Source of the DNA: Galactobacter caseinivorans
Lineage (GTDB): Bacteria; Actinomycetota; Actinomycetes; Actinomycetales; Micrococcaceae
DNA length: 64,000 nt
Direction of reading: 5' to 3'
NCBI RefSeq assembly: GCF_003640665.1
Contig: NZ_QQXL01000001.1
Location: 682,001 to 746,000 of the forward strand
Numbering within the stretch: the first letter of the stretch is position 1; the number at the start of each line of letters is the position of its first letter. This document shows positions 1-64,000 of this stretch, piece by piece. Below the pieces are notes generated by a model. That model did no database searches. It had not been told where the DNA came from and worked only from the letters and a program-made list of their open reading frames with translations. Both the position numbers and the translations under genes were made by a program.

Positions 1-227
1 TCGCAACGATGCTCTCCGGCCACATGATCATCGCCCTGACCGGCGCAGCCATGGCCTACATGTTCACCAGTCTTGGCCAGTGGTGGGGTTACCCGCTCGG
101 CTCGCTGATCTTCATTGGCGGCCTGGCCATGTTCTTGTTTGAGATCTTCATTCAGGTGCTGCAGGCCTACGTCTTCACGCTTCTGACCGCGGTCTACATC
201 CAGACCTCCATCTCGGACGCCCACTGA
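1..227 (+). CDS. atpB: ATP synthase F0 subunit a, C-terminal part
   Basis: This is the end of the proton-channel subunit a of the F0 sector, cut by the window edge. About 75 residues remain, mostly hydrophobic: a helix around AYMFTSLG and another with the motif FEIFIQVLQAYVFTLL. The latter is the conserved last transmembrane helix of subunit a, with the Q-A-Y-V-F-T-L signature close to the c-ring contact. The reading frame is open to the edge, so the true start lies upstream. The stop is followed 89 bp later by atpE in the usual F0 order. In the membrane it works with the c-ring to couple proton flow to ATP synthesis. Confidence 0.93.
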   Translation, partial: ATMLSGHMIIALTGAAMAYMFTSLGQWWGYPLGSLIFIGGLAMFLFEIFIQVLQAYVFTLLTAVYIQTSISDAH

Positions 228-316
228 TTTAATACTCGTCCCCTGGGGGCCTCCCTAGGGTGCAACCATCTCCCTGTTGCCGGCGCAGACGCCGGTGACA
301 TCGTGAAAGGAAAACA

Positions 317-532
317 ATGGAAATCTCCGGTTCCCTCAATGCCATCGGCTACGGCCTCTCCGCCATCGGTGGCGGCATCGGCGTGGGTCTCGTCTTCGCG
401 GCCTTCATCCAGGGCGTTGCCCGCCAGCCCGAGGCGCAGCGCGTCCTTCAGCCGCTGGCCTTCATGGGTCTGGCCTTCACCGAAGCCCTGGCGATCCTCG
501 GCCTCGTGTTCGCCTTCGTCTGGAAGCTCTAA
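317..532 (+). CDS. atpE: ATP synthase F0 subunit c
   Basis: This is the proteolipid monomer of the membrane c-ring: 71 residues forming a two-helix hairpin. Helix 1 is glycine-rich ([17 protein letters not shown]), the polar loop carries RQPEAQ, and helix 2 holds the proton-binding carboxylate at about Glu56 in [11 protein letters not shown]. Length and loop fit the family exactly. A clear ribosome binding site (AAAGGA) sits 5-6 nt before the ATG. It lies between atpB and atpF in the operon. An alternative ORF at 303-632 covers the same DNA in another frame and has no family features. Confidence 0.97.
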
Positions 533-583
533 TTTCTTCTCGAGCCCAGTAGTCCCTACGCATAGAAGAAAGACGGGTGAAAC

Positions 584-1132
584 ATGGACAACGCAGTCAT
601 TAAGGCAGCCGCAGAGGGCGCAAACCCTCTGATGCCGAACTGGTGGGAGGTGCTCGTCACCCTTGCCGGGTTCCTGATCCTGCTGTTCATCGTCGCTAAG
701 TTCGTCGTGCCGATGTTCGAGAAGACCTTCGAGGAGCGCACCGCCGCTATCGAAGGTGGGATCGAGAAGGCCGAGGCCGCTCAGGCCGAGGCCAACGCGG
801 CACTCGAGGAGTACAAGCAGCAGCTCACCGACGCTCGCACCGAGGCAAATCGCATCCGCGAAGAGGCTCGTTCCGAGGGCGCAGAGATTCTTGCCGAGCT
901 CAAGGCCAAGGCCGCTTCCGAGTCAGCTCGTATCACCGAGCAGGCTCAGGTGCAGATCGATGCGGAGCGCTCAGCCGCTCAGGCCTCGCTGCGCACCGAG
1001 GTGGGCTCCCTGGCCACGCAGCTGGCCGGCAAGATCGTGGGCGAAGCACTTGATGATGACGCACGCTCTGCGCGCGTTGTTGATCGCTTCCTCACCGACC
1101 TCGAGTCACAGCGGGCAGGTGCGTCAAAGTAA
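584..1132 (+). CDS. atpF: ATP synthase F0 subunit b
   Basis: This is the peripheral-stalk subunit b, 182 residues. One N-terminal transmembrane helix (about residues 21-45, WEVLVTLAGFLILLFIVAKF) is followed by a long charged, Ala/Glu-rich helical region (KAEAAQAEANAALEEYKQQL) typical of the dimeric stalk coiled coil. It connects the membrane subunit a to subunit delta on top of F1. The stop codon overlaps the atpH start (TAATG), implying translational coupling. Confidence 0.96.
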   Translation: MDNAVIKAAAEGANPLMPNWWEVLVTLAGFLILLFIVAKFVVPMFEKTFEERTAAIEGGIEKAEAAQAEANAALEEYKQQLTDARTEANRIREEARSEGAEILAELKAKAASESARITEQAQVQIDAERSAAQASLRTEVGSLATQLAGKIVGEALDDDARSARVVDRFLTDLESQRAGASK

Positions 1133-1941
1133 TGGCAGCAACAACGAGTGAGTCACGTGATCGTGCACTCGCAGAGCTAGAGCCGATGCTCAGGGGTGCG
1201 GGCTTGTCCCTCTCCCAGGAGCTCTTCGGTGTGCTCTCGGTGCTTGATTCCAACGCCGCCCTCCGCCGCGCCTTGACCGATCCTTCGAGTTCGGATGAGG
1301 CCAAGCGGGGCCTGGTCAAGGAGCTGCTCAGCAACAAGGTGTCCGCACAGACGGTCTCGATCGTCTCGTCGTTGGTCACCTCACGCTGGAGCTCCGAGCG
1401 AGACCTGGGCGACACCCTTGAAGAGCTGGGATCTACCGCCGCCATCGCGGTTGCGGAGAACTCCGGCGCTCAGGGCCTCGACGAACTGCAGGCCGAGTTG
1501 CTCGGCTTCAACGATGCCGTGGCAGCTAGCCACGACCTGCAGTGGGCCTTCGAAGACCAGTCCGCACCGGTTGCCGCCAAGGTGGCCCTCGCGGAGAAGC
1601 TGGTCCCGAATGCCTCAGACGTGGCTCGCTCGCTGATCGCCCAGGCGGTCTCGGAACCGCGCGGATTCCGCACCACCGCCTTGGTGGAGCGCTTCGTGCA
1701 GAACGTGGCACGTCGCCAGCGCCGGTGGATTGCCACCGTGAGCGTTACCCGTCCGTTGACGGATCAGCAGCGCCGCCGGCTCGTGGAGGGCCTCAACTCC
1801 CTCTACGGCCGCGACCTTCGCCTGAACGAGGTGGTGGACCGCTCCCTCGTGGGTGGCCTCCGCGTCGAGGTGGGTGATGAGGTCGTGGATGCATCCGCAG
1901 CCACGCGCCTGGCCGAGCTTCGCCGTCGTCTGGCCAGCTAG
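1132..1941 (+). CDS. atpH: ATP synthase F1 subunit delta
   Basis: This is the delta (OSCP-like) subunit that joins the peripheral stalk to the F1 head. At 269 residues it is longer than the roughly 180 of proteobacterial delta, as is usual in actinobacteria. The C-terminal part shows the conserved OSCP pattern (VTVSVTRPLTDQQRRRL, then LVGGLRVEVGDEVVDASAATRLAELRR). The start overlaps the atpF stop by one base. About 100 bp without an ORF follow before atpA. Confidence 0.95.
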   Translation: MAATTSESRDRALAELEPMLRGAGLSLSQELFGVLSVLDSNAALRRALTDPSSSDEAKRGLVKELLSNKVSAQTVSIVSSLVTSRWSSERDLGDTLEELGSTAAIAVAENSGAQGLDELQAELLGFNDAVAASHDLQWAFEDQSAPVAAKVALAEKLVPNASDVARSLIAQAVSEPRGFRTTALVERFVQNVARRQRRWIATVSVTRPLTDQQRRRLVEGLNSLYGRDLRLNEVVDRSLVGGLRVEVGDEVVDASAATRLAELRRRLAS

Positions 1942-2042
1942 CGCATCGCGTTAGCTGAGCACACGACTAGACCACACAGACTGAATACCTTAGCCGGGGG
2001 CGGAACCTCTCGGCTGATGAACCAAGAGAGCAGGGACTGCAG

Positions 2043-3680
2043 ATGGCCGATCTGACCATCAATGCCGACGATGTCCGCAACGCCCTCAACGACTTCGCCA
2101 AGTCCTTCGAACCGGACGCAGCGGAGCGCGTGGAGGTGGGGCACGTCGTTTCGGCTGGTGACGGTATTGCCCATGTCGAGGGTCTTCCCTCGGTCATGGC
2201 CAACGAATTGGTGCGCTTCGAGGATGGCACCCTGGGCCTGGCCCAGAACCTTGACCGCCGTGAGATCGGCGTCGTCATCCTCGGTGACTACTACGACATC
2301 GAACAGGGCCAGGAGGTCCACCGTACGGGCGAGATCCTTTCCGTCCCCGTCGGAGACAACTTCCTGGGTCGCGTCGTCGACCCGCTGGGAAACCCGATTG
2401 ACGACCAGGGCGAGATCGTGCCCGAGGGCCGCCGCGCCCTCGAGCTTCAGGCCCCGGGCGTCACCGAGCGTCAGTCTGTCAGCGAGCCGCTGCAGACCGG
2501 CCTCAAGGCGATCGACGCCATGATCCCGATCGGCCGTGGTCAGCGTCAGCTGATCATCGGTGACCGCCAGACCGGCAAGACCGCCATCGCGATCGACGCC
2601 ATTCTGAACCAGAAGGCCAACTGGGCCTCCGGTGACGTCACTAAGCAGGTCCGCTGCGTGTACGTGGCAGTCGGCCAGAAGGCGTCGACCATCGCGGCCG
2701 TGCGCCAGACCCTGGAGGATCAGGGCGCCATGGAGTACACCACGATCGTGGCCTCCCCGGCCTCTGACGCGGCTGGCTTCAAGTACCTGGCTCCCTACGC
2801 CGGTTCTGCCATTGGGCAGCACTGGATGTACGGCGGCAAGCACGTTCTGATCATCTTTGATGATCTCTCCAAGCAGGCCGAGGCCTACCGCTCCGTGTCG
2901 CTGCTGCTGCGCCGCCCGCCGGGACGCGAGGCCTACCCGGGCGACGTGTTCTACCTGCACTCTCGTCTGCTGGAGCGTTGTGCCAAGCTCTCCGACGAGA
3001 TGGGCGCTGGCTCCATGACCGGTCTGCCGATCATTGAGACCAAGGCCAACGACGTGTCGGCGTTCATCCCGACCAACGTCATCTCCATCACCGACGGCCA
3101 GATCTTCCTGCAGTCGGACCTCTTCAACGCTAACCAGCGTCCGGCCGTGGATGTGGGTGTGTCCGTCTCCCGCGTGGGTGGCGCCGCTCAGATCAAGGCC
3201 ATGAAGAAGGTCTCCGGCACGCTGAAGCTGTCCTTGGCTCAGTACCGCGACATGGCCGCATTCGCCATGTTTGCCTCGGATCTGGATGCCGCTTCTAAGC
3301 AGCAGCTGACCCGTGGTGCGCGTCTGATGGAGCTGCTGAAGCAGGGCCAGTACCAGCCGTACGCGGTGGAGGATCAGGTCGTTTCGATCTGGGCCGGCAC
3401 CAACGGTTACCTGGATGATGTCCCCGTGGAGGACGTGCTCCGTTTTGAGCGCGACTTCCTGGACTCCCTGCGTCGTCGCACCTCTGTGCTGACCACCATC
3501 GCGCAGACCGGCAAGCTTGAGGACGAGACGGTGGATGCCATGAAGGCAGCCATCGATGAGTTCAAGGCCGGCTTCTTCGGCGATGGCGACAACCACCTGG
3601 TTGCCGCTGGCCACGAAGAGCACGATGCCCTGGGCGCCGACGAGGTGGCCCAGGAACAGATCGTCACTCAGAAGCGCTGA
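2043..3680 (+). CDS. atpA: ATP synthase F1 subunit alpha
   Basis: This is the non-catalytic nucleotide-binding alpha subunit of F1, 545 residues. The Walker A motif GDRQTGKT is at about residues 173-180, with the [20 protein letters not shown] region and the signature [20 protein letters not shown] downstream. Length and order are typical for actinobacteria. A GCAGGGACTGCAG stretch precedes the ATG. The strand opposite carries a 602-codon open frame that is a codon-bias shadow. It forms the alpha3beta3 hexamer with atpD. Confidence 0.98.
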
Positions 3681-3744
3681 CCGCTTCCCGTGAGGGTGGG
3701 TGGGGGAAACCCCACCCACCCGGCCGGGAGAGGAAAGGACACCC

Positions 3745-4638
3745 ATGGGAGCCCAGATCAGGGTTTACCGCCAGAAGATCAGCTCGACTACGTCGATGCA
3801 GAAGATCTTCAAGGCGATGGAGCTGATCGCTACTTCCCGTATCGGCAAGGCCCGCGCTCGTGTGAGCGCGTCACTGCCCTACGCGAAGGCGATCACCCGC
3901 GCCGTCTCTGCAGTCGCTTCTCAGTCCGAGGTTGACCACCCGCTCACGCGTGAGCCTGAGACCAGCACCCGTTCGGCCGTATTGATTTGCGCGTCCGATC
4001 GTGGCCTGGCCGGCTCGTACTCCTCGAGCGTGCTCAAGGAGGCCGAGCAGCTTCTCACGAAGCTCAAGGCCGAGGGTAAGGAAGTTGATGTGTACCTCTA
4101 CGGCCGCAAGGCCGAGGCGTACTTCGACTTCCGTAACCGCACCACCAAGCGTGTGTGGACGGGCAACACGGATGAGCCGCTGTTTGAGACCGCCAAGGAG
4201 ATCGGCGCTGCCGTTCTCGAGGCGTTCAATCAGGACACTGCTTCGGGCGGCGTGGACGAGATTCATCTCGTGTTCACGCAGTTCAAGTCGATGGTGACGC
4301 AGGAGCCCAACGTGGTCCGCCTGCTTCCCCTTGAGGTGGTGGAGGAAAAGGTCAGCGAGAAGACGACCGACCTCCTGCCGCTGTACGAGTACGAGCCGGA
4401 GCCGGAGCAGGTGCTTGATGGCCTGCTTCCCCGTTACATCGATTCGCGCGTGTTCGCTGCTCTGCTGCAGGCTGCCGCGTCTGAGTTGGCAGCTCGTCAA
4501 CGTGCCATGAAGACCGCTGGCGACAACGCCAGCGAGCTCATCAAGAAGTACACGCGACTGCGTAACAACGCCCGCCAGGCGGAAATTACGCAGGAGCTGA
4601 CCGAGATCGTGGCCGGCGCTGATTCGCTCAGTGCTTGA
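3745..4638 (+). CDS. atpG: ATP synthase F1 subunit gamma
   Basis: This is the central rotor stalk subunit, 297 residues from the ATG at 3745. The N-terminus [14 protein letters not shown] and the C-terminal helix ([32 protein letters not shown]) form the antiparallel coiled coil inside the alpha3beta3 ring. An upstream in-frame ATG at 3700 would add 15 residues unlike the family, whereas AGGAAAGGA lies just before 3745, so the later start is chosen. It sits between atpA and atpD as expected. Confidence 0.96.
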
Positions 4639-6144
<1,506 letters not shown>

Positions 6145-6146
6145 TC

Positions 6147-6419
6147 ATGGCCGAGCTGGACGTCGAGGTCGTCGCCGCGGATCACTTTGTGTGGTCCGGG
6201 GCGGCGCGCCGCGTGAATGCCTTCACGGCGGACGGTGACATCGGCGTGCTGCCGGGTCACACCCCCGTGATCGCGCTGCTGGCCGCCGGTCGTGTGGAAA
6301 TCGAGCCCACTGAAGGCGCTCGAGTTCACATTTCGGCCGACGGTGGTTTCTTCTCCGTGGAGAACAACCGAGTCACGATCGTGGCCGACGACGCCGTTAT
6401 CGTCGACGCCGCGTCCTAA
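6147..6419 (+). CDS. atpC: ATP synthase F1 subunit epsilon
   Basis: This subunit regulates and structurally completes the F1 rotor. It is only 90 residues, i.e. the N-terminal beta-sandwich (LDVEVVAADHFVWSG, GDIGVLPGHTPVIALLAAGRVEI, ADGGFFSVENNRVTIVADDAV) without the C-terminal helical hairpin present in E. coli epsilon (about 139 residues). Short epsilon forms are common in actinobacteria. The ATG at 6147 follows the atpD stop by 2 nt, so translation is likely coupled. Confidence 0.93.
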   Translation: MAELDVEVVAADHFVWSGAARRVNAFTADGDIGVLPGHTPVIALLAAGRVEIEPTEGARVHISADGGFFSVENNRVTIVADDAVIVDAAS

Positions 6420-6438
6420 GGATTCGGTTCTAGCCGCG

Positions 6439-6879
6439 TTGGACACCTTCGCTATTGTTCTCATCATTCTGGGGGTCATCCTTGCCCTCCTGGTGGGTTA
6501 CTTTGCGGCTGTGGGCGTGCGGCGCTCACAATTGCGCCGAACACTGGGCACCTTCGATGCGTCTCTACGCATGGGGGGTGCCCGGTGGGCTCCCGGCATC
6601 TGTCGCTACGCCGATCACCGGCTGGAGTTCCTGGCCCTGATCTCCGTCTCGCCCATCCCGATTAGACGGTTCGAGCGCTCGTCGCTTGAGCTCAAGGGAT
6701 GGACCGATCCGGAGCCGCAGGACCGCTCGCGCATGCCGGCGGATGCCATCGTGGTCTCCCTGAGCAGCGATGGAAAGCCGTTCGACTTAGCGATGAGTTA
6801 CGCGGCGTACACGGGCTTGAGCTCGTGGCTGGAGGCTGGCCCTGTGGCCGGCGTCGGCAGCTGGCGCCAGGGACTTTGA
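6439..6879 (+). CDS. DUF2550 family membrane-anchored protein
   Basis: This is a conserved actinobacterial protein of unknown function, habitually encoded just after atpC. It has 146 residues: one N-terminal transmembrane helix (FAIVLIILGVILALLVGYFAA) followed by a soluble domain containing GARWAPGICRYADHRLEFLALISVSPIPIRRFERSSLEL-type DUF2550 sequence. The most plausible start is a TTG at 6439, directly before DTFAIV; no ATG lies in a sensible place except 6292, inside atpC. An AAGGA lies 16 nt before the TTG, which is far. It is probably the last gene of the atp transcription unit, ended by the hairpin at 6907. Confidence 0.82.
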   Translation: MDTFAIVLIILGVILALLVGYFAAVGVRRSQLRRTLGTFDASLRMGGARWAPGICRYADHRLEFLALISVSPIPIRRFERSSLELKGWTDPEPQDRSRMPADAIVVSLSSDGKPFDLAMSYAAYTGLSSWLEAGPVAGVGSWRQGL

Positions 6880-6906
6880 GCCCTCGGGCTGGCGAACTGA
6901 ATGACT

Positions 6907-6952
6907 CGACGAGGCCCCGCCTCTCCCTCACCGGAGCGGCGGGGCCTCGTCG
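6907..6952. terminator. Strong hairpin terminator after the atp operon
   Basis: A perfect 15-bp stem (CGACGAGGCCCCGCC and its complement) encloses a 16-nt loop. It lies 27 bp after the DUF2550 stop. There is no T-run, as is common in high-GC actinobacteria. Confidence 0.8.
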
Positions 6953-6972
6953 CGTCCGGGGCAAGGGGCCGC

Positions 6973-7032
6973 AAGCGGGCTTATCGCTGGTGAGCGGGCG
7001 TATGGGGTGCTTGGCGTCGATAGGGCCGCTTG
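6973..7032. repeat. 60-bp palindromic repeat, copy A1
   Basis: The outer arms are AAGCGGGCTTATCG and CGATAGGGCCGCTT, separated by a centre with GAGCGGGCG and GGTGCTTGG. This is the most divergent left half-centre of cluster A. Confidence 0.85.
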
Positions 7033-7124
7033 TCCGGACTGCTTGGGCGGCGTGCGGATGGGCGACGGCGTCCGGTCGCCTCGCGAGCGGCGGCGTGCCC
7101 GGGGCGGCGTGGCGAGGGGAGGGG

Positions 7125-7184
7125 AAGCGGGCTTATCGCGGAGAAGCGGGCGTGTGGGGTGCTTGGTGTCGATAGGGCCGCTTG
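7125..7184. repeat. 60-bp palindromic repeat, copy A2
   Basis: The outer arms are AAGCGGGCTTATCG and CGATAGGGCCGCTT. An inner AAGC/GCTT dyad sits at element positions 20-23 and 37-40. Confidence 0.88.
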
Positions 7185-7267
7185 GGGCGGCGTGCCGGTG
7201 GGCGACGGCGTCTGGTCGCCTCCCGTGCGGCGGCGGCGTGCCCGGGTCGGTGGGGCGAGGGGAGGGG

Positions 7268-7327
7268 AAGCGGGCTTATCGCGGAGAAGCGGACGTGTGG
7301 GGTGCTTGGCTTCGATAGGCCCGCTTG
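7268..7327. repeat. 60-bp palindromic repeat, copy A3
   Basis: The outer arms are AAGCGGGCTTATCG and CGATAGGCCCGCTT, which pair over 14 positions with one G-T wobble. Confidence 0.88.
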
Positions 7328-7406
7328 GGGCGGCGTGTTGGTGGGCGACGGCGTTCGGTCGACTCCCGCGTGGCGGCGTGCTCGGGGCGGCGGGGCGAGG
7401 GGGTGC

Positions 7407-7466
7407 ACGCGGGCTTATCGCGGAGAAGCGGGCTTGTGGGGTGCTTGGCGTCGAAAGGCCCGCTTG
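7407..7466. repeat. 60-bp palindromic repeat, copy A4
   Basis: The left arm is slightly degraded at its first bases (ACGCGGGCTTATCG). The right arm is CGAAAGGCCCGCTT. It ends 20 bp before the stop of the convergent minus-strand gene. Confidence 0.85.
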
Positions 7467-7486
7467 CGGCAGCGTCCGCGAGGCTG

Positions 7487-7987
7487 TTACGAGCGCGGAG
7501 GGAGCGCCTCAAGCGCCGTGAACCACGCCGTGGCCGCCTCCGCCAAGTCCTCGCGGTCCGCCTCCACCTCAAGCACGTCCGGCCAGGCCTCGGGGATGCG
7601 CGGCTCATCGTCGGATTGGGGCAGAACGATCGCCAGGCGCACCGCGTCCTGGTCCACCGAGCGCAGACCGAAGGCCAGCAGGGGTTCGTGGAAGTCCAGA
7701 AGCGTGAGCGGGGGATCGGGCAATTCGCCCGGGGCGGTCGCGGCAAGGGAGGTCCACCAGGCTCCGAGCGAGGCAGCCTCACGCAGGGTCAGCGCGGCCT
7801 CGGCGAAACGGGAATCAAAGCCCGGCGCGGTGAGCCGAACCCCAATGTTGAGCCACTGGGAATCGGGATTCTGGCTGTCGGTGGTGCCAGGGAACTCGTA
7901 GCCCTGCACGCTCAGGTAGAGGGTATGCCCCTCATCATCTGCCCAAGCGGTCTGCACATTCAGGGACTCGCCGCCGGTGCCCTCCAT
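7487..7987 (-). CDS. Hypothetical protein, WapI-immunity-like
   Basis: The product is not firmly recognised. It is an acidic, cytosolic protein of about 166 residues. The pattern LYLSVQGYEFP...WLNIGVRL...LGAWWTSLA...LTLLDFHEPLLAFGL resembles the small WapI-family immunity fold (strand-rich, with a conserved Trp and an F-E-P-L-L-F element near the end), but no toxin gene is adjacent. The ATG at 7987 begins just past the nucS stop, so the two are cotranscribed; a further ATG at 8011 would overlap nucS. The longer open frame to 8131 is nucS read in another frame. Function is unknown. Confidence 0.6.
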   Translation of the reverse strand: MEGTGGESLNVQTAWADDEGHTLYLSVQGYEFPGTTDSQNPDSQWLNIGVRLTAPGFDSRFAEAALTLREAASLGAWWTSLAATAPGELPDPPLTLLDFHEPLLAFGLRSVDQDAVRLAIVLPQSDDEPRIPEAWPDVLEVEADREDLAEAATAWFTALEALPPRS

Positions 7988-7988
7988 C

Positions 7989-8684
7989 TCAGAAGAGTCG
8001 GGAGTCGGCATCGTCCACGCCACGCATCGCGTCGTAATCCAGGACCAGGCACTGGATGCCACGATCCTCGGCCAGGGTGCGGGCCTGCGGCTTGATTTGC
8101 TGGGCCGCAAAGATGCCGCGCACCGGGGCAAGCAACGGGTCCCGATTCATGAGCTCCAGGTAACGGGTGAGTTGCTCCACCCCGTCAATGTCGCCGCGGC
8201 GCTTGAGCTCCACGGCAATCGAAGAGCCATCCCCGTCCCGGGCAAGGATGTCCACGGGACCGATCGCGGTCATGTACTCCCGCCGCACCAGCGTTGAGCC
8301 GGATCCGATCAGGTGAATCTGTTCTGCCAGCAGGCGCTGAAGGTCCGCCTCCACGCCGTCCTTGATGAGCCCGGGATCCACGCCCAAATCATGAGAGGTA
8401 TCAGAGATTTTCTCGGTAATCCGGATGGTGAGGTGATCGTCGGTCTTGGAGTGTTGCACTCGCCAGACCTCCACCACGCCCTCGGCGCGTTCCTCCTCGG
8501 ACGGCCCCTTGGCATGCATGGTGGCCGGGGGGCTCATCCAGTTCAGCGGCTTATAGCTGCCGCCGTCCGAGTGGATCAGCACCGATCCATCCGCCTTCAC
8601 CATCAGCAGGCGCTTGGCCAGCGGCAAATGGGCGCGCAGACGCCCTTCATAGTCAACGGAGCACTTCGCTATTACCAAACGCAC
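7989..8684 (-). CDS. nucS: Endonuclease NucS (EndoMS), non-canonical mismatch repair
   Basis: NucS cuts both strands at mismatched bases and replaces MutS/MutL in many actinobacteria. The protein has 231 residues. The N-terminal dimerisation/DNA-binding domain begins [15 protein letters not shown] and includes [16 protein letters not shown]. The C-terminal RecB-like nuclease domain has Asp145 (GPVDILAR), Glu159 and Lys161 (AVELKRR), the expected metal and catalytic residues. The GTG start at 8684 is supported by a TAGGAT box exactly 7 nt upstream, indicating a leaderless transcript. The longer open frame to 8810 gives an unrelated N-terminus. Confidence 0.95.
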
Positions 8685-8691
8685 GCCATTG

Positions 8692-8697
8692 ATCCTA
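8692..8697 (-). promoter_or_regulatory. -10 box of leaderless nucS promoter
   Basis: TAGGAT on the minus strand, 7 nt before the GTG; this decides the nucS start. Confidence 0.6.
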
Positions 8698-8876
8698 CCG
8701 GCGCGGCCGGCCCTGAGCCGCCAGGCGGCACCGGGGGAGGGGCGGGCACATCGGTCACCGCGCGGTGGTGTGTACCAGCGGCCCGACGCCGTCAGGCGGC
8801 ACCCGACCACGCGGCGTCGGGCACCTCACACGCAGCGGTGCCCCGGCGCCGTGACCACGGTGAGAGAATGGCGCAC

Positions 8877-9242
8877 GTGCCACGCTCCAACCATCCCAAG
8901 CCGCGCCGATCCTCGGGGCGCTCGTCGCAGCGCCCCTCCGGTCGGCAGGCAAACCGGCCGGTGACCGGCGGCGGTTGGGACCTGGACGGCCAGGAGGGGT
9001 GGCGCCATCACGGGCTGTCCACGCTGCAGCACTTTGCCGACGGATCGTGGCATGTGCGCGCGATCCCCTCCTATGCCGCGGCGAAGGAGTATCGCTGCCC
9101 GGGGTGCCAGCAGGTGATCAGGCCGGGGGTCTCGCACGTGGTGACCTGGCGGGCGGACGGGCCGCGATCGGACGCGCAGGTGGAGGCGGACCGCAGGCAC
9201 TGGCACCAGCGCTGCTGGGAAAATCACTCTCCCCGGCGCTAG
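8877..9242 (+). CDS. Conserved actinobacterial Zn-motif protein (often named ATP/GTP-binding)
   Basis: This is a small basic protein of 121 residues. The N-terminus is rich in Arg/Ser/Pro (PRSNHPKPRRSSGRSS). The core GWRHHGLSTLQHFADGSWHVRAI is followed by a CPGC pair, a His in VSHVV and the ending HWHQRCW, which together look like a small Cys/His metal site. Homologues start MPRS, so GTG 8877 is preferred, with GAGAAT 7 nt upstream; ATG 8868 is three codons earlier and cannot be excluded. It is divergent from nucS. The function is not known, and no nucleotide-binding motif is visible despite the common name. Confidence 0.75.
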   Translation: MPRSNHPKPRRSSGRSSQRPSGRQANRPVTGGGWDLDGQEGWRHHGLSTLQHFADGSWHVRAIPSYAAAKEYRCPGCQQVIRPGVSHVVTWRADGPRSDAQVEADRRHWHQRCWENHSPRR

Positions 9243-9286
9243 CCCGCCGCTAGGCAACCGCTCGCCAGCCGCTAGCCCGCCGCTAG
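9237..9286. repeat. Short 17-bp direct repeat
   Basis: CGCTAGCCCGCCGCTAG occurs at 9237-9253 and again at 9270-9286. The first copy contains the stop codon of the upstream gene. Confidence 0.6.
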
Positions 9287-9316
9287 CTCGGCGCTCACAC
9301 CAGCCGCTCCGGTGCC

Positions 9317-9322
9317 TAGGAT
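9317..9322 (+). promoter_or_regulatory. -10 box of leaderless promoter
   Basis: TAGGAT, 6 nt before the GTG at 9329. Confidence 0.6.
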
Positions 9323-9328
9323 GGTGGG

Positions 9329-10135
9329 GTGACTCAGACTCCCGCCACCCCCGCGCGCCCCGTCTACCGCTACGAGCGTGAGCCGGTTCAGTTGCGCTCC
9401 AACACGATTCTGCCCGCGCTACGCGAGGACATTGAGCTGCACACCGAGGACGGGCTCACGCTGGTCGGCGAGTTGGCGCTCCCGGCAGAGGGGCAGCCAC
9501 GGGCCACCCTGGTCACCCTGCACCCGCTGCCGACCCACGGCGGCTTCATGGACTCCCACGTGTACCGCAAGGCAGCATGGCGCCTGCCCTCCCTGGCTGG
9601 GCTGGCCGTGCTGCGTTTCAACACGCGCGGCACATGCTCGCCACGCGGCTGCTCAGAGGGGCAGTTTGAGGAGGGCGACGGCGAGCGGGCGGACGTGCTG
9701 GCCGCGATGGATTTTGTGCGCGAGCGCGGGCTGCCGAACCCCTGGCTGGTGGGCTGGAGCTTTGGCACGGAGCTGACGCTGAAGTACGGGACGCTTCCCG
9801 CCGTGGCGGAACAGATCCGCGGCGCGGTGTTGCTGTCCCCGCCCCTGCACCGCGCCGGCGACGCCGACCTGGCGACCTGGGAGGCAAGCGGCCTGCCGCT
9901 CACCGCCCTGGTCCCCGAGTTTGACGACTACCTGCGCCCGGCCGAGGCCGCGGAGCGCTTTGGCGCCCACGCGCCGGGTGCCGCGGTGGTGGGCATCGAC
10001 GGCGCAAAGCACCTTTGGGTGGGGGAGAAGTATGTGCGCCGGGCGCACCAGGAAATCGTGGACGCGGTCCTGGGCGACGACGCGGTGCAGCTTCCGGGGC
10101 AGGTCACCGGGCCGGTGGCGACCGCAGCGGCCTAA
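9329..10135 (+). CDS. Alpha/beta hydrolase
   Basis: This is a cytosolic serine hydrolase of 268 residues. The nucleophile elbow is GWSFGTE with Ser144; the oxyanion region is TLHPLPTHGG (residues 63-72). A GAKHLW motif near residue 234 provides the likely catalytic His, and an Asp in the VPEFDDYL region is a candidate acid. The segment RFNTRGTCSPRG before the elbow is typical of the YfhR/COG2945-like group that acts on small esters. The substrate cannot be told. The GTG start has a TAGGAT box 6 nt upstream. It converges with the AI-2E transporter gene, with only about 50 bp between them. Confidence 0.85.
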   Translation: MTQTPATPARPVYRYEREPVQLRSNTILPALREDIELHTEDGLTLVGELALPAEGQPRATLVTLHPLPTHGGFMDSHVYRKAAWRLPSLAGLAVLRFNTRGTCSPRGCSEGQFEEGDGERADVLAAMDFVRERGLPNPWLVGWSFGTELTLKYGTLPAVAEQIRGAVLLSPPLHRAGDADLATWEASGLPLTALVPEFDDYLRPAEAAERFGAHAPGAAVVGIDGAKHLWVGEKYVRRAHQEIVDAVLGDDAVQLPGQVTGPVATAAA

Positions 10136-10184
10136 GCCGCCCGGGGTGAGCAGCCCCGGCGTGAGCCGGACCGCGGCCCCTCGG

Positions 10185-11468
10185 TCAGCGCCGTTCCTGG
10201 CGCTTGACCCAGACTTCCTTGACCAGCAGCATGACCGCGGCGGCAAACGGGATGGCCATCAACGCTCCGGCCACGCCGAGCAGGGTGCCGCCGGCGATCA
10301 CCGCGATGACGGCAACGGCCCCGGGCACCTTGACGGCGCGGGCCATGATCTTGGGAGAGACGAAGTACGCCTCCACCTGCAGGTAGGCGAAGTAGCAGAT
10401 GGCGTACACCAGCGCTGGCTGCCAGCCGCTGCTAAAGAGCGTCACGAGCACCACCAGAACGCCGGCCACCACGCCACCGACCAACGGGATGAACGCCAGG
10501 ATGGCCACGCATAGGGCCAGCAGGGAGGGGTAGGGCACGTTCAGGATGCTCATGAGGATGAACGCCAGGAGCGCGTTGCACAGGGCCACGGTGGCCTGGC
10601 CCATGACGTAGTTGCCGACGCTGCGGGTGATCTCGTCACCCAGTTCGCGGGTGCGCTTGCGGCGCGAGCGCGGCACCAGGGAGTACACAAAGGCCTTGAG
10701 TCCGGGAAGGGAGACCAGGAAGTACACGGCAAGCACCAGCACAATGAGCGTGCCGAACGCCGCCTGACCCACGAAGTTACCCGCGCCGATCACGCCGTTG
10801 AAGACCCCGCCCATGGCGGAGGAGTCCCGAAGGACCTTCTCCACCTGCTCCTGTGCCTGATCCACCAGATGGAACTGCTGATCCCATTGTTGGATGGTCG
10901 GGTTGGTAGTGACGGCGTCAATGATCTCTGGCGCGCGCTGCGCCAGCTGACTGATCTGCGTGACCAGTGCGGGAATCAGGGTCGCGAGGAACGCCCCTGC
11001 CAGGGCCAGGAGCAGGACGATGACCACTCCGACGCCCACTGCCCGGGGCCACTTGCGCTTCTCAAAGAAGCGGACGATGGGATCCAGGCCAAGCGCGATG
11101 AACAGCGCGACGGCAATCCACATCAGCAGCTGAGTCAGGCTGGAGAGAACCAGCCACAACATCAGCGCGATCGCGACGCCGATGGCGAGCCCAAACCCGG
11201 TGCGCACCGGGCGCAGCGTGAAGAGATCCCGCACGGACTCCGGCAGCTCATCCGTGTCCTCGTCCTCTTCCTGCTGCTTGGTGCGCAACAACTTGGACAA
11301 CCACTTGGGCGCCAGGCCACCTCCGGCGCCGTGTGCGGCGTCCTGGGTGGCGGTGTCCGCGTCAGGGTGAGCGGTCGACGACGCTGGCGTCGAGTCAGCG
11401 GGCGCAGCGGCGGTTCCGTGCTCCGGGTCCTCGGAAGAGGGCGCGGGAGAGGGATCGGAGACGTTCAT
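10185..11468 (-). CDS. AI-2E (PerM/TqsA) family membrane transporter
   Basis: This is a polytopic membrane protein of 427 residues. A disordered acidic N-terminal tail of about 100 residues (Ser/Pro/Glu/Asp-rich) is followed by around eight hydrophobic segments. These include the family-type stretch GAGNFVGQAAFGTLIVLVLAVYFLVSL and the C-terminal VPYPSLLALCVAILAFIPLVGGVVAGVLVVLV. Family members export small molecules, with AI-2 as one example; here the substrate is unknown. The ATG at 11468 is chosen because TAATCT lies 7 nt upstream and family-like sequence follows; the open frame upstream has no family features. Confidence 0.88.
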   Translation of the reverse strand: MNVSDPSPAPSSEDPEHGTAAAPADSTPASSTAHPDADTATQDAAHGAGGGLAPKWLSKLLRTKQQEEDEDTDELPESVRDLFTLRPVRTGFGLAIGVAIALMLWLVLSSLTQLLMWIAVALFIALGLDPIVRFFEKRKWPRAVGVGVVIVLLLALAGAFLATLIPALVTQISQLAQRAPEIIDAVTTNPTIQQWDQQFHLVDQAQEQVEKVLRDSSAMGGVFNGVIGAGNFVGQAAFGTLIVLVLAVYFLVSLPGLKAFVYSLVPRSRRKRTRELGDEITRSVGNYVMGQATVALCNALLAFILMSILNVPYPSLLALCVAILAFIPLVGGVVAGVLVVLVTLFSSGWQPALVYAICYFAYLQVEAYFVSPKIMARAVKVPGAVAVIAVIAGGTLLGVAGALMAIPFAAAVMLLVKEVWVKRQERR

Positions 11469-11475
11469 AGACCCC

Positions 11476-11481
11476 AGATTA
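11476..11481 (-). promoter_or_regulatory. -10 box of leaderless promoter
   Basis: TAATCT on the minus strand, 7 nt before the ATG at 11468. Confidence 0.55.
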
Positions 11482-11618
11482 GCGGTGCCGGGAGGGCGCA
11501 AGGTTCTTTGGTGGCCGAGCGCGTCTTTCAGGCACGGCACAGACTGCTTGTTTAAGATAGACAAGTTCCGTGCGCCGATGTCCTTCGGTGCCGTGTCGAC
11601 ACCCCAGAGGAACCCCTA

Positions 11619-13979
11619 GTGCGCCGTATTCTCTCCCTTCTGCTTCTCCTGATGGGTGCCGTTGGCATCGTCTGGGGGATTGGTCAGGTGACCTTCCTTG
11701 CGCCTGCGGCGACGCTGACCGCTGCCGTTCCAAGCGGCGTCGGGCAGGCTCCGGTGACCTTGATCACTCAGGCCGTCCGCGATACCACCGGAAACGGCGC
11801 CAAACTCAGCATCCGTGCGGAGGGCGAATTCCTCTCCGTCGTGGGGCGTCAGGACGATGTTGACGCGTGGATTGGTGACTCCGCCGCGAACGTCATCAGC
11901 GGTGTTGATACCGACAGCCACGTGCTCAAGGTGGAGCAGCGCCCCGGGCAGGAATCCTCGCCCAATCCGGCCGGCTCCGATCTGTGGGTCAGCGAGGAGA
12001 AGCACCAGGGCGCCTGGGACGGCGCCACGTGGACGGCGCCGGCGGACGGCGACTGGACCCTGATGCTCGCCACGGACGGCACCAGCGCCGCTCCCATGGA
12101 CATTTCCATGACCTGGGACAACCCCCAGGCAACCACGGCATCGAAGTGGAGCCGCGCCATCCTCCCGCTGGTCGCGGGCATCTTCCTGATCGCGCTGGCG
12201 GTGGCAATCTACTTTGGCGGCAAGAAGAACAAGCGCCGGGGCGGCTCCGACCGCGACCCTGCGGCCCCCCGCACGGGGCAGCTGCGCCAGGTCACCGTGG
12301 CAGATCCCGCCGCGGCCGCGCCGAGCATGATCGACGCACGCAACCGCGAACTGGGCCAAGACCCGGCCTGGGACGAGACGCAGATTGGCGGCTTCACTGC
12401 CGTGCCGCCTTCCGAGGCAGGCGCCTCGGACGAACCGGCCGCGCCGCTGACGCGTCGCCAGATGCGTGACATGGAGCGCCGCGGGATCCACACGGGCCAG
12501 CTGGCACAGGTTCCCTCGGCTGACGAGCCGGGCGACGGCGGCGGACCGGGCCTTGGTGCTGGCGTTGGCGCCGGCGCGAACCTGGGCACCGCTGCCTCCG
12601 AGGACCGGACCGCGACGCATCCCGTGGTCGCTGATGGCGATGACGCTACGAGCGCTGAGAAGGAGGAGTCCGTGCAGACCGACTCCAAGGACGATTCCGA
12701 CACCCCCGATGATGATCAGCCCGGCGGCTCCTCCGGACCCAAGCCGTGGCAGCGCCCCGGGAGCCCCGTGGAGGGCACGTCCGGCAACCAGTCCGCGCCC
12801 AAGCCGTGGCAGCGCCCCGGGAACCCCGCTGGCACGGACCCCGCAGAGAACACCGCCGCGCCGCAGGGCAAGCCGAACCCGCTGCAGCGTCGCCTTCGGG
12901 TGGTGGGTGGCGCCGTGCTGGCCACCGTGGCGCTGACGCTGCCCGGCACCCCCGCCTGGGCGGAAACCGCCAGCCCCAGCCCCAGCGAGTCTGTGACGGC
13001 GCCGGCCAGTTCCGGTGCGGCCAGCTCGTCCCCAGCAGGATCCGCGTCCCCCAGTGGGAGCGCGTCTGAGTCGGCTGCCCCGACCGGTGAGCCGGTGGTG
13101 GTGGACGCCCAGCTGCAGCGCATCCTGACCTCCGTCTCCGCCGCCGCTAAGGAGGGCGACGAGGCCAAGGACGCCAAGCTGTTGGAGTCCCGCTTTACCG
13201 GCAAGGCGCTTGAACTGCGCAAGGGCTACTACGACGCGCTGAAGAAGAAGGCCAAGTTCGCGGACAACGCGGTGCCTCCCATCTCCGCGAGCCCCATTCG
13301 CGCGGCCGCTGTCACCACGACCAAGGACTGGCCGCGCCTCATGATGGTGCTCACGCAGGGAGAGGGACAGACCTACCCGGTGGCCATCACCCTGGAGCAG
13401 GAAAACGCCCGCAGCAATTACAAGGTGCTAGAGGCCGTCCCGATGGTGCCCGAGGCCACGTTCCCCGGCGCGGCAGTGGGATCCTCCGGCGTGACTACGG
13501 AGACGGCCACCGCAGGCCGCCTGGTGGCCACCCCCGCCGAGACGCTGGACGGCTTTGCCGATTGGCTCAAGGACGAGAAGAGCAGCTGGGCCGGCAAGTT
13601 TGAGAACAACGTCTTTGTGACGCAGTGGCGTGCCAAGACCGCGGAGTCCCGCAAGGAGCTCGAATCGGACAAGCAAAAGGGCAGCTTCGACATGGACTTC
13701 TCCGTGGACTCTGACGCCACCCGCGTGCTCACCACGCCCAAGGGCGGCAGCCTGGTCTCCGGCTACATCACGCAGACCACCACGGCGTCCGCGCAGAAGG
13801 ACGGCAAGATCACGCTGCCCAGCCCCGCCAAGGAGTTCGCGGGCACCGGATCCACGGACAAGAAGGTCGTCACGACCTACCGCATGCCGGTCTTCTTCCA
13901 CATCCCGGCCGCCGGCTCGGGGGAGAAGATCTCGCTTGTGGGCAATTCCTACATGATCGAGTCCGTGGAACTGCGCTAA
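11619..13979 (+). CDS. Large double-anchored envelope protein of unknown function
   Basis: The protein has 786 residues and appears to cross the membrane repeatedly. Residues 1-30 are a signal/anchor helix (ILSLLLLLMGAVGIVWGIG), then an extracytoplasmic domain of about 150 residues. A transmembrane helix at about 181-202 is followed by a charged, disordered segment with SRRQMRD-type Arg-rich sequence. Two copies of PKPWQRPG at about residues 374-400 follow, then a second helix near 425-447. A Ser/Pro-rich stalk and a C-terminal domain of about 280 residues end the protein. The C-terminal domain resembles a conserved actinobacterial domain of unknown function. The GTG start has AGAGGA upstream. 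It precedes a thioredoxin-like gene by 61 bp. Confidence 0.75.
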   Translation: MRRILSLLLLLMGAVGIVWGIGQVTFLAPAATLTAAVPSGVGQAPVTLITQAVRDTTGNGAKLSIRAEGEFLSVVGRQDDVDAWIGDSAANVISGVDTDSHVLKVEQRPGQESSPNPAGSDLWVSEEKHQGAWDGATWTAPADGDWTLMLATDGTSAAPMDISMTWDNPQATTASKWSRAILPLVAGIFLIALAVAIYFGGKKNKRRGGSDRDPAAPRTGQLRQVTVADPAAAAPSMIDARNRELGQDPAWDETQIGGFTAVPPSEAGASDEPAAPLTRRQMRDMERRGIHTGQLAQVPSADEPGDGGGPGLGAGVGAGANLGTAASEDRTATHPVVADGDDATSAEKEESVQTDSKDDSDTPDDDQPGGSSGPKPWQRPGSPVEGTSGNQSAPKPWQRPGNPAGTDPAENTAAPQGKPNPLQRRLRVVGGAVLATVALTLPGTPAWAETASPSPSESVTAPASSGAASSSPAGSASPSGSASESAAPTGEPVVVDAQLQRILTSVSAAAKEGDEAKDAKLLESRFTGKALELRKGYYDALKKKAKFADNAVPPISASPIRAAAVTTTKDWPRLMMVLTQGEGQTYPVAITLEQENARSNYKVLEAVPMVPEATFPGAAVGSSGVTTETATAGRLVATPAETLDGFADWLKDEKSSWAGKFENNVFVTQWRAKTAESRKELESDKQKGSFDMDFSVDSDATRVLTTPKGGSLVSGYITQTTTASAQKDGKITLPSPAKEFAGTGSTDKKVVTTYRMPVFFHIPAAGSGEKISLVGNSYMIESVELR
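12738..12822 (+). repeat. 25-bp direct repeat inside the envelope-protein gene
   Basis: A 25-bp sequence encoding PKPWQRPG occurs at 12738-12762 and 12798-12822, with a period of 60 bp (20 codons). It lies in the disordered linker. Confidence 0.75.
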
Positions 13980-14040
13980 CCCGCGCCCCCTGAACTTCAC
14001 CTCACCCGCCCAGCCTCAGACTTTCTCAGGAGCATCACGC

Positions 14041-15003
14041 ATGAGCATTCCGTCCGGCGCGCCCGCCAGCCAGCAGCCCGCTTCCTCCCACGGAGCGGTA
14101 GACCTCTCTGGCCGGGGTGGCCCCGGTCAGCCGGGGCAGGCCAAGGGAACGCTCGACGGCGTGGGGGCGGGTGCTCAGGGCGGCGGCCCGGTGGTGGGTC
14201 GCTGGAGCATTGAACTCGACGAGGCCGGTTTCCAGGACCTGGTGCAGGCCTCTAGTCGCGTGCCGGTCCTGCTCGCCGTCATGAGCGAGCGGGTGCCAGA
14301 GGCGGCGCAGATGCGCAAGGACCTCATCGAGGCAGTGGACGCGGAGCAGGGACGCATGGTCCTTGGCTTTGCGGATGCGGAGGCCCAGCCCCGGATCGCG
14401 CAGGCGCTGCAGGTGCAGCAGATCCCCGCCGTCTACGCCGTGTTGGGCGGGCGCCCCATGCCGCTCTTCGTTGGTCCAGTGGATGCGACGCAGATCGCCG
14501 CCATGTTGCAGGAGCTGCAGGGAGTGGCGATTCAGCAGGGCATGTCCGGCTCGGTTCCGCCCCTCAACGAGGGCGCTGCGGAAGAAGCGGCACCGTCGCG
14601 CTTTGCCGAGGCTGAGGCGCTCACCTCCGCGGCCGACTTTGACGGGGCTGCCGGTATCTACGAGGCCGCCATCACGCAGAACCCGGGCGATGACGAGGCG
14701 GTGGTGGGCCTGCACCGCGTGCGCCTGCTGGAGCGCGTGAACGCCATGGAGGCCACCGCAGTCCGTGCGGCCGCCGCTTCCCAGCCGGATGAGCTGCAGG
14801 CGCAGCTTGATGTGGCGGACCTGGATGTGGTGGGGGGCCATGTGGAGGACGCGTTCAAGCGACTCATCTCCTTCATTGCCCGTCACCATGACGAGTCCCG
14901 GGAGCCGGCACGCGCCCACCTGGTGGAGCTCTTTGGCGTGGTGGGCCAGCAGGATCCCCGCGTCATGTCCGCGCGCGGCAAGCTGGCGGGCACGCTCTTC
15001 TAA
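14041..15003 (+). CDS. Thioredoxin-like TPR co-chaperone (YbbN/CnoX-like)
   Basis: The protein has 320 residues. An N-terminal disordered part (about 1-55) is followed by a thioredoxin fold (FQDLVQASSRVPVLLAVMSERVPEAAQM...QIPAVYAVLGGRPMPLFVGP), then a helical tetratricopeptide-like region. At the place of the redox CxxC motif the sequence is SERVP, so both cysteines are absent. This is typical of YbbN-type proteins, which act as holdases/co-chaperones rather than disulfide reductases. An AGGAG lies 8 nt before the ATG. It is followed by a terminator hairpin. Confidence 0.88.
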   Translation: MSIPSGAPASQQPASSHGAVDLSGRGGPGQPGQAKGTLDGVGAGAQGGGPVVGRWSIELDEAGFQDLVQASSRVPVLLAVMSERVPEAAQMRKDLIEAVDAEQGRMVLGFADAEAQPRIAQALQVQQIPAVYAVLGGRPMPLFVGPVDATQIAAMLQELQGVAIQQGMSGSVPPLNEGAAEEAAPSRFAEAEALTSAADFDGAAGIYEAAITQNPGDDEAVVGLHRVRLLERVNAMEATAVRAAAASQPDELQAQLDVADLDVVGGHVEDAFKRLISFIARHHDESREPARAHLVELFGVVGQQDPRVMSARGKLAGTLF

Positions 15004-15049
15004 GCCTGCCCTGACAACGTGGGGGGGCACTGCACAGTCAGAGTCCTTG

Positions 15050-15080
15050 ATGCCCGGCCCGCTCACCGAGGGCCGGGCAT
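15050..15080. terminator. Hairpin terminator
   Basis: An 11-bp perfect stem ATGCCCGGCCC/GGGCCGGGCAT with a 9-nt loop lies 47 bp after the YbbN-like stop. Confidence 0.72.
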
Positions 15081-15176
15081 GTGCGTTCATCCGGTCGGAT
15101 GATCTTTCTCCGCCGCAGGAGTGAACCGGGCAGCCTCAGCCCCACGGGCGGCGCGGTGCATGCTTGAATCGTTGCC

Positions 15177-16025
15177 ATGAGCACTCCTTCGCAGCCCACC
15201 CCAGGTCCAGCGTTTGGCGCGCCGTCGCCCTACGAAAAGCAACCACAGCAACAGGCCATGCCGCCGCTGGATCCGCAAGCCGCGGTCAGCCTGCGCGGTC
15301 TCGTCAAGATGTTTGGCCAGCACCGGGCCGTCTCACCGTTCCCGCTTGATGTTCCCAGCGGCTCCTTCTACGGCCTGGTGGGGCCCAACGGCGCGGGTAA
15401 GACCACCACGCTGTCCATGTTCACCGGGCTGCTGCGCCCGGACGCCGGCCAGGCATCGGTGCACGGCGTGGACGTCTGGGCAGACCCCATGGAGGCCAAG
15501 CGCCGCCTGGGCGTGCTTGCGGACGGCGTGCGCCTCTTTGACCGGCTGTCCGGGCGCCAACTGGTGACGTACACGGGCCGGCTGCGCGGCATGCCAGCGG
15601 ATGAGGTGGATCAGCGCACCAACGACCTGCTGCGCGTCATGGACCTGGAAGACGCCGGGGACAAGCTGGTGGTGGACTACTCGGCAGGCATGACCAAGAA
15701 GGTCGCGCTGGCCTGTGCCATGATTCACGCCCCCCGCGTGTTGGTGCTTGATGAGCCCTTTGAAGCCGTGGATCCGGTGTCCGCGGCCAACATTCGCGAC
15801 ATCTTGAACCAGTACGTGGCCAACGGAGGGACAGTGCTGGTCTCCAGCCACGTCATGGACCTGGTCCAGCGCATGTGTACCCACGTCGCGGTGATCGCGG
15901 ACGGGCAGCTGCGCGCCTCCGGAACCGTGGATGAGGTGCGCGGCGGCCTCAGCCTTGAGGAGCGCTTTGTTGACCTGGTCGGCGGGCGTGGCACGGGGGA
16001 GGGGCTGTCATGGTTGCGCAGCTAA
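15177..16025 (+). CDS. ABC transporter ATP-binding protein
   Basis: This is the ATPase of an ABC-2 type exporter, 282 residues. Walker A is GPNGAGKTT near residue 69, and the D-loop/Walker B region is RVLVLDEPFEAVDP. The signature is the degenerate YSAGMTKKV rather than LSGGQ, as often seen in actinobacterial ABC-2 exporters. The H-loop is VSSHVMDLV. It overlaps the permease gene by 16 bp, so the two are translationally coupled. TTGAAT lies 7 nt before the ATG, suggesting a leaderless start. The exported substrate is unknown. Confidence 0.9.
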   Translation: MSTPSQPTPGPAFGAPSPYEKQPQQQAMPPLDPQAAVSLRGLVKMFGQHRAVSPFPLDVPSGSFYGLVGPNGAGKTTTLSMFTGLLRPDAGQASVHGVDVWADPMEAKRRLGVLADGVRLFDRLSGRQLVTYTGRLRGMPADEVDQRTNDLLRVMDLEDAGDKLVVDYSAGMTKKVALACAMIHAPRVLVLDEPFEAVDPVSAANIRDILNQYVANGGTVLVSSHVMDLVQRMCTHVAVIADGQLRASGTVDEVRGGLSLEERFVDLVGGRGTGEGLSWLRS

Positions 16026-17596
16026 TCTCCCTGCGCTGGGCGCTCTTTACCAACGGGTTCAAGCGCAGTCCCTGGCAGCTGGTGGGCGCCATCATTGGCG
16101 CCTTGTACGCGCTCGGCGTCATTGTGATGGCCGGAGTGGGCTTGGCATTTCTTGGCGCCAACTCGCCGCAGCTGGCGGGCTCCATTGCCGTCCTTGCCTC
16201 TGCCGCCGTGGTGCTTGGCTGGGCCATCATTCCCGTGTTCTTTACGGGGATGGATGGCTCCATGGATCCCCAGCGCTTTGCGCTCTTCCCGATTCCCAGC
16301 CGGACCCTGGCACTGGGGCTGCTCCTGGCCGGCTTCATCGGCGTGCCGGGACTCGCCACGCTGCTGTTCCTGATGCTGACTTCCTTGGCATATCTCAGCG
16401 CACCTGTGGCGCTGGTTCTCTCCGTGTTAGGGGCCATCGTCGGGGCCTTCTTCGCGCAACTGGTGGCGCGGCTAGGCATCTCCATCGCCGGCACCATGGC
16501 CACGCGCCGCGGTGTCCGAGAGGTGGCCTCCCTGCTTCTCTTCATCCCCATTGCCTTTGCGGGGCCTGCGATTGCGCAGGTGGGCCGCAATGGCGAGGCC
16601 GTGGGCAGCATCCTGCCCGCCGTGGCGGACTGGGTGCGCTACACGCCCTTTGGTGCCTTTGGAGGCCTGGCGTACTCGCTTGAGCGTGGCGACTACCTTG
16701 CCTTGGGACTTGGCCTGATCGTGGGAGTGGCCTCCCTGATTCTGGCGGGGTGGGGGTACACCCACTACCTGCGCCGGGCCATCGTGACCCCGCCGCGGAT
16801 CAAGTCTGCGGCCGCTGTGAAGGGCCTGGGCTGGGTGGGGCGCTTCCCCGCCACCCCCTGGGGCGCCGTGGCAGGACGCGCCACGACTTACTGGCTCAAG
16901 GATCCCCGCTACGCCGCCTCGCTGGCGATCGTTCCCATGCTCGTGATTCTCTACGTCTTTGTGATCCCCAGCCTGAACAGCGATTCGGCTGACGGCGGTT
17001 TTAGTTTCGCGTTGGTGCTTGGACCGCTGATCGGTGCGGTCTTGGGCTTCTCCATCTCCGCGGATATCTCCTACGATTCCACCGCGTTCTCCTCCCACGT
17101 GCTCGCGGGAGTCTCCGGGGCGGCGGACCGGCTTGGACGTGTGGTGGCTTTGATGGTGATTGGCATCCCGCTGACGCTGTTGGCCATCCTGGTGCCGCTG
17201 GGCGTGAGCGGGGACTGGAACCAGCTTCCGGGCGGCCTGGGCGCCGGTTTGGGTGCCCTGCTGACCTCCGCCGGGTTGGCTTCCGTGGCCTCCGCCCGCT
17301 GGACCTATTCGGTGCCGCTGCCGGGCGACTCTCCCTTCAAGACGCCTCCGGGGACCGGCATGCGCATGGCGCTGACTCAGTCCGCGCTGTTCCTGGCCAT
17401 CCTGGTCTTCTGCGCACCCACACTGGGTTTCTATGTGGCCTCGCTCGTCACAGGGGATCCGCTGTGGTCGTGGGTGACCCTGGCCGTTGGCCTGGTGCTG
17501 GGAATCGTCCTGGCGGCGCTTGGGGTGCGCATCGGTGGCCGATGGATGGAGCGGCGCATGCCGGAGTTGATGCAGGCCGTGATGGTGAACCGCTAG
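16010..17596 (+). CDS. ABC-2 type exporter permease
   Basis: This is a membrane protein of 528 residues with about twelve hydrophobic segments (for example QLVGAIIGALYALGVIVMAG and MALTQSALFLAILVFCAPTL). It is the transmembrane partner of the ATPase whose gene overlaps its start. Its length suggests two fused six-helix halves, so one chain may form the full channel. No substrate-specific motif is visible. Confidence 0.85.
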   Translation: MVAQLISLRWALFTNGFKRSPWQLVGAIIGALYALGVIVMAGVGLAFLGANSPQLAGSIAVLASAAVVLGWAIIPVFFTGMDGSMDPQRFALFPIPSRTLALGLLLAGFIGVPGLATLLFLMLTSLAYLSAPVALVLSVLGAIVGAFFAQLVARLGISIAGTMATRRGVREVASLLLFIPIAFAGPAIAQVGRNGEAVGSILPAVADWVRYTPFGAFGGLAYSLERGDYLALGLGLIVGVASLILAGWGYTHYLRRAIVTPPRIKSAAAVKGLGWVGRFPATPWGAVAGRATTYWLKDPRYAASLAIVPMLVILYVFVIPSLNSDSADGGFSFALVLGPLIGAVLGFSISADISYDSTAFSSHVLAGVSGAADRLGRVVALMVIGIPLTLLAILVPLGVSGDWNQLPGGLGAGLGALLTSAGLASVASARWTYSVPLPGDSPFKTPPGTGMRMALTQSALFLAILVFCAPTLGFYVASLVTGDPLWSWVTLAVGLVLGIVLAALGVRIGGRWMERRMPELMQAVMVNR

Positions 17597-17632
17597 CGCG
17601 CGCCGCCTCAGCACTCCGTCAGACTGGCGGTC

Positions 17633-17638
17633 TAGAAT
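17633..17638 (+). promoter_or_regulatory. -10 box of leaderless promoter
   Basis: TAGAAT, 7 nt before the ATG at 17646; it argues for 17646 over the in-frame ATG at 17637, which lies inside the box. Confidence 0.6.
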
Positions 17639-17645
17639 GGATCGC

Positions 17646-17942
17646 ATGAGTCTTCCTCCTGATCCGTTCCTGGATGATCCCAGCACGCCCGGCCGCGGTG
17701 GTTCCACCGTGATCGAGCGGGAGCGCGTGCTCCAGGACGCCGAGCCGGGTGATCATGAGCGCTTCTCGCACTACGTGCGTAAAGAGAAGATCATGGAATC
17801 GGCCATGACCGGTGACCCCGTCATTGCCCTGTGCGGCAAGGTCTGGGTCCCCGGGCGTGACCCTGAGAAGTTCCCCGTGTGCCCCGATTGCAAGGCCATC
17901 TACCAGGGCTTGCGCGGTAGCAAGGACGACAAGAAAAAGTGA
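17646..17942 (+). CDS. DUF3039 family protein
   Basis: This is a conserved actinobacterial protein of 98 residues with the DUF3039 signature IERERVLQD...HERFSHYVRKEKI...VIALCGKVWVPGRDPEKFPVCPDCKAIY. One Cys in ALCGK plus the CPDC pair, with a His in the first half, may bind a metal. Function is unknown. Its gene is habitually next to a DEAD/DEAH helicase gene, as here; a hairpin separates them, so they may be transcribed independently. Confidence 0.85.
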   Translation: MSLPPDPFLDDPSTPGRGGSTVIERERVLQDAEPGDHERFSHYVRKEKIMESAMTGDPVIALCGKVWVPGRDPEKFPVCPDCKAIYQGLRGSKDDKKK

Positions 17943-17948
17943 CCGCGC

Positions 17949-17985
17949 GCGCGTGGTGACCCGTCCTGGCGAGGTCACCACGCGC
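17949..17985. terminator. Hairpin terminator after DUF3039 gene
   Basis: A 13-bp stem GCGCGTGGTGACC/GGTCACCACGCGC with an 11-nt loop starts 6 bp after the stop codon. Confidence 0.7.
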
Positions 17986-18079
17986 CGTCGTGCCCCGTGT
18001 ATCCCCGGGGAAGCAGTACCGCCGGCCTTGACGCGCGTCACGCCGCCACGCAGAGATCTACCCCTGAAGGAGCCGCCTC

Positions 18080-19861
18080 ATGTCCGATGCCCTGTTCTCT
18101 GTGGGCGAGGACATGCCTCCCGCGTACCCGGCCAAGGCCGCGTGGGGTACCGCACCAAAGCTGCGCCAATGGCAGGCAGAGGCGCTGGAACGCTACTTTG
18201 AATCACCCGAGAAAGACTTTCTTGCCGTCGCGACGCCGGGCGCGGGTAAGACCACCTTCGCCCTCCGTGTGGCAGCCATGATGGTGGAGGCCGGGCGGAT
18301 CAACCGCATCACCGTAGTGGCCCCGACGGATCACCTGAAGACGCAGTGGGCAGACGCGGCCGCGCGCATTGGCATCTCCTTGGATCCCAACTTTAAGAAT
18401 GCGGATGGCCGCCACGGCAAGGGATTCATCGGCGTGGCCGTGACCTACGCGCAGGTGGCCAACAAGCCGCTACTGCACCGTGCCAAGACGGAGGCAGCCA
18501 AAACCCTGGTGATCCTGGATGAGGTGCACCACGCGGGGGATGCGCTCTCCTGGGGAGACGGCATCCGTGAGGCCTTTGAGCCGGCGGTCAAACGCCTCTC
18601 ACTGACGGGCACCCCCTTCCGCTCAGACACCGCGCAGATCCCGTTTGTGGACTATCAGGAGGACCCGGACGGCATCCGCCGCTCTAAGGCTGACTACACC
18701 TACGGCTATGGCGACGCGCTCAAGGACCATGTGGTGCGCCCGGTGCTGTTCATGGCCTACTCCGGCAACATGCGCTGGCGCACCTCCTCCGGGGAGGAGA
18801 TGGAGGCGCAGCTGGGCGGCGGCTCCACCAAGGACATCACCGCGCACGCCTGGCGCACGGCGCTGAACCCAGAGGGCGAATGGATCCCCTCGGTCCTGGC
18901 CGCGGCGGATCGCCGCCTCACCGAGGTGCGCCGCTCCATTCCGGACGCTGCCGGCCTGGTCATCGCCACGGACCACGAAGACGCCAAGGCGTACGCCAAG
19001 TTGTTGCAGGCCATCACGGGCGAGAAGACCACGGTGGTGCTCTCAGATGACGCCAAGGCCTCCAAGAAGATCGACGCGTTCTCAGCCGGGGATCAGCGCT
19101 GGATGGTGGCCGTGCGCATGGTGTCAGAGGGGGTAGACGTGCCACGCCTGGCCGTGGGTGTCTATGCCACCAGCACCTCCACGCCGCTCTTCTTTGCCCA
19201 GGCAGTTGGCCGCTTTGTGCGCTCGCGCAAGCGCGGCGAGGTGGCCTCCGTCTTCCTGCCGTCCGTGCCCATCCTCACCACGCTCGCCAATGAGATGGAG
19301 GTGGAGCGCGATCACGCCCTTGACCGGCCCACCAACGGCGTCACGGAGGAGTTTGGTGCGTCCCAGGAAGAGGCAGAACTGGCTGCGGCCAATCGCGAGG
19401 ACAAGGCCTCTGATGATCTGAACCAGGGCAAGTTTGAGGCGCTGCAATCCGACGCCAGCTTTGACCGCGTGCTCTTTGACGGCGCGGAGTTTGGCATGGG
19501 TGGCTCCATGGGCTCCGAGGACGAGCAGGACTACCTCGGCATCCCCGGGCTCCTGGACGCAGACCAGGTGGGCCTGCTGCTGCGCCAACGCCAGGCGGAG
19601 CAAGTCTCGCGGCGCAAGAAGGTGCCAGGCTCCGGCCCCGTGGAGCCGCCGGAGGCAGTGGATCACCGCCAGCTGATGGAGCTGCGCGGCCAGCTCTCCA
19701 AGTCCGTGGCGGCCTGGGCCGCGCGCACGGGGACCCCGCACGGGCAGGTGCATACCAAGCTGCGCAGCGTGTGTGGCGGGCCGGCCGTGGCGCAGGCCTC
19801 CGCGGAGCAGTTGCAGGCGCGGCTGGAGAAACTGCAGGGATGGTTCGTGGGGCGTCGGTAG
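18080..19861 (+). CDS. DEAD/DEAH box superfamily 2 helicase
   Basis: This is an SF2 helicase of 593 residues, COG1061-like. Motif I is ATPGAGKTTF (about residue 51), motif II DEVHHAGD, motif III LTGTPFRSD. Motif IV/V follows with VSEGVDVPRLAVGVYATST, and motif VI is QAVGRFVRSRKRG. The C-terminal 170 residues are helical and charged and specific to the actinobacterial form. It probably acts on double-stranded nucleic acid; its physiological role is not known. The start has GAAGGAG 8 nt upstream. Confidence 0.92.
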   Translation: MSDALFSVGEDMPPAYPAKAAWGTAPKLRQWQAEALERYFESPEKDFLAVATPGAGKTTFALRVAAMMVEAGRINRITVVAPTDHLKTQWADAAARIGISLDPNFKNADGRHGKGFIGVAVTYAQVANKPLLHRAKTEAAKTLVILDEVHHAGDALSWGDGIREAFEPAVKRLSLTGTPFRSDTAQIPFVDYQEDPDGIRRSKADYTYGYGDALKDHVVRPVLFMAYSGNMRWRTSSGEEMEAQLGGGSTKDITAHAWRTALNPEGEWIPSVLAAADRRLTEVRRSIPDAAGLVIATDHEDAKAYAKLLQAITGEKTTVVLSDDAKASKKIDAFSAGDQRWMVAVRMVSEGVDVPRLAVGVYATSTSTPLFFAQAVGRFVRSRKRGEVASVFLPSVPILTTLANEMEVERDHALDRPTNGVTEEFGASQEEAELAAANREDKASDDLNQGKFEALQSDASFDRVLFDGAEFGMGGSMGSEDEQDYLGIPGLLDADQVGLLLRQRQAEQVSRRKKVPGSGPVEPPEAVDHRQLMELRGQLSKSVAAWAARTGTPHGQVHTKLRSVCGGPAVAQASAEQLQARLEKLQGWFVGRR

Positions 19862-19864
19862 GGT
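19859..19864 (+). promoter_or_regulatory. -10 box of leaderless promoter
   Basis: TAGGGT, 6 nt before the ATG at 19871; it overlaps the stop codon of the helicase gene. Confidence 0.5.
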
Positions 19865-19870
19865 GGGCGC

Positions 19871-20563
19871 ATGCGAGGCGAACTCCCTCATGTGAGGACC
19901 CCTTTCGAGAGCGATGTGGGTCACGGCGCCCTGATGGCGCAGGACGCGGCTCTGGGCGCCGAGCCTCGGATGCGCCTGCACCCCACCAGCCTGCGCGTTG
20001 GCGCGGGAGAGTCGCTGGCCATCACGGGCCACAATGGCGCTGGCAAGACCTCCCTCTTGCGCGTCTTGGCGGGTGAGGAACAGCCCGACGCCGGGACGGT
20101 GGCCTGGTTTGGTCCGGAACCTCCCTCCCTCTCCGTCCATCTGGGAGGGGACCTTCTCTTCCCCGAGCTCACCGTGGGTGAGCACTTCCAGATGCTGGAG
20201 GCTGCCTGGCCCAGCTTGGATGCCGGACAGGCGGCCGAGGAGCTGGAACGGTGGGGGATGGGTGGCCTGCTGAGCCACTACTCGGATGAGATTTCCTCCG
20301 GCCAGAAGCAGGCCGTGGAGCTGCTGTGCACGGCCCTGCGCCCGGTGGACGTGCTCATCATCGACGAGCCGGAGCGCCGGCTGGATTCCCATGCGAGGAG
20401 TCGCATGGTGGCGCTACTGGAGCGGGCCAGGGACGCCGGGACGGCCGTGGTGGTGGCAACCCACGAACCGCTGGTGGCTGAGAGGCTAGGTGCCCTGCGG
20501 TTGGGTGGGGCGGGCGGTACCGGGGAATCCGGGGATCACCCGACCAGCCTGCAGGGCGAGTGA
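19871..20563 (+). CDS. Lone ABC transporter ATP-binding protein
   Basis: This is an ABC ATPase of 230 residues. Walker A is GHNGAGKTS (about residue 56), the signature ISSGQKQAVELL is a variant of LSGGQ, and Walker B is VDVLIIDEPE followed by an Arg-rich D-loop RRLDSH. ATHEPLV is the H-loop. No permease gene is adjacent, so the partner must be encoded elsewhere or the protein has a soluble role. The start is placed at ATG 19871 because of the TAGGGT box 6 nt upstream. Confidence 0.85.
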   Translation: MRGELPHVRTPFESDVGHGALMAQDAALGAEPRMRLHPTSLRVGAGESLAITGHNGAGKTSLLRVLAGEEQPDAGTVAWFGPEPPSLSVHLGGDLLFPELTVGEHFQMLEAAWPSLDAGQAAEELERWGMGGLLSHYSDEISSGQKQAVELLCTALRPVDVLIIDEPERRLDSHARSRMVALLERARDAGTAVVVATHEPLVAERLGALRLGGAGGTGESGDHPTSLQGE

Positions 20564-20662
20564 GGCGTGGCGACCAAGCGCCCAGCCAGCCCGCGCACCC
20601 GCCACCTCATCCGCGAACTGGACTGAACGCCGTCGGGCCTCAGCATGCGGCACCATAGAGGC

Positions 20663-21097
20663 ATGCCCTCCGCCCCAGAGCTCCCCACCTGTTGGATCTT
20701 CGACATGGACGGCACGCTCGCGCTGATGGGTGGGCGGTCCCCGTATGACATGGGGCGCGTCTCGGAGGATCAGCCCCATTCGCCGGTGGTCCAACTGGCG
20801 CAGGCGCTGGCCGCGCACCCAGGGGTGGATCGGATGGTGATCGCCTCCGGCCGCAATGAGCGCGCGCGTCGCGGCACCGAGACCTGGCTGGTCTTTCACG
20901 GGATCCCCTTTGATGCGCTCTACATGCGCCCGGATGATGATCAGCGCAGGGACGACGTGGTCAAGGAGGAGATCCTGGATCGCGAGATTCTCACGCGTTA
21001 CCGGGTCCTGGGAGTGGTGGATGACAGGCAGCAGGTGGTGGACATGTGGCGGCGCCGCGGTCTCACCTGTCTGCAGGCCGCCCCTGGTGATTTCTAG
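20663..21097 (+). CDS. Stand-alone HAD phosphatase, T4 polynucleotide kinase 3'-phosphatase type
   Basis: The protein has 144 residues. The HAD motif I is FDMDGTLALM (Asp14 nucleophile, Asp16 acid). SPYDMGRVSED and SGRNERARRGTETWL, then FDALYMRPDDDQRRDDVVKEE and VVDDRQQVVDMW, follow the pattern of the phosphatase half of T4 Pnkp. That enzyme removes 3'-phosphates from nucleic acid ends. No kinase P-loop is present, so only the phosphatase half exists. The ATG is preceded by CACCAT and a 6-nt gap, compatible with leaderless initiation. Its neighbours (helicase, ABC ATPase) give weak context only. Confidence 0.82.
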   Translation: MPSAPELPTCWIFDMDGTLALMGGRSPYDMGRVSEDQPHSPVVQLAQALAAHPGVDRMVIASGRNERARRGTETWLVFHGIPFDALYMRPDDDQRRDDVVKEEILDREILTRYRVLGVVDDRQQVVDMWRRRGLTCLQAAPGDF

Positions 21098-21161
21098 CGA
21101 GGTACTGCCCCGGCGTCCGTGATGCAATGGATGCCTGTTTGCCCACCGAGAAAGGCGCGCC

Positions 21162-21890
21162 ATGCCCACACCCGTCCAGCCTCCCTCCACTGACCCGTTG
21201 GAGTCCGGACACTGGCGCACCTGCCTCATGCCGGAGGGCCAGCAGATGGTGGAGGACCCAGAGGCCGCCGCCTTCTTTGTGCGCGTCTACGCCAAGGACT
21301 TGATCTATACGGGGCACCTGAACCAGGCGCAGGCGCGGCGGGTGGTGCGCCACTACGCGGAGCAGGTCGGTTGCGCTCAGGAGGCAGCGGATCAGGTGCT
21401 CGACGACGCGTGGGCAGACCGCGCGCCCCTCGCCACGGGTGGCGGAGACGAGGCCAAGGTGGACGCGGCCCTGCGCGCCCTGGCCACTCAAGGTGTGGTG
21501 AGCCGCATTGGCGTTGACTGCTGCCGGGACGTGGCGCTGGAGGCCGTGGAGCACGAGCACGGCCCGGAGGATCGCTTCTACGGCATGAGTTCCCTCGCTG
21601 ACCTGATGCGGGTGGACCGCGCGCATCGCCTTGACCTGGCCTTTTCTTATCTGGACGGCCAGCTGCCGCAGTGGTTCACACCGGAGCTCCTGGAGCGGGC
21701 CACGGGCGGGGACAAGGACGCCCAGGTGCAGTGGCTGGCCACGATCGACAGGGCGGAGATCACGGCGGGCGGCGCGCTCGCCGCGGCCCTGCGCGCCACC
21801 GGCCTGGACGTGGAATGGGGCGGGAGCAACCAAGAGGTGGTCTCCGTGCACACCAGTGCGTGGCTTCGCCCGTTGCCGCTGGGCCAGTAG
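21162..21890 (+). CDS. Hypothetical protein (possibly DUF6891-like)
   Basis: This soluble protein of 242 residues is not confidently recognised. It is acidic, with WRTCLMPEG near the start, then a helical stretch AQARRVVRHYAEQVGCAQEAADQVLDD. RIGVDCCRDVALEAVEHE in the middle, followed by DLAFSYLDGQLPQWFT and a C-terminal VVSVHTSAWLRPLP, recalls actinobacterial proteins with an N-terminal helical part and a DUF6891-type domain. A GAGAAAGG site before the ATG and strong GC3 bias support real coding. No catalytic motif is evident. Confidence 0.7.
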   Translation: MPTPVQPPSTDPLESGHWRTCLMPEGQQMVEDPEAAAFFVRVYAKDLIYTGHLNQAQARRVVRHYAEQVGCAQEAADQVLDDAWADRAPLATGGGDEAKVDAALRALATQGVVSRIGVDCCRDVALEAVEHEHGPEDRFYGMSSLADLMRVDRAHRLDLAFSYLDGQLPQWFTPELLERATGGDKDAQVQWLATIDRAEITAGGALAAALRATGLDVEWGGSNQEVVSVHTSAWLRPLPLGQ

Positions 21891-21943
21891 TCAAGCTTCG
21901 CAGTGTCTGGGCGCTGGGACGGTGCCCGACGCCGCGTGCGAAC

Positions 21944-22564
21944 CTACCGCGAAATGCTCACCCCGGCGGCCCGCAGCTGAGCGAAGACCTCCTCGGTGGC
22001 GTCGGGATGCACCGCGGCGACCAGGCTGGGCCGCACCGTGACGTCCAGACCCAGCCCAACGGCGTCGAGCGCTGTGGCCTTGACGCAAAAGTCCGTCGCA
22101 AGGCCCACCACCGTGACCTGCGAGACCCCGCGGGAGCCCAGCCAGGCCGCCAGCGGCTCACCCGGAACCGGGTCGCTGGGGCCGGGCTCGGCCGCCTCGG
22201 ATGCGGAGGGCGTCAGGGCGCGCCCCTCAAAACCGGAGTAGGCATCCTCGTAGCGGCCCTTGCGGACCCAGGCCTCCACCGCGCCGGCCACGGGCGCCAG
22301 CGCGGGATGCCAGGCGGAGCCGTGCGTGCCCGCCACGCAGTGCACCGGCCAGGAGCGCACAAAGTCGGGGTTCGCGGAGAAGTGCGCCCCTGGATCGATG
22401 TGCCAATCCTGCGTGGCGACCACGTGGTCAAAACCCGCGGCCTCCGCGCCGCGCCCCAACAGCTCGGCGATGCGACCCGCGACCGCCGTGCCGCCGTCCA
22501 CCGCCAACGCGCCGCCCTCGCAAAAGTCGTTTTGGACGTCCACGATGATCAGCGCGTTGGTCAT
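21944..22564 (-). CDS. pncA: Nicotinamidase
   Basis: This enzyme deamidates nicotinamide to nicotinate in the NAD salvage pathway. It is an isochorismatase-fold protein of 206 residues. The catalytic Asp9 is in IIVDVQNDFCEGG, the metal-site region is ATQDWHIDPGAHFS, and the nucleophilic Cys lies in ATDFCVKATALDA. The preceding Lys lies in the middle third. It begins 9 bp after the pncB stop with a GAGGTAAGG site, so the pair forms an operon in which pncA produces the nicotinate that pncB uses. Confidence 0.95.
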   Translation of the reverse strand: MTNALIIVDVQNDFCEGGALAVDGGTAVAGRIAELLGRGAEAAGFDHVVATQDWHIDPGAHFSANPDFVRSWPVHCVAGTHGSAWHPALAPVAGAVEAWVRKGRYEDAYSGFEGRALTPSASEAAEPGPSDPVPGEPLAAWLGSRGVSQVTVVGLATDFCVKATALDAVGLGLDVTVRPSLVAAVHPDATEEVFAQLRAAGVSISR

Positions 22565-22573
22565 GGCCTTACC

Positions 22574-23884
22574 TCAGTGCTCGTCCACAAAGACGGTCGG
22601 GATGACCGGCTCGCCACGCAGCATCTGGCGCGCGGCGCCGGGGAGTTCCTCGATGGAGGCCTTGCGGCGCTCAATGGCGCGCTTCACGCCGTCCGCCCCC
22701 GTGAAGCCGGGCTGCAGCTCACCGTCAACTACCAGGGGGACAATCAGATCGCGATCGCGCTCGGTGCGTTCCGGGGTCTCGTCGATCCCCACCACCTCCG
22801 CCGTGGCGCGCCCGCGCTCGTTCAGGCGGCGGTAGGCACTCTTGCGCCCGCCCACGCTGGCCTTGCCAATAGCGGCCTTGGCCACGTCCTTCCACTGCCC
22901 GTCGTTGCCCTCGCGGGAGACCAGCTTGTAGACCATGCCGGCCGTGGGGTGCCCGGAGCCGGTCACCAGCTGCGTGCCCACGCCGTACGCGTCCACCGGG
23001 GCGGAGCGCAGCGAGGCAATCGCGTACTCGTCCAGATCAGAGGTCACCACGATGCGCGTGTTGGTATTGCCCAGCTCATCCAGGAGCGAGCGCACCCAGC
23101 GCGCCTGCTCCACCAGATCGCCGGAATCCAGGCGCACGCCGCCCAACTCCGGCCCGGCCACCTCCACGGCGGTGCGCACGCCTTGCTCCACGTCGTAGGT
23201 GTCCACGAGCAGCGTGGTGCCCTGACCGAGCGTCGCGACCTGGGCCTGGAAGGCCTCCCGCTCAGAGTCATGAAGCAGGGTGAAGGAGTGCGCGGCGGTG
23301 CCGGTGGTGGGCAGGCCGTAGCTGCGACCTGCCTCCAGGTTGGAGGTGGCGCCAAACCCGGCGATGATGGCGGCGCGGGCGGCTGCCACGGCGGAGTGCT
23401 CGTGGGTGCGCCGTGATCCCATTTCGATGCAGGGCCGATCATCCGCCACCGCGATCATGCGGGACGCGGCGGAGGCCACGGCCGTGTCGAAGTTGAGCAC
23501 GGAGAGCAGGTAGGTCTCCAGGATGCAGGCCTCGGCAAAGGTGGATTCCACCTGCAGTAGCGGCGATCCGGGGAAGTAGATCTCGCCCTCCGCGTAGCCG
23601 GTGATGGTGCCCTTAAAGCTGAAGTCAGCCAGCCAGTTCAGGGTCCGTTCGTTGACGACCTTGCGATCGGCCAAAAAATCCAGCTCCGCCGTACCAAAGC
23701 GGAAGTCCGCCAGGCCCTCCAGGACGCGGCCGGTGCCGGCCAGTAGGCCGTAGCGGCGGCCCTCCGGGAGGCGGCGGGCAAAGACCTCAAAGACGGAGCG
23801 GCGGCTGGCGGTACCTGCGGCAAGGGCCGCCTCCACCATCGTCAGTTCGTAGTGGTCGGTGAGCAGGGACGTGGCGGGCGCCAT
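22574..23884 (-). CDS. pncB: Nicotinate phosphoribosyltransferase
   Basis: This enzyme joins nicotinate and PRPP to give nicotinate mononucleotide in NAD salvage. The protein has 436 residues and begins with the family-typical LLTDHYELTMVEAAL. The central region has EMGSRRTHEHSAVAAARAAIIAGFGATSN (phosphate-binding loop and conserved His), and VDTYDVEQGVRTAVEVAG followed by LDSGDLVEQ. An AGGAGG lies 5 nt before the ATG. Together with pncA it forms a minus-strand operon adjacent to clpS, the arrangement also known in mycobacteria (pncB1 next to clpS). Confidence 0.96.
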   Translation of the reverse strand: MAPATSLLTDHYELTMVEAALAAGTASRRSVFEVFARRLPEGRRYGLLAGTGRVLEGLADFRFGTAELDFLADRKVVNERTLNWLADFSFKGTITGYAEGEIYFPGSPLLQVESTFAEACILETYLLSVLNFDTAVASAASRMIAVADDRPCIEMGSRRTHEHSAVAAARAAIIAGFGATSNLEAGRSYGLPTTGTAAHSFTLLHDSEREAFQAQVATLGQGTTLLVDTYDVEQGVRTAVEVAGPELGGVRLDSGDLVEQARWVRSLLDELGNTNTRIVVTSDLDEYAIASLRSAPVDAYGVGTQLVTGSGHPTAGMVYKLVSREGNDGQWKDVAKAAIGKASVGGRKSAYRRLNERGRATAEVVGIDETPERTERDRDLIVPLVVDGELQPGFTGADGVKRAIERRKASIEELPGAARQMLRGEPVIPTVFVDEH

Positions 23885-23997
23885 GAGGCCTCCTGAGAAG
23901 ACGAGCCGTGGGGCCCGCGGGATACGTTCGCTGCCTCACACTACCCAAGCGTGGGTGTCGCTGGTCACCGCCCGGACGCAGAGTTGGTCAGGCGACT

Positions 23998-24003
23998 TAG
24001 ACT
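23998..24003 (+). promoter_or_regulatory. -10 box of leaderless clpS promoter
   Basis: TAGACT, 7 nt before the ATG at 24011. Confidence 0.6.
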
Positions 24004-24010
24004 GAACGTT

Positions 24011-24313
24011 ATGACTGTTGCGACTTCGGCACCGGTCGCCGCACCGATTGAGGCGACAGAGCTGCTCCACGAGCTGGAGCGCCCGTATCTGCTGATCGTG
24101 TGGGACGACCCGGTCAACCTCATGTCTTATGTGGCCTTTGTGTTCCGCAGCTACTTTGGCTTCTCCGATGAACACGCCAACGCCCTGATGCTCCAGGTCC
24201 ACGAGGACGGCCAGGCCATGGTCTCCTCCGGGACCAAGGAGCGCATCGAGGCGGACGTCGTGGCGATGCACGGCTTTGGCCTGCAGGCCACGCTGCGCCG
24301 GGCGGACGCCTAG
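24011..24313 (+). CDS. clpS: ATP-dependent Clp protease adaptor ClpS
   Basis: ClpS binds N-degron substrates and hands them to the Clp ATPase. The protein has 100 residues. An N-terminal tail is followed by the ClpS core LLIVWDDPVNLMSYVAFVF (N-degron pocket region), then MLQVHEDGQAMVSSGTKERIE and a C-terminal VVAMHGFGLQATL. The start at 24011 has a TAGACT box 7 nt upstream; the open frame extends further to 23951 but without family sequence. The stop overlaps the GTG of the DUF2017 gene. Confidence 0.95.
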   Translation: MTVATSAPVAAPIEATELLHELERPYLLIVWDDPVNLMSYVAFVFRSYFGFSDEHANALMLQVHEDGQAMVSSGTKERIEADVVAMHGFGLQATLRRADA

Positions 24314-25035
24314 TGGCGCGCGGTTTTAAGCGGCAGGGCGCCGAGTACGTCGCCACGCTGGACAAGGCCGAGGCGCGTTTGGTGGCCAACCTGGCCGCGG
24401 ACGTGCTGGAGATGCTTGACTCGCGCGTCCAAGAGCAGGAACTGCCCGACGACGCGTCGGTCGGGTTAGCGGGCCACGCCGGCTCAGCGCACGCCGAGAT
24501 TGACACCGGCGCGGCGGCGCCGGCTGACGAGGACGCTGCGGATTCGAGCGCGGCGGAGCCGGCGGGCGAGGATCGCTGGTGGGAGGCTCTGGGCCTGAGC
24601 AACGCGGATCTGATGCCGGGCGCCTCAGGAGGCGAACGCCGTCGGGCACGTCCCGAGGACCCCGCGCTGGCGCGGCTGCTCCCTGACCTGATTGCCGCCT
24701 CAGACGCCACGGAGGGGGAGGCGGAGCGCCTGCGCGCCCTGACGGAGCCCGTGGTGGTGGAGGGTAAGCGCGAGGCGCTCGCGGAGGCGGTGCGGCTGTT
24801 GACCGCGCACCCGCTGAAGGTCCCTGCGGACTCTGCGCCGCGTTTTGCCTCAGCGCTCAATGACATTCGGCTGGTGCTTGCCGAGCGTCTAGGTATTGAG
24901 ACGGCTGAGGATGCGGAGCGGATTCATGGCGCCGAGGATTCCGAGGATGAAATGGATCGGTATCTAGCATTGCTCTATGGCTTTGTTTCCTGGCTTCAGG
25001 AGTCTTTGATGACCGCGCTGCTGAAACGGCGCTGA
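24313..25035 (+). CDS. DUF2017 protein (AosR-like)
   Basis: The protein has 240 residues and starts ARGFKRQGAEYVATLDKAEARLVANLAADVLEML, the DUF2017 hallmark. A disordered Ala/Asp/Glu-rich segment of about 60 residues follows, and the helical C-terminus ends in DEMDRYLALLYGFVSWLQESLMTAL. The mycobacterial member AosR senses oxidative stress and regulates the mec-cysO-cysM cysteine pathway; that pathway is not encoded next to this copy. The GTG start overlaps the clpS stop, so the two are cotranslated. Confidence 0.88.
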   Translation: MARGFKRQGAEYVATLDKAEARLVANLAADVLEMLDSRVQEQELPDDASVGLAGHAGSAHAEIDTGAAAPADEDAADSSAAEPAGEDRWWEALGLSNADLMPGASGGERRRARPEDPALARLLPDLIAASDATEGEAERLRALTEPVVVEGKREALAEAVRLLTAHPLKVPADSAPRFASALNDIRLVLAERLGIETAEDAERIHGAEDSEDEMDRYLALLYGFVSWLQESLMTALLKRR

Positions 25036-25158
25036 GGCTCTTCGCCGCTCAGACCGCTCCTCCGGCAACCGACCGGGCAAGCGGCCCGACCAAGCGATCC
25101 GACCAACCGCCCGCACCCACCGACCCGCACCCACCGACCCGCCAGCAGATCAAGGACC
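25036..25158. other. Short intergenic region with a 14-bp tandem repeat
   Basis: CGCACCCACCGACC occurs twice in tandem (25112-25125, 25126-25139). Related CGACC and CGATCC stretches precede it. An AAGGACC just before the murI ATG is the likely ribosome binding site. Confidence 0.5.
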
Positions 25159-26106
25159 ATGAGCGCTACTCATCCCGCGCATCGCGCGCAGAACCCGGCT
25201 CCGGAGCCGCGCCCGCAGGCCGGCTCGCCCATCGGCGTGTTTGATTCCGGCGTGGGAGGGCTCACGGTGGCCCGTTCCATCATTGATCAGCTGCCGCACG
25301 AGTCCACGCAGTACGTGGGGGACACGGGGCGCGGCCCGTACGGCCCGCTGCCGCTGGCGACCGTGCGCGCCAACGCGCTTGGCATCATGGATGAGCTGGT
25401 GGACGCCGGGGTCAAGCTGTTGGTGATCGCCTGCAATACCGCCTCCGCCGCGGTGCTGCACGACGCCAGGGAGCGCTACACCACCCGCTACGGCATCCCG
25501 GTGGTTGAGGTCATCCAGCCCGCTGTGCGCCGCGCAGTGGCAGCGACGCGCAACGGCAAGATCGGCGTGATCGGGACCCAGACCACCATCGGGTCAAGGG
25601 CGTACAACGACGCCTTTGCCGCCGCTCCGCAGTTGGAAATTTACTCCGCGGCCTGCCCGCGTTTTGTGGAGTTTGTGGAGCGCGGCATCACTTCCGGACC
25701 TGAGCTGATCGCGACCGCGGAGGAGTACTTGGCCCCGCTCAAGGCGGCCGGCGTGGACACCCTGGTCCTTGGCTGCACCCATTACCCCCTGCTGACCGGC
25801 GTGCTGTCGTTGGTCATGGGAGAGAACGTCACCCTGGTGTCCTCCGCGGAGGAGACCGCCAAGGACGTCTACAGATCGCTGGCCCTGCTGGGGCTGGAAA
25901 CCCCGGAATTGGGCGCCGGGGACCATCACTTCATGGCCACGGGTGACGCCGCGGCCTTTGAGGAACTGGCCCGGCGTTTCCTTGGCCCGGAGGTGCGCGG
26001 CGTTGAGCACGTGGACCGCGTGGCCCAGTACTATCCAACGGGCGCCATGGCCCGCATCACCCCAGAGATGCTCGCCGCGGCGCGCGCCCAGGAGGCACCC
26101 AGGTGA
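25159..26106 (+). CDS. murI: Glutamate racemase
   Basis: MurI makes D-glutamate for peptidoglycan. The protein has 315 residues. The first catalytic motif is [10 protein letters not shown] with Cys92 and the second is LGCTHYPLL with Cys206. [16 protein letters not shown] is the substrate-binding start, and GDTGRGPYG follows. About 20 extra N-terminal residues are Ala/Pro-rich. Its stop overlaps the next gene's GTG (26103), so both are cotranslated. Confidence 0.96.
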
Positions 26107-27014
26107 AACTGACCATCATCGGCTCTACCGGATCCTTCCCGGGCCCGGGCTCGCCCGCGTCCTGCTACCTGCTCACGGGCCACGACGGCACCCGCCCCTG
26201 GCGCGTGCTCATGGACCTTGGCTCGGGTTCGCTTGGCGTGCTGCAGCGCTACATGGACCTGAAGGACATCGACGCCATCTTCATCTCCCACCTGCACCCG
26301 GATCACTGCATGGATCTGTGCGGGCTGCACGTCGCCGTGCACTGGGACCCCGCGGGCTGGGGCCGTGACCGCGTGCTGGTGTATGGGCCGTCCATGACGG
26401 GGGACCGCATGGCGGATGCGTACGGGCTGCCCCGGGACCCTGGCATGACGGAGGACTTTGACTTCCGCGCGTTCAAGAACGGCGAGACGGTCAAGGTGGG
26501 GCCGTTTAAAGTCACGCCGTACGACGTGCGCCATCCGGTGGAAGAGGCCTTCGCCCTGCGCGTTGAGGCCACGGAGAAGCTCTACGGGGAAACCAAAACC
26601 AGCGTGCTCACCTATTCAGGCGACACGGATTCCTGCGACGGACTGGTGGAGGCCGCGCGGGACGCGGACCTGTTCCTGTGCGAGGCGGCCTTCCAGGAGG
26701 GGCGCGATGACGGGCTGGACGGCGTACACCTGACCGGCAAGCGCGCCGGCGAGGCCGCGCGAGAGGCCGGCGTCCACCGCATGCTCCTGACCCACATTCC
26801 GGTGTGGACGGACTCCTCGGTGGTGCTGCAGGAGGCGCGGGATGAGTACGAGGGCGAACTGGCCGTGGCCGTCGCCGGCGTCACCTACGGCGTGCGCTCG
26901 GGGGACAGGCTCTCCGAGCCGAAGACCAATTCCATGTCCCGCATCCCGGTTTCGCTGACGGAGGCCATCCGCAAGGCCGGCGGGCAGCGCCACGAGGTGC
27001 CGGGGCAGGGCTGA
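26103..27014 (+). CDS. MBL-fold hydrolase, Rv1339-like (probable cyclic nucleotide phosphodiesterase)
   Basis: The protein has 303 residues. The metallo-beta-lactamase motif HxHxDH is at residues 63-68 (ISHLHPDH), with further metal ligands in [10 protein letters not shown] and [12 protein letters not shown] and a late LTHIPVW. By position (murI-MBL-rph-rdgB) and sequence type it is the counterpart of mycobacterial Rv1339, reported to be an atypical class II cAMP phosphodiesterase. The function here is inferred from that. The stop codon lies inside the first copy of a 20-bp direct repeat. Confidence 0.86.
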
Positions 27015-27026
27015 GGCCCGGTGTCC
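27007..27026 (+). repeat. 20-bp direct repeat, left copy
   Basis: AGGGCTGAGGCCCGGTGTCC contains the stop codon of the MBL gene. It is identical to 27955-27974. Confidence 0.9.
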
Positions 27027-27049
27027 GTCAAGGAGTTCTCTAGGCGGAT

Positions 27050-27063
27050 AATCAATATTGATT
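27050..27063. promoter_or_regulatory. AT-rich 14-bp perfect palindrome
   Basis: AATCAATATTGATT lies in an AT-rich stretch (about 27045-27145) unlike the rest of the window, upstream of the lipoprotein gene. It could be an operator. Confidence 0.4.
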
Positions 27064-27201
27064 CTATGAAATGAATGCCGCGATCAAACGAAACAAACAG
27101 TGTTTGGTTACTGGCTATTAACCTTCGAGGGTAAGATCTTTTTTGGATCGGCGGTTGGTGCTGGTCTGCAGGATCAACACCGATAACTCGTGGGGGAAAT
27201 A

Positions 27202-27906
27202 ATGGCGGTCAATACTGTTCAGCGAAGGCGCGGCACCGTGGCTGCATTCTCGATCGCTGCCATGGTCCTTCTGGCCGGATGTTCAGGGGGATCCGCGCCA
27301 GCATCGACAACGCAGGCGGTTGCCCCATCTTCTGCCGGTGCGGTTGAGAGCACTTCCGCATCTGCAGTCGCGAGTAGCTCACCGAGTTCGACGATCACCA
27401 CGACGGCTCCGACTTCGACGGCGCCGATTGCGTCCTCCACGACGGCAAGTCCGACGGAAAGTCAAGAGCCCGTCAAGACGAAGGCCGCTCCAGCAGGTGA
27501 TGATGGGCTCGCGGATGTCAGCACGAAGTCTCGTAAGGAACGCATCAAGTCTGCCAAGACGGTGTCATCCAGAAACCTGAACAAGCTCGTGAAGAGGCCA
27601 GACGGGAGCAAGGGAAAGTCTTTCGTGCTCTATGCACAGGTGACTCAATTTGACGCTGCCACAGGGGAATGCACTTTCCGTGCAAGTGTTTCGCAGCGTC
27701 GGATGTCGAGCTCGTACGACTACGAGCACAACGCAATGTTCGTGGCCGGAGACGCCGATACCGAGTGCAAGTACTTGGACGACGTGGTAACCGACGACAT
27801 CGTCAAGATCTACGTGACGTCCATGGGGTCGTACTCATACGATACGCAGGTCGGTGGAAACACCACGGTGCCCCTGTTCTACGTGGATAAGATCTCTGTC
27901 CTGTAA
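27202..27906 (+). CDS. Secreted lipoprotein of unknown function
   Basis: The protein has 234 residues. The N-terminus is a lipoprotein signal peptide (RRRGTVAAFSIAAMVLLAGCSGG) with lipobox LAGC. A Ser/Thr/Pro/Ala-rich linker of about 80 residues is followed by a folded domain of about 130 residues (FVLYAQVTQFDAATGECTFRASVSQR...). GGGGGA precedes ATG 27202; a GTG four codons upstream is less likely. Codon use is less GC-biased than its neighbours. It sits between two copies of a 20-bp direct repeat that interrupt the otherwise conserved MBL-rph pair, which indicates insertion. No mobility gene is present. Confidence 0.8.
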   Translation: MAVNTVQRRRGTVAAFSIAAMVLLAGCSGGSAPASTTQAVAPSSAGAVESTSASAVASSSPSSTITTTAPTSTAPIASSTTASPTESQEPVKTKAAPAGDDGLADVSTKSRKERIKSAKTVSSRNLNKLVKRPDGSKGKSFVLYAQVTQFDAATGECTFRASVSQRRMSSSYDYEHNAMFVAGDADTECKYLDDVVTDDIVKIYVTSMGSYSYDTQVGGNTTVPLFYVDKISVL

Positions 27907-27954
27907 CGAGCTGATTGGGGGCCGCTTGGCGAACGCCGTTCGGGAGTCGTCCTG

Positions 27955-27974
27955 AGGGCTGAGGCCCGGTGTCC
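27955..27974 (+). repeat. 20-bp direct repeat, right copy
   Basis: This is a perfect copy of 27007-27026, placed just before the rph promoter. Confidence 0.9.
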
Positions 27975-27978
27975 CCAT

Positions 27979-27984
27979 TACGAT
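27979..27984 (+). promoter_or_regulatory. -10 box of leaderless rph promoter
   Basis: TACGAT, 7 nt before the ATG at 27992. It lies outside the inserted segment, so rph keeps its own promoter. Confidence 0.55.
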
Positions 27985-27991
27985 GGAAGGC

Positions 27992-28735
27992 ATGAGCACT
28001 CCCATCTTGCGCGCCGACGGGCGCACCCCTGAACAGCTGCGTCCCATCACCATCACCCGTGGGTGGACCACGCAGGCCGAGGGCTCGGCCCTGATCGAGT
28101 TCGGCAACACCCGCGTGCTGTGCACGGCCTCCTTCACCGAGGGCGTGCCGCGCTGGCTTAAGGGAGAGGGCAAGGGCTGGGTCACCGCCGAGTACGCCAT
28201 GCTTCCGCGCGCCACCAACACCCGCAATCAGCGCGAGGCCGTGAAGGGCAAGATCGGCGGCCGCACGCACGAGATCTCCCGGCTGATCGGTCGCAGCCTG
28301 CGCTCCATCATCGACACCAAGGCTTTGGGCGAGAACACGATTGTGTTGGACTGCGACGTGCTCCAGGCGGACGGCGGCACCCGCACAGCGGCCATCACCG
28401 GCGCGTTTGTGGCGCTGGCGGATGCCGTGACGTGGGCTCGCGGCGAGAAGCTGGTGCGCAAGGATGCCAAGGTCCTGACGGACACGGTCTCCGCGATCTC
28501 CGTCGGCATCATTGACGGCGTCCCCATGCTGGATCTTCCCTACGTGGAAGACGTGCGTGCGGAGACCGATATGAACGTGGTCGTCACCGGGGCCGGCGCC
28601 TTTGTTGAGGTGCAGGGAACCGCCGAGGGAGCACCGTTTGTGCGCTCCGAGCTGGATCAGCTTCTGGACCTGGCGCTGGCGGGCAACCTGGAACTGGCCA
28701 CCATCCAGCGCTCTGCCTTGGGCTGGGACGCGTGA
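27992..28735 (+). CDS. rph: Ribonuclease PH
   Basis: RNase PH trims tRNA 3' ends phosphorolytically. The protein has 247 residues: [42 protein letters not shown] at the start, then [14 protein letters not shown] and [17 protein letters not shown], the conserved phosphate- and RNA-binding arginines. [24 protein letters not shown] gives the catalytic Asp region. The ATG at 27992 has GGAAGG close by and a TACGAT 7 nt upstream. The last bases overlap the rdgB GTG. Confidence 0.97.
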
Positions 28736-29361
28736 GTCAGCCGCTACTGGTCCTGGCCACGCACAATCAGGGCAAGCTCTCGGAACTGCGGGCGCTGCTG
28801 GACGGCGCTGTGCCGGGTTTGGACGTGAACACGCAGGTCGTGGACGCGGGGGCCGTTGGCGCCCCCGATGTGCGCGAGACCGGCGTGACGTTCCAGGAGA
28901 ACGCGCTGCTCAAGGCTCGCGAGGTCGCCGAGCACACCGGGCTCATCGCGGTGGCGGACGATTCGGGTTTGGCCGTTGATGTGTTGGGCGGTGCCCCGGG
29001 ATTCCTCTCAGCACGTTGGGCAGGCAAGCACGGCGACGATCAGGCCAATCTGGACCTGCTCCTGGCGCAACTGGGGGATATCGAAGACCCCGAGCACCGC
29101 CGCGCCGGATTCGTCTGCGCCGCCGCCGTGGCTGTGCCCGGCGGCGAGGACCGCGTGCACATGGGCGAGCTGAGCGGTACGTTGCTGCGCGAGCCCCGCG
29201 GTGCCGGCGGCTTTGGCTACGACCCGATCCTGCTGCCGGAGGGGGAGACGCGGTCCTGCGCGGAACTCACCGCCGCGGAGAAGAACGCGATCAGCCACCG
29301 CGGCAAGGCCTTCCGAGCGTTGATCCCGGACCTGGTTCGCCTGCTCGCGGAGCGCGTCTAG
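28732..29361 (+). CDS. rdgB: XTP/dITP pyrophosphatase (RdgB/HAM1)
   Basis: This enzyme hydrolyses non-canonical purine nucleoside triphosphates, keeping dITP and XTP out of DNA. The protein has 209 residues: [16 protein letters not shown] at the start (substrate loop), [26 protein letters not shown] in the middle (catalytic acids), and [11 protein letters not shown] and [13 protein letters not shown] at the end. The GTG start overlaps the rph stop (GTGA), an arrangement common in actinobacteria. The gene ends at a repeat-rich convergent intergenic region. Confidence 0.96.
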
Positions 29362-29386
29362 CTTTTCATGGGGGCGGCCCTGTGCG

Positions 29387-29446
29387 AAGCGGGCTTATCG
29401 ACGCGGAGCGGCCTTGTGGCCTGCTTGGGAGCGATAGGCCCGCTTG
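29387..29446. repeat. 60-bp palindromic repeat, copy B1
   Basis: The outer arms AAGCGGGCTTATCG and CGATAGGCCCGCTT pair over 14 positions with one G-T wobble. The inner AGCGGCC and GGCCTGCT pair around a TTGT loop with one bulge. Confidence 0.9.
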
Positions 29447-29520
29447 GTCCGGCCGCCTGCTCGACGGCGCCCGGTCGCCTTGGCCTCGCTGGCCGCCCGT
29501 CGCTCGACTGTGGGCGTGGG

Positions 29521-29555
29521 GACGCCTCGGTCACCGTGGAGGTGACCGAGGCGTC
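29521..29555. terminator. Perfect 35-bp hairpin, first copy
   Basis: A 15-bp perfect stem GACGCCTCGGTCACC with its complement and loop GTGGA. It is terminator-like and could serve either converging gene. Confidence 0.7.
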
Positions 29556-29578
29556 GTCGTGCGTAGGGTTCCCGATCG

Positions 29579-29638
29579 AAGCGGGCTTATCGACGTGAAG
29601 CGGCCTTGAACCCTGCTTGGGAGCAATAAGCCTGCTTG
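29579..29638. repeat. 60-bp palindromic repeat, copy B2
   Basis: The left arm is AAGCGGGCTTATCG and the right arm CAATAAGCCTGCTT, with two changes that weaken pairing. Confidence 0.87.
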
Positions 29639-29660
29639 GTTTTTGGCGGGTCCGGGGCGG

Positions 29661-29720
29661 GAGCGGGCTTATCGACGTGAAGCGGCCTTGAAGCCTGCTT
29701 GGGAGCGATAGGCCTGCTTG
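29661..29720. repeat. 60-bp palindromic repeat, copy B3
   Basis: The arms are GAGCGGGCTTATCG and CGATAGGCCTGCTT. It lies 22 bp after B2 and has the same centre (GAAGCGGCCTTGAA). Confidence 0.87.
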
Positions 29721-29795
29721 ACCCGGCGGTGTGCCCGACGACGCCCGGTCGCCTTGGCCGCGCGACGTCGCCCGTCGCTCGACTGTGGGCGTGGG

Positions 29796-29830
29796 GACGC
29801 CTCGGTCACCGTGGAGGTGACCGAGGCGTC
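29796..29830. terminator. Perfect 35-bp hairpin, second copy
   Basis: Identical in sequence to the hairpin at 29521-29555, inside a duplicated segment of about 70 bp. Confidence 0.7.
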
Positions 29831-29852
29831 GTCGTGCGTGGGTTCTCGATCG

Positions 29853-29912
29853 AAGCGGGCTTATCGACGTGGAGCGGCCTTGTGGCCTGCTTGGGAGCGA
29901 TAGGCCTGCCGG
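29853..29912. repeat. 60-bp palindromic repeat, copy B4
   Basis: The left arm is AAGCGGGCTTATCG; the right arm ends CGATAGGCCTGCCGG, so the last pairs are lost. It ends 25 bp before the dedA stop. Confidence 0.87.
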
Positions 29913-29936
29913 GCCGACCCACGCGAGAGCCGGAGC

Positions 29937-30668
29937 TTAGCCCTGGGCCAGCTTCTTGTTCTTCTTGGACTCCGAACGGGCCTTGATGACCTCGATGATG
30001 ATCGGCAGCACGGAGACAAGGACGATGGCCAGGAAGATGATGTCGATGTTCTTGCCGACCCATTCGAACTGGCCCAACCACACGCCGAGCAGCGTCACGC
30101 CGCCGCCCCAGAGCACGGCGCCGATGACGTTGTAAAGGAAGTACTTGGCCTTGTTCATGCCGGCCACGCCGATGATCACGGGGACAAAGGTGCGCACGAT
30201 CGGCACAAAACGCGCCAGGATCAGGGCCTTGCCGCCGTGGCGCTCAAAGAAGACGTGCGCCTTCTCCACATGTTCGCGCTTGAAGATCTTGGAATCGGGC
30301 TTGTTGAAGATGGCAGGCCCGGCCTTGGAACCGATCAGATAGCCGCACTGATTGCCAATGATTGCCGCGACAACAATAATCAGGATTGCCGCCCACAGGT
30401 TGAAGTGAATCACCCCGGTGGCCATCAGCATTCCGGCCGTGAACAGCATGGAATCGCCCGGCAGGAAAAAGCCCACCAGCAACCCGGTTTCGGCGAAGAT
30501 GATGCCCGCGATCAGCAGGATCACCCACGGGCCAAGCGCGGGATTATCGAGAAAGACAGCAGGGTTGAGCCAATCCGGGAGGAATGCAGCACCCACAGGA
30601 AGGGCAGTGACCCAGGAGGAAAAGGCTTCGATCGAGCCGGCGAACGTGGTCGTCAGAGAGGGAAGCAT
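29937..30668 (-). CDS. DedA family membrane protein
   Basis: This is a polytopic membrane protein of 243 residues with the DedA/SNARE-associated core: ETGLLVGFFLPGDSMLFTAGML, then FKREHVEKAHVFFERHGGKALILARFVPIVRTFVPVIIGVAGM. The last part contains the conserved E-R-G-K and F-R-P-R type motif. DedA proteins act in envelope lipid translocation and membrane-potential homeostasis. The ATG at 30668 has TAGAAT 6 nt upstream. It is divergent from the exonuclease gene, with only 45 bp between start codons. Confidence 0.92.
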   Translation of the reverse strand: MLPSLTTTFAGSIEAFSSWVTALPVGAAFLPDWLNPAVFLDNPALGPWVILLIAGIIFAETGLLVGFFLPGDSMLFTAGMLMATGVIHFNLWAAILIIVVAAIIGNQCGYLIGSKAGPAIFNKPDSKIFKREHVEKAHVFFERHGGKALILARFVPIVRTFVPVIIGVAGMNKAKYFLYNVIGAVLWGGGVTLLGVWLGQFEWVGKNIDIIFLAIVLVSVLPIIIEVIKARSESKKNKKLAQG

Positions 30669-30674
30669 GAGGCC

Positions 30675-30680
30675 ATTCTA
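30675..30680 (-). promoter_or_regulatory. -10 box of leaderless dedA promoter
   Basis: TAGAAT on the minus strand, 6 nt before the ATG at 30668. Confidence 0.6.
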
Positions 30681-30700
30681 CTGGTGTCAGACCGGCGTTG

Positions 30701-30706
30701 TAGGAT
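30701..30706 (+). promoter_or_regulatory. -10 box of leaderless exonuclease promoter
   Basis: TAGGAT, 7 nt before the GTG at 30714; it decides that start over the long upstream open frame. Confidence 0.6.
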
Positions 30707-30713
30707 CGGACTC

Positions 30714-31715
30714 GTGGCGGTTGACTTTACGGCGATAGATTTTGAGACCGCCAATGGCTTCAGGGGATCACCGTGTTCCGTGGGTCTCATTAAAGTTCGC
30801 GATGGTTCCGTGGTAGACCGCGATTATTGGCTCATGCGGCCCCCGGAGGGCTTTGACCACTTCGATGCTCGCAATGTGCAAATTCATGGGATACACCCAG
30901 ACGAGGTCAGCGGCGAGCCGCGTTTTGCGCAGAGCTATCCGCGCCTGCGTGACTTTGTTGGCAACGACGTCCTGGTGGCCCACAACGCGGCCTTTGACCT
31001 GGGCGTGATCCGCGCGGGATTGCAGGCCTCCGGTGTGGGCGGCGGCGGGATTGACTACGCGTGCACGGTGAAGATGGCCCGGCGCACCTACGACCTGGCC
31101 TCCTACTCTCTGCCCTTTGCCGCGGCGGCCGCCGGCTTTGAGCTCACCACACACCACAACGCCCTCGCCGATGCGGAGGCGTGCGCCCACATCGCGATCG
31201 ACGCCGCGCGACGGGCGGAGAAGGCCTCCGTCCCGGAACTGGTCTCTCACCTCGGGCTTGGCCTGGGGCACCTGCCCGCCTTTGCGCCCGGGGACCCGGA
31301 GTGCAAGGAGCTCGTGGACGCGCGCGGCTGGCGGGCGGCCGGGCACGTTCTTCCGCAGCAGCCGGGCGCACCGTGGCCCTCAGAGGGAGTGAATCTGGAC
31401 CCCAATCCGGCGGCGGACCCGGCCAATCCATTGCACGGCGAGGTCATCGTCTTCACCGGCGACCTGGGCATTCCGCGTCCCGAGGCCAAGCAGCGTGCCG
31501 CCTCGGTGGGTGGCCGCACAGCGGACAGGGTCACCCGCGCCACCAGCGTGTTGGTGGTCGGGGACGGCTTTGTGCCAGAGGACCTGACCAGCGGCCGGCT
31601 CACACGCAAGGCGCGCCACGTCATGGCCCTGCGCGAACAGGGACGCCGCGTGGAAATCGTCTCAGAGGCGGAGTTCCTCCAGATGGTGGGCGGCAGCTGG
31701 CCAGCAGGCCGCTGA
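30714..31715 (+). CDS. DnaQ-like 3'-5' exonuclease with C-terminal BRCT domain
   Basis: The protein has 333 residues. The DEDDh exonuclease domain (about 1-170) has AIDFETANG (Asp and Glu), HNAAFDLGV (Asp) and HNALADAEA (His and Asp). After a linker, a BRCT-like domain covers about residues 240-330 (GEVIVFTGDLGIPRPEAKQRAASVGGRTADRVTRATSVLVVGD), of the type that ends DNA ligase. Such proteins are thought to work in DNA repair or as proofreading-like exonucleases. The GTG start at 30714 avoids overlap with dedA on the other strand. Confidence 0.9.
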   Translation: MAVDFTAIDFETANGFRGSPCSVGLIKVRDGSVVDRDYWLMRPPEGFDHFDARNVQIHGIHPDEVSGEPRFAQSYPRLRDFVGNDVLVAHNAAFDLGVIRAGLQASGVGGGGIDYACTVKMARRTYDLASYSLPFAAAAAGFELTTHHNALADAEACAHIAIDAARRAEKASVPELVSHLGLGLGHLPAFAPGDPECKELVDARGWRAAGHVLPQQPGAPWPSEGVNLDPNPAADPANPLHGEVIVFTGDLGIPRPEAKQRAASVGGRTADRVTRATSVLVVGDGFVPEDLTSGRLTRKARHVMALREQGRRVEIVSEAEFLQMVGGSWPAGR

Positions 31716-31738
31716 CGGGCAGTTGCGCTGCGACAGCT

Positions 31739-32719
31739 CTAGCGCACCGCGTCCAGGTAGCGCTGGGCCATCTCCGTGACGGCCTGGTCCTCCCGCAACG
31801 AGTGAGCGGGCAGATGCGCCGCGCCGATGAGCGCGCCAACCAGGGCGCCGGCGTAGATGGCCGCACCCTCGTCCGCGTTGGCGGTCAGCCGGGTGACAGC
31901 CTCCCAAGCCCGCTCCGGGTGGAGTTCGCTTCCTCCGTCCAGGTCTCCCAGGACGGTGCCCACGGATTCCAGCGCGCGGCGCAATGCTGTGCGTGAACCG
32001 GATTCCGGCTCGCAGTCGCGGCCAAGAATGGCAGAGAGCGCGCCGCGAACGGCCCAGACGCCCTGGTGCACGGAGTACATGACGGAGGCGGCGTCCGCAG
32101 CCGCGTCATGTGCTGAGGGGGAGCCGTGTGAGAAGGCCGCCGCGGAGCTGGCGAGGCGGCGCACATCGGCCTCTTCGGCATACTCCAACAGGCCAAGCGC
32201 GGCGGCGCGGGCCAGGACGCCGGGGCCGTCGGTGGAGGCCAGCTCGGGAACGGTGGCCGCCCGCCGATTCCACGGGCGCCGCGGCTGGCTCATTTCCGGG
32301 GACTGCAGCCCGGCCAGGTTCTGGGGGTCCCCACCCGTTGCGCCGTCCAAGGAACCGATCGCGGCACTGATCCAGCGTGTGGGAGGCTCCGGGGCGCCGT
32401 CGGGCACCTGGCCCTGCGCGGCCTTGACCCACCGCAGGGCGCCGAGCCACAGGCACGCGGTGTCGTCCGCGCCCACCCCGGCGCGCGCCCATTCGATGGC
32501 GTCCATGAGGCCGTCCAAGATGAAGAGCTGCAGCGCCGATTCGGAGCCGGGTCCTTGCGGGTCCTGCCCGGAGGCCGCCCGCGCCAGCGAGGACGCGATG
32601 GCCGTGCCGCGCAGGGCGCCAAGCACGCGCTCGCTCTGCGCCAGCTCGTTCTGATCCACCTGATGCTGCGCCAGTTCAGTCGGGGACGAGGGGGTGGCCT
32701 TGGCCTGAGGGTCATTCAC
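31739..32719 (-). CDS. ADP-ribosylglycohydrolase-family protein, active site degenerate
   Basis: The protein has 326 residues with the family layout: RVLGALRGTAIASSLARAA at the start, DTACLWLGALRWVKAAQ, FSHGSPSAHDAAADAASVMY in the middle, and ANADEGAAIYAGALVGALIGAAHLP at the end. In active members the first motif is GDALG and the last DxDTxAAIxG, both holding Mg ligands; here they read GTAIA and ADEGAAI. It may therefore bind but not cleave ADP-ribose. The GTG at 32719 has TAAGCT 7 nt upstream; earlier codons are Gly/Arg repeats overlapping the sbcD promoter. Confidence 0.78.
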   Translation of the reverse strand: MNDPQAKATPSSPTELAQHQVDQNELAQSERVLGALRGTAIASSLARAASGQDPQGPGSESALQLFILDGLMDAIEWARAGVGADDTACLWLGALRWVKAAQGQVPDGAPEPPTRWISAAIGSLDGATGGDPQNLAGLQSPEMSQPRRPWNRRAATVPELASTDGPGVLARAAALGLLEYAEEADVRRLASSAAAFSHGSPSAHDAAADAASVMYSVHQGVWAVRGALSAILGRDCEPESGSRTALRRALESVGTVLGDLDGGSELHPERAWEAVTRLTANADEGAAIYAGALVGALIGAAHLPAHSLREDQAVTEMAQRYLDAVR

Positions 32720-32726
32720 GCCCGCC

Positions 32727-32732
32727 AGCTTA
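32727..32732 (-). promoter_or_regulatory. -10 box of leaderless promoter
   Basis: TAAGCT on the minus strand, 7 nt before the GTG at 32719. Confidence 0.55.
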
Positions 32733-32819
32733 GTCCGGTGTGGCCCGCCGCGCCGCCCCCCGCCGCCCCCGCGTCGACGCCGCACCCATGCCGCCGCGCA
32801 GACTGTCGGGGGCTATCAC

Positions 32820-32825
32820 TACGCT
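32820..32825 (+). promoter_or_regulatory. -10 box of leaderless sbcD promoter
   Basis: TACGCT, 6 nt before the ATG at 32832. Confidence 0.5.
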
Positions 32826-32831
32826 GTCCTC

Positions 32832-34007
32832 ATGCGTTTCTTGCACACCTCCGATTGGCACCTTGGCCGCACCTTCCATGGCTCCTCGCTGTTGGCGGAA
32901 CAGGCTCAGGCCATGGACCGGATCGTTGACGCCGTCGTGGAGCACGGGGTGGACGCGGTCCTGCTGGCCGGGGACGTGTACGACCGCGCGCTGCCCGCCG
33001 TGGATGTGGTTCAACTCTTTGACCGCACGCTTGCGCGGATCGTCGCGGCGGGTGCGGCGGTCATCATCACCAGCGGCAATCACGATTCGGCCGTTCGGCT
33101 GGGATTCGGCGGGGCGCTGATGGAGGGCGCCGGGGTGCACCTGCGTACGGCGGTCTCCGAGGTGGAGCGGCCCGTGGTGTTCCCCGGGGACGCGGAGGAT
33201 GTGCTCGTGTACGGCATTCCCTATCTTGAGCCGCGCTTGGTGGCGGAGCAGTTGGGCTTGCAGCCCGGCGCGGGCCACGAGCCCGTGATCAGGGCCGCGG
33301 TGGGTGCACTCTCCAAGGACGCGCAACGCCGCGAGAGTGAGCGTGGGCGGCCGCAGAGAACCGTGGTGCTTGCGCACCTGTTTGCGGCGGGCGGCGAGGA
33401 GAGTGAGAGCGAGCGTCCGTTGGCCGTTGGCGAGCTGGATCGGGTGCCGGCCACGGTGTTTGGCGGGGTTGATTACGCCGCGCTTGGGCACCTGCATGGG
33501 GCCCAGGCTCCGCTGCCCACGGTCCGCTATTCCGGCTCACCGCTGCCGTATTCCTTTTCCGAGGCGGAACAGCAGAAGGTGGGCCTGCTGGTGGACGTGG
33601 AACCCGGGGAGCCAGTGGTGATCACGGAGCTGGCTTGGGATCCGCCCCGCGCCCTGCGCCGCCTTCGCGGCAGACTGGAGGAACTCCTGGAGGACCCGAG
33701 CCTGGAGGACGCAACCCAGGCCTGGTGCCAGTTCACGCTGACTGATGCAGAACGGCCCGCCCGCCCCATGGAACGTTTGCGCGAGCGTTTCCCCCATGCG
33801 CTGGTGCTGCTCTTTGACCCACAGGGCGCCCCACCCAAGGAGCGGCTTGGTTACCGGGACCGGCTGCGCCAGGCGCAGGATCCCACCGAGGTGGCCCTTG
33901 GCTTTGTTGATCACGTGCGCGGGCGCGGCGCGGACACGGAGGAAACGGCGTTGCTCACGGAGTTGGTGCACGGCGCCGGCGTGGGCCAGACGGAGGGGCA
34001 ACGATGA
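32832..34007 (+). CDS. sbcD: Exonuclease SbcCD, subunit D
   Basis: This is the Mre11-type nuclease subunit, 391 residues. The phosphoesterase motifs appear in order: SDWHLGRTFHG, AGDVYDRALP, SGNHDSAVRLG and ALGHLHGAQ near residue 220. The remainder is the capping domain. It pairs with SbcC to cleave hairpins and double-strand ends. The stop overlaps the sbcC start by 4 bp, giving coupled translation. Confidence 0.97.
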   Translation: MRFLHTSDWHLGRTFHGSSLLAEQAQAMDRIVDAVVEHGVDAVLLAGDVYDRALPAVDVVQLFDRTLARIVAAGAAVIITSGNHDSAVRLGFGGALMEGAGVHLRTAVSEVERPVVFPGDAEDVLVYGIPYLEPRLVAEQLGLQPGAGHEPVIRAAVGALSKDAQRRESERGRPQRTVVLAHLFAAGGEESESERPLAVGELDRVPATVFGGVDYAALGHLHGAQAPLPTVRYSGSPLPYSFSEAEQQKVGLLVDVEPGEPVVITELAWDPPRALRRLRGRLEELLEDPSLEDATQAWCQFTLTDAERPARPMERLRERFPHALVLLFDPQGAPPKERLGYRDRLRQAQDPTEVALGFVDHVRGRGADTEETALLTELVHGAGVGQTEGQR

Positions 34008-37000
34008 GACTGCATCGGCTTGATTTGACGGCGTTTGGGCCCTTCCCAGGCCGCGAGTCCATCGATTTTGACGCACTCAGCGGAGCCGGTTTGTTTCTGC
34101 TGCGCGGCGAGACGGGGTCTGGCAAGACCAGCCTGCTCGACGCCGTGTGCTTTGGTTTGTACGGCAGGTTGCCTGGGGTGCGGGCAGGGTCGGAGAAGCG
34201 GATCCGCAGCGACTACGCGCAGCCGGAGGTGGCCCCCGAGGTGGAGGTGGAGTTCTCCGTGCGCGGGCGCCGGCTGCGCGTGACCCGCAGCCCGGAATGG
34301 GAACGCCCCAAGAAACGCGGCACCGGTTCCACGCGGGCCATGGCCAAGGCCTTGGTGGCCGAATGGGATGGGCAGGCGTGGAATGCGCTCAGCTCCCGCC
34401 TGGATGAGGTGGGCCAGCTGGTGGGTGCGGTCCTCGGTATGGACGTGCACCAGTTCACGCGTGTGGCCATGCTGCCCCAAGGCGAGTTCGCCGCGTTCCT
34501 TCGCTCCACCGATGCGGACAGGGAGAAGCTGCTCAAGCGCCTCTTTGACACCGCACTCTTTGACACCACGGTGGAGCAGGCGCAAGCCAGGAAGAAGGAG
34601 TTGGCGGAGCAGGTGGGCGCGCGCGGCCAGGCCCGCCAGGCCATGGTGGCGCAGCTGGCCGGGAATGTGGCGGCGCACTTCGGGGAGCACATCCTGGAGG
34701 TCGGGCGGGAACCGCTGCGTGAGCAAGCGGGCGCCCAGAGCGAGCCGACGCAGCGGGAAGTACCGGCCGCCCCAGGAGACTCGGCGGGCTCGGTAGATGC
34801 TGCAGACGCGGCGGAACGGCCCGGCGATCCGGACTGGTTTGAGCGGCTGGGCCGTCATGCGCAGCATGGTGTTGATCAGGCGGAGGCGCTGCTCCGGGAG
34901 CGCAGGGAGCTCTCGACCACCGCGCGGGTCGCCTCGGATGAGGGCGCGCAACGCGTGTCCGACGCCGCGCAGTTGGCTCAATGGCTCAGGCGTCACGAGG
35001 CGCTGGAGGCGGGTCGCACGGCCGCTGACGCGGACGAGGCGCGCCTTTCCCTGCACCAGCGCGGCGTGGCCGTGCGTTCGGAACTGGACGCCGCGGCGTC
35101 GGGCAAGAAGACCCTGGAACGCGCGGTGGACGGCGGCCACGAACGGCTCGCCAGCCTGAGGGCCGTGCCACTGAACACCCTCACGGCGGAGGGGATCAGC
35201 GCGGAGGACTGGAACGCGTATCTGGACCAGTCCGCCGAGGAGGCCGCCGAGCGCGATGCGCCAAGGGTCGGCGCGACCCTGGAATGGATCGCGACCGCTG
35301 AGGCGGCCGCTGAGTCCGCCGCGCAGGCCCTCAAGGCCGAGCACCTGGCCGCCAGCGCGCGCAAGCACGCGCAGCAGCGTGCCGCCGCCGCGGACAAGGC
35401 TCGGATCGCGGCCCAAGCGGCGCGTGACGCCGTGGCGAAGGCGGAGCAGGGCCTGGCAACTGCGGTGGACGCAGCGGCCAAGGCCCCGGCCCCGCTGCAG
35501 GCCCCCGAGTCCTGGGACGCAGAACACGAACGAGCTGTGGCACTGCACGGGGCGGCGGAACGAGCCCAGAAGGCGCAGCACGCCGTGGGGAAGGCCGAGG
35601 AGGCAGCCGCCGGTGCCGCCGCGGCGCTGGGTGAGGCCGAGCGTGAGCTGGATCGGGTCCGCGAGGCTCGTTCCGGCGCGCTCGTGGCGGTGCTTGCCGC
35701 GGAACTCGTGGACGCTCAGCCGTGTCCTGTCTGTGGTTCGCCGGATCACCCGGAGCCCGCCACCACGCAGGAGAGCCTGCCGGTGCAGTTGGCGGAGCAG
35801 ACGCTCAAGGCAGCCGAGGTCGCACTGGCCGGGGCGAGGGAGCAGCGGGAGGCGCGCCTCACCGCGGTCTCGGCCGCCCAAGCCGCCCACGCGGAGGCCA
35901 GCGCCGCCGCGCAGGGTTTCACCCCAGAGACCGCGCAGGCGCAGAGTCAGGCCGTGGCCGCACGCCGCGCGGAGTCCGCGGCGCAGCAACAGGCGCATCG
36001 GGCCGCCACCCTCCACGCGGAGGAGGCCCAGAAACTGCACGCGGCCGCAACCGCGGCGGCGCAGGCCAAGGATGAGGCCCTCCTCGGCCTCGAAGCGGAG
36101 CTGGAGCAAGCTCAAGCGGCCGTGTCTGAGGCCGAGCAGCTGGCGCAAGAGGCCGCTGCCGGGCATCAGGACCTCCCGAGTAGGCGCGCCGCCATCGGCA
36201 CCTGGCTCACGGCGTTGGGTGCTGCCCGCGAGGCATGGAGCCTTGTTGCCTCCGCCCGGGTCCAAGCCGCCACGGCCGCTCAGCGCGCGCAGGAGGCACT
36301 GGAGCGGGCGGGGATGAGTGCGGAGGCCGCGGCCCAGGCGGTGCTGCCGCAGCAGCAGGCGGACGTGGTGGCCGCTCGGGTCCGCGCCGTGGCCGGGGAA
36401 CGGGCCAAGTTGCAGGAACTGGAGGCCACGGAGCCCCTGAAGCGCGCCAGGCTGGCGGATCAGGGCGGGGTGGTGGTGCCACATGACGAAGCGCTGGCCG
36501 ACCTCGCCGCCGCCGCCGTGCAGGCGGCCAAGGCCAGCGATGAAGCCGCGACCGCACTGGGGCTGGTGCGCGCGGTGCACCAAGACATTGAGCGTCAAGC
36601 CCAGCAGGTGGCGCGCCTTGACCTGGAGGTGGGGCCGCTGCTGCGCAAGAGTCAGACCGCCGCTGCCATCGCGGATGTGCTGGCGGGGAACGGCGAGAAT
36701 CAGCTGAACATGTCATTGCCCACGTACGTTCTGGCCGCGCGGCTGGAATCCGTTGCCGAGGCCGCGACGCACCGCCTGGACGCCATGAGTGATGGCCGCT
36801 ACCGACTGGTACACGTGGACGCCAAGAGCGGAAACCGCAAGTCCGGGCTGGGGCTGGCTGTGGAGGACTCCTGGACCGGCGTGCAGCGCGCCCCCCAGAC
36901 GCTGTCCGGCGGGGAGAGCTTCATGGCCTCCCTTGCGCTGGCGCTTGGCCTGGCGGATGTGGTGCAAGAGGAGTCTGGGGGAGTGGACGTGGAGACTCTC

Positions 37001-37207
37001 TTTGTTGACGAGGGCTTTGGCACGCTGGACCCGGAAACGTTGGAGCTGGTGCTGGATGGCCTGGATCAGCTGCGCCGTGGAGGGCGCCTGGTGGGGGTGG
37101 TCTCCCACGTCGCCGAGCTGGGCTCTCGCATCCCAGCGCAGGTGCGTGTGAGCAAGACCCGGCAGGGATCCACAGCGCAGGTGGTGGGTGTGGGAGAGAG
37201 CGACTAG
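34004..37207 (+). CDS. sbcC: Exonuclease SbcCD, subunit C
   Basis: This is the Rad50-type ATPase, 1067 residues. Walker A is RGETGSGKTSLLDAV near residue 36. Long Ala/Glu/Gln/Arg-rich coiled coils run from about 190 to 900, broken by the zinc-hook motif CPVCGSPDHPEP near residue 574. The signature is LSGGESFMASLALAL and Walker B is TLFVDEGFGTLD. The coiled coils are unusually alanine-rich, reflecting the GC content. With SbcD it processes DNA hairpins and protein-blocked ends. Confidence 0.97.
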   Translation: MRLHRLDLTAFGPFPGRESIDFDALSGAGLFLLRGETGSGKTSLLDAVCFGLYGRLPGVRAGSEKRIRSDYAQPEVAPEVEVEFSVRGRRLRVTRSPEWERPKKRGTGSTRAMAKALVAEWDGQAWNALSSRLDEVGQLVGAVLGMDVHQFTRVAMLPQGEFAAFLRSTDADREKLLKRLFDTALFDTTVEQAQARKKELAEQVGARGQARQAMVAQLAGNVAAHFGEHILEVGREPLREQAGAQSEPTQREVPAAPGDSAGSVDAADAAERPGDPDWFERLGRHAQHGVDQAEALLRERRELSTTARVASDEGAQRVSDAAQLAQWLRRHEALEAGRTAADADEARLSLHQRGVAVRSELDAAASGKKTLERAVDGGHERLASLRAVPLNTLTAEGISAEDWNAYLDQSAEEAAERDAPRVGATLEWIATAEAAAESAAQALKAEHLAASARKHAQQRAAAADKARIAAQAARDAVAKAEQGLATAVDAAAKAPAPLQAPESWDAEHERAVALHGAAERAQKAQHAVGKAEEAAAGAAAALGEAERELDRVREARSGALVAVLAAELVDAQPCPVCGSPDHPEPATTQESLPVQLAEQTLKAAEVALAGAREQREARLTAVSAAQAAHAEASAAAQGFTPETAQAQSQAVAARRAESAAQQQAHRAATLHAEEAQKLHAAATAAAQAKDEALLGLEAELEQAQAAVSEAEQLAQEAAAGHQDLPSRRAAIGTWLTALGAAREAWSLVASARVQAATAAQRAQEALERAGMSAEAAAQAVLPQQQADVVAARVRAVAGERAKLQELEATEPLKRARLADQGGVVVPHDEALADLAAAAVQAAKASDEAATALGLVRAVHQDIERQAQQVARLDLEVGPLLRKSQTAAAIADVLAGNGENQLNMSLPTYVLAARLESVAEAATHRLDAMSDGRYRLVHVDAKSGNRKSGLGLAVEDSWTGVQRAPQTLSGGESFMASLALALGLADVVQEESGGVDVETLFVDEGFGTLDPETLELVLDGLDQLRRGGRLVGVVSHVAELGSRIPAQVRVSKTRQGSTAQVVGVGESD

Positions 37208-37307
37208 ACTGGTTTGGTCTACCAAGGGTTCGGCACGACGGGAGGCAGGGACGTCGTGCGCAGGCTTCGCCGTACCTTCACGGACAAGCCAGTCCCGGAG
37301 GTCATCC

Positions 37308-38666
37308 GTGAACCCCAAGACTTCGTCTTCTAGTAACGCCCAAAAGCAGGACACCAGCCCGGCGCCCACCGGCCTCAAGGCCATGGCGGCCGTGGTCGGC
37401 CCCGCGTACTTCCCGGTCTCCGCACTCGCCCGCCTGCCGCTGTCCATGCTGGTCATCGGCGCGCTCACCTACATCGTCTCCTCCGCGGCTGACTTCACCA
37501 CCGCGGGCGCCGTCGCGGCGCTGGCCGGCATTGGCGTGGCCGTTGGCGCGCCGCTCTCCGGAGCCGCCTCTGATCGCTGGGGGCAGCGCGTCACCCTACT
37601 CACCTCCACGGTGCTGTACTCCGCGGGACTGCTCTGGCTTCTTGTGGCCGGCGCGCCGCGTGAGGGCGGCTTGACCCTGGACTTCCAGCTCATGGCTGCG
37701 GCCCTGGTGGCCGGTGTGGTGGTCCCGCAGGCCGGGCCCATGACCCGCGTGCGTTGGATCATTCGGCTTGCCGGTCCCGGCGGAGACCTGAAGACGCTGG
37801 ACGCCGCTCAGGGCTACGAGTCCACGGTGGATGAGATGAGCTTTGTGCTGGGTCCAGCGGCGGTGGGCATCATCGCCGCGGCCTTTGGGCCCGCCGTGCC
37901 ACTGTGGGTGGCGCTGGCCCTCACGATCGTGTTTGTGCCATGGTTTGCCCTGCATTCGCGCTCCGCGCTTGCCGCTCCAGTGCGCCGCGCCAAGGCCGGT
38001 CCTGCAGCAGAGGCCGGTCCTGCCGCAGAGGCCGGGGCGGACTCCGCGCCGTCAGATCACGCCAAGCAGGCCGCCGCCGCCCGCGCTGCCGGGGTGCCGT
38101 GGGCTCTCATCGGCGTGCTCTTGCTTGGCATGCTCAGCATCGGCTCCATCTTTGGCTCGCTGGCCACCGTGGCCACCGTGTTCGCGGACGAGACCGGCCA
38201 CCCCGGCAGCGGCGGCCTCATCTACGCGACGCTCGGGCTCACCTCAGGCGCCGCGGCACTGAGCGTCTCCCGTTGGCCCCAACGCTGGAGCCCGGCGCGT
38301 CGCTGGGTGGCGTGTGCCATCGTTTTGGTGCCCATGCTCTGCCTGCTCTGGCTGGCGGCCGTGCCGTGGCACTTTGCCGTGGTGCTGCTGCTGGTTGGTG
38401 CCCCGATTGGCCCGGTGCTGGTGACCATCTTCAGCGCCGCCGGCGCGCGCACACCCTCCCACCGTTTGGGCTTTGTCATGACGCTCCTGAGCGCCGGCAT
38501 CACCCTGGGCACCTCGATCGGCAACTGGGCTGGCGGAATGGTGGCCGACGCCGGTGGGCACCGTGACGCGCTCTGGGTTACCTTTGCGTCCGGTATCGCC
38601 CTGCTGCTCTTCGGCATCCTTTATGCCATTGCGAGCATGAAGAAAGCGTCACGACAGGGTAACTAA
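37308..38666 (+). CDS. MFS transporter
   Basis: This is a major facilitator protein of 452 residues with about twelve transmembrane segments. The loop between helices 2 and 3 has the MFS motif A form SGAASDRWGQRVTLL. The central loop is Ala/Pro-rich with a short duplicated sequence (AKAGPAAEAGPAAEAGAD). The GTG at 37308 is chosen because GGAGGT lies 5 nt upstream; the open frame starts earlier in sbcC but without membrane segments. The substrate is unknown, and no operon partner is seen. Confidence 0.85.
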   Translation: MNPKTSSSSNAQKQDTSPAPTGLKAMAAVVGPAYFPVSALARLPLSMLVIGALTYIVSSAADFTTAGAVAALAGIGVAVGAPLSGAASDRWGQRVTLLTSTVLYSAGLLWLLVAGAPREGGLTLDFQLMAAALVAGVVVPQAGPMTRVRWIIRLAGPGGDLKTLDAAQGYESTVDEMSFVLGPAAVGIIAAAFGPAVPLWVALALTIVFVPWFALHSRSALAAPVRRAKAGPAAEAGPAAEAGADSAPSDHAKQAAAARAAGVPWALIGVLLLGMLSIGSIFGSLATVATVFADETGHPGSGGLIYATLGLTSGAAALSVSRWPQRWSPARRWVACAIVLVPMLCLLWLAAVPWHFAVVLLLVGAPIGPVLVTIFSAAGARTPSHRLGFVMTLLSAGITLGTSIGNWAGGMVADAGGHRDALWVTFASGIALLLFGILYAIASMKKASRQGN

Positions 38667-38678
38667 GCCGCTCATTGC

Positions 38679-38684
38679 TAAGCT
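38679..38684 (+). promoter_or_regulatory. -10 box of leaderless promoter
   Basis: TAAGCT, 7 nt before the ATG at 38692. Confidence 0.55.
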
Positions 38685-38691
38685 GGGATGC

Positions 38692-39645
38692 ATGAAAATT
38701 GATGCGCCTCGCGGCTCTGCCATGCTGGGGCTTGGACACTTCCAGCCGGAAAAGGTCCTGACCAATCGCGACATTGAAGAACTCGTAGACACCAACGATG
38801 AGTGGATCCAGTCCCGCACTGGAATCCGCGAGCGTCACATCGCTGGGGAGGGCGAGGACACCACGACGATGGCCGTGGCCGCCGCCCGCATGGCCCTAGC
38901 GGATGCGGGCCTCAGTGACGTGGACCTGGTGATCGTGGCCAGCACCACCTCGGAGGCCCGCAGCCCCAACGGCGCGGCCCGCGTGAGCAGCGAGCTGGGC
39001 TTCACCGGCCCCGCCGTGATTGACATCAATACCGCATGCTCCGGCTTCGAGTACGCGTTGGCGCTCGCTGATCAGTCCATCAGCGCAGGTGTCGCGGAGA
39101 CGGCCCTGGTGATCGGCTCCGAGACCCTCTCTCGGATCACGGACTGGACGGATAGGGCCACCTGCGTGCTGACCGCGGACGGCGCCGGCGCGGTGGTGCT
39201 AGGAGCCAGCGCGGTGAAGCACGTCTCCCCGGTGGTGTGGGGCTCCGTCCCCGAACTGGCTGATGCAGTGGTGGTCAAGGGCGAGCCGCCCATTTTCTCG
39301 CAGAATGGCCGCAGCGTGATGCGGTGGGCGCTGACCAGCTCGGTGAAGGACGCGGAACGCGTCCTGGAGCGGGCCGGCGTGAGCATGGACCAGATTGACG
39401 TGCTGGCCTTCCACCAGGCCAATCTGCGCATCATCGAGCCGCTGGCCAAGGGCCTGGGAGCCACAGATCGCCACATCGTGCTCACGGACGTGGAGGTCTC
39501 CGGAAACACCTCCGCGGCCTCCGTTCCCATGGCCCTGTCCAAGGCCTGGCACGCCGGGGAGCTGCCGCGCGGCGCCAAGGCCCTGCTCTTTGGCTTTGGC
39601 GGCGGCTTCACCTACGCCGGCCAGGTGGTGGATCTGCCCGCCTAG
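38692..39645 (+). CDS. Beta-ketoacyl-ACP synthase III family enzyme
   Basis: This thiolase-fold condensing enzyme has 317 residues. The catalytic triad is complete: Cys116 in INTACSGFEYA, His241 in AFHQANLR and Asn272 in SGNTSAAS. The start LGHFQPEKVLTNRDIEELVDTNDEWIQSRTGIRERHI is typical of FabH. FabH starts fatty acid synthesis by condensing acyl-CoA with malonyl-ACP. No fatty acid synthesis genes are adjacent, so a second, specialised role cannot be excluded. Confidence 0.92.
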   Translation: MKIDAPRGSAMLGLGHFQPEKVLTNRDIEELVDTNDEWIQSRTGIRERHIAGEGEDTTTMAVAAARMALADAGLSDVDLVIVASTTSEARSPNGAARVSSELGFTGPAVIDINTACSGFEYALALADQSISAGVAETALVIGSETLSRITDWTDRATCVLTADGAGAVVLGASAVKHVSPVVWGSVPELADAVVVKGEPPIFSQNGRSVMRWALTSSVKDAERVLERAGVSMDQIDVLAFHQANLRIIEPLAKGLGATDRHIVLTDVEVSGNTSAASVPMALSKAWHAGELPRGAKALLFGFGGGFTYAGQVVDLPA

Positions 39646-39655
39646 GCTGGGCGGG

Positions 39656-39865
39656 CTAGAGGGACTCGCCGCGTAGCGGCATCGCGGTGGAGGCCACGGT
39701 GTACCAAGAGGTCAGCACGGGGTGCCCATCAATGTCCGCCGGGTCTGGGCCATGATGTGGCGGGTCCCCTGACTCCAGCCGGGAAATGGAGCGTTTGCGC
39801 TCGCGCAATTCCTGCATGGCCGCATAGGCGTTGGGCTGAAAGACCTGCATCAGCATGTCAAACAT
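39656..39865 (-). CDS. Small hypothetical protein (possibly DUF6191-like)
   Basis: The protein has 69 residues, starting FDMLMQVFQPNAYAAMQELRERKRSIS and then GPDPADIDGHPVL. This resembles small actinobacterial proteins with a short helical N-terminus and a PxDIDxG-type end, but the match is weak. GGAG lies 7 nt before the ATG at 39865. It is convergent with the KAS III gene and divergent from the M20 peptidase gene. Confidence 0.5.
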   Translation of the reverse strand: MFDMLMQVFQPNAYAAMQELRERKRSISRLESGDPPHHGPDPADIDGHPVLTSWYTVASTAMPLRGESL

Positions 39866-39942
39866 GAAGCGCTCCTGCCCTCGTTCGCCGCGCACTGGCC
39901 CGTCTCAGACGGTGAGAGCAGACTACGCGCCCCGCCCCTGCC

Positions 39943-39948
39943 TAGACT
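39943..39948 (+). promoter_or_regulatory. -10 box of leaderless promoter
   Basis: TAGACT, 6 nt before the GTG at 39955. Confidence 0.6.
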
Positions 39949-39954
39949 GTGAGC

Positions 39955-41307
39955 GTGACTCAGCCACTCGACGTCGAGCAGCTCTCCGAGCGTGCCGCCC
40001 GCATCCTCTCCGCCCTGGTCCGCATTCCCACCGTGTCCCGCCCGGAGGGCAGGCAGCAGGATGATCAGGCCTTTGGTCAACACGTGCGCGCCATCGAGGA
40101 GAACTTCCCGCTGCTGACCGCCGCCTGCGAGCGTCTCACCGTGGGCTCCCACGGGCAGCTGTGGCGCTGGCCGGGCGCGGACTCGGCACGGGCCATGGTT
40201 CTCATGGCACATCAGGACGTGGTGCCGGCGGTGGAATCTGACGGTTGGAGCGCGGACCCCTTCTCCGGGCGGATCGCGGACGGGCGGGTGCACGGGCGCG
40301 GCACCTTGGATGACAAGGGCGACCTGGTGTGCACGCTCTTGGGCGCAGAGACGCTGCTGGAGCAGGGCTGGGAGCCCGCCACCGATGTGTGGTTCATGCT
40401 CGGGGATAACGAGGAGACGGCCGGCGGCAGCGCTCAGCAGGCGGTGGACGTGTTGCGCCAGCGCGGTGTGCGCCCGGAGGTGGTGTTGGATGAGGGCGGC
40501 GCCGTCGCTACGGACGTTTTCCCTGGCGTCACGGATGCGCTCGCGCTCGTGGGACTGGGGGAGAAGGGGCTGCTCTCTGTGCGTTTGGTGGCTTCCTCCG
40601 GCGGCGGGCACGCCTCCGCCCCGCCGCGGATGGGGGCGGTGGAGCGCATTGCGCGGGCCGTGGAGCGCCTGCGCAAGCACCCGTTCCCCGCCAACTTTCA
40701 CCCTGTGACCCAGCAACTGCTGCGCACGCTGAGCCAGAAGGCCAGCGGCGCGGTCTCGCCCGCGTTGCGTGCCGCCGCTGCCGCAGGGCCCGCGGGGGCC
40801 GCGCTCTTGGCCCAGATGGGTGGGGAGGCCGCCGCGCTGGTGCGCACCACCGTCGCGGCGACCGAGCTCAGCGGCGCGGACGGGCACAACGTGCTGGCCG
40901 CTAGGGCCTCCGTGGTGCTCAACCTGCGCCTGTCCCCGGGCACCTCTGTGGGGGCGGCCCTCGCCCGGCTGCGTCGCGTGGTCCGGGACCGGCAGATTGA
41001 GTGGGAAACGTTGGAGGCCAACGAACCCAGCCCGGTCTCGCCGGCTGATGGGGCTCCGTTGGAGGCGCTGCGCGCCGCCTTGGCCCAATCTCATCCCGGG
41101 GTGGAGGTGGCGCCGTACGTGGTGTTGGCCGCGACCGATGCGCGCCGCTTCCATGCCATCGCCGAGCATGTGTACCGCTTTGCCCCGTTGCGCATGGGCG
41201 GCCGGGAGCGGGGCAGCATCCACGGCACCGATGAGTCCGTGGCCGTGGCGGACTTGGGCCCGGGCGTCGTCTTTTACCGGTCGTTTTTGGGTTCGCATGG
41301 GTCATAG
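39955..41307 (+). CDS. M20 family metallopeptidase (dipeptidase/deacylase type)
   Basis: This zinc hydrolase has 450 residues. The metal site is visible: MAHQDVVPA (His, Asp), GRGTLDDKGDL (bridging Asp), GDNEETAGG (catalytic Glu-Glu) and a late HGTDES His. The dimerisation insert covers about residues 195-320. Such enzymes cleave dipeptides, acyl-amino acids or similar amides; the exact substrate is unknown. GTG 39955 is preferred to GTG 39949 because of the TAGACT spacing. Confidence 0.9.
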   Translation: MTQPLDVEQLSERAARILSALVRIPTVSRPEGRQQDDQAFGQHVRAIEENFPLLTAACERLTVGSHGQLWRWPGADSARAMVLMAHQDVVPAVESDGWSADPFSGRIADGRVHGRGTLDDKGDLVCTLLGAETLLEQGWEPATDVWFMLGDNEETAGGSAQQAVDVLRQRGVRPEVVLDEGGAVATDVFPGVTDALALVGLGEKGLLSVRLVASSGGGHASAPPRMGAVERIARAVERLRKHPFPANFHPVTQQLLRTLSQKASGAVSPALRAAAAAGPAGAALLAQMGGEAAALVRTTVAATELSGADGHNVLAARASVVLNLRLSPGTSVGAALARLRRVVRDRQIEWETLEANEPSPVSPADGAPLEALRAALAQSHPGVEVAPYVVLAATDARRFHAIAEHVYRFAPLRMGGRERGSIHGTDESVAVADLGPGVVFYRSFLGSHGS

Positions 41308-41320
41308 CGGCCCCAGCGGC

Positions 41321-41326
41321 TAGATT
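41321..41326 (+). promoter_or_regulatory. -10 box of leaderless promoter
   Basis: TAGATT, 6 nt before the ATG at 41333. Confidence 0.6.
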
Positions 41327-41332
41327 TCCGCT

Positions 41333-42787
41333 ATGACCCGCACCACCTTGCCCCCCGCCGTGCCCTGGAAGCTGGTCTCCGGCGTGGTCGGCGCCCTGGT
41401 CCTCGTGGAGCTCACCTCCGGTGTCCTTCAGGGGTTTTACACTCCGCTCCTGACGGAGATTGCCCGCGCGCTTGGCATCAACGACGCGGACGTCACGTGG
41501 CTGGAAGCGGTGCAGCTTGGCGTCTCTGCGTTGGCCGTCCCCCTGTTGGCCGGCGCCGGGGATCGCTGGGGGCATCGCAAGGTCCTGATCCTCTCCACCG
41601 CCATCACTGCGGCGGCGAGCTGGGGGCTGCTGTTTACCGATCATGTGGGCGTGTTTTTTGTGGCGTGGGCGCTGCAGGGCCTCTATGCCGTCTGGCTTCC
41701 GGTGGAGATTGCGTTGGTCCACGCCCGCGCCCGTCGCGTGGGGCAGCCGGGCCTGGTGACGCGGCGCGCCGCCGGCATCTTGGTGGGGGCGCTGGAAATT
41801 GGTGTGATTGGCGGGGCGCTGGCGGGCGGTGCACTGGGGGACGCGCTCCCGCTTCCGGTGGCGCTCGCGATCCCGGCGGTCGTGACCACGTTGTGCCTCT
41901 TTGCCGTCATCTTTTTGATCAAGGCGCCGGTGGCGCAGGTGGGGGACAAAGCGCTCGACGCCGCTGGGCCGGCTCCCCGACGCGATCTCGCCGGGGCGGG
42001 GCTGCTGGCTGTGTCCCTTGCGGCGATCATGGGTGGGCTCTCGGTGTTGCGCGTGTTGGGCATGGGTGCCTGGCAGCCGTGGGCCTTCGTGGCGCTGGGC
42101 CTGGTACTGATGATCGCCTTCGTTCGGGTGGAGTTGCGTGCGCAGGACCCGGTGATGGATATGCGGATCATGGCGGATCGGCGCCAGTGGCCCATCCAGG
42201 CCACGGCGTTTTTCTTTGGCATGTCCGTGCTGGGCGCGCAGGCGCCCCTGTCCACCTTCAGCCGGACGGACCCGTCGGTGGCCGGGCATGGGTTGGGGCT
42301 CAGTTCCGCTCAGGCCTCTTATGTGATTGGTGCGTATGTGCTGAGCCTGGCCATCGGCGCTCTGTGCCTCTCACCCCTGACCAAGCGCCTCCCGTTGAGG
42401 GACGCCCTGATCCTTGGCTGCGCGCTCAACGCGGTGGGGTATGCCCTCTTCCTGCCCAACCACGACGCGCTTGCGGCGGTGATAGCGAACATGGTGATCG
42501 CGGGTCTTGGCTCCGGGCTCCTGGTCGCTGCGCTCCCGCCGGCCGCAGCTGCCGCGGCCCCGGAGCACCGCACCGGGATGGCAACCGGTGCCACCAATGC
42601 GGTGAAGACGTTGGGTGGCGCCGTGGCCAGCGCGGCGTTTGGCGTGATGCTGGCGCATGGCGGGGCGCTGGCTGGGGGCGCCGCGCCGTTGAGTGGCTAC
42701 CTCATGGTCTGGGGTTTCTGTGCGGGCACGGCCCTCCTGGGGGTGCTGCTGCTCAGCGCCGTCCCACGCCACTCGCTGCAGGACTAG
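41333..42787 (+). CDS. MFS transporter, drug-efflux-like
   Basis: This is a 484-residue membrane protein with about fourteen hydrophobic segments, as in the DHA2 branch. Motif A is GAGDRWGHRKVLIL near residue 73, and the fifth helix carries a GALEIGVIGGALAGGALGD stretch recalling the antiporter motif C. This points to proton-driven export of a drug or metabolite, but the substrate is inferred only from family. It has its own TAGATT box 6 nt before the ATG. Confidence 0.86.
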   Translation: MTRTTLPPAVPWKLVSGVVGALVLVELTSGVLQGFYTPLLTEIARALGINDADVTWLEAVQLGVSALAVPLLAGAGDRWGHRKVLILSTAITAAASWGLLFTDHVGVFFVAWALQGLYAVWLPVEIALVHARARRVGQPGLVTRRAAGILVGALEIGVIGGALAGGALGDALPLPVALAIPAVVTTLCLFAVIFLIKAPVAQVGDKALDAAGPAPRRDLAGAGLLAVSLAAIMGGLSVLRVLGMGAWQPWAFVALGLVLMIAFVRVELRAQDPVMDMRIMADRRQWPIQATAFFFGMSVLGAQAPLSTFSRTDPSVAGHGLGLSSAQASYVIGAYVLSLAIGALCLSPLTKRLPLRDALILGCALNAVGYALFLPNHDALAAVIANMVIAGLGSGLLVAALPPAAAAAAPEHRTGMATGATNAVKTLGGAVASAAFGVMLAHGGALAGGAAPLSGYLMVWGFCAGTALLGVLLLSAVPRHSLQD

Positions 42788-42817
42788 CTCCAGGCGTGGG
42801 GGCGCGGAGGGCTTGAC

Positions 42818-42829
42818 TGTGATGTCACA
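42818..42829. promoter_or_regulatory. Palindrome TGTGATGTCACA
   Basis: A perfect 12-bp dyad of CRP half-sites with only 2 nt between them. It may add to the CRP/GlxR-like site at 42840, but the spacing is non-canonical. Confidence 0.35.
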
Positions 42830-42839
42830 TACATCCACC

Positions 42840-42855
42840 TGTGACTGGCGTCACG
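42840..42855. promoter_or_regulatory. CRP/GlxR-like operator
   Basis: TGTGACTGGCGTCACG fits TGTGA-N6-TCACA with one mismatch. It lies about 140 bp before the MHS transporter gene and just upstream of a TATACGAT -10-like sequence at 42867-42874. Confidence 0.5.
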
Positions 42856-42993
42856 GGAACAATGCGTATACGATCTGCTCCATTGCAGTTCTTTACCGAT
42901 CGTTCAGTAAATCGAAATGACCGGACGTTGGGGCCCTTCGGGCTCGATTCATCACTCCGCACGTCCAGAGCATCTGACCCGAGGGGCACCCTG

Positions 42994-44337
42994 ATGACCA
43001 CTTCAGCCACACCCGCCTTGACGCCGCAACGGCGTGCCGAGCAACGGAAGGTGCTTGCGGGCACCCTCGTGGGCACGTCCATCGAGTGGTACGACTTCTT
43101 CATCTACGCCCAAGCCGCCGGGCTCGTGCTTGCCCCACTCTTCCTGGCTCCGCTGAGCACCCAGAATCCTGGCCTGGCCCAGATTCTGTCTTTCGCGACC
43201 ATCGGCATCTCCTTCCTCTTCCGCCCGCTTGGCGCCATCGTCGCGGGCCACCTGGGTGACAAGTTGGGCCGCAAGAAGATGCTGGTCCTCACGCTCATCC
43301 TGATGGGCGCCTCCACGGCGCTGATCGGCCTGTTGCCCACTTACGCGCAGATCGGCGTTGGCGCGCCCATCCTGCTGATCCTGCTGCGCATCCTGCAGGG
43401 CTTCTCCGCCGGTGGCGAGTGGGGCGGTGCCGCGCTCATGGCCGTGGAGCACGCGCCCAAGGGCAAGCGTGGCCTCTTTGGCGCGTACCCGCAGATCGGC
43501 GTGCCGATCGGCATGATCCTGGCCACCCTGGTGCTGTGGGTCCTGCGCACCACGCTTGGCGCCCAGGCCTTCCTTGAGTGGGGCTGGCGCCTGCCGTTCC
43601 TCTTCTCCATCGTGTTGGTCTTTGTTGGCTGGATCATCCGCCGCGCTGTGGAGGAGTCCCCGGTCTTCGCCGAGCTGCAGGATCGCAAGCGCGAGTCCTC
43701 CGCCCCGCTGAAGCAGCTGTTCAAGAACCACACCAAGGAGGTCATCCTTGCTGCGCTGATCTTCATCTCCAACAACGCCGCGGGCTACCTGCTGATTGCC
43801 TTCTTCATCAGCTACGTCAGCAAGACGCTGAAGCAGCCGCTTGACTCGGTGCTCCTCGTGACGGCGCTGGCGTCCACGGGCTGGCTGATCTTCACGCTGG
43901 TGGGCGGCTGGCTCTCGGACAAGATCGGTCGCGTCCGCACCTTCCAGATCGGCTACGTGCTGGTGCTGCTGTGGGTCATCCCCATGTGGTTCCTGATCGA
44001 TACCGGCTCGCTGCCCCTCTACTTCGTGGCCGCGTTTGTGCTCACGATCGGCCTTGGCCTCTCCTATGGCCCGCAGGCTGCGCTCTACTCCGAGATGTTC
44101 CCGGCCCACGTGCGCTACTCCGGCGTCTCGATTGGTTACGCCCTCGGTGCCATCCTTGGCGGCGCGTTTGCCCCCATGATCTCCGAGGCCATCCTGAACG
44201 CCACCGGCAAGTCCTGGTACATCGGCATCTACATGGCCGGCATCACGGTGATCTCCCTGATCGCCGTCTCGCTGGTCAAGGACCGCCCCGATCGCCCCCT
44301 GGGCGTCGCGGCGGAGGACAGGCTCACCAAGGCCTGA
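42994..44337 (+). CDS. MHS-family MFS transporter (shikimate/carboxylate/betaine type)
   Basis: The protein has 447 residues and is a metabolite:proton symporter of the ShiA/ProP/KgtP group. The start VLAGTLVGTSIEWYDFFIYA is the family hallmark. The motif GHLGDKLGRKKMLVLTL is motif A, and LRILQGFSAGGEWGGAALMAVEHAP follows. GGWLSDKIGRVRTF repeats motif A in the second half. The substrate is probably a carboxylate or osmolyte. GAGGGG lies 8-9 nt before the ATG at 42994. Regulation by a cAMP-type receptor is suggested by a TGTGA-N6-TCACG site upstream. Confidence 0.9.
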   Translation: MTTSATPALTPQRRAEQRKVLAGTLVGTSIEWYDFFIYAQAAGLVLAPLFLAPLSTQNPGLAQILSFATIGISFLFRPLGAIVAGHLGDKLGRKKMLVLTLILMGASTALIGLLPTYAQIGVGAPILLILLRILQGFSAGGEWGGAALMAVEHAPKGKRGLFGAYPQIGVPIGMILATLVLWVLRTTLGAQAFLEWGWRLPFLFSIVLVFVGWIIRRAVEESPVFAELQDRKRESSAPLKQLFKNHTKEVILAALIFISNNAAGYLLIAFFISYVSKTLKQPLDSVLLVTALASTGWLIFTLVGGWLSDKIGRVRTFQIGYVLVLLWVIPMWFLIDTGSLPLYFVAAFVLTIGLGLSYGPQAALYSEMFPAHVRYSGVSIGYALGAILGGAFAPMISEAILNATGKSWYIGIYMAGITVISLIAVSLVKDRPDRPLGVAAEDRLTKA

Positions 44338-44354
44338 TCAAAAACACTGCTCGA

Positions 44355-44392
44355 CGGCGGCCGTCCCGGACCATGGTCTGGGGCGGCCGCCG
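44355..44392. terminator. Terminator of the MHS transporter gene
   Basis: A 16-bp stem (two G-T wobbles) with loop CCATGG, 18 bp after the stop codon. Confidence 0.75.
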
Positions 44393-44604
44393 CTGTGTGT
44401 CAGTGGGTGATGCGCCATCGACTTCCTCCGCAAGAGGACGCCTCCCCATTTCAGGCAGCCTTGCAGGAGATGAAGGTGTAGCAGGCGGCACAGCAGGAAC
44501 GCGAGTTCCACGCTCAGGCGTATCAGGTGGGGGTCAACGCCTTGTTGGGGCTGAGCTGTGAGCCCCTGACCTTTGCCCCAGAAGGAGGGTTCCCAAAGGT
44601 CAAC

Positions 44605-44646
44605 AGCGGCGGCCGCCCCGGAACAGTGTCCGGGACGGCCGCCGCT
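44605..44646. terminator. Terminator of the RND permease gene
   Basis: An 18-bp stem with one mismatch and loop ACAGTG, just after the minus-strand stop. The arms match those of the hairpin at 44355-44392. Confidence 0.75.
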
Positions 44647-44667
44647 TGTGTGCGCGGGCAAGCGCCG

Positions 44668-47600
44668 CTAGGCGGGGGAGCCCTCCGCCGGCGGGTTGGC
44701 CGCGTGGCGCCCGCGGGAGGCCCGGGGCTCGCCAGTGACCACATCAATGGTCCCCGTCCACGGCTCACTCACGAGCTGCGCACCTGCACCATTGCCGCCG
44801 TCTTGAGTGGCCTGACCGGTCTGAGTTGCGGCGTCAGAGCCGCGCGCGCCCACTGAATCGGCGGGCACCAAACCCAGCGAGACGTCGTCGAGCCCATCCG
44901 GCTCAGGGCCGGTACCGTTCACGCGCTTCTTCTCCCGGCGGCCCTCCACCAAGTGGTACAGCACCGGCACCAGGATCAGGGTCAGCAAGGTGGAGGAGAT
45001 CAAGCCACCCACCACCACGACAGCCAGCGGCTGAGAGATGAAGCCGCCGGACCCGGTGAGACCCAGCGCCATGGGGACCATCGCGAAGATGGTGGCCAGC
45101 GCCGTCATCAGGATGGGTCGCAGACGGCGACGCGCGCCCATCATGATGGCGTCATCCAGGCTCATAGCCGGGCGCTGAGCCGTGGGGCGCCGGTACTGGT
45201 TGATCAGGTCAATGAGCACAATCGCGTTCGTGACCACGATGCCCACGAGCATGAGCATGCCGATGAGCGAGGCCAGGCCAAGTGGCACGCCGGTCACGAT
45301 AAGCAGGCCGATGGACCCGGTCGCCGCAAACGGGATGGAGACCAGAAGAATCAGCGGCTGCACCAGCGACTTAAACGTGGCCACCATGATGACGTACACA
45401 ATGGCGATGGCCGCGAGGAGCGCCAGACCCAGCTGCTGGAACGAGTCCGCCTGCTGCGTGGCCGCGCCGCCCAAGGTGGCCGTCGCGCCGTCGGGCAGGT
45501 CAAGATCTGCCAGGCGCTGCGTCACCACAGCCGACACGGCGCCGAGCCCCGTCTCCGTCGGAGTGATGGTCACCGTGGAGATGCGATCGGTGTCCTGGGT
45601 GGTGATGCTTGACTCGGAGTCCACGCGGCTGATCTTCGCGAAGTCCTCCAGCGGCACCGGACCGGTCGCCGTGGTAATCTCCAGGTCCTTCAGGTCATCG
45701 AGGCCGCTCAGGCTCTTGCCCTCGCCCACCTTGACGTCCAGCGTGGAGAAGCCGAAGGTCACCTTCCCCGCTGGCAGCGGGTTCAGCGTCGCGTTGACCA
45801 GGCCGGCAATCTGCGCCTGGCTCAGGCCGGCCTTGGCCGCCTTCTCGCGATCCACGGTGACCTGGACCTGGGGCTGCGTTGAGCTCAAGTCAGACTCCAC
45901 CGCGGTGGCATCCGGGATGCCCTCCATGGTGTCCCTGACCTGCTTGTCCGCCTTGGCCAGAGTGTCGGGATTGGAGGCCTTCACGTTGATGGTGATGTCG
46001 CTGCTGAAGCCGCCGCCCTGCGTGGCAGAGACCTCCACCTCGCCGCCGGTATTGACCTTCTTCACCTCCGCGCGGGAGGCGTCAACGATCGCGGTGACGT
46101 CCTCTCCCTTCGCCGTGGTGACGGTGAAGGTGGCCTTGTCTGCTCCGCTGGCACCGGTCAGCGCGGCGAATCCGGTATAGCCGGAGCCGATGGTGACCTG
46201 AATGTCCTGGACGCCGTTGATGTCCTTGAGCGCCTTCTCCACCTTCTCCGCTGCCGTGTCCGTGCGATCAAGCGAGGTGCCCGCGGGCATCTGCAGCGTG
46301 GCAGAGAAGGAGGTCTGACCGGTGCTGCCCAGCAGGTTGAACTTGAGCATGAAGCTCATGCCAAACGTTGCCACCAGGATGAGCACGGAGGCCACCAGGG
46401 TGATGACGGGGTGGTGCTGGGTGCCGCGCAGCACGGGCACGTACATGCGCTGGAGCCAGGACTTTTCCTCCGCCTGCTCCGCTTCTGCGCGGGCAGCCGC
46501 GGAGGCGGAGACCGGGCCGGCGGAGCTCACGGGGGCGGGGGAGCCCGCCGCAAGGGCGGCGTTCTCCGCAGAAGCACCGGCGGTGCCGGCAGCTGTTGCC
46601 GTGGCGGAACCGCCCCGCTTGGCTGCCTGCTTGGCGGCCTTCTTCGCTGCCTTCCTGGCCTGGCGAGCGGCCGTGCCGCCCAAGAACCAGTAAGCCAGGA
46701 CGGGAACAATCGTCAGCGACACAAACAGGGACGCGATCAGCGCCACGGTCACGGTGAGGGAGAAGGGCCGGAAGAGCTCCCCGGCCAGGCCGCCAACAAA
46801 GGCCACAGGCAAGAAGACGGCCACGGTGGTCAGGGTGGATGCCGTGATGGCCCCGGAGACCTCCTTGACCGCGTCAAGAATGGCGGTGCCGCGCGGCCCG
46901 GCGTAGGCCAGGTGCCGCTTGATGTTCTCAATGACCACGATGGAGTCATCCACCACGCGGCCAATGGAGATGGTCAGCGCGCCAAGCGTGAGCATGTTGA
47001 GGGAGAAGCCAAAGGCCCACACCCCAATGAACGTGACGAGCAGGGAGAGCGGAATGGAGATCGCCGTGACCAGGGTGGATCGCAGCGACATGAGGAAGAT
47101 CAGGATCACGATGATGGCAAAGAGCAGGCCAAGCAGGCCCTCCACCGTCAGGTCGTGAATCGAATCGGTGATGGACGGGGCCTGGTCAAAGACCAAGGTG
47201 AACGTGGCACCGCTCTGATCCTGGAGTGCGGGCAGGGCCTTGTGCACCTCTTCGGAGACGCGCACCGTGTCCGCATCCAGCTTCTTGGTGATGGAGAGCG
47301 CCAGCGTCTCGTCGCCGTTGGTGCGGGTGATGGAGGTGCTTTCCTCATCCGCGAGTTTGACGGAGGCAACGTCCTTGAGCAGCTCAGTGGACCCGGTCTT
47401 CTTTGACACCAAAGGCAACGCCTCGATGTCCTTCACGTTGCCAAGGGCACCATTGGTCTGGATCGGTAGCGTCAGGCCGCCGTCCTCCAACTGGCCCAGC
47501 GGCATGGCACCGCCGGCGTTCTGGATAGCGCTCTGAACATCCGCGGGGGAGAGGCCCGCCTTGGTGAGCTTGTCCTCATCCGGGAGCACCCGCACGTACT

Positions 47601-48141
47601 GCGACGCCGCGCCGGTGACCTCCACCTGGCGCACACCCTCCAGCTTCTGCAGCACCGGGACCACGTCAGCTTCCAGGGTGTCTGCGGTCGCTGCCAGGGA
47701 ATCCTTGCCGGACACTGCGTAGAACACCACCGGGAAGTCCGCGATGGAACCGGCAAAGGACGTGGGCTGAACGCCGTCGGGCAGGGAAGGCTGCACCGTG
47801 GAGATGGCGCGGTCCACCTGGCCGCGCGCCCGGTCAAGGTCGGTGCCGTAGGCAAAGGTGAGGTTCACCGTGGTGGAGCCGGTGGTGGAGGTCGCGGTGC
47901 TTGAATCCAGCCCCTCAACTCCCTGCATGGCCGTCTCCAGTGGCTGACCCACCTGCTTGTCCATGACCTCGGGAGAGGCGCCGGCATTGCTCGCGGAGAC
48001 CGTGATCTGCGGGAACTCAACGCTGGGGATGAGCTCCTGCTTCAGTTGCGTCATGGAGATGGCTCCAAAGGCGCAGACAAAAACACAGACGAGCACAATC
48101 AGTGCGCGGTTACGTAGCGAAAGACGTGCGAGTAAGTGCAC
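44668..48141 (-). CDS. RND efflux permease (AcrB/HAE1 family)
   Basis: This is a membrane pump of 1157 residues with the standard RND plan: an N-terminal helix, a large periplasmic-type loop, six helices, a second loop and six helices. The proton-relay aspartates are present in IGRVVDDSIVVIENIKRHL (helix 4). The early loop has EFPQITVSASNAGASPEVMDKQV, typical of the family. A Lys/Ala-rich cytoplasmic insert of about 90 residues separates the halves (ARKAAKKAAKQAAKRGG), and the C-terminus has an extra acidic tail. No membrane-fusion partner or outer-membrane channel is encoded nearby. AAGGAG precedes the GTG start. Confidence 0.93.
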   Translation of the reverse strand: MHLLARLSLRNRALIVLVCVFVCAFGAISMTQLKQELIPSVEFPQITVSASNAGASPEVMDKQVGQPLETAMQGVEGLDSSTATSTTGSTTVNLTFAYGTDLDRARGQVDRAISTVQPSLPDGVQPTSFAGSIADFPVVFYAVSGKDSLAATADTLEADVVPVLQKLEGVRQVEVTGAASQYVRVLPDEDKLTKAGLSPADVQSAIQNAGGAMPLGQLEDGGLTLPIQTNGALGNVKDIEALPLVSKKTGSTELLKDVASVKLADEESTSITRTNGDETLALSITKKLDADTVRVSEEVHKALPALQDQSGATFTLVFDQAPSITDSIHDLTVEGLLGLLFAIIVILIFLMSLRSTLVTAISIPLSLLVTFIGVWAFGFSLNMLTLGALTISIGRVVDDSIVVIENIKRHLAYAGPRGTAILDAVKEVSGAITASTLTTVAVFLPVAFVGGLAGELFRPFSLTVTVALIASLFVSLTIVPVLAYWFLGGTAARQARKAAKKAAKQAAKRGGSATATAAGTAGASAENAALAAGSPAPVSSAGPVSASAAARAEAEQAEEKSWLQRMYVPVLRGTQHHPVITLVASVLILVATFGMSFMLKFNLLGSTGQTSFSATLQMPAGTSLDRTDTAAEKVEKALKDINGVQDIQVTIGSGYTGFAALTGASGADKATFTVTTAKGEDVTAIVDASRAEVKKVNTGGEVEVSATQGGGFSSDITINVKASNPDTLAKADKQVRDTMEGIPDATAVESDLSSTQPQVQVTVDREKAAKAGLSQAQIAGLVNATLNPLPAGKVTFGFSTLDVKVGEGKSLSGLDDLKDLEITTATGPVPLEDFAKISRVDSESSITTQDTDRISTVTITPTETGLGAVSAVVTQRLADLDLPDGATATLGGAATQQADSFQQLGLALLAAIAIVYVIMVATFKSLVQPLILLVSIPFAATGSIGLLIVTGVPLGLASLIGMLMLVGIVVTNAIVLIDLINQYRRPTAQRPAMSLDDAIMMGARRRLRPILMTALATIFAMVPMALGLTGSGGFISQPLAVVVVGGLISSTLLTLILVPVLYHLVEGRREKKRVNGTGPEPDGLDDVSLGLVPADSVGARGSDAATQTGQATQDGGNGAGAQLVSEPWTGTIDVVTGEPRASRGRHAANPPAEGSPA

Positions 48142-48229
48142 GACGGTGCTCCTTGGGTCTGAGGCGAAGCGGAGGTCACCAGGTGGTGGGGTACATCAAC
48201 GGGCCGGCTGAGTGGCCGGCCCGTGAGAC

Positions 48230-48271
48230 ACCGCGACCGCAAGCGGCTTGAATGCCGTTTGCGGTCGCGGT
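48230..48271. terminator. Terminator of mqo
   Basis: A 13-bp stem ACCGCGACCGCAA/TTGCGGTCGCGGT extended by GCGG/CCGT lies 10 bp after the mqo stop. A second hairpin (CGGGCCGGC) lies just beyond, at about 48200-48223. Confidence 0.78.
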
Positions 48272-48280
48272 GAAGGAGAA

Positions 48281-49759
48281 TCAGGCCAGGTGAAGCACCC
48301 GATCGGTGCTTTCCTTGGTCTGTTGATACAGCGCAGAATCCTGATTCAGGGTGTGACCCAAAGTCGGGACCATTTCCTTCAGCTTGTCCTCCCAGCCAGC
48401 GAACTGGTTCGGGAAGCACCGCTTGAGCAGCCCAAGCATAATCGGGGTGGCCGTGGACGCTCCAGGGGAGGCACCAAGCAGGCCGGAGATGGACCCGTCA
48501 GCGGAGGCAATCACCTCGGTGCCAAACTGCAGCACGCCGCCCTTCTTGGGATCCTTCTTGATGACCTGCACGCGCTGGCCGGCGGTGATGAGCTCCCAGT
48601 CCTGCAGGTTGGCGGCCGGGTAGTACTCCCGCATGGCCTCCATCTGCTGGTTGCGCGTCTTCATCAACTCGGTGACCAGGTACTTCACCAGATCAAGGTT
48701 GTCCTTGGCCACGGCCAGCATCGGCACCAGGTTGCTCGTGCGCACGGAGCCCGGGAGGTCCCAGAGCTTGCCGGTCTTGAGGAACTTGGGTGAGAAGCCG
48801 CCGTAGGGGCCAAACATGAGGGCCTTCTTGCCGTCCACGTAGCGCGTGTCCAGGTGGGGCACGGACATGGGCGGGGCGCCGACGGAGGCCTGGCCGTAGA
48901 CCTTGGCCTCGTGGCGATTGATGACCTCTTCGTTGGTGCACCGCAGGAACTCGCCGGAGACGGGGAAGCCGCCAAAGCCCTTGATCTCATCGATCCCGGA
49001 CTTCTGCAGCAGCGGCAAAGCGCCGCCGCCTGCGCCAACAAAGACGAACTTGGCGTCCACGAAGAAGGTCTGTGCGCTGACCTTGTTCTTCACCGTGAGG
49101 CGCCAGCCACTGCCGGAACGGGCAATGTTGGTGACGCGGTGCTCAAAGCGGACGTCCGCGCCCTTGGCGGCAAGGGAGTCCACGAGCTGCGAGGAGAGCG
49201 CACCGAAGTCAACATCGGTGCCGCCCACCACGCGGGAGGCCGCTACATTCTTGTGCGTGCGGCCCTCCGAGACCAGCGGGGCCCACTCGCGGATCTGGTC
49301 CAGATCCTCGGTGTACTCCATGGTGTCAAAGAGCGTGTTGGCGCTGAGGGAGTCGTGGCGCGTCTTCAGGTAGCGGCGGTTGTCCTCGCCGATCACAAAG
49401 CTCATGTGCGGCAGCGGGTGGATGAAGCTCTGCGGCTCCTTCACCACTGACTGGCTCACGGCCCACGAGTAGAACTGGCGGGTGAGCTGGAACTGCTCGT
49501 TGATGCCCAGGGCCTTCTTCGGGTCAACGGACCCGTCGGGGCCTGCCGGCGAGTAGTTCAGCTCGCACAGGGCCGAGTGGCCCGTTCCGGCGTTGTTCCA
49601 CGGGTCAGAAGACTCGAGGCCGGCACGCTTGAGGTTCTCGAATAGGCCAATGCTCCAGCCCGGTTCGATCTGCTGCAAAAACGTACCCAGGGTGGCGCTC
49701 ATGATGCCCCCGCCCACCAGGGCGACGTCGAGCGTGAGCGTAGGGGTTGCTGCGGACAC
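48281..49759 (-). CDS. mqo: Malate:quinone oxidoreductase
   Basis: MQO is a membrane-associated FAD enzyme that oxidises malate to oxaloacetate and reduces quinone, a TCA-cycle step common in actinobacteria. It has 492 residues. The FAD motif [18 protein letters not shown] is at about residues 11-28. The region [37 protein letters not shown] and the C-terminal [20 protein letters not shown] are typical. GTG 49759 is chosen because GGAG lies 5 nt upstream; an ATG at 49792 is also in frame. Transcription ends at a strong hairpin. Confidence 0.95.
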
Positions 49760-49876
49760 AGTGACTCCATCTCGAAAGCGGATGTTGATCACTGACAGGC
49801 TACCGCCGCACTGGCACCCTCTTGAAATCGGGGCCGGGTGTGCGGTATCGGGAGCGGGGAAGCGGTGGTGCAGGGA

Positions 49877-51688
49877 TCAGGCCAGGCGCACGCGAGCCAG
49901 CGGCTCATCCAGGACCGGGGACACCGGGTATTCAAGGATGCGGGGGCCAAGAGCCAGCGATGAAATGGGATAGACCAAGGGAATCAGCGGCAAATCCACC
50001 GTGAGCAACTCCACGATGTCGGCGTAGGCCTGCTGCCTGCTCTCACCCTCTGGAAGGGCGCGGGCCACGCGGAGGCGGCGGCGCACCTCCGGGGAGTCGT
50101 AGTCCAATTGCTCCGTTGTGCGGGAGAAGAGCGGGCCAAGAAAGTTCTCCGGGTCCCGGTAAGTGCCTTGGATTCCCAGCAGGTGCAGGCCCGCGTGGCG
50201 GCCGGTGCGCACGGCCGTGAAGTAGCCGTCATCCCACTTCACAGCGACTGGCTCCACGGTGATGCCCACGGTGGAGAGCATGCCGGAGAGCTTGGAGAAG
50301 AGCCGCTCGGGAAGGGGCAGGTACGGGCGGGCCACGTCGGTGGGGAAGAGGAAGGGAATCTTCTGCCCCGTGTACTTGGCATCCGCCAGCAGCCGCCGGG
50401 CCTTCTCGGGATCAAAGGGGTAGCTGGTGCCCGGATCCTCGATCCCCAGGCTGGGGGCCAGAGGAGAGGACGCTGCCTTGGAGCTGGACAGGAACAGATC
50501 CAGCAGGGCATTGCGATCAATGGCGTGAGCCAGGGCGCGGCGCACCCGATCATCCGCGAGCCACTTGTTGGAGCGGTTCAGGCCAAGGTAGGTCACGGAG
50601 AACGGGTCACGCGGGGGTACCTGGACGGCGGAGAGCACCAGCTCTTTGAGAACGTCAACGGTGACCAGGTCAAAGCCGTCGCTCTTCTGCGCCTCCAGGT
50701 CCCACACGCGCCGGGACACGCGGGGGGTGGGCGTCAGACGGATCTGGTCCACGGCGATCTCGCCGGAGAAGTGGCCGTGGCGGGCGGTCAGCACCACCGT
50801 CTCACCGTCCGTGGCGGCGGTGAAGGGCCCGGTTCCGACGGCCCCACGGCGCAGGGTGTCCTTCTTGGCTAGGCCGCGCAGCGCATCCGCCTCCTTGAGC
50901 GCCTGGGGGGAGACGATGCTAAAGGCCGGGTGGGTGAGGGCCCGCAGGAGAGGGGTGATGGGACGGCGCAGCGTGAGGCGCACGGTGCGCTCGTCCGGGG
51001 CGGCCGCGGAGATCAGGGCCGTCTCCACGTCGGAGAGCTGGTTATCCAACGGGTCGCCGCCCTTGACCTGGGGCAGACCTGCCGCGTCTTCGGGGCGGCT
51101 GGTGGTGGCGTCGTCTTGGGTGGTGGGCTCCTGGGAGGGCCCACTGGACTGCGGCGTTTGGCTGGGGCTGGGGGAGGGCGACTGCTTGGTGGGCGTCGGG
51201 GTGGATTCCTTGCTGTCCTCCACGGCGTCCAACAACGTGGAGATCGCCGCGGCGTCGTATTCCTTGACGCTCCCCAGCGCCTTCCAGCGGTTCACGTTGG
51301 CCACCACCGCGTCCGCGTTGAAGGGGGTGTCATCGCTAAAGGTGATGCCCTGGCGCAGCACAAACTCGTAGCTGAGCCCGTCTTCAGAGACGGTCCAGGA
51401 TTCTGCGAGGGAGGGGGCGGGGTTGCCGGTCTGCGCGTCAATGCCCACGAGCCGGTCATAGACCTGGCGGGTGATGCGCTGGGACTCCAGGTCGGAACCG
51501 ATCACCGGGTCCCAGCTGCCGGAGGAGGCCGGGGTCTGCAGGCTCAGCAGCCTGCCAGAGCCGCCGTTGCCGCCGGTGTTGTTCGGATCCGGTTGAGCCG
51601 GTGTGCAGCCGGCAAGGAGTACGCCTAGCGCGCCGAGGGAACCGCCGAGCACGGCCCTGCGAGACAGGTTCGTGCCTGGGAGCTGCAT
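49877..51688 (-). CDS. ABC transporter solute-binding lipoprotein (family 5, peptide/nickel type)
   Basis: The protein has 603 residues. The signal has a twin-arginine-like NLSRRAVLGGSLGALGVLLAGC with lipobox LAGC. The mature part follows the family 5 layout (SWDPVIGSDLESQRITRQVYDRLVGID, ESWTVSEDGLSYEFVLRQGITFSDDTPFNADAVV). An insertion of about 60 Ser/Thr/Pro/Gln-rich residues sits near residue 170-230. It would deliver peptides or other solutes to an importer, but no permease or ATPase gene is adjacent. AGGAGG lies 9-10 nt before ATG 51688. Confidence 0.88.
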   Translation of the reverse strand: MQLPGTNLSRRAVLGGSLGALGVLLAGCTPAQPDPNNTGGNGGSGRLLSLQTPASSGSWDPVIGSDLESQRITRQVYDRLVGIDAQTGNPAPSLAESWTVSEDGLSYEFVLRQGITFSDDTPFNADAVVANVNRWKALGSVKEYDAAAISTLLDAVEDSKESTPTPTKQSPSPSPSQTPQSSGPSQEPTTQDDATTSRPEDAAGLPQVKGGDPLDNQLSDVETALISAAAPDERTVRLTLRRPITPLLRALTHPAFSIVSPQALKEADALRGLAKKDTLRRGAVGTGPFTAATDGETVVLTARHGHFSGEIAVDQIRLTPTPRVSRRVWDLEAQKSDGFDLVTVDVLKELVLSAVQVPPRDPFSVTYLGLNRSNKWLADDRVRRALAHAIDRNALLDLFLSSSKAASSPLAPSLGIEDPGTSYPFDPEKARRLLADAKYTGQKIPFLFPTDVARPYLPLPERLFSKLSGMLSTVGITVEPVAVKWDDGYFTAVRTGRHAGLHLLGIQGTYRDPENFLGPLFSRTTEQLDYDSPEVRRRLRVARALPEGESRQQAYADIVELLTVDLPLIPLVYPISSLALGPRILEYPVSPVLDEPLARVRLA

Positions 51689-51734
51689 CCTGGTCTTCCT
51701 CCTGCTCACCGCGTGCATCCGGTGTTGTTGTGTT

Positions 51735-51819
<85 letters not shown>

Positions 51820-51823
51820 AAGT

Positions 51824-51843
51824 GCCCCTTCGCTGAAAGGGGC
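51824..51843. terminator. Hairpin terminator of bcp
   Basis: A short stem GCCCCTT/AAGGGGC with loop CGCTGA lies between the bcp 3' end and tRNA-Leu. Confidence 0.6.
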
Positions 51844-51923
51844 AGGACAGAGTCTATCCGGCCCAGCAGCCGGATTCTCGTTAGTCCGCCGTGTTCCCGG
51901 CAGACCCAGAGCGGCTCGTCAGC

Positions 51924-52400
51924 TTAGGACAGGCCAAGGTCGCGGCGCAGCTTGGCCACGTGGCCGGTCGCGCGCACGTTGTACTGGGCCAGGGACAGGT
52001 TCCCGTCCGGGTCCACCACGAAGGTGGAGCGGATCAGGCCCTCGTAGACCTTGCCGTAGTTCTTCTTCTCTCCCCAGGCCGCATAGGCCTGGGCCACCGC
52101 GTGATCCTCATCGGAGAGCAGGGGGAAGGAGAGGGACTCTGCCTGGGCAAACTTGGCGAGCTTGGCCACGGGATCCGGGGAAATGCCCACCACCACAAAG
52201 CCCTCCGCGCGCAGCGAGCCAAGCGAGTCTCGGAAGTCGCAGGCCTCCTTGGTGCATCCAGGGGTGGAGGCGGCGGGGTAGAAGTAGACGATGACGCGGC
52301 CCTGCTTGCGCAGTTCAGCCAGGGCCACGGTGGAGCCATCTGCTGCGGTCAGGGTGAAGTCAGGGGCGGGCTGCCCCGTGATCAGGCGCTGCGAAGTCAA
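51924..52400 (-). CDS. bcp: Thioredoxin-dependent thiol peroxidase (bacterioferritin comigratory protein)
   Basis: This peroxiredoxin reduces peroxides using thioredoxin. It has 158 residues: a start GQPAPDFTLTAADGSTVAL, then FYPAASTPGCTKEACDFRDS with peroxidatic Cys49 and resolving Cys54, five residues apart as in the Bcp/PrxQ group. The start is a TTG at 52400, supported by GGAGGA 4 nt upstream; the open frame to 52565 runs into the tRNA-Lys gene and has no family sequence. The gene lies between tRNA genes on the same strand. Confidence 0.93.
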   Translation of the reverse strand: MTSQRLITGQPAPDFTLTAADGSTVALAELRKQGRVIVYFYPAASTPGCTKEACDFRDSLGSLRAEGFVVVGISPDPVAKLAKFAQAESLSFPLLSDEDHAVAQAYAAWGEKKNYGKVYEGLIRSTFVVDPDGNLSLAQYNVRATGHVAKLRRDLGLS

Positions 52401-52494
52401 CGTGTCCTCCGGTCTAGCTTGGCAAGGGCCGTGCGTTGGCGCGGCCTGACTCGATCCTATCCAGACCGGCTCCAACCCCGCGGTTGGAACGCAG

Positions 52495-52523
52495 AAGGCC
52501 CCGTCCGTGATGGACGGGGCCTT
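52495..52523. terminator. Terminator of tRNA-Lys copy 1
   Basis: A perfect 12-bp stem AAGGCCCCGTCC/GGACGGGGCCTT with loop GTGAT directly follows the tRNA 3' end on the minus strand. Confidence 0.78.
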
Positions 52524-52530
52524 GCGTGGT

Positions 52531-52606
52531 TGGTGCACCCCTCGGGACTTGAACCCGAAACCCATTGATTAAGAGTCAATTGCTCTGCCAATTGAGCTAG
52601 AGGTGC
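52531..52606 (-). tRNA. tRNA-Lys (anticodon CTT), copy 1
   Basis: On the minus strand, acceptor GCACCTC pairs with GGGGTGC, D-arm GCTCAATTGGCAGAGC follows, and the anticodon stem ATTGA/TCAAT encloses CTCTTAA, giving CTT. The T-arm GGGTTCAAGTCCC and an encoded CCA complete it (76 nt). Confidence 0.97.
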
Positions 52607-52656
52607 TTAACCGTCTCCGAATCAATGTCTTTCAACACGAGCCGGCGACGACGTTC

Positions 52657-52685
52657 AGCATACATCCCGGCGGCGACGGAACGAA
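52657..52685 (-). promoter_or_regulatory. Candidate promoter of tRNA-Lys copy 1
   Basis: On the minus strand: TTCGTT, a 17-nt spacer, then TATGCT. Predicted start of transcription is about 44 nt before the tRNA. Confidence 0.5.
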
Positions 52686-52751
52686 ATTGCGGGCGGCGCT
52701 TTGCGCGCCTCGCGGGGGAGCTTCTGGCCAGGCGTCAGCGCCCGGGCAAAG

Positions 52752-52786
52752 CACAAGGCCCCGTCCGTGATGGACGAGGCCTTGTG
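52752..52786. terminator. Terminator of tRNA-Lys copy 2
   Basis: A 15-bp stem CACAAGGCCCCGTCC/GGACGAGGCCTTGTG with one mismatch and loop GTGAT; near duplicate of the hairpin at 52495. Confidence 0.78.
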
Positions 52787-52790
52787 TGGT

Positions 52791-52866
52791 TGGTGCACCC
52801 CTCGGGACTTGAACCCGAAACCCATTGATTAAGAGTCAATTGCTCTGCCAATTGAGCTAGAGGTGC
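52791..52866 (-). tRNA. tRNA-Lys (anticodon CTT), copy 2
   Basis: Identical over its 76 nt to the tRNA-Lys at 52531-52606, including the encoded CCA; period exactly 260 bp. Confidence 0.97.
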
Positions 52867-52916
52867 TAAACCGTGCCGCGCTGTCCGGTTGCCCGGATGC
52901 GTTGGCGACTCGGAAG

Positions 52917-52945
52917 ACAATACCGGCCTGCCGCAGGGAATCCAA
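52917..52945 (-). promoter_or_regulatory. Promoter of tRNA-Lys copy 2
   Basis: On the minus strand: TTGGAT, a 17-nt spacer, then TATTGT. This is a near-consensus housekeeping sigma promoter, about 44 nt before the tRNA. Confidence 0.65.
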
Positions 52946-52990
52946 ATCGGGTGGTACTCCTGTGCGCAAGCTCACCGCGGCGCGGCGGCG

Positions 52991-53458
52991 TCACTGTGCG
53001 GCGGCAGCCTCGATGGAGTCCAGGTGATCCATGAAGGCCTCAAGGAAGGCGTGGAATTCGCGGCAGTCGTCCTCCTGAAGGAGCTCAACGCTGCGCCTGC
53101 CCTGCTCGTCCTCCAAGAAGAGGACCGGGGACGGGGAGACGTCAAAGCGGAAGACACGGCCGGTGCTGATGCCAAACTCGTAGCCGGCCTCTCGCAGCTG
53201 GGCCATGTGAGAGACGTTGGTGAGATCGATGCTGATGGCCGGCTCAAGCGCCTCGTAGCTTCGCGCGTCCACCGGAGCCACGACCAGTTCCAGTGGCTGG
53301 GAGCGGAATCCGATCACAAAGCTTCCGCCTGCGCCGGCGTCTCCGGAGGCGTACACCAGGTTGTAACCGCCAAAGTTGGGGATCTGCGCATCAAAGGCTT
53401 GATGCAAGCGATCCTTTAATAACTCATCATCATCTGGCGTCTGTGTGTAAGGCTCCAT
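52991..53458 (-). CDS. Hypothetical cytosolic protein
   Basis: The product is not recognised. It is an acidic protein of 155 residues with a mixed alpha/beta look: FVIGFRSQPLELVVAPVDARSYEALEPAISIDLTNV in the middle, then GISTGRVFRFDVSPSPVLFLEDEQG and a helical Glu/Asp/Phe-rich end. There is no signal peptide or membrane segment. ATG 53458 is supported by TACGCT 7 nt upstream. GC3 bias supports coding. It stands alone between tRNA-Lys and ilvD. Confidence 0.65.
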   Translation of the reverse strand: MEPYTQTPDDDELLKDRLHQAFDAQIPNFGGYNLVYASGDAGAGGSFVIGFRSQPLELVVAPVDARSYEALEPAISIDLTNVSHMAQLREAGYEFGISTGRVFRFDVSPSPVLFLEDEQGRRSVELLQEDDCREFHAFLEAFMDHLDSIEAAAAQ

Positions 53459-53465
53459 GTGCTTC

Positions 53466-53471
53466 AGCGTA
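53466..53471 (-). promoter_or_regulatory. -10 box of leaderless promoter
   Basis: TACGCT on the minus strand, 7 nt before the ATG at 53458. Confidence 0.55.
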
Positions 53472-53537
53472 CGCGGCCGCCCTGACAATCTGCCGGGCTG
53501 TGGATAAAGCGGTACCGAGAAGTGACCAACCCCGTCA

Positions 53538-53581
53538 CACCGCAGCCCCCACGCGACAAACGTTGCGTGGGGGCTGCGGTG
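53538..53581. terminator. Strong terminator of ilvD
   Basis: A 17-bp perfect stem CACCGCAGCCCCCACGC with its complement and a 10-nt loop, 50 bp after the ilvD stop. Confidence 0.82.
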
Positions 53582-53631
53582 GACTCTCGCCGTCGGTGGG
53601 AACAGCAGCTGAGGGGCGGTGGGACGTGTCC

Positions 53632-55536
53632 TCAGACGGTCTGCGGGGCCGCCTGGGGAGAGGCCTGCGGAGAGGTCCTGCGATACAGCGCGTCGACGTC
53701 GCGCACGGCACCCTTGTCCGCGCTGGTCGCCATGGCGGCGTAGGCGCGCAGGGCGGCAGACACCGGGCGCACGCGGTCCACGGGGAAGTACCCCGTGGTG
53801 GCCTCGAGGCGGGCACGGCGGGCGTCCAGCTCCTCCTGGTCAACGGCAAGCTCAAGCGAGCGTTGCGGGATGTTGATCCGGATCAAGTCGCCGTCCTGCA
53901 CCAGGGCGATGGCCCCACCGGAGGCGGCCTCCGGGGAGACGTGCCCGATGGAGAGGCCTGAGGTGCCGCCGGAGAAGCGGCCATCAGTGATGAGGGCGCA
54001 TTTCTTGCCCAGTCCCCGTCCCTTGAGGAAGGAGGTGGGGTACAGCATCTCTTGCATGCCGGGTCCGCCGCGGGGGCCCTCGTAGCGGATCACCACCACG
54101 TCCCCCTCCTTGATGGTCTTGTTCAGGATCTTCTCCACTGCCTCATCCTGGGACTCGCACACCACGGCGGGCCCCTCAAAGATCCAGATGGACTCATCCA
54201 CGCCCGCGGTCTTGACCACGGCGCCGTCCACGGCCACGTTTCCGTGCAGTACCGCCAGGCCGCCGTCCTTGGAGTAGGCGTGCTCGCCGGAGCGGATGCA
54301 GCCGCCCTCCGAGTCCGTGTCCAGCGAGGTCCACTCGTTGGACTGGGAGAACGCGGTGGAGGAGCGCTGCCCGCCGGGGGCGGCGTGCCACAGGGCCTGG
54401 GCCTGGTCCGTGGCCTTGCCGCCACGGATGTCCCAGTCATCCAACCAACCCTGCAGGTCGGTGGAGTGCACGGAGCGCACGTTCTGGTGCAGCATGCCGG
54501 CCCGGTTCAGTTCCCCCAGCAGGGCGGGGATGCCGCCGGCGCGGTGCACATCCTCCATGTAATAGGTCTTGGATCCGGCCACATTGGGGGCCACCTTGGC
54601 CAGGCACGGCACGGTGCGGGACTTGGCGTCCATGTCCGCCAGCCCGTAATCCACGCCGGCCTCCTGGGCCGCGGCGAGCAGGTGCAGGATCGTATTGGTG
54701 GAGCCGCCCATGGAGATATCCAGCGCCATGGCGTTATCAAAGGCCTCGTGGGTGGCGATGGCGCGGGGCAGGACCGACTCGTCGTCGTCCTCGTAGTAGG
54801 CCTTGGCCAGCGCCACCGCGGTTGCTCCGGCGCGCTCGTAGAGGGCGCGGCGCGCGGTGTGGGTGGCCAGCACGGAGCCGTTGCCGGGCAGCGAGAGCCC
54901 GATGGCCTCGGTGAGGCAGTTCATGGAGTTGGCGGTGAACATGCCGGAGCAGGAGCCGCAGGTGGGGCAGGCGTTCTCCTCGATGAGGTTGATGTCCTCA
55001 TCGGAGATGGACTCATCCACCGCGTCGGAGATGGCGTTGACCAGGTCAAGGGAGCGCACGGAGCCGTCGGTGAGCGTGACCCGGCCGGCCTCCATGGGGC
55101 CGCCGGAGACGAACACGGTGGGGATGTTCAGGCGCATGGCGGCCATGAGCATGCCCGGGGTGATCTTGTCGCAGTTGGAGATGCAGACCAGGGCGTCCGC
55201 GCAGTGGGCGTTGACCATGTACTCCACGGAGTCCGCGATCAGGTCGCGGGAGGGGAGGGAGTACAGCATGCCGCCGTGGCCCATCGCGATGCCGTCATCC
55301 ACGGCGATCGTGTTGAACTCGCGCGCAATGGCCCCGGCCTCGTGGATGGCCTCGGAGACGATGCGTCCCACGGGGGCAAGGTGGGTGTGGCCAGGCACAA
55401 ACTCGGTGAAGGAGTTCGCAACGGCGATGATCGGCTTGCCGATGTCGGAGTTGGCGACGCCGGAGGCGCGCATCAGGGCGCGGGCTCCGGCCATGTTGCG
55501 GCCATGGGTGACTGTGCGGGATTTGAGCATCGGCAT
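53632..55536 (-). CDS. ilvD: Dihydroxy-acid dehydratase
   Basis: IlvD makes the 2-keto acids that precede valine and isoleucine, using an iron-sulfur cluster. It has 634 residues. [15 protein letters not shown] and [22 protein letters not shown] carry the cluster cysteines; [22 protein letters not shown] in the C-terminal domain is the family signature. The other branched-chain genes are not adjacent. It is divergent from an HTH regulator gene across a 77-bp spacer. Confidence 0.97.
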
Positions 55537-55584
55537 GTCCTCATGTCACCACGCTGGCGCAAGCCGCACCAAGACGGCGCTACT

Positions 55585-55605
55585 ACTAGTACTGAGACTG
55601 CTAGT
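55585..55605. promoter_or_regulatory. Candidate operator between ilvD and the HTH regulator
   Basis: The dyad ACTAG-N11-CTAGT overlaps the -10 box of the regulator gene. The full arms ACTAGTACT and ACTGCTAGT match at seven of nine positions. Confidence 0.45.
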
Positions 55606-55607
55606 TT
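55602..55607 (+). promoter_or_regulatory. -10 box of leaderless regulator promoter
   Basis: TAGTTT, 6 nt before the ATG at 55614; overlapped by the dyad. Confidence 0.5.
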
Positions 55608-55613
55608 TGTGAC

Positions 55614-56537
55614 ATGACTCTGGGGGACGCTGGCAGCGGGCGCAACGGCGCAAGGCACGACGGCGTGCGGGAGGGTGAGGTGCCGGGCGGCGACGCCCAG
55701 CAGCGCGCCCGCAAGGAGCTGGGGGCCTTTCTGCGCGGCAAGCGCACGGCGGCGGATCGAGCGGAGTACGGCCTTCCGCCGGTGGGGCGGGGCAAGACCA
55801 CCGGGATGCGGCGGGAGGAGATTGCCTTCCTCTCCGGAGTCTCGGTGACCTGGTACACCTGGCTGGAACAGGGCAGGGACATCCACCCCTCGCGGCAGGT
55901 CGTGGACGCTGTGGCGGTGAATCTGCGGCTCAATCAGGCCGAACACGACTATGTGCTTGGCCTCTCTGGCTTCACGCCTAGCCCTCGCCCGGTTCCGCTG
56001 GCGCCTGGCCCGGTGCCAGCACACGTGCAGCAGCTCCTGGACACCCTGGATCCCGCCCCTGCCTTTGCCGTGTCCCCCCATTGGGACATCGCCGCCTGGA
56101 ATCAGTCCTATGAGGGCTTGTTCCCTGGCATCGCCACCGCGCCTCCTGAGGAGCGAAACCTGTTGGCACTCGTGTTCACGGACGAGTACGTGCGGGCCAT
56201 GCTTCCGGAGTGGGAACTGACCAGCCGGCAGTTCCTGGGGGAGTACCGCTCGGAGGCAGGGGCTCGCATGGGTGGCCCGGCTCATGTGCGCCTGGTGGCT
56301 CACCTGCGCCACGCGAGCCCGGACTTTGCCGCCGCATGGGACGAGCACGCTGTGCTGCGGTTCGAGTCACGCCAGCGCAGGTTCATTCACCCGGTGGCGG
56401 GGGAGTTGCTCTTTGACCAGCTCAAGCTGGTGCCGCAGGACGCCCCGGAGTTGCACGTAGTGGCGTATCTTCCGGATGCGGACTCCGGAACGGCGGGCAG
56501 GTTACCGCTGCTGCTGCCGGGCAGCCCCACTTCCTGA
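55614..56537 (+). CDS. XRE-type transcriptional regulator with MmyB-like ligand domain
   Basis: The protein has 307 residues. A helix-turn-helix domain covers about residues 30-105 (FLRGKRTAADRAEYGLPP, then MRREEIAFLSGVSVTWYTWLEQGRDIHPS, the recognition region). The C-terminal half (QQLLDTLDPAPAFAVSPHWDIAAWNQSYEGLF...DFAAAWDEHAVLRFES...RRFIHPVAGELLFDQLKLV) is the MmyB-like LBD that may bind a fatty-acid-like ligand. The regulator probably controls itself and perhaps the divergent ilvD, through the dyad in the spacer; this is inference. Confidence 0.88.
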   Translation: MTLGDAGSGRNGARHDGVREGEVPGGDAQQRARKELGAFLRGKRTAADRAEYGLPPVGRGKTTGMRREEIAFLSGVSVTWYTWLEQGRDIHPSRQVVDAVAVNLRLNQAEHDYVLGLSGFTPSPRPVPLAPGPVPAHVQQLLDTLDPAPAFAVSPHWDIAAWNQSYEGLFPGIATAPPEERNLLALVFTDEYVRAMLPEWELTSRQFLGEYRSEAGARMGGPAHVRLVAHLRHASPDFAAAWDEHAVLRFESRQRRFIHPVAGELLFDQLKLVPQDAPELHVVAYLPDADSGTAGRLPLLLPGSPTS

Positions 56538-56796
56538 GGCCGGCCGCACCCCCGGCCAAAGTGGCGCGGCTCACAACTTTTGGGCATGCTGTAGTTGACG
56601 AGTCTTGCTAAGACTGCGCTGGGGTGCGCAAGTGCGTTGACTGATGACGTGCTCAGTGGAGTTCGGCCTGTGTTCACCTGAAACCGGGCTGTTCATCACC
56701 TGCCCCCGGTTCAGTGGCATATTGTCACGCGCTTGCGTATCTGGCTTGCGTCATCCACTTGCACCTTGCTCTCGCACCGAAAGAGGGACCATCACC
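56538..56796. other. Upstream region of the nuclease/nucleotidase gene
   Basis: This holds a GGCCGG-stem hairpin just after the HTH gene (about 56538-56559), then GTTC-type direct repeats (56661-56713) resembling a PHO box, then TATTGT at 56720-56725 as a candidate -10, and a 70-nt leader with AGAGGGA before the ATG. Confidence 0.5.
56661..56682 (+). promoter_or_regulatory. PHO-box-like tandem 11-nt units
   Basis: GTTCGGCCTGT is followed directly by GTTCACCTGAA. Further GTTCA units start at 56691 and 56709. Streptomyces-type PHO boxes are 11-nt direct repeats close to GTTCACC. Confidence 0.5.
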
Positions 56797-59700
56797 ATGG
56801 GCCACCCCCCATACCGCACCCTGAAGGCGGCGCTCGCCGTCGCTCTGGGAGCCGGCCTCCTGGCCACACCGCTGGCGGCCACGCCGGCCTTCGCAAGCCC
56901 GGACGGCACGGGGCTGATCATCAACGAGGCGTACCTGAAGGGCGGCAGTACCAAGGCCCCCTTCAAGAGCAAGTTTGTTGAGCTCTACAACCCCACCGGC
57001 ACCGCCGTGGACCTGAAGCAGTACTCGCTGCAGTACCGCCCGGCAGGCAACGAAGGCGAGCCGAGTAGCTCGCAACCGCTCTCCGGGTCCGTCCCGGCCA
57101 AGAGCACCTTCCTGATTTCCCTCAAGGGCAACTCTTCCAACGTCGGGGCCGAGCTGCCGACCCCGGATCTTGACCTCACTTCGTCGTCGCTGGCGCCGGC
57201 CGGAGGCCAGGGCACCCTGTACCTGGCCAAGGGCACGGACAAGCGCACGCTTCCCGTCGGCTCCGTCACCGACAACCCGCAGGTCGCGGACCTGCTGGGC
57301 TACGGCGCTAGCAACACCTTCGAGACCGCCGGGGTGATGACCGATGGCAACAACGGGACGCCCAATTCCCTGCAGCGCACCGCGTACAAGGACACCGACA
57401 GCAATGACGCTGACTTCGCCGAGTCCGCCAAGGTGACCCCCACCAACTCCAAGGGTGAGACGGCAGGGGACGGCGGCGGCGACGGTGACGGCGAGGGCGA
57501 GCCCCCTGTCTCTGAGGGCACCAAGAGCATCGCTGAGATCCAGGGTGAGGGCAACGAGTCCCCCTTCCTGGATAAGACGCTGACCACCCGGGGCGTCGTG
57601 ACGGCGGTCTACGCGGAGGGTGGCTTCAACGGCTACTACCTGCAAACCGAAGGCTCCGGCGCGGACGCGACCGACCGCAAGGCCTCTGATGGCATCTTCG
57701 TCTACTCCACTGGCACGGCCAAGGACGTCAAGGTCAATGACTTTGTTGAGGTCACCGGAAAGGTCAGCGAATACTACGGAATGACCCAGCTCACGGTGGC
57801 CGCCGGATCCCTGAAGCCGCTGACGGAGCAGGCCAAGCCCGTCACCCCGATCAAGACCGCTTTCCCGGGCACCGATGCGGCACGCGAGCCCTTTGAGGGC
57901 ATGCTCGTGGAGCCCCAGGGCGACTTTGTCATCACGAATAACTACGACACCAACAGCTACGGCGAGATTGGCCTTGCCGCGGGCACCAAACCCCTGCTCA
58001 ACCCCACGGTGGTGGGACTCCCGGATACCGAAGCCAATCTGAAGGAAACCGCACACAACAACGCGGCACGTGTGGGGCTGGATGACGGCGCCAGCGTGAA
58101 CTTCAATAACACGGCCAACAAGAACCAGCCGGTGCCGTACCTGAGCACCAAGGACCCCGTGCGGATCGGCGCCAAGGTCACCTTCACGCGTCCAGTGGTG
58201 ATGGACTACCGCAACAACGCCTGGAAGTTCCAGCCCACGCAGCGCCTCACCCCGGCCAACGCCGCACAGGTGCAGCCGGCCACGTTTGAGAACACCCGCA
58301 CTGCGGCTCCGGTCGACGTGGGTGGGGATCTGCGCCTGGCCAGCTTCAATGTCCTGAACTACTTCACCACGCTGGGCAAGGATCTGCCCGGCTGCAAGGC
58401 GTACACGGATCGCGAGGGCAACAAGCTCACGGTGAACTCGGGCTGTAACGCCCGCGGTGCCTGGGACGAGACCTCCTTCAAGCGCCAGGAGTCAAAGATC
58501 GTTGACGCGATCAATGCCCTGGACGCCAACCTGGTGTCCCTCGAGGAAATCGAGAACACCCGCTCCGTCAATGGTGGCGATCGCGATACCGCGGTCAAGG
58601 CCCTCGTGACGGCACTCAACGCGGACGATTCGCTCAAGGGCGGTCAGTGGCAGTACGTGCCCTCGCCGAAGGGTGACGGCGCCCTCCCGGAGAAGGAGGA
58701 CGTGATTCGCACGGCCTTCATCTACAAGAAGGACACCGTTGAGCCGCAGGGCGAGTCCACGATTCTCACGGACTCCGCAGACTTCGGCAATGCCCGCCAG
58801 CCGCTGGCACAGAGCTTCAAGGCCACGTCCAGCGGAACCACGTTCTTGGCGATCGTGAATCACTTCAAGTCCAAGGGCGACTCCGGCAACTCCGCCTCCG
58901 GTGACAATGTGGACAAGAAAGACGGCGTGGGCGCCTTCAACGGCGACCGCACCCGCCAGGCCAAGGCACTGGTGGCCTTCGCCGAGAAGACCTCCGAGCA
59001 GGCCAAGACGAAGAACGTCTTCATGCTGGGAGACTTCAACTCCTACGCCGCAGAGACACCCATCAGCACCATCGTGGACGCCGGCTACAAGGACCTTGGC
59101 TCCACCACGGGCAAGCAGACCTACGCCTTTGACGGCGCCACGGGTTCGTTGGATTACGTCTTTGCCTCCGCCGCGGCCCAGCAGCTGGTCACGAAGGTAG
59201 ACAAGTGGAACATCAACTCCGTGGAGTCTGTGGCGCTGGAGTACAGCCGCTACAACAACAACGTGGTGGACCTCTTCGCGGCGGGCCCCTACCGTTCCTC
59301 GGATCACGATCCCATCGTGGTGGGCCTGAACACCAAGGCAACGCCTAGCACGGTCAAGGAACTCAACTTCCTGAACATCAACGATTTTCACGGTCGCATC
59401 GATACGAACACCGTGAACTTCGCCGGAACGGTGGAGCAGCTCAAGGCGCAGTACCCGGGCTCCACCGCCTTCCTGTCCGCCGGTGACAACATCGGCGCCT
59501 CCCTCTTCGCCTCCTCGGTGCAGAAGGATCAGCCCACGCTTGAGGTGCTCAACGCCCTTGGCCTGACCGCCTCAGCGACCGGCAACCACGAGTACGACCA
59601 AGGCGCCGCTGACCTCACCGGCCGCGTCAAGGATGCGGCCAAGTTCAGCTACCTGGCCGCGAACGTGACCAAGGACGGCAAGCCGCTTCTGGACGCGTAC

Positions 59701-61617
59701 AAGATCGTGGACGTGGACGGCGTCAAGGTCGGCGTCATTGGTGCCATTACTCAGGAGACCCCCACGCTGGTGTCTCCGGGCGGGATCAAGGGCCTGAAGT
59801 TCGGTGACCCGGTGGATGCCGTGAACAAGGTCGCCGAGCAGCTCAGCGACGGCGACAAGGCCAACGGCGAGGCGGACGTGCTGGTGGCCGAGTACCACGA
59901 GGGCACCCCGGATGGCGTCTCCACCAAGTCCACGCTGGAGCAGGCGCTGGCCAAGGGCGGCGTCTTCAAGAAGATCACCGAGGGCACCAGTGCCAAGGTG
60001 GACCTGATCTTCAACGGTCACACCCACTCCGAGTACGCCTGGAACGCTCCCGTGCCCGGGAAGGCAGGGGCCACGCGTCCCGTGCTGCAGACCGGCTCTT
60101 ACGGTGAGCGCATTGGGCAGGTCGTGTTGAACTTTGACGCGAAGACGGGCGAGACCACCACCAAGCTCAACCACAACGTGGCTCGCACCACGGACAAGCC
60201 TGAGGACCTGGTGGCCAAGTACCCGGCCGTGGCAGAGGTCAAGCGGATTGTGGATGCGGCCTTGGCCAATGCCGCTGAGGTGGGCAACAAGAAGGTGGCA
60301 GAGGCCACCGCGGACATCACCACGGCGTACCGCGAGGGCAAGCGAGATGACCGCTCCGCGGAGTCGACCCTGGGCAACCTGGTGGCGGACTCCCTGGTGG
60401 ATAAGCTCTCCGCCCCGGAGAATGGCGGCGCCGAGATTGGTGTGGTCAACCCGGGCGGCCTGCGAGCTGACCTCATGAAGGGTGACATCACGGTGGCGCA
60501 GGCCAACGCGGTGCTCCCGTTCCTGAACAACCTGTGGACCACCACGCTCACGGGTGAGCAGTTCAAGACGGTGCTGGAGCAGCAGTGGCAGCGCGATGCT
60601 GCGGGGAACGTGCCCTCACGCTCCTACCTGCAGTTGGGCGTCTCCAAGAATGTTTCCTACACCTATGATCCCGAGCGTGCCGAGGGTGATCGCATCACCT
60701 CCATCACGGTCAACGGTGCCCCGATCGATCCCCAACGCGAGTACCGGATTGGTTCCTTCAGCTTCCTGCTGCAGGGCGGGGACAATTTCCGCGAGTTTGC
60801 CAAGGGAAAGAACACCAAGGACACGGGTCTGGTTGATTCGGATGCCTGGATCAATTACCTGAAGACGAACAGCCCGGTGTCCCCGGACTTCGCCAAGCGT
60901 TCGGTGCAGGTCAAGGGTCTGCCCACGGGCGAGGTCAAGGCCGGCGAGAGCTTCACGCTCTCCGTCAAGGGTCTTGACCTGACCTCCCTCGGCTCGCCAA
61001 AGAACACGGAGCTCTCCGCTGTGTTTGGGAAGGCCAAGGCCGCTGCTGCGGCCCGGTCCCTCAAGGCGGCTGCGGCCGGCCCCGAGGCCGGGAAGGCCCC
61101 AGTGGTCGACGGCGCGGCGGAGTTGGTCATCAAGGTCCCCGAGGCGGCTGCTGGCTCTACGTCGCTGACGCTCACCGCCCAGCCCAGCGGCACCACGGTG
61201 CTGTTGCCGGTGAAGGTGGCTGCGGCAGTGGTGGAACCGACCAAGCCGACGGAACCGACCAAGCCGACGGAACCGACCAAGCCGACGGAACCGACCAAGC
61301 CGACGGAACCGACGGAACCGACGGGCTCAACCGAGACGACGGCCCCGACGGATTCGACAGAGTCCTCGGGCACCGGGTCTGCGACTGACTCCGATAGCCC
61401 GGTGGATTCCACCGAGGCCGGCGGGGGCCAGCATGGCGAGAACAACGGTGATGCGGACGGCAACAACCCCGGAGCCGGCGGCTCCGGCAGTGACGACGGG
61501 CTGGCCAATACGGGAGCCTCCGTGGCGGGTTGGTCCCTGGTTGGACTGGCCGCACTGCTGGCCGGCGCGCTGGGAATGATCCTGACGCGTCGTCGGGCAG
61601 GAACGCACCGCGGCTAA
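56797..61617 (+). CDS. Giant cell-wall-anchored nuclease/5'-nucleotidase (ExeM/NucH-UshA type)
   Basis: The protein has 1606 residues. A signal peptide (about 1-38, ending in PAFAS) is followed by a lamin-tail-like domain (about 40-210), an OB-like region, and an endonuclease/exonuclease/phosphatase domain (about 500-850: LASFNVLNYFTTLG, VSLEEIENT, NHFKSKG, LGDFNSY, SSDHDPIV). Next is a calcineurin-like phosphatase domain from about 857 (LNINDFHGRID, SAGDNIGAS, TGNHEYDQG, NGHTHSEY), then the 5'-nucleotidase C domain (GVVNPGGLRADL). The end has PTKPTE repeats, LANTG at about 1569, a transmembrane helix and RRR. The gene product would degrade extracellular DNA and release nucleosides and phosphate at the cell surface. 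Confidence 0.93.
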   Translation: MGHPPYRTLKAALAVALGAGLLATPLAATPAFASPDGTGLIINEAYLKGGSTKAPFKSKFVELYNPTGTAVDLKQYSLQYRPAGNEGEPSSSQPLSGSVPAKSTFLISLKGNSSNVGAELPTPDLDLTSSSLAPAGGQGTLYLAKGTDKRTLPVGSVTDNPQVADLLGYGASNTFETAGVMTDGNNGTPNSLQRTAYKDTDSNDADFAESAKVTPTNSKGETAGDGGGDGDGEGEPPVSEGTKSIAEIQGEGNESPFLDKTLTTRGVVTAVYAEGGFNGYYLQTEGSGADATDRKASDGIFVYSTGTAKDVKVNDFVEVTGKVSEYYGMTQLTVAAGSLKPLTEQAKPVTPIKTAFPGTDAAREPFEGMLVEPQGDFVITNNYDTNSYGEIGLAAGTKPLLNPTVVGLPDTEANLKETAHNNAARVGLDDGASVNFNNTANKNQPVPYLSTKDPVRIGAKVTFTRPVVMDYRNNAWKFQPTQRLTPANAAQVQPATFENTRTAAPVDVGGDLRLASFNVLNYFTTLGKDLPGCKAYTDREGNKLTVNSGCNARGAWDETSFKRQESKIVDAINALDANLVSLEEIENTRSVNGGDRDTAVKALVTALNADDSLKGGQWQYVPSPKGDGALPEKEDVIRTAFIYKKDTVEPQGESTILTDSADFGNARQPLAQSFKATSSGTTFLAIVNHFKSKGDSGNSASGDNVDKKDGVGAFNGDRTRQAKALVAFAEKTSEQAKTKNVFMLGDFNSYAAETPISTIVDAGYKDLGSTTGKQTYAFDGATGSLDYVFASAAAQQLVTKVDKWNINSVESVALEYSRYNNNVVDLFAAGPYRSSDHDPIVVGLNTKATPSTVKELNFLNINDFHGRIDTNTVNFAGTVEQLKAQYPGSTAFLSAGDNIGASLFASSVQKDQPTLEVLNALGLTASATGNHEYDQGAADLTGRVKDAAKFSYLAANVTKDGKPLLDAYKIVDVDGVKVGVIGAITQETPTLVSPGGIKGLKFGDPVDAVNKVAEQLSDGDKANGEADVLVAEYHEGTPDGVSTKSTLEQALAKGGVFKKITEGTSAKVDLIFNGHTHSEYAWNAPVPGKAGATRPVLQTGSYGERIGQVVLNFDAKTGETTTKLNHNVARTTDKPEDLVAKYPAVAEVKRIVDAALANAAEVGNKKVAEATADITTAYREGKRDDRSAESTLGNLVADSLVDKLSAPENGGAEIGVVNPGGLRADLMKGDITVAQANAVLPFLNNLWTTTLTGEQFKTVLEQQWQRDAAGNVPSRSYLQLGVSKNVSYTYDPERAEGDRITSITVNGAPIDPQREYRIGSFSFLLQGGDNFREFAKGKNTKDTGLVDSDAWINYLKTNSPVSPDFAKRSVQVKGLPTGEVKAGESFTLSVKGLDLTSLGSPKNTELSAVFGKAKAAAAARSLKAAAAGPEAGKAPVVDGAAELVIKVPEAAAGSTSLTLTAQPSGTTVLLPVKVAAAVVEPTKPTEPTKPTEPTKPTEPTKPTEPTEPTGSTETTAPTDSTESSGTGSATDSDSPVDSTEAGGGQHGENNGDADGNNPGAGGSGSDDGLANTGASVAGWSLVGLAALLAGALGMILTRRRAGTHRG
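61234..61323 (+). repeat. 18-bp tandem repeat encoding PTKPTE
   Basis: GAACCGACCAAGCCGACG occurs four times in a row, followed by two 9-bp half units. It encodes the Pro/Thr-rich wall-spanning stalk and is prone to slippage. Confidence 0.9.
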
Positions 61618-61657
61618 GCGGTGAGGCCCGCCCCTGAGGCGGTGCCACGGCAGTAAA

Positions 61658-61694
61658 GATCAGGACCGAACGCCACCGGCGTTCGGTCCTGATC
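61658..61694. terminator. Bidirectional terminator between the nuclease gene and cls
   Basis: A perfect 17-bp stem GATCAGGACCGAACGCC with its complement and a 3-nt loop ACC. It lies 40 bp after the plus-strand stop and 61 bp after the cls stop on the other strand. Confidence 0.88.
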
Positions 61695-61755
61695 TCGTGT
61701 GGGGGTGTCTCCTCGGCACGGGCGCCCGTCCCGGGGCCGTGACCGAGGGCGGCCG

Positions 61756-63231
61756 TCAGAGAATTGGAGCCAGCATGGCCACGGCGTTCTGCACCAGCCG
61801 GGACCAGAGGGACCAACCCCGGACGGTCACGAGGGAGACGGGGGAGGAGGCGTCCAGGTAGCTCTGCTGCCGCTCGCGAATCGCGGCCGTGGCCGCCGGG
61901 TGCGCCAGCAGCAGGTTGTTCTCGTAGTTGAGCTCCAAGCTGCGCCGGTCCATGTTGGCGGAGCCCACCATGGCCAGGTGCCCGTCCACCGTCATGGTCT
62001 TTGAGTGCAACAGGCCAAGGGGGTACTCGTAGAGTTCCACGCCTGCCTCCAGCAGGCGGCGGTAGCTGCTGCGGGCGGCCTGGGCCACAAACCAGGAGTC
62101 GTTGTTTTGGGGGAGGACCAGGGTGGTGCGCACGCCGCGGCGTGGGGCGGCGCAGAGGGCGGCCAGGAGTGGTTCGTCCGGAACAAAGTAGGGCGTGCTG
62201 ACGGTGAGCTCGCTGTGCGCTGCCGCGATGACAGTGGTGAAGGCCTCTGACATGGCGCCGGGCCTCGCGGTGGGCCCAGTGCCAAACATGGCGCCCACCA
62301 CCGAATCGTGGGCGGGCATGCTCGCTGCACCCTCGGAAGGACCCCAGGCCCGCGGGGTGCCCACAGACACGGTGTCCTGGGGGAGCTCGGTGCGCCAGGT
62401 GGTCAGGAACAGCCACTGCTCCTGGGCCACGATGGGACCCTGGCAGCGGAAGAAGACATCCACCCACGGGGCAAATTTTGGCTTGACCCGGAAGGCGGGG
62501 TCGGCGCAGTTCTGGCTGCCGCAGTAGGCAATCGTGTCGTCAATCACCGTGATCTTGCGGTGGTTACGCAGATCAACCCTGCCCACGGCGAGCTTGCCCC
62601 AGCGCGGCAGGTCCTGCAGCGCCGCCACACAGGTGGCGCCGGCCTGCTTCATCTGCGCCCACAGGTGGCTGCGCAGAAAGGCCCTGGAGCCCACCGCGTC
62701 CACCAGGATGCGGCAGGTCACCCCGCGCCGGGCGGCCCGCGAGACGGCGTCCGCCACCTTGGTTCCGTTGGTATCAGCCAGCCAGATGTAGAAGCCGATG
62801 TGGACGGTGGACTGGGCCGCGTCGATGTCCGCCACCAGCTCATCGATGGCCGCATCTGAGTCCGCGGCCAGGCGCACCGAGTTGCCCTGCGTGGCGGCAA
62901 AACCGTTGATGGACTCCACCAGCGAGAAGGCGGATTCAGTGTCCGGGTCCAAGCCACTTGGCCGCTGAGTCTTCGGCAGGGAGATGCTCTTCTCCGCCGA
63001 GCCCATCCGCGCCCTGCGCACCCGGCCAATGCTGGTCTCGCCCAGCATGAGGTAGGCAAAGACACCCACAAAGGGGAGGAACAACAAGACCGCCACCCAG
63101 GCCACCCGCGCCGCCGCCTCGCGTCCAGGCCGCGTCAGTGCCCTGACGATGACCGCAAGGTGAAGGGCCACCAACAGGGCGCTCATCAGCATGCCCCACG
63201 GGCTGCTCACGCTCCACCACAGCAATTGCAT
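61756..63231 (-). CDS. cls: Cardiolipin synthase
   Basis: This enzyme joins phospholipid head groups to make cardiolipin in the membrane. It has 491 residues: two N-terminal helices (QLLWWSVSSPWGMLMSALLVALHLAVI and VAWVAVLLFLPFVGVFAYLML), then two phospholipase D domains. The first HKD motif is RNHRKITVIDD, the second LHSKTMTVDGHLAMVGSANMD. The ATG at 63231 has AGGA 8 nt upstream; the open frame beyond that to 63498 overlaps the regulator gene out of frame. It follows the response regulator gene by 58 bp on the same strand. Confidence 0.94.
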   Translation of the reverse strand: MQLLWWSVSSPWGMLMSALLVALHLAVIVRALTRPGREAAARVAWVAVLLFLPFVGVFAYLMLGETSIGRVRRARMGSAEKSISLPKTQRPSGLDPDTESAFSLVESINGFAATQGNSVRLAADSDAAIDELVADIDAAQSTVHIGFYIWLADTNGTKVADAVSRAARRGVTCRILVDAVGSRAFLRSHLWAQMKQAGATCVAALQDLPRWGKLAVGRVDLRNHRKITVIDDTIAYCGSQNCADPAFRVKPKFAPWVDVFFRCQGPIVAQEQWLFLTTWRTELPQDTVSVGTPRAWGPSEGAASMPAHDSVVGAMFGTGPTARPGAMSEAFTTVIAAAHSELTVSTPYFVPDEPLLAALCAAPRRGVRTTLVLPQNNDSWFVAQAARSSYRRLLEAGVELYEYPLGLLHSKTMTVDGHLAMVGSANMDRRSLELNYENNLLLAHPAATAAIRERQQSYLDASSPVSLVTVRGWSLWSRLVQNAVAMLAPIL

Positions 63232-63289
63232 GTCTATTCCTACCTTCTCCACGCGGAGTGCCCGGTGGGCGCCCATCCTCCCATGTGCT

Positions 63290-63940
63290 TCAGGACCCGG
63301 AACGCAGATACTCCAGCACTGCGGCCACCCTGCGATCCTCCGGCGCCCCCGCCGGTAAGCCCAGCTTGGTGAAGATGGCATTGATGTGCTTGGCCACGGC
63401 CTTGAGCGTGACCACCAGCTCCTCGGCCATCTGCTGATTGCCGCGCCCCTGGGCCATGAGCCCCAGGACCTCCAGCTCCCGCGGCGTGAGCGGAGCAAGG
63501 CGCGCGCTGGTGTCGCGGCGGGACATGAGGTTCGCGACCACCTCCGGGTCCATCACCGTTCCCCCTGCGGAAACCGAGCGCAGCTGGGAGGCAAAGCGAG
63601 CGTCGTCGAACACTCGGTCCTTGAGGAGGTAGCCCACGCCGCCGCCGGGGGAGTCAAGCAGTTCCTGAACGTAAAGGTGCTCCACGTATTGCGAGAGCAA
63701 CATGACCGGGAACCCAGGCGTCGTGGCCCTCAACTCCAGCGCGGCGCGGAGCCCCTCGTCGCGGTGGGTGGGCGGCATGCGTATGTCCAGGAGCGCCAGG
63801 TCCGGCTGCAGCGCGGCGCAGGCACGAAGCGCGCGCTCGGCGTCCGGCTCCGCGGCCACCGTGGTGATACCCAAGGGTGCCAGCAAGGCGGTGAGCCCCT
63901 GCCGCAGGATGAGCTGGTCTTCAGCAATGACAATGCGCAC
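63290..63940 (-). CDS. NarL/LuxR-family response regulator
   Basis: The protein has 216 residues. The receiver domain (1-125) begins MRIVIAEDQLILRQGL, with the phosphoacceptor Asp52 in LALLDIRMPP and the conserved Lys in GYLLKDRVFDD. The LuxR-type DNA-binding domain covers about 145-210 (LTPRELEVLGLMAQGRGNQQMAEELVV). The partner kinase would be expected just upstream on the minus strand, beyond the window edge; only about 60 bp remain here. It may regulate cls, but this is inference. Confidence 0.93.
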   Translation of the reverse strand: MRIVIAEDQLILRQGLTALLAPLGITTVAAEPDAERALRACAALQPDLALLDIRMPPTHRDEGLRAALELRATTPGFPVMLLSQYVEHLYVQELLDSPGGGVGYLLKDRVFDDARFASQLRSVSAGGTVMDPEVVANLMSRRDTSARLAPLTPRELEVLGLMAQGRGNQQMAEELVVTLKAVAKHINAIFTKLGLPAGAPEDRRVAAVLEYLRSGS

Positions 63941-64000
63941 ACGCCCATCATGCCCGCGGCGCGGCCCTCAGCCGCCAGCGGCACGGTGCCGGGCGCCATC

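What the first reader, a model, noticed from the sequence alone, without database searches (positions are those of the whole stretch)
6973..7466. Four tandem copies of a 60-bp nested palindrome in one convergent intergenic region
Each element is exactly 60 bp with outer arms AAGCGGGCTTATCG and CGATAGGCCCGCTT and an internal dyad. The elements are separated by related spacers (period 139-152 bp) and lie between the terminator of the atp/DUF2550 unit and the end of the minus-strand gene. The sequence is seen directly; what the elements do (REP-like element, terminator array, protein- or gyrase-binding site) is not known.
Basis: seen in the sequence. Interest (0 to 1): 0.72.

Follow-up and report, generated by a model that had tools for sequence, protein, structure and literature searches.

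The report
Species-specific nested palindromes marking gene ends
An actinobacterium (family Micrococcaceae) carries about 75 copies of an exactly 60-letter nested palindrome between its genes, mostly where genes end and nearly always pointing the way the chromosome is copied, while a sister species carries differently spelled palindromes of the same kind, so this looks like a fast-changing class of bacterial repeat for which no copying enzyme was found.

Summary
Four 60-bp nested palindromes sit at 6973-7466 (spacing 152/143/139), and four more at 29387-29912. A whole-genome search finds about 75 copies in 28 intergenic clusters. No credible match was found in three other species of the genus, in 149 family genomes, in the GTDB contigs (own and near records left out), plasmids or phages. 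It is therefore a dispersed, lineage-specific family, not a local duplication.

Half-sites and spacers have fixed lengths. No compensatory changes, Rfam family or Y1/RAYT transposase were found. Clusters are enriched between convergent genes. In 27 of 28 clusters the elements point along the leading strand inferred from GC skew, even where both neighbouring genes point the other way. The lagging-strand-template sequence folds better in 68 of 71 copies.

The same genome holds a second family (70 bp). A sister species holds two further, unrelated families (56 bp, ~40-45 copies; 71 bp, ~25). Three of the four share the layout M-spacer-M...M'-spacer-M', M-to-M about 19-21 bp.

Best reading: REP/REPIN-like DNA elements recognised by an unidentified protein, probably on single-stranded DNA, and tolerated at gene ends. 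A terminator array is disfavoured. Nothing here is experimental; function and mobiliser are inferred.

The parts
6973..7032 (+). 60-bp element, copy 1 of cluster A
   Evidence: CM hit C11:688973
7125..7184 (+). 60-bp element, copy 2 of cluster A
7268..7327 (+). 60-bp element, copy 3 of cluster A (both arms match the consensus)
7407..7466 (+). 60-bp element, copy 4 of cluster A (arms degenerate: ACGCGGG.. / CGAAAGG..)
7033..7124 (+). related spacer 1 of cluster A, G/T-rich on the + strand (the three spacers together: GC skew 0.34, TA skew 0.47)
7185..7267 (+). related spacer 2 of cluster A
7328..7406 (+). related spacer 3 of cluster A
6903..6956 (.). separate terminator-like hairpin of the upstream transcription unit; a comparable G+C-rich hairpin stands at the same place in same-genus species that lack the array
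6424..6879 (+). DUF2550 protein gene, upstream neighbour (start approximate)
7487..7987 (-). hypothetical ORF, convergent neighbour (next upstream is nucS/EndoMS, 7989-8810)
29387..29446 (+). 60-bp element, cluster B copy 1
29579..29638 (+). 60-bp element, cluster B copy 2
29661..29720 (+). 60-bp element, cluster B copy 3
29853..29912 (+). 60-bp element, cluster B copy 4 (3' end degenerate, GCCGG)

Best explanation
The 60-mers are a lineage-specific, REP/REPIN-like family of dispersed intergenic DNA repeats that act at the DNA level. Shown: each copy has four 10-bp modules (AAGCGGGCTT-like) at fixed positions, two pointing inward from each side, with ATCG/CGAT between outer and inner module; the family is dispersed, intergenic, enriched at convergent gene ends and oriented with the leading strand. 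Inferred: a protein reads the modules, most likely when the element folds into a nested hairpin on the lagging-strand template at the fork; copies spread within the genome through that single-stranded form and survive at gene ends because insertion there is harmless; arrays then grow by ordinary tandem duplication. The enzyme is unknown and is not a detectable Y1/RAYT transposase.
For: About 75 copies in 28 clusters, intergenic wherever genes were called. Exactly 60 bp in all but two copies with one-base deletions, one with a 19-bp deletion between the two left modules, and two 53-position matches at the start of contig C15. Nineteen invariant columns form the modules while spacer columns vary freely at constant length. 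No compensatory changes in 64 copies. Convergent enrichment (8 of 20 cluster regions vs 31 of 267 others, P 0.002). Leading-strand orientation in 27 of 28 clusters, P 2e-7, including three where both neighbours are on the other strand. The lagging-template sequence is the better folder in 68 of 71 copies. Recent single-copy changes are not G/T-biased (25 of 1147 A/C sites vs 37 of 1913 G/T sites), so polarity looks built in. Other families with a comparable layout and other sequence exist in the same genome and a sister species. Spacers within an array are related copies. Published REPs also favour convergent and unidirectional gene ends (PMC3733652), and REPINs are inverted doublets forming one hairpin (PMC3116915).
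Against: No mobilising gene found: Y1_Tnp absent, and the genes between neighbouring clusters that were inspected are ordinary. No target-site duplications (two chance-level 5-6-mers in 71 copies). No insertion/empty-site pair was demonstrated, because intergenic DNA of the sister species is too diverged. Polarity is judged from G/T asymmetry of a near-palindrome, and the leading strand from GC skew of draft contigs; spacers share the asymmetry, so an old strand-specific process is not excluded. REPs of the described super-families carry GTAG or CGTC tags; this family does not.
Confidence: 0.5

Rival explanations
1. Host-function DNA sites: clustered binding sites for a nucleoid, segregation or replication protein (KOPS- or Ter-like in being polar), kept by selection rather than spread as selfish DNA.
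For: Strict polarity with replication; fixed module spacing with about two helical turns between modules, and exact 20-bp phasing in the 70-bp family; G/T-rich tract up to and within the arrays, reversing in TA skew downstream.
Against: The same-genus species lack the sequence and at least one carries unrelated ones; a conserved host function would be expected to keep its site. Only 28 clusters, 1-7 copies each. The 56-bp family of the sister species is close to symmetric, so it cannot carry the same polarity.
Confidence: 0.24
2. RNA-level elements: read-through transcripts fold into the hairpin, acting as (bidirectional) terminators or mRNA 3'-end stabilisers.
For: Location at gene ends and between convergent genes; stable predicted RNA hairpins, z -2 to -4.8; G.T far exceeds A.C in the outer stem (89 vs 6); strong covariation in the sister species' 56-mer (63 compensatory cells, 0/500 shuffles).
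Against: No T-run follows the elements; a separate terminator-like hairpin precedes array A; zero compensatory changes in the 60-mer, fewer pairs than shuffled; in three clusters the favoured strand is antisense to the gene that ends there; exact spacer lengths are not needed by a hairpin.
Confidence: 0.16
3. Polarity is a by-product of strand-specific mutation: ancient symmetric palindromes skewed to G/T on the lagging-strand template, with no functional orientation.
For: Departures from a perfect palindrome mostly run to G or T on one strand; array spacers are also skewed (TA skew 0.63 mean, positive in 19 of 19).
Against: Recent within-cluster changes show no G/T bias; element-free intergenic DNA is hardly skewed (0.03/0.02); the sister species' 56-bp palindromes stay close to symmetric.
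Confidence: 0.07
4. Only a local tandem duplication.
For: Spacers and elements within one array are related.
Against: 28 clusters on seven contigs with largely unrelated flanks.
Confidence: 0.01

Closest known systems
REP / BIME elements (GTAG- and CGTC-tagged palindromic repeats, PMC3733652)
   Same: Short dispersed palindromes, intergenic, enriched between convergent and unidirectional genes, single or clustered, several families per genome, often species-specific.
   Different: 60 bp instead of 20-40; no GTAG; CGTC near the ends only in a minority; the phyla listed in that survey do not include Actinobacteria; four-module nested layout; strict replication polarity is not described there.
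REPINs with RAYT transposases (PMC3116915)
   Same: Inverted doublet forming one long hairpin, fixed length, intragenomic population, spacers freer in sequence than the modules.
   Different: No RAYT (Y1_Tnp) gene detected in the genome; modules are nested direct plus inverted repeats; no compensatory changes in the 60-mer (REPINs have them, as does the sister species' 56-mer).
IS200/IS605-type single-strand transposition (PMC6006769)
   Same: Hairpin recognition and a link to the lagging-strand template.
   Different: No Y1 transposase gene detected; no full-length element with such ends recognised; insertion not observed.
Polar chromosome motifs such as KOPS or Chi (from general knowledge)
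   Same: Co-oriented with the leading strand.
   Different: Those are 7-8-bp motifs in hundreds of copies; these are 60-bp palindromes in 28 clusters and absent from sister species.

Membership tests
REP (GTAG/CGTC super-families) | Conserved GTAG or CGTC tag at one end of the stem-loop | tested here: not met
   GTAG in 0 of 71 flanks (10 bp either side), CGTC in 13 and GACG in 7 of 71; no tag at the element ends in the alignment.
REP (GTAG/CGTC super-families) | 20-40-bp palindrome | tested here: not met
   Fixed 60 bp.
REP-like repeats in the broad sense | Dispersed, intergenic, mostly at 3' ends or between convergent genes | tested here: met
   About 75 copies, 28 clusters; 18 of 20 scored cluster regions adjoin at least one gene 3' end.
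REPIN/RAYT | RAYT (Y1 HUH tyrosine transposase) gene in the genome | tested here: not met
   PF01797 search of the genome: no match, while 5 of 14 controls score.
REPIN/RAYT | Inverted doublet of fixed length predicted to fold into a hairpin in ssDNA | tested here: met
Intrinsic terminator | G+C-rich hairpin followed by a T-run | tested here: not met
   Hairpin present, but the sequence after the elements is mostly G-rich without a T-run.
Structured non-coding RNA family | Match to a known family, or compensatory base changes | tested here: not met
   No Rfam match at the gathering score in either array; 0 compensatory cells of 1280.
MITE of a DDE insertion sequence | Target-site duplication and a full-length IS with the same ends | tested here: inconclusive
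   No convincing duplications and no half-elements flanking a gene seen; DDE transposases of the genome were not catalogued.
Polar chromosome motif (KOPS-like) | Orientation follows replication direction | tested here: met
   27 of 28 clusters by GC skew and dnaA position on draft contigs.
Polar chromosome motif (KOPS-like) | Recognition by FtsK or another host protein | not testable with these tools
   Needs a binding assay.

The most novel reading that the evidence does not exclude
A previously undescribed class of actinobacterial repeats: fixed-length nested palindromes built as M-spacer-M...M'-spacer-M', read by one rapidly evolving protein system that changes its module sequence between sister species, spreads or maintains the sites on the lagging-strand template, and so writes replication direction into gene ends without a RAYT transposase.
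Probability: 0.18. Interest if true: 0.8.

Novelty: new variant of a known kind. Interest (0 to 1): 0.52.

Why it matters
Small palindromic repeats are common, poorly explained features of bacterial genomes, and their best-understood kind is tied to RAYT transposases. Here is a genus in which sister species carry different fixed-length palindrome families, three of four with the same four-module layout, in a genome that lacks a detectable RAYT gene, and with near-perfect alignment to replication in the one family where orientation could be read. That makes how such repeats spread, and whether they are selfish or useful, testable by comparing strains and by fishing for the binding protein.

Tried and rejected
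Rfam search: nothing above threshold at the arrays. Plasmid and phage collections: no match. Viral contigs: seven pattern hits, six of them one recurrent sequence and one other, none resembling the element beyond the pattern. GTDB contigs by gapped pattern: none (records of the own and near genomes are left out). One weak covariance hit in another genus (G106, 34.8 bits) is an unrelated palindrome on inspection. Looked for a common gene between neighbouring clusters (a transposase): symporter, ROK regulator, amino-acid ABC transporter and a small ORF only; one phage-type integrase lies beside the C16:57.9-kb cluster. Tested whether elements of the two species sit at the same loci: only the two window clusters clearly coincide with 56-mers of G002, about what the numbers of convergent sites would give by chance (chance figure estimated by hand). 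De novo search for nested palindromes in samples of five other genera gave no clearly comparable dispersed family at this sampling depth.

Full report
OBSERVATION. Their arms match with up to two mismatches 16 times in the window against 0.32 expected. The quoted right arm is exact only in copy 3. A second array of four lies at 29387-29912.

HOW MANY AND WHERE. BLAST and profile searches of the window's own draft genome (2.95 Mb, 19 contigs) gave 71 copies. A covariance model added four more (C11:616045, C11:617934 and two 53-position matches near the start of C15), about 75 in 28 clusters. Clusters hold 1-7 copies, often 82 bp or 100-190 bp apart. Codon-usage gene calls (a home-made predictor, so approximate) put the cluster regions between genes; in the leading-strand frame the flanks were ++ 7, +- 8, -- 3, -+ 2. 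Convergent regions are over-represented (Fisher P 0.002; the comparison set is the sampled stretches).

WHO HAS IT. None in three other species of the genus or 55 further relatives by BLAST, none in the genus by a loose pattern, no credible hit in 149 family genomes (own included) by covariance model apart from the own genome (the G106 hit was inspected), none by gapped pattern in the GTDB contigs (own and near records left out), none in plasmids or phages.

ANATOMY. Consensus AAGCGGGCTT-ATCG-n(5)-AAGCGGGCTT-G-AGGGGTGCTT-n(5)-CGAT-AGGCCCGCTT-G. AAGC opens both left modules (positions 1 and 20) and GCTT closes both right ones (ending 40 and 59). Nineteen columns are invariant; columns 15-19 and 41-45 vary freely but do not change in length in the 60-bp copies. 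One truncated copy (C13:2192) has lost the 19 bp between the two left modules. Across 64 copies no base pair shows a change on both sides, so the palindrome is not being held by pairing alone. Departures from symmetry are one-sided and run mostly to G or T (89 G.T against 6 A.C cells in the outer stem).

POLARITY. dnaA lies at C14:72 kb. GC skew in sampled stretches is positive on C11, C12, C13, C15, C19 and C14 right of dnaA (one C13 stretch is about zero), and negative on C16 and C14 left of dnaA. Elements are + on the first group and - on C16, with one exception (singleton C14:189079, between divergent genes): 27 of 28 clusters, P 2e-7. Three clusters keep this orientation although both neighbours are on the other strand. 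Folded with DNA parameters, the leading-strand sequence, which is what the exposed lagging-strand template carries, is the better hairpin in 68 of 71 copies (mean -16.1 vs -12.6 kcal/mol). Spacers inside arrays are T-rich and mostly G-rich on the same strand (TA skew positive in 19 of 19, GC skew in 17 of 19), whereas element-free intergenic DNA is hardly skewed (0.03/0.02). Recent one-copy changes inside clusters show no such bias, which argues for built-in polarity, though counts are small.

RELATED FAMILIES. At the orthologous locus the sister species G002 has a different 56-bp palindrome, ATCGGAGTG-GGTTT-GGTACG...CGTACC-CAAGG-CACTCCGAT. It has about 40-45 copies in G002, fewer in G003 and two in G001, none here. 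All copies matched by a pattern in the fetched stretches are 56 bp, 22 of 36 between convergent genes, with strong covariation. A second family in the present genome is exactly 70 bp in the copies extracted, GGTTTGCGGC-N5-ATCGA-GGTTTGCGGC-N10-GCCGCAAACC-TCGAT-N5-GCCGCAAACC, about 10 places. A second family in G002 is 71 bp in the seven copies extracted, with modules GCTTTGCCC, about 25 places, and one in G003. Three of the four families thus share M-M/M'-M' with module spacing of 19-21 bp and no evident sequence identity. That recurrence is the most interesting result. Caveats: the 60-mer and 70-mer differ in where ATCG sits, and the 56-mer lacks repeated modules.

MECHANISM. Shown: a dispersed, fixed-length, polar, intergenic, lineage-specific DNA family. 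Inferred: recognition of the modules by a protein (fixed spacing, invariant columns, no covariation), probably as a hairpin on the lagging-strand template (polarity, better folding), and REP-like spread followed by tandem duplication. Not shown: any binding, any movement, any mobiliser. Y1_Tnp was not detected and inter-cluster genes are ordinary.

COMPARISON. The closest described things are REP/BIME repeats (PMC3733652, read) and REPINs (PMC3116915). REPs too lie mostly between convergent or unidirectional genes, and CGTC-type REPs lack a dedicated transposase. The present family fails the tag and length criteria of REPs and the RAYT criterion of REPINs, so it works like them but is not filed as a member. 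IS200/IS605 transposition on the lagging-strand template (PMC6006769) would explain polarity, but its enzyme was not found. Paper searches found no description of such repeats in Micrococcaceae; most subscription literature was not searchable.

VERDICT. Real, dispersed, REP-like, polar and part of a fast-turning class in this genus. New variant of a known kind; moderate interest, higher if mobility or a cognate protein is shown.

Noticed in passing
window 8781-8832, 29459, 29733; about 90 sites in ~100 kb of sampled intergenic DNA (e.g. L080 10231/10270, L084 16296/16327, L097 8663/8684): A second, much more abundant intergenic motif GCCCGACGNCGC(G/T)TGG, often as inverted repeats in terminator-like stems and also in array spacers; the arrangement resembles DNA uptake sequences placed in terminators. 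A GCCCGACGGCG copy is seen in the orthologous intergenic region of two sister species (L115, L117).
   Followed up: partly
L086 7907-7976, L089 18254-18323, L221-L230: Second nested-palindrome family of this genome, exactly 70 bp, modules GGTTTGCGGC at 20-bp phasing, about 10 places, six of them on the 128-kb contig C19.
   Followed up: partly
L201 2753-2823, L233-L262 (genome G002): 71-bp nested palindrome family with GCTTTGCCC modules, about 25 copies in G002, one in G003.
   Followed up: partly
L118 329-381 and 1092-1144 (C15 start): Two short 60-mer relatives inside a duplicated, A+T-richer stretch at a contig end; several contig ends (C13, C14, C15, C19) fall near elements, so the draft assembly probably breaks there.
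   Followed up: no
L046 4358-5473: Phage-type tyrosine integrase gene next to the C16:57.9-kb cluster of 60-mers.
   Followed up: no
L188 8730, L193 17896, L194 1614 (genome G026): Recurrent 49-58-bp hairpins sharing CGACGGCGGGAGCC in another genus, possibly a terminator-linked repeat family.
   Followed up: no

Follow-up and report, generated by a model that had tools for sequence, protein, structure and literature searches.

The genome of Galactobacter caseinivorans carries a dispersed family of 61-bp palindromic repeats, grouped in arrays nearly all of which are oriented with replication. These repeats are interpreted as lineage-specific REP-like extragenic palindromes which were probably mobilized as single strands, are now orphaned, have been kept at gene 3′ ends and are amplified locally. 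This interpretation, whose mechanism we infer, commands about half of our confidence.

The window, which is the whole stretch of 64,000 nucleotides that was analyzed, contains eight copies of the element in two clusters, all on the + strand. Four of these lie between positions 29386 and 29912: B1 (29386..29446, 80.5 bits under covariance model R2), B2 (29578..29638, 70.6 bits), B3 (29660..29720, 77.7 bits) and B4 (29852..29912, 70.7 bits). B2 and B3 are separated by a spacer of 21 bp, giving a spacing of 82 bp. The other four occupy positions 6972-7466, namely A1 (6972..7032, 64.9 bits), A2 (7124..7184, 72.7 bits), A3 (7267..7327, 76.8 bits) and A4 (7406..7466, 59.6 bits). Scores of the window copies thus span 59.6-80.5 bits (R2, no filters), while the next-best match in the window reaches 17.8 bits, opposite-strand readings of the copies aside. 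A 29-base pattern of the element gave four matches versus none in 100 shuffles. A preliminary description of this DNA had proposed that the element occurs four times more some 22 kb from one cluster, that its copies are equally long and that the window is otherwise free of it; the R2 scores bear this out, every window copy being 61 bp. It had also placed the B cluster in the convergent space between rdgB and dedA, correctly so: the left flank is an rdgB/Ham1 gene (28732..29361, + strand; PF01725, E 4e-61) and the right flank a gene of the dedA/VTT family (29937..30668, − strand; PF09335, E 3e-22).

The spacers of the B cluster hold recognizable features of their own. A terminator-like hairpin, whose strand is unassigned, lies within the first long spacer (29521..29555), and its second copy (29796..29830, strand likewise unassigned) arose when the spacer was duplicated locally. 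Congeners have a hairpin shaped like that at 29521..29555 in their rdgB/dedA gap. The motif CGACGGCGNNNGGTCGCC is present on the + strand at 29462..29479 and, with one mismatch, at 29736..29753; spacers of the other window array carry it at 7063-7080 and 7203-7220. Congener gaps carry a similar form of this motif, and on contig C16 its orientation does not track that of the element.

The consensus of the 61-bp element, GAAGCGGGCTTATCGACGnGGAGCGGGCTTGAGGGGTGCTTGGGGGCGATAGGCCTGCTTG, is self-complementary, column i pairing with column 62-i. The outer stem is about 14 bp long, and an inner hairpin is complete in only some copies. Each unit is predicted to form one long two-tier hairpin, which would fold best on one strand. 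Non-Watson-Crick positions on the element strand are G.T in 210 cases versus A.C in 21. Predicted folding favors the element strand in 72/72 copies when RNA parameters are used and in 70/72 under DNA parameters, a result that is partly built in because copy orientation was assigned with a model containing wobble pairs; the agreement with GC skew described below is not. The G.T excess and strand asymmetry are not proof of selection, because C-to-T or A-to-G pressure on an exposed strand could produce the same pattern. Changes on both sides of the family's own stem are fewer than in shuffles, so that no covariation is shown there and support for the fold comes from energy and symmetry. The boundaries at 61 bp are sharp. 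A palindrome extending past 61 bp was considered and rejected, as the flanks of a copy pair no better with each other than mismatched flanks do.

In the genome containing the window (2.95 Mb in 19 contigs, 99.8% complete), a covariance-model scan found 72 full copies in 27 groups; the scan scored the 150 best candidates, hence a few weak copies could be missed. High G+C and genes such as NucS suggest an actinobacterial affiliation. Shared flanking sequence suggests that the group at the end of contig C19 and the group at the start of C13 may be one locus, in which case the arrays number 26. They are spread over seven contigs, although one stretch of C11 longer than 400 kb has none, and the start of C15 carries two degenerate copies. 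When 780 kb of other stretches were rescanned, no additional full copy came up.

Within an array every copy points the same way, always direct and head-to-tail, and the arrays grew locally by head-to-tail duplication. Identity of copies is 93% within arrays versus 79% between them, and the nearest relative of a copy lies in its own array in 59 of 61 cases. Near-identical copies across arrays are absent (maximum 95%), and recent movement is therefore not seen. In the B cluster, the duplicated block includes the terminator-like hairpin of the gap. Six arrays have a spacer of exactly 21 bp, with spacer sequences that are alike within arrays and unrelated between them. General helical phasing of the spacers was rejected, since the signal is driven by the 82-bp class and is not significant beyond it (p = 0.06). 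Spacers contain about 5% A on the element strand versus about 16% in ordinary gaps (for instance window 29639-29659), and T exceeds A in the spacers of 18/18 multi-copy arrays. Coincidental local slippage without dispersal would agree with the evident duplication within arrays, yet it has next to no chance of being the explanation: the same 61-bp unit occurs at about 26 separate loci on seven contigs, and this genome-wide count refutes it. The earlier characterization of the element as a dispersed, non-random intergenic palindromic repeat, unlike simple slippage, holds.

The strongest regularity of the family is its polarity, which only the whole genome reveals and which the preliminary description does not mention. 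When the G-rich strand is taken as the leading strand, the element strand has leading-strand sense, equivalent to the lagging-strand template, in 25/26 arrays by GC skew (p about 8e-7); because the contigs are not ordered into a closed chromosome, the skew is weak, at a few per cent, and the array regions have a high G content of their own, the polarity rests mainly on array-free stretches. The sole exception is a single copy at C14:189079. Nearly all copies on each contig point one way: + copies accompany mostly positive skew on C11, C12, C13, C15, C19 and the part of C14 to the right of dnaA, which lies near 72 kb on that contig, and − copies accompany mostly negative skew on C16. Six arrays whose 5′ neighbor gene is opposed still follow replication. 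Array orientation tracks replication and not transcription where the two disagree.

Gene context is less strict. All mapped sites are intergenic or at gene edges, and many arrays begin directly past a terminator-like hairpin, as judged by eye. About 9/24 array sites are convergent, 12/24 co-directional and 3/24 divergent, where genes missed by the caller were added by eye from open frames and several assignments rest on weak gene calls. Ordinary gaps, classified with a home-made codon-usage gene caller, comprise 65 convergent, 237 co-directional and 90 divergent cases. Convergent gaps are thus enriched about 3-fold (9/24 array sites versus 65/392 gaps; Fisher p = 0.02), and the lower share of divergent sites does not reach significance (p = 0.32). 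Convergent or co-directional sites make up 21/24 of those classified, though ordinary gaps are already 77% of these types. A preference of arrays for gene ends is plausible; REPs sit mostly between unidirectional and convergent genes (PMC3733652). The preliminary description had suggested that convergent gaps are targeted. Within the window the element does lie in convergent gaps only, and genome-wide such gaps are moderately enriched, but most sites are co-directional or divergent, and placement in convergent gaps only fails when flanking orientation is counted across the genome (9, 12 and 3 of 24 sites).

A different palindrome occupies a corresponding place in related species. A search of 119 other genomes from the same bacterial family, three congeners included, did not detect the 61-bp element, under stricter filters that lose weak matches. 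The preliminary description had named absence of copies from relatives as grounds against its reading; at sequence level none were found, but the congeners hold a different palindrome in the same gap. In two of them a palindrome beginning AATCGGAGTGGGTTTGGTACG lies in the rdgB/dedA gap, the third retains a remnant of it, and in one congener the gap past the ATP-synthase genes contains it as well. This palindrome is 58 bp long and lies mostly in convergent gaps (loci L109, L110 and L117). Its arms covary: both partners have changed in seven pairs, and none of 500 shuffles reached its covariation score. Judging by counts of the arms, one congener may have some 20-30 copies. Palindrome families are thus replaced by others, while the rdgB/dedA gap, at least, is repeatedly occupied. 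A search for named relatives gave three exact matches, all in other phyla, which were read as chance. No literature was found on repeats of this sort in this bacterial group.

The element is a REP-type extragenic palindrome in manner, yet it lacks several features that define REP/RAYT membership. Like REPs, REPINs and BIMEs, it is a short multi-copy intergenic palindrome that is clustered and often lies past gene 3′ ends, in families that differ between species. Unlike them, it is 61 bp long as opposed to 20-40 bp (PMC3733652; PMC2817692), and its arrays are without alternating or inverted doublets. REPs with a RAYT (TnpA-REP) differ in having a GTAG head and a Y1 transposase. At the element there is no unpaired GTAG or CGTC head, no conserved flank and no conserved tetramer at either boundary. 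The suggestion that a RAYT gene might lie elsewhere in the genome found no support: a Y1/RAYT transposase (PF01797) was not found in this 99.8% complete genome or in three congeners, while control genomes gave matches. Reverse transcriptase and tnpA genes were not found in the genome either, and an arm search revealed no larger element flanked by the arms of the repeat. CGTC-tagged REPs are likewise palindromic and without a cognate transposase, but they have a stem of 8-9 bp, an unpaired CGTC head and a CCA tail (PMC3733652), whereas the element has CGTC inside its stem region and a stem of about 14 bp outside an inner hairpin. For REP-like repeats that lack a dedicated transposase, the literature leaves the question of origin open (PMC3733652).

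Another comparison is offered by IS200/IS605 elements and their non-autonomous derivatives, whose orientation is fixed relative to the fork, as it is in 25/26 arrays here. These elements use hairpins as single strands, and insertion into the lagging-strand template, which IS608 and ISDra2 target, would give the observed polarity (PMC6006769). They differ from the present family in that no tnpA was found in its genome and its movement is not evidenced. A single-strand, replication-linked origin appears to be the best-supported mechanism. Weighing against it are the failure to find Y1 transposase or reverse transcriptase genes, the lack of an unpaired head, a conserved flank or an evident target duplication, and the divergence of copies across arrays. 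The unit would have spread as a hairpin recognized in the single-stranded lagging-strand template, much as IS200/IS605 elements and REPs transpose, and its orientation relative to the fork would be fixed because of that recognition. Insertions near promoters may have been purged, leaving copies mainly past gene 3′ ends. The spreading enzyme is presumably now absent, and copies would therefore evolve by local tandem duplication and homogenization inside each array.

A role for the host at gene 3′ ends is a rather unlikely alternative, in which the element acts as RNA to block read-through or protect transcript ends and arrays give a stronger effect. It would accord with the enrichment of convergent gaps, with the many arrays that begin just past a terminator-like hairpin and with the different, covarying palindrome of the congeners, which is found in this very gap between rdgB and dedA and for the most part at convergent sites. 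Against it, orientation follows replication where transcription disagrees, three arrays are divergent and a terminator-like hairpin distinct from the element is already present in the rdgB gap. Polarity is instead what would be expected of a polar chromosome-organization site, at which a protein that tracks or reads fork direction binds the repeated AAGC-NN-GCTT dyads; it would also fit that six arrays keep a spacer of exactly 21 bp, equal to two helical turns, although the spacer sequences are unrelated. Such a site is improbable, given that there are only about 26 of them, that C11 has none over more than 400 kb, that the element was not found in the congeners and that phasing outside the 82-bp class is not significant. 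The short palindrome and its sharp ends would also suit a miniature inverted-repeat element mobilized on double-stranded DNA by a DDE transposase. This origin is very unlikely: double-strand insertion gives no evident reason for the polarity, the arm search showed no longer element with the same arms, and no target duplication is evident in the flanks listed, the congeners being too distant for an empty site to be aligned.

A broader and doubtful proposition is that palindromic repeats spread or act in step with the replication fork without a Y1 enzyme, and that sister species use unrelated palindromes at the same sites. If true, hairpins of this type would have to be made and placed by an enzyme or host process not yet described. 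With its small size, near-complete polarity, sharp ends and palindrome swap between sister species, this family is a clean test case for the spread of hairpins through single-stranded DNA at the fork.

Ten array loci were compared with known RNA families; only a tRNA and a c-di-AMP riboswitch were detected, neither of which is the element. The c-di-AMP (ydaO) riboswitch lies close to one array, at L055 2600-2761. At L048 1-1200, a region with a lipoprotein-like ORF is duplicated in tandem, with a degenerate element at each copy. The flank of this region resembles the end of C14, which suggests that C14 and C15 may adjoin.
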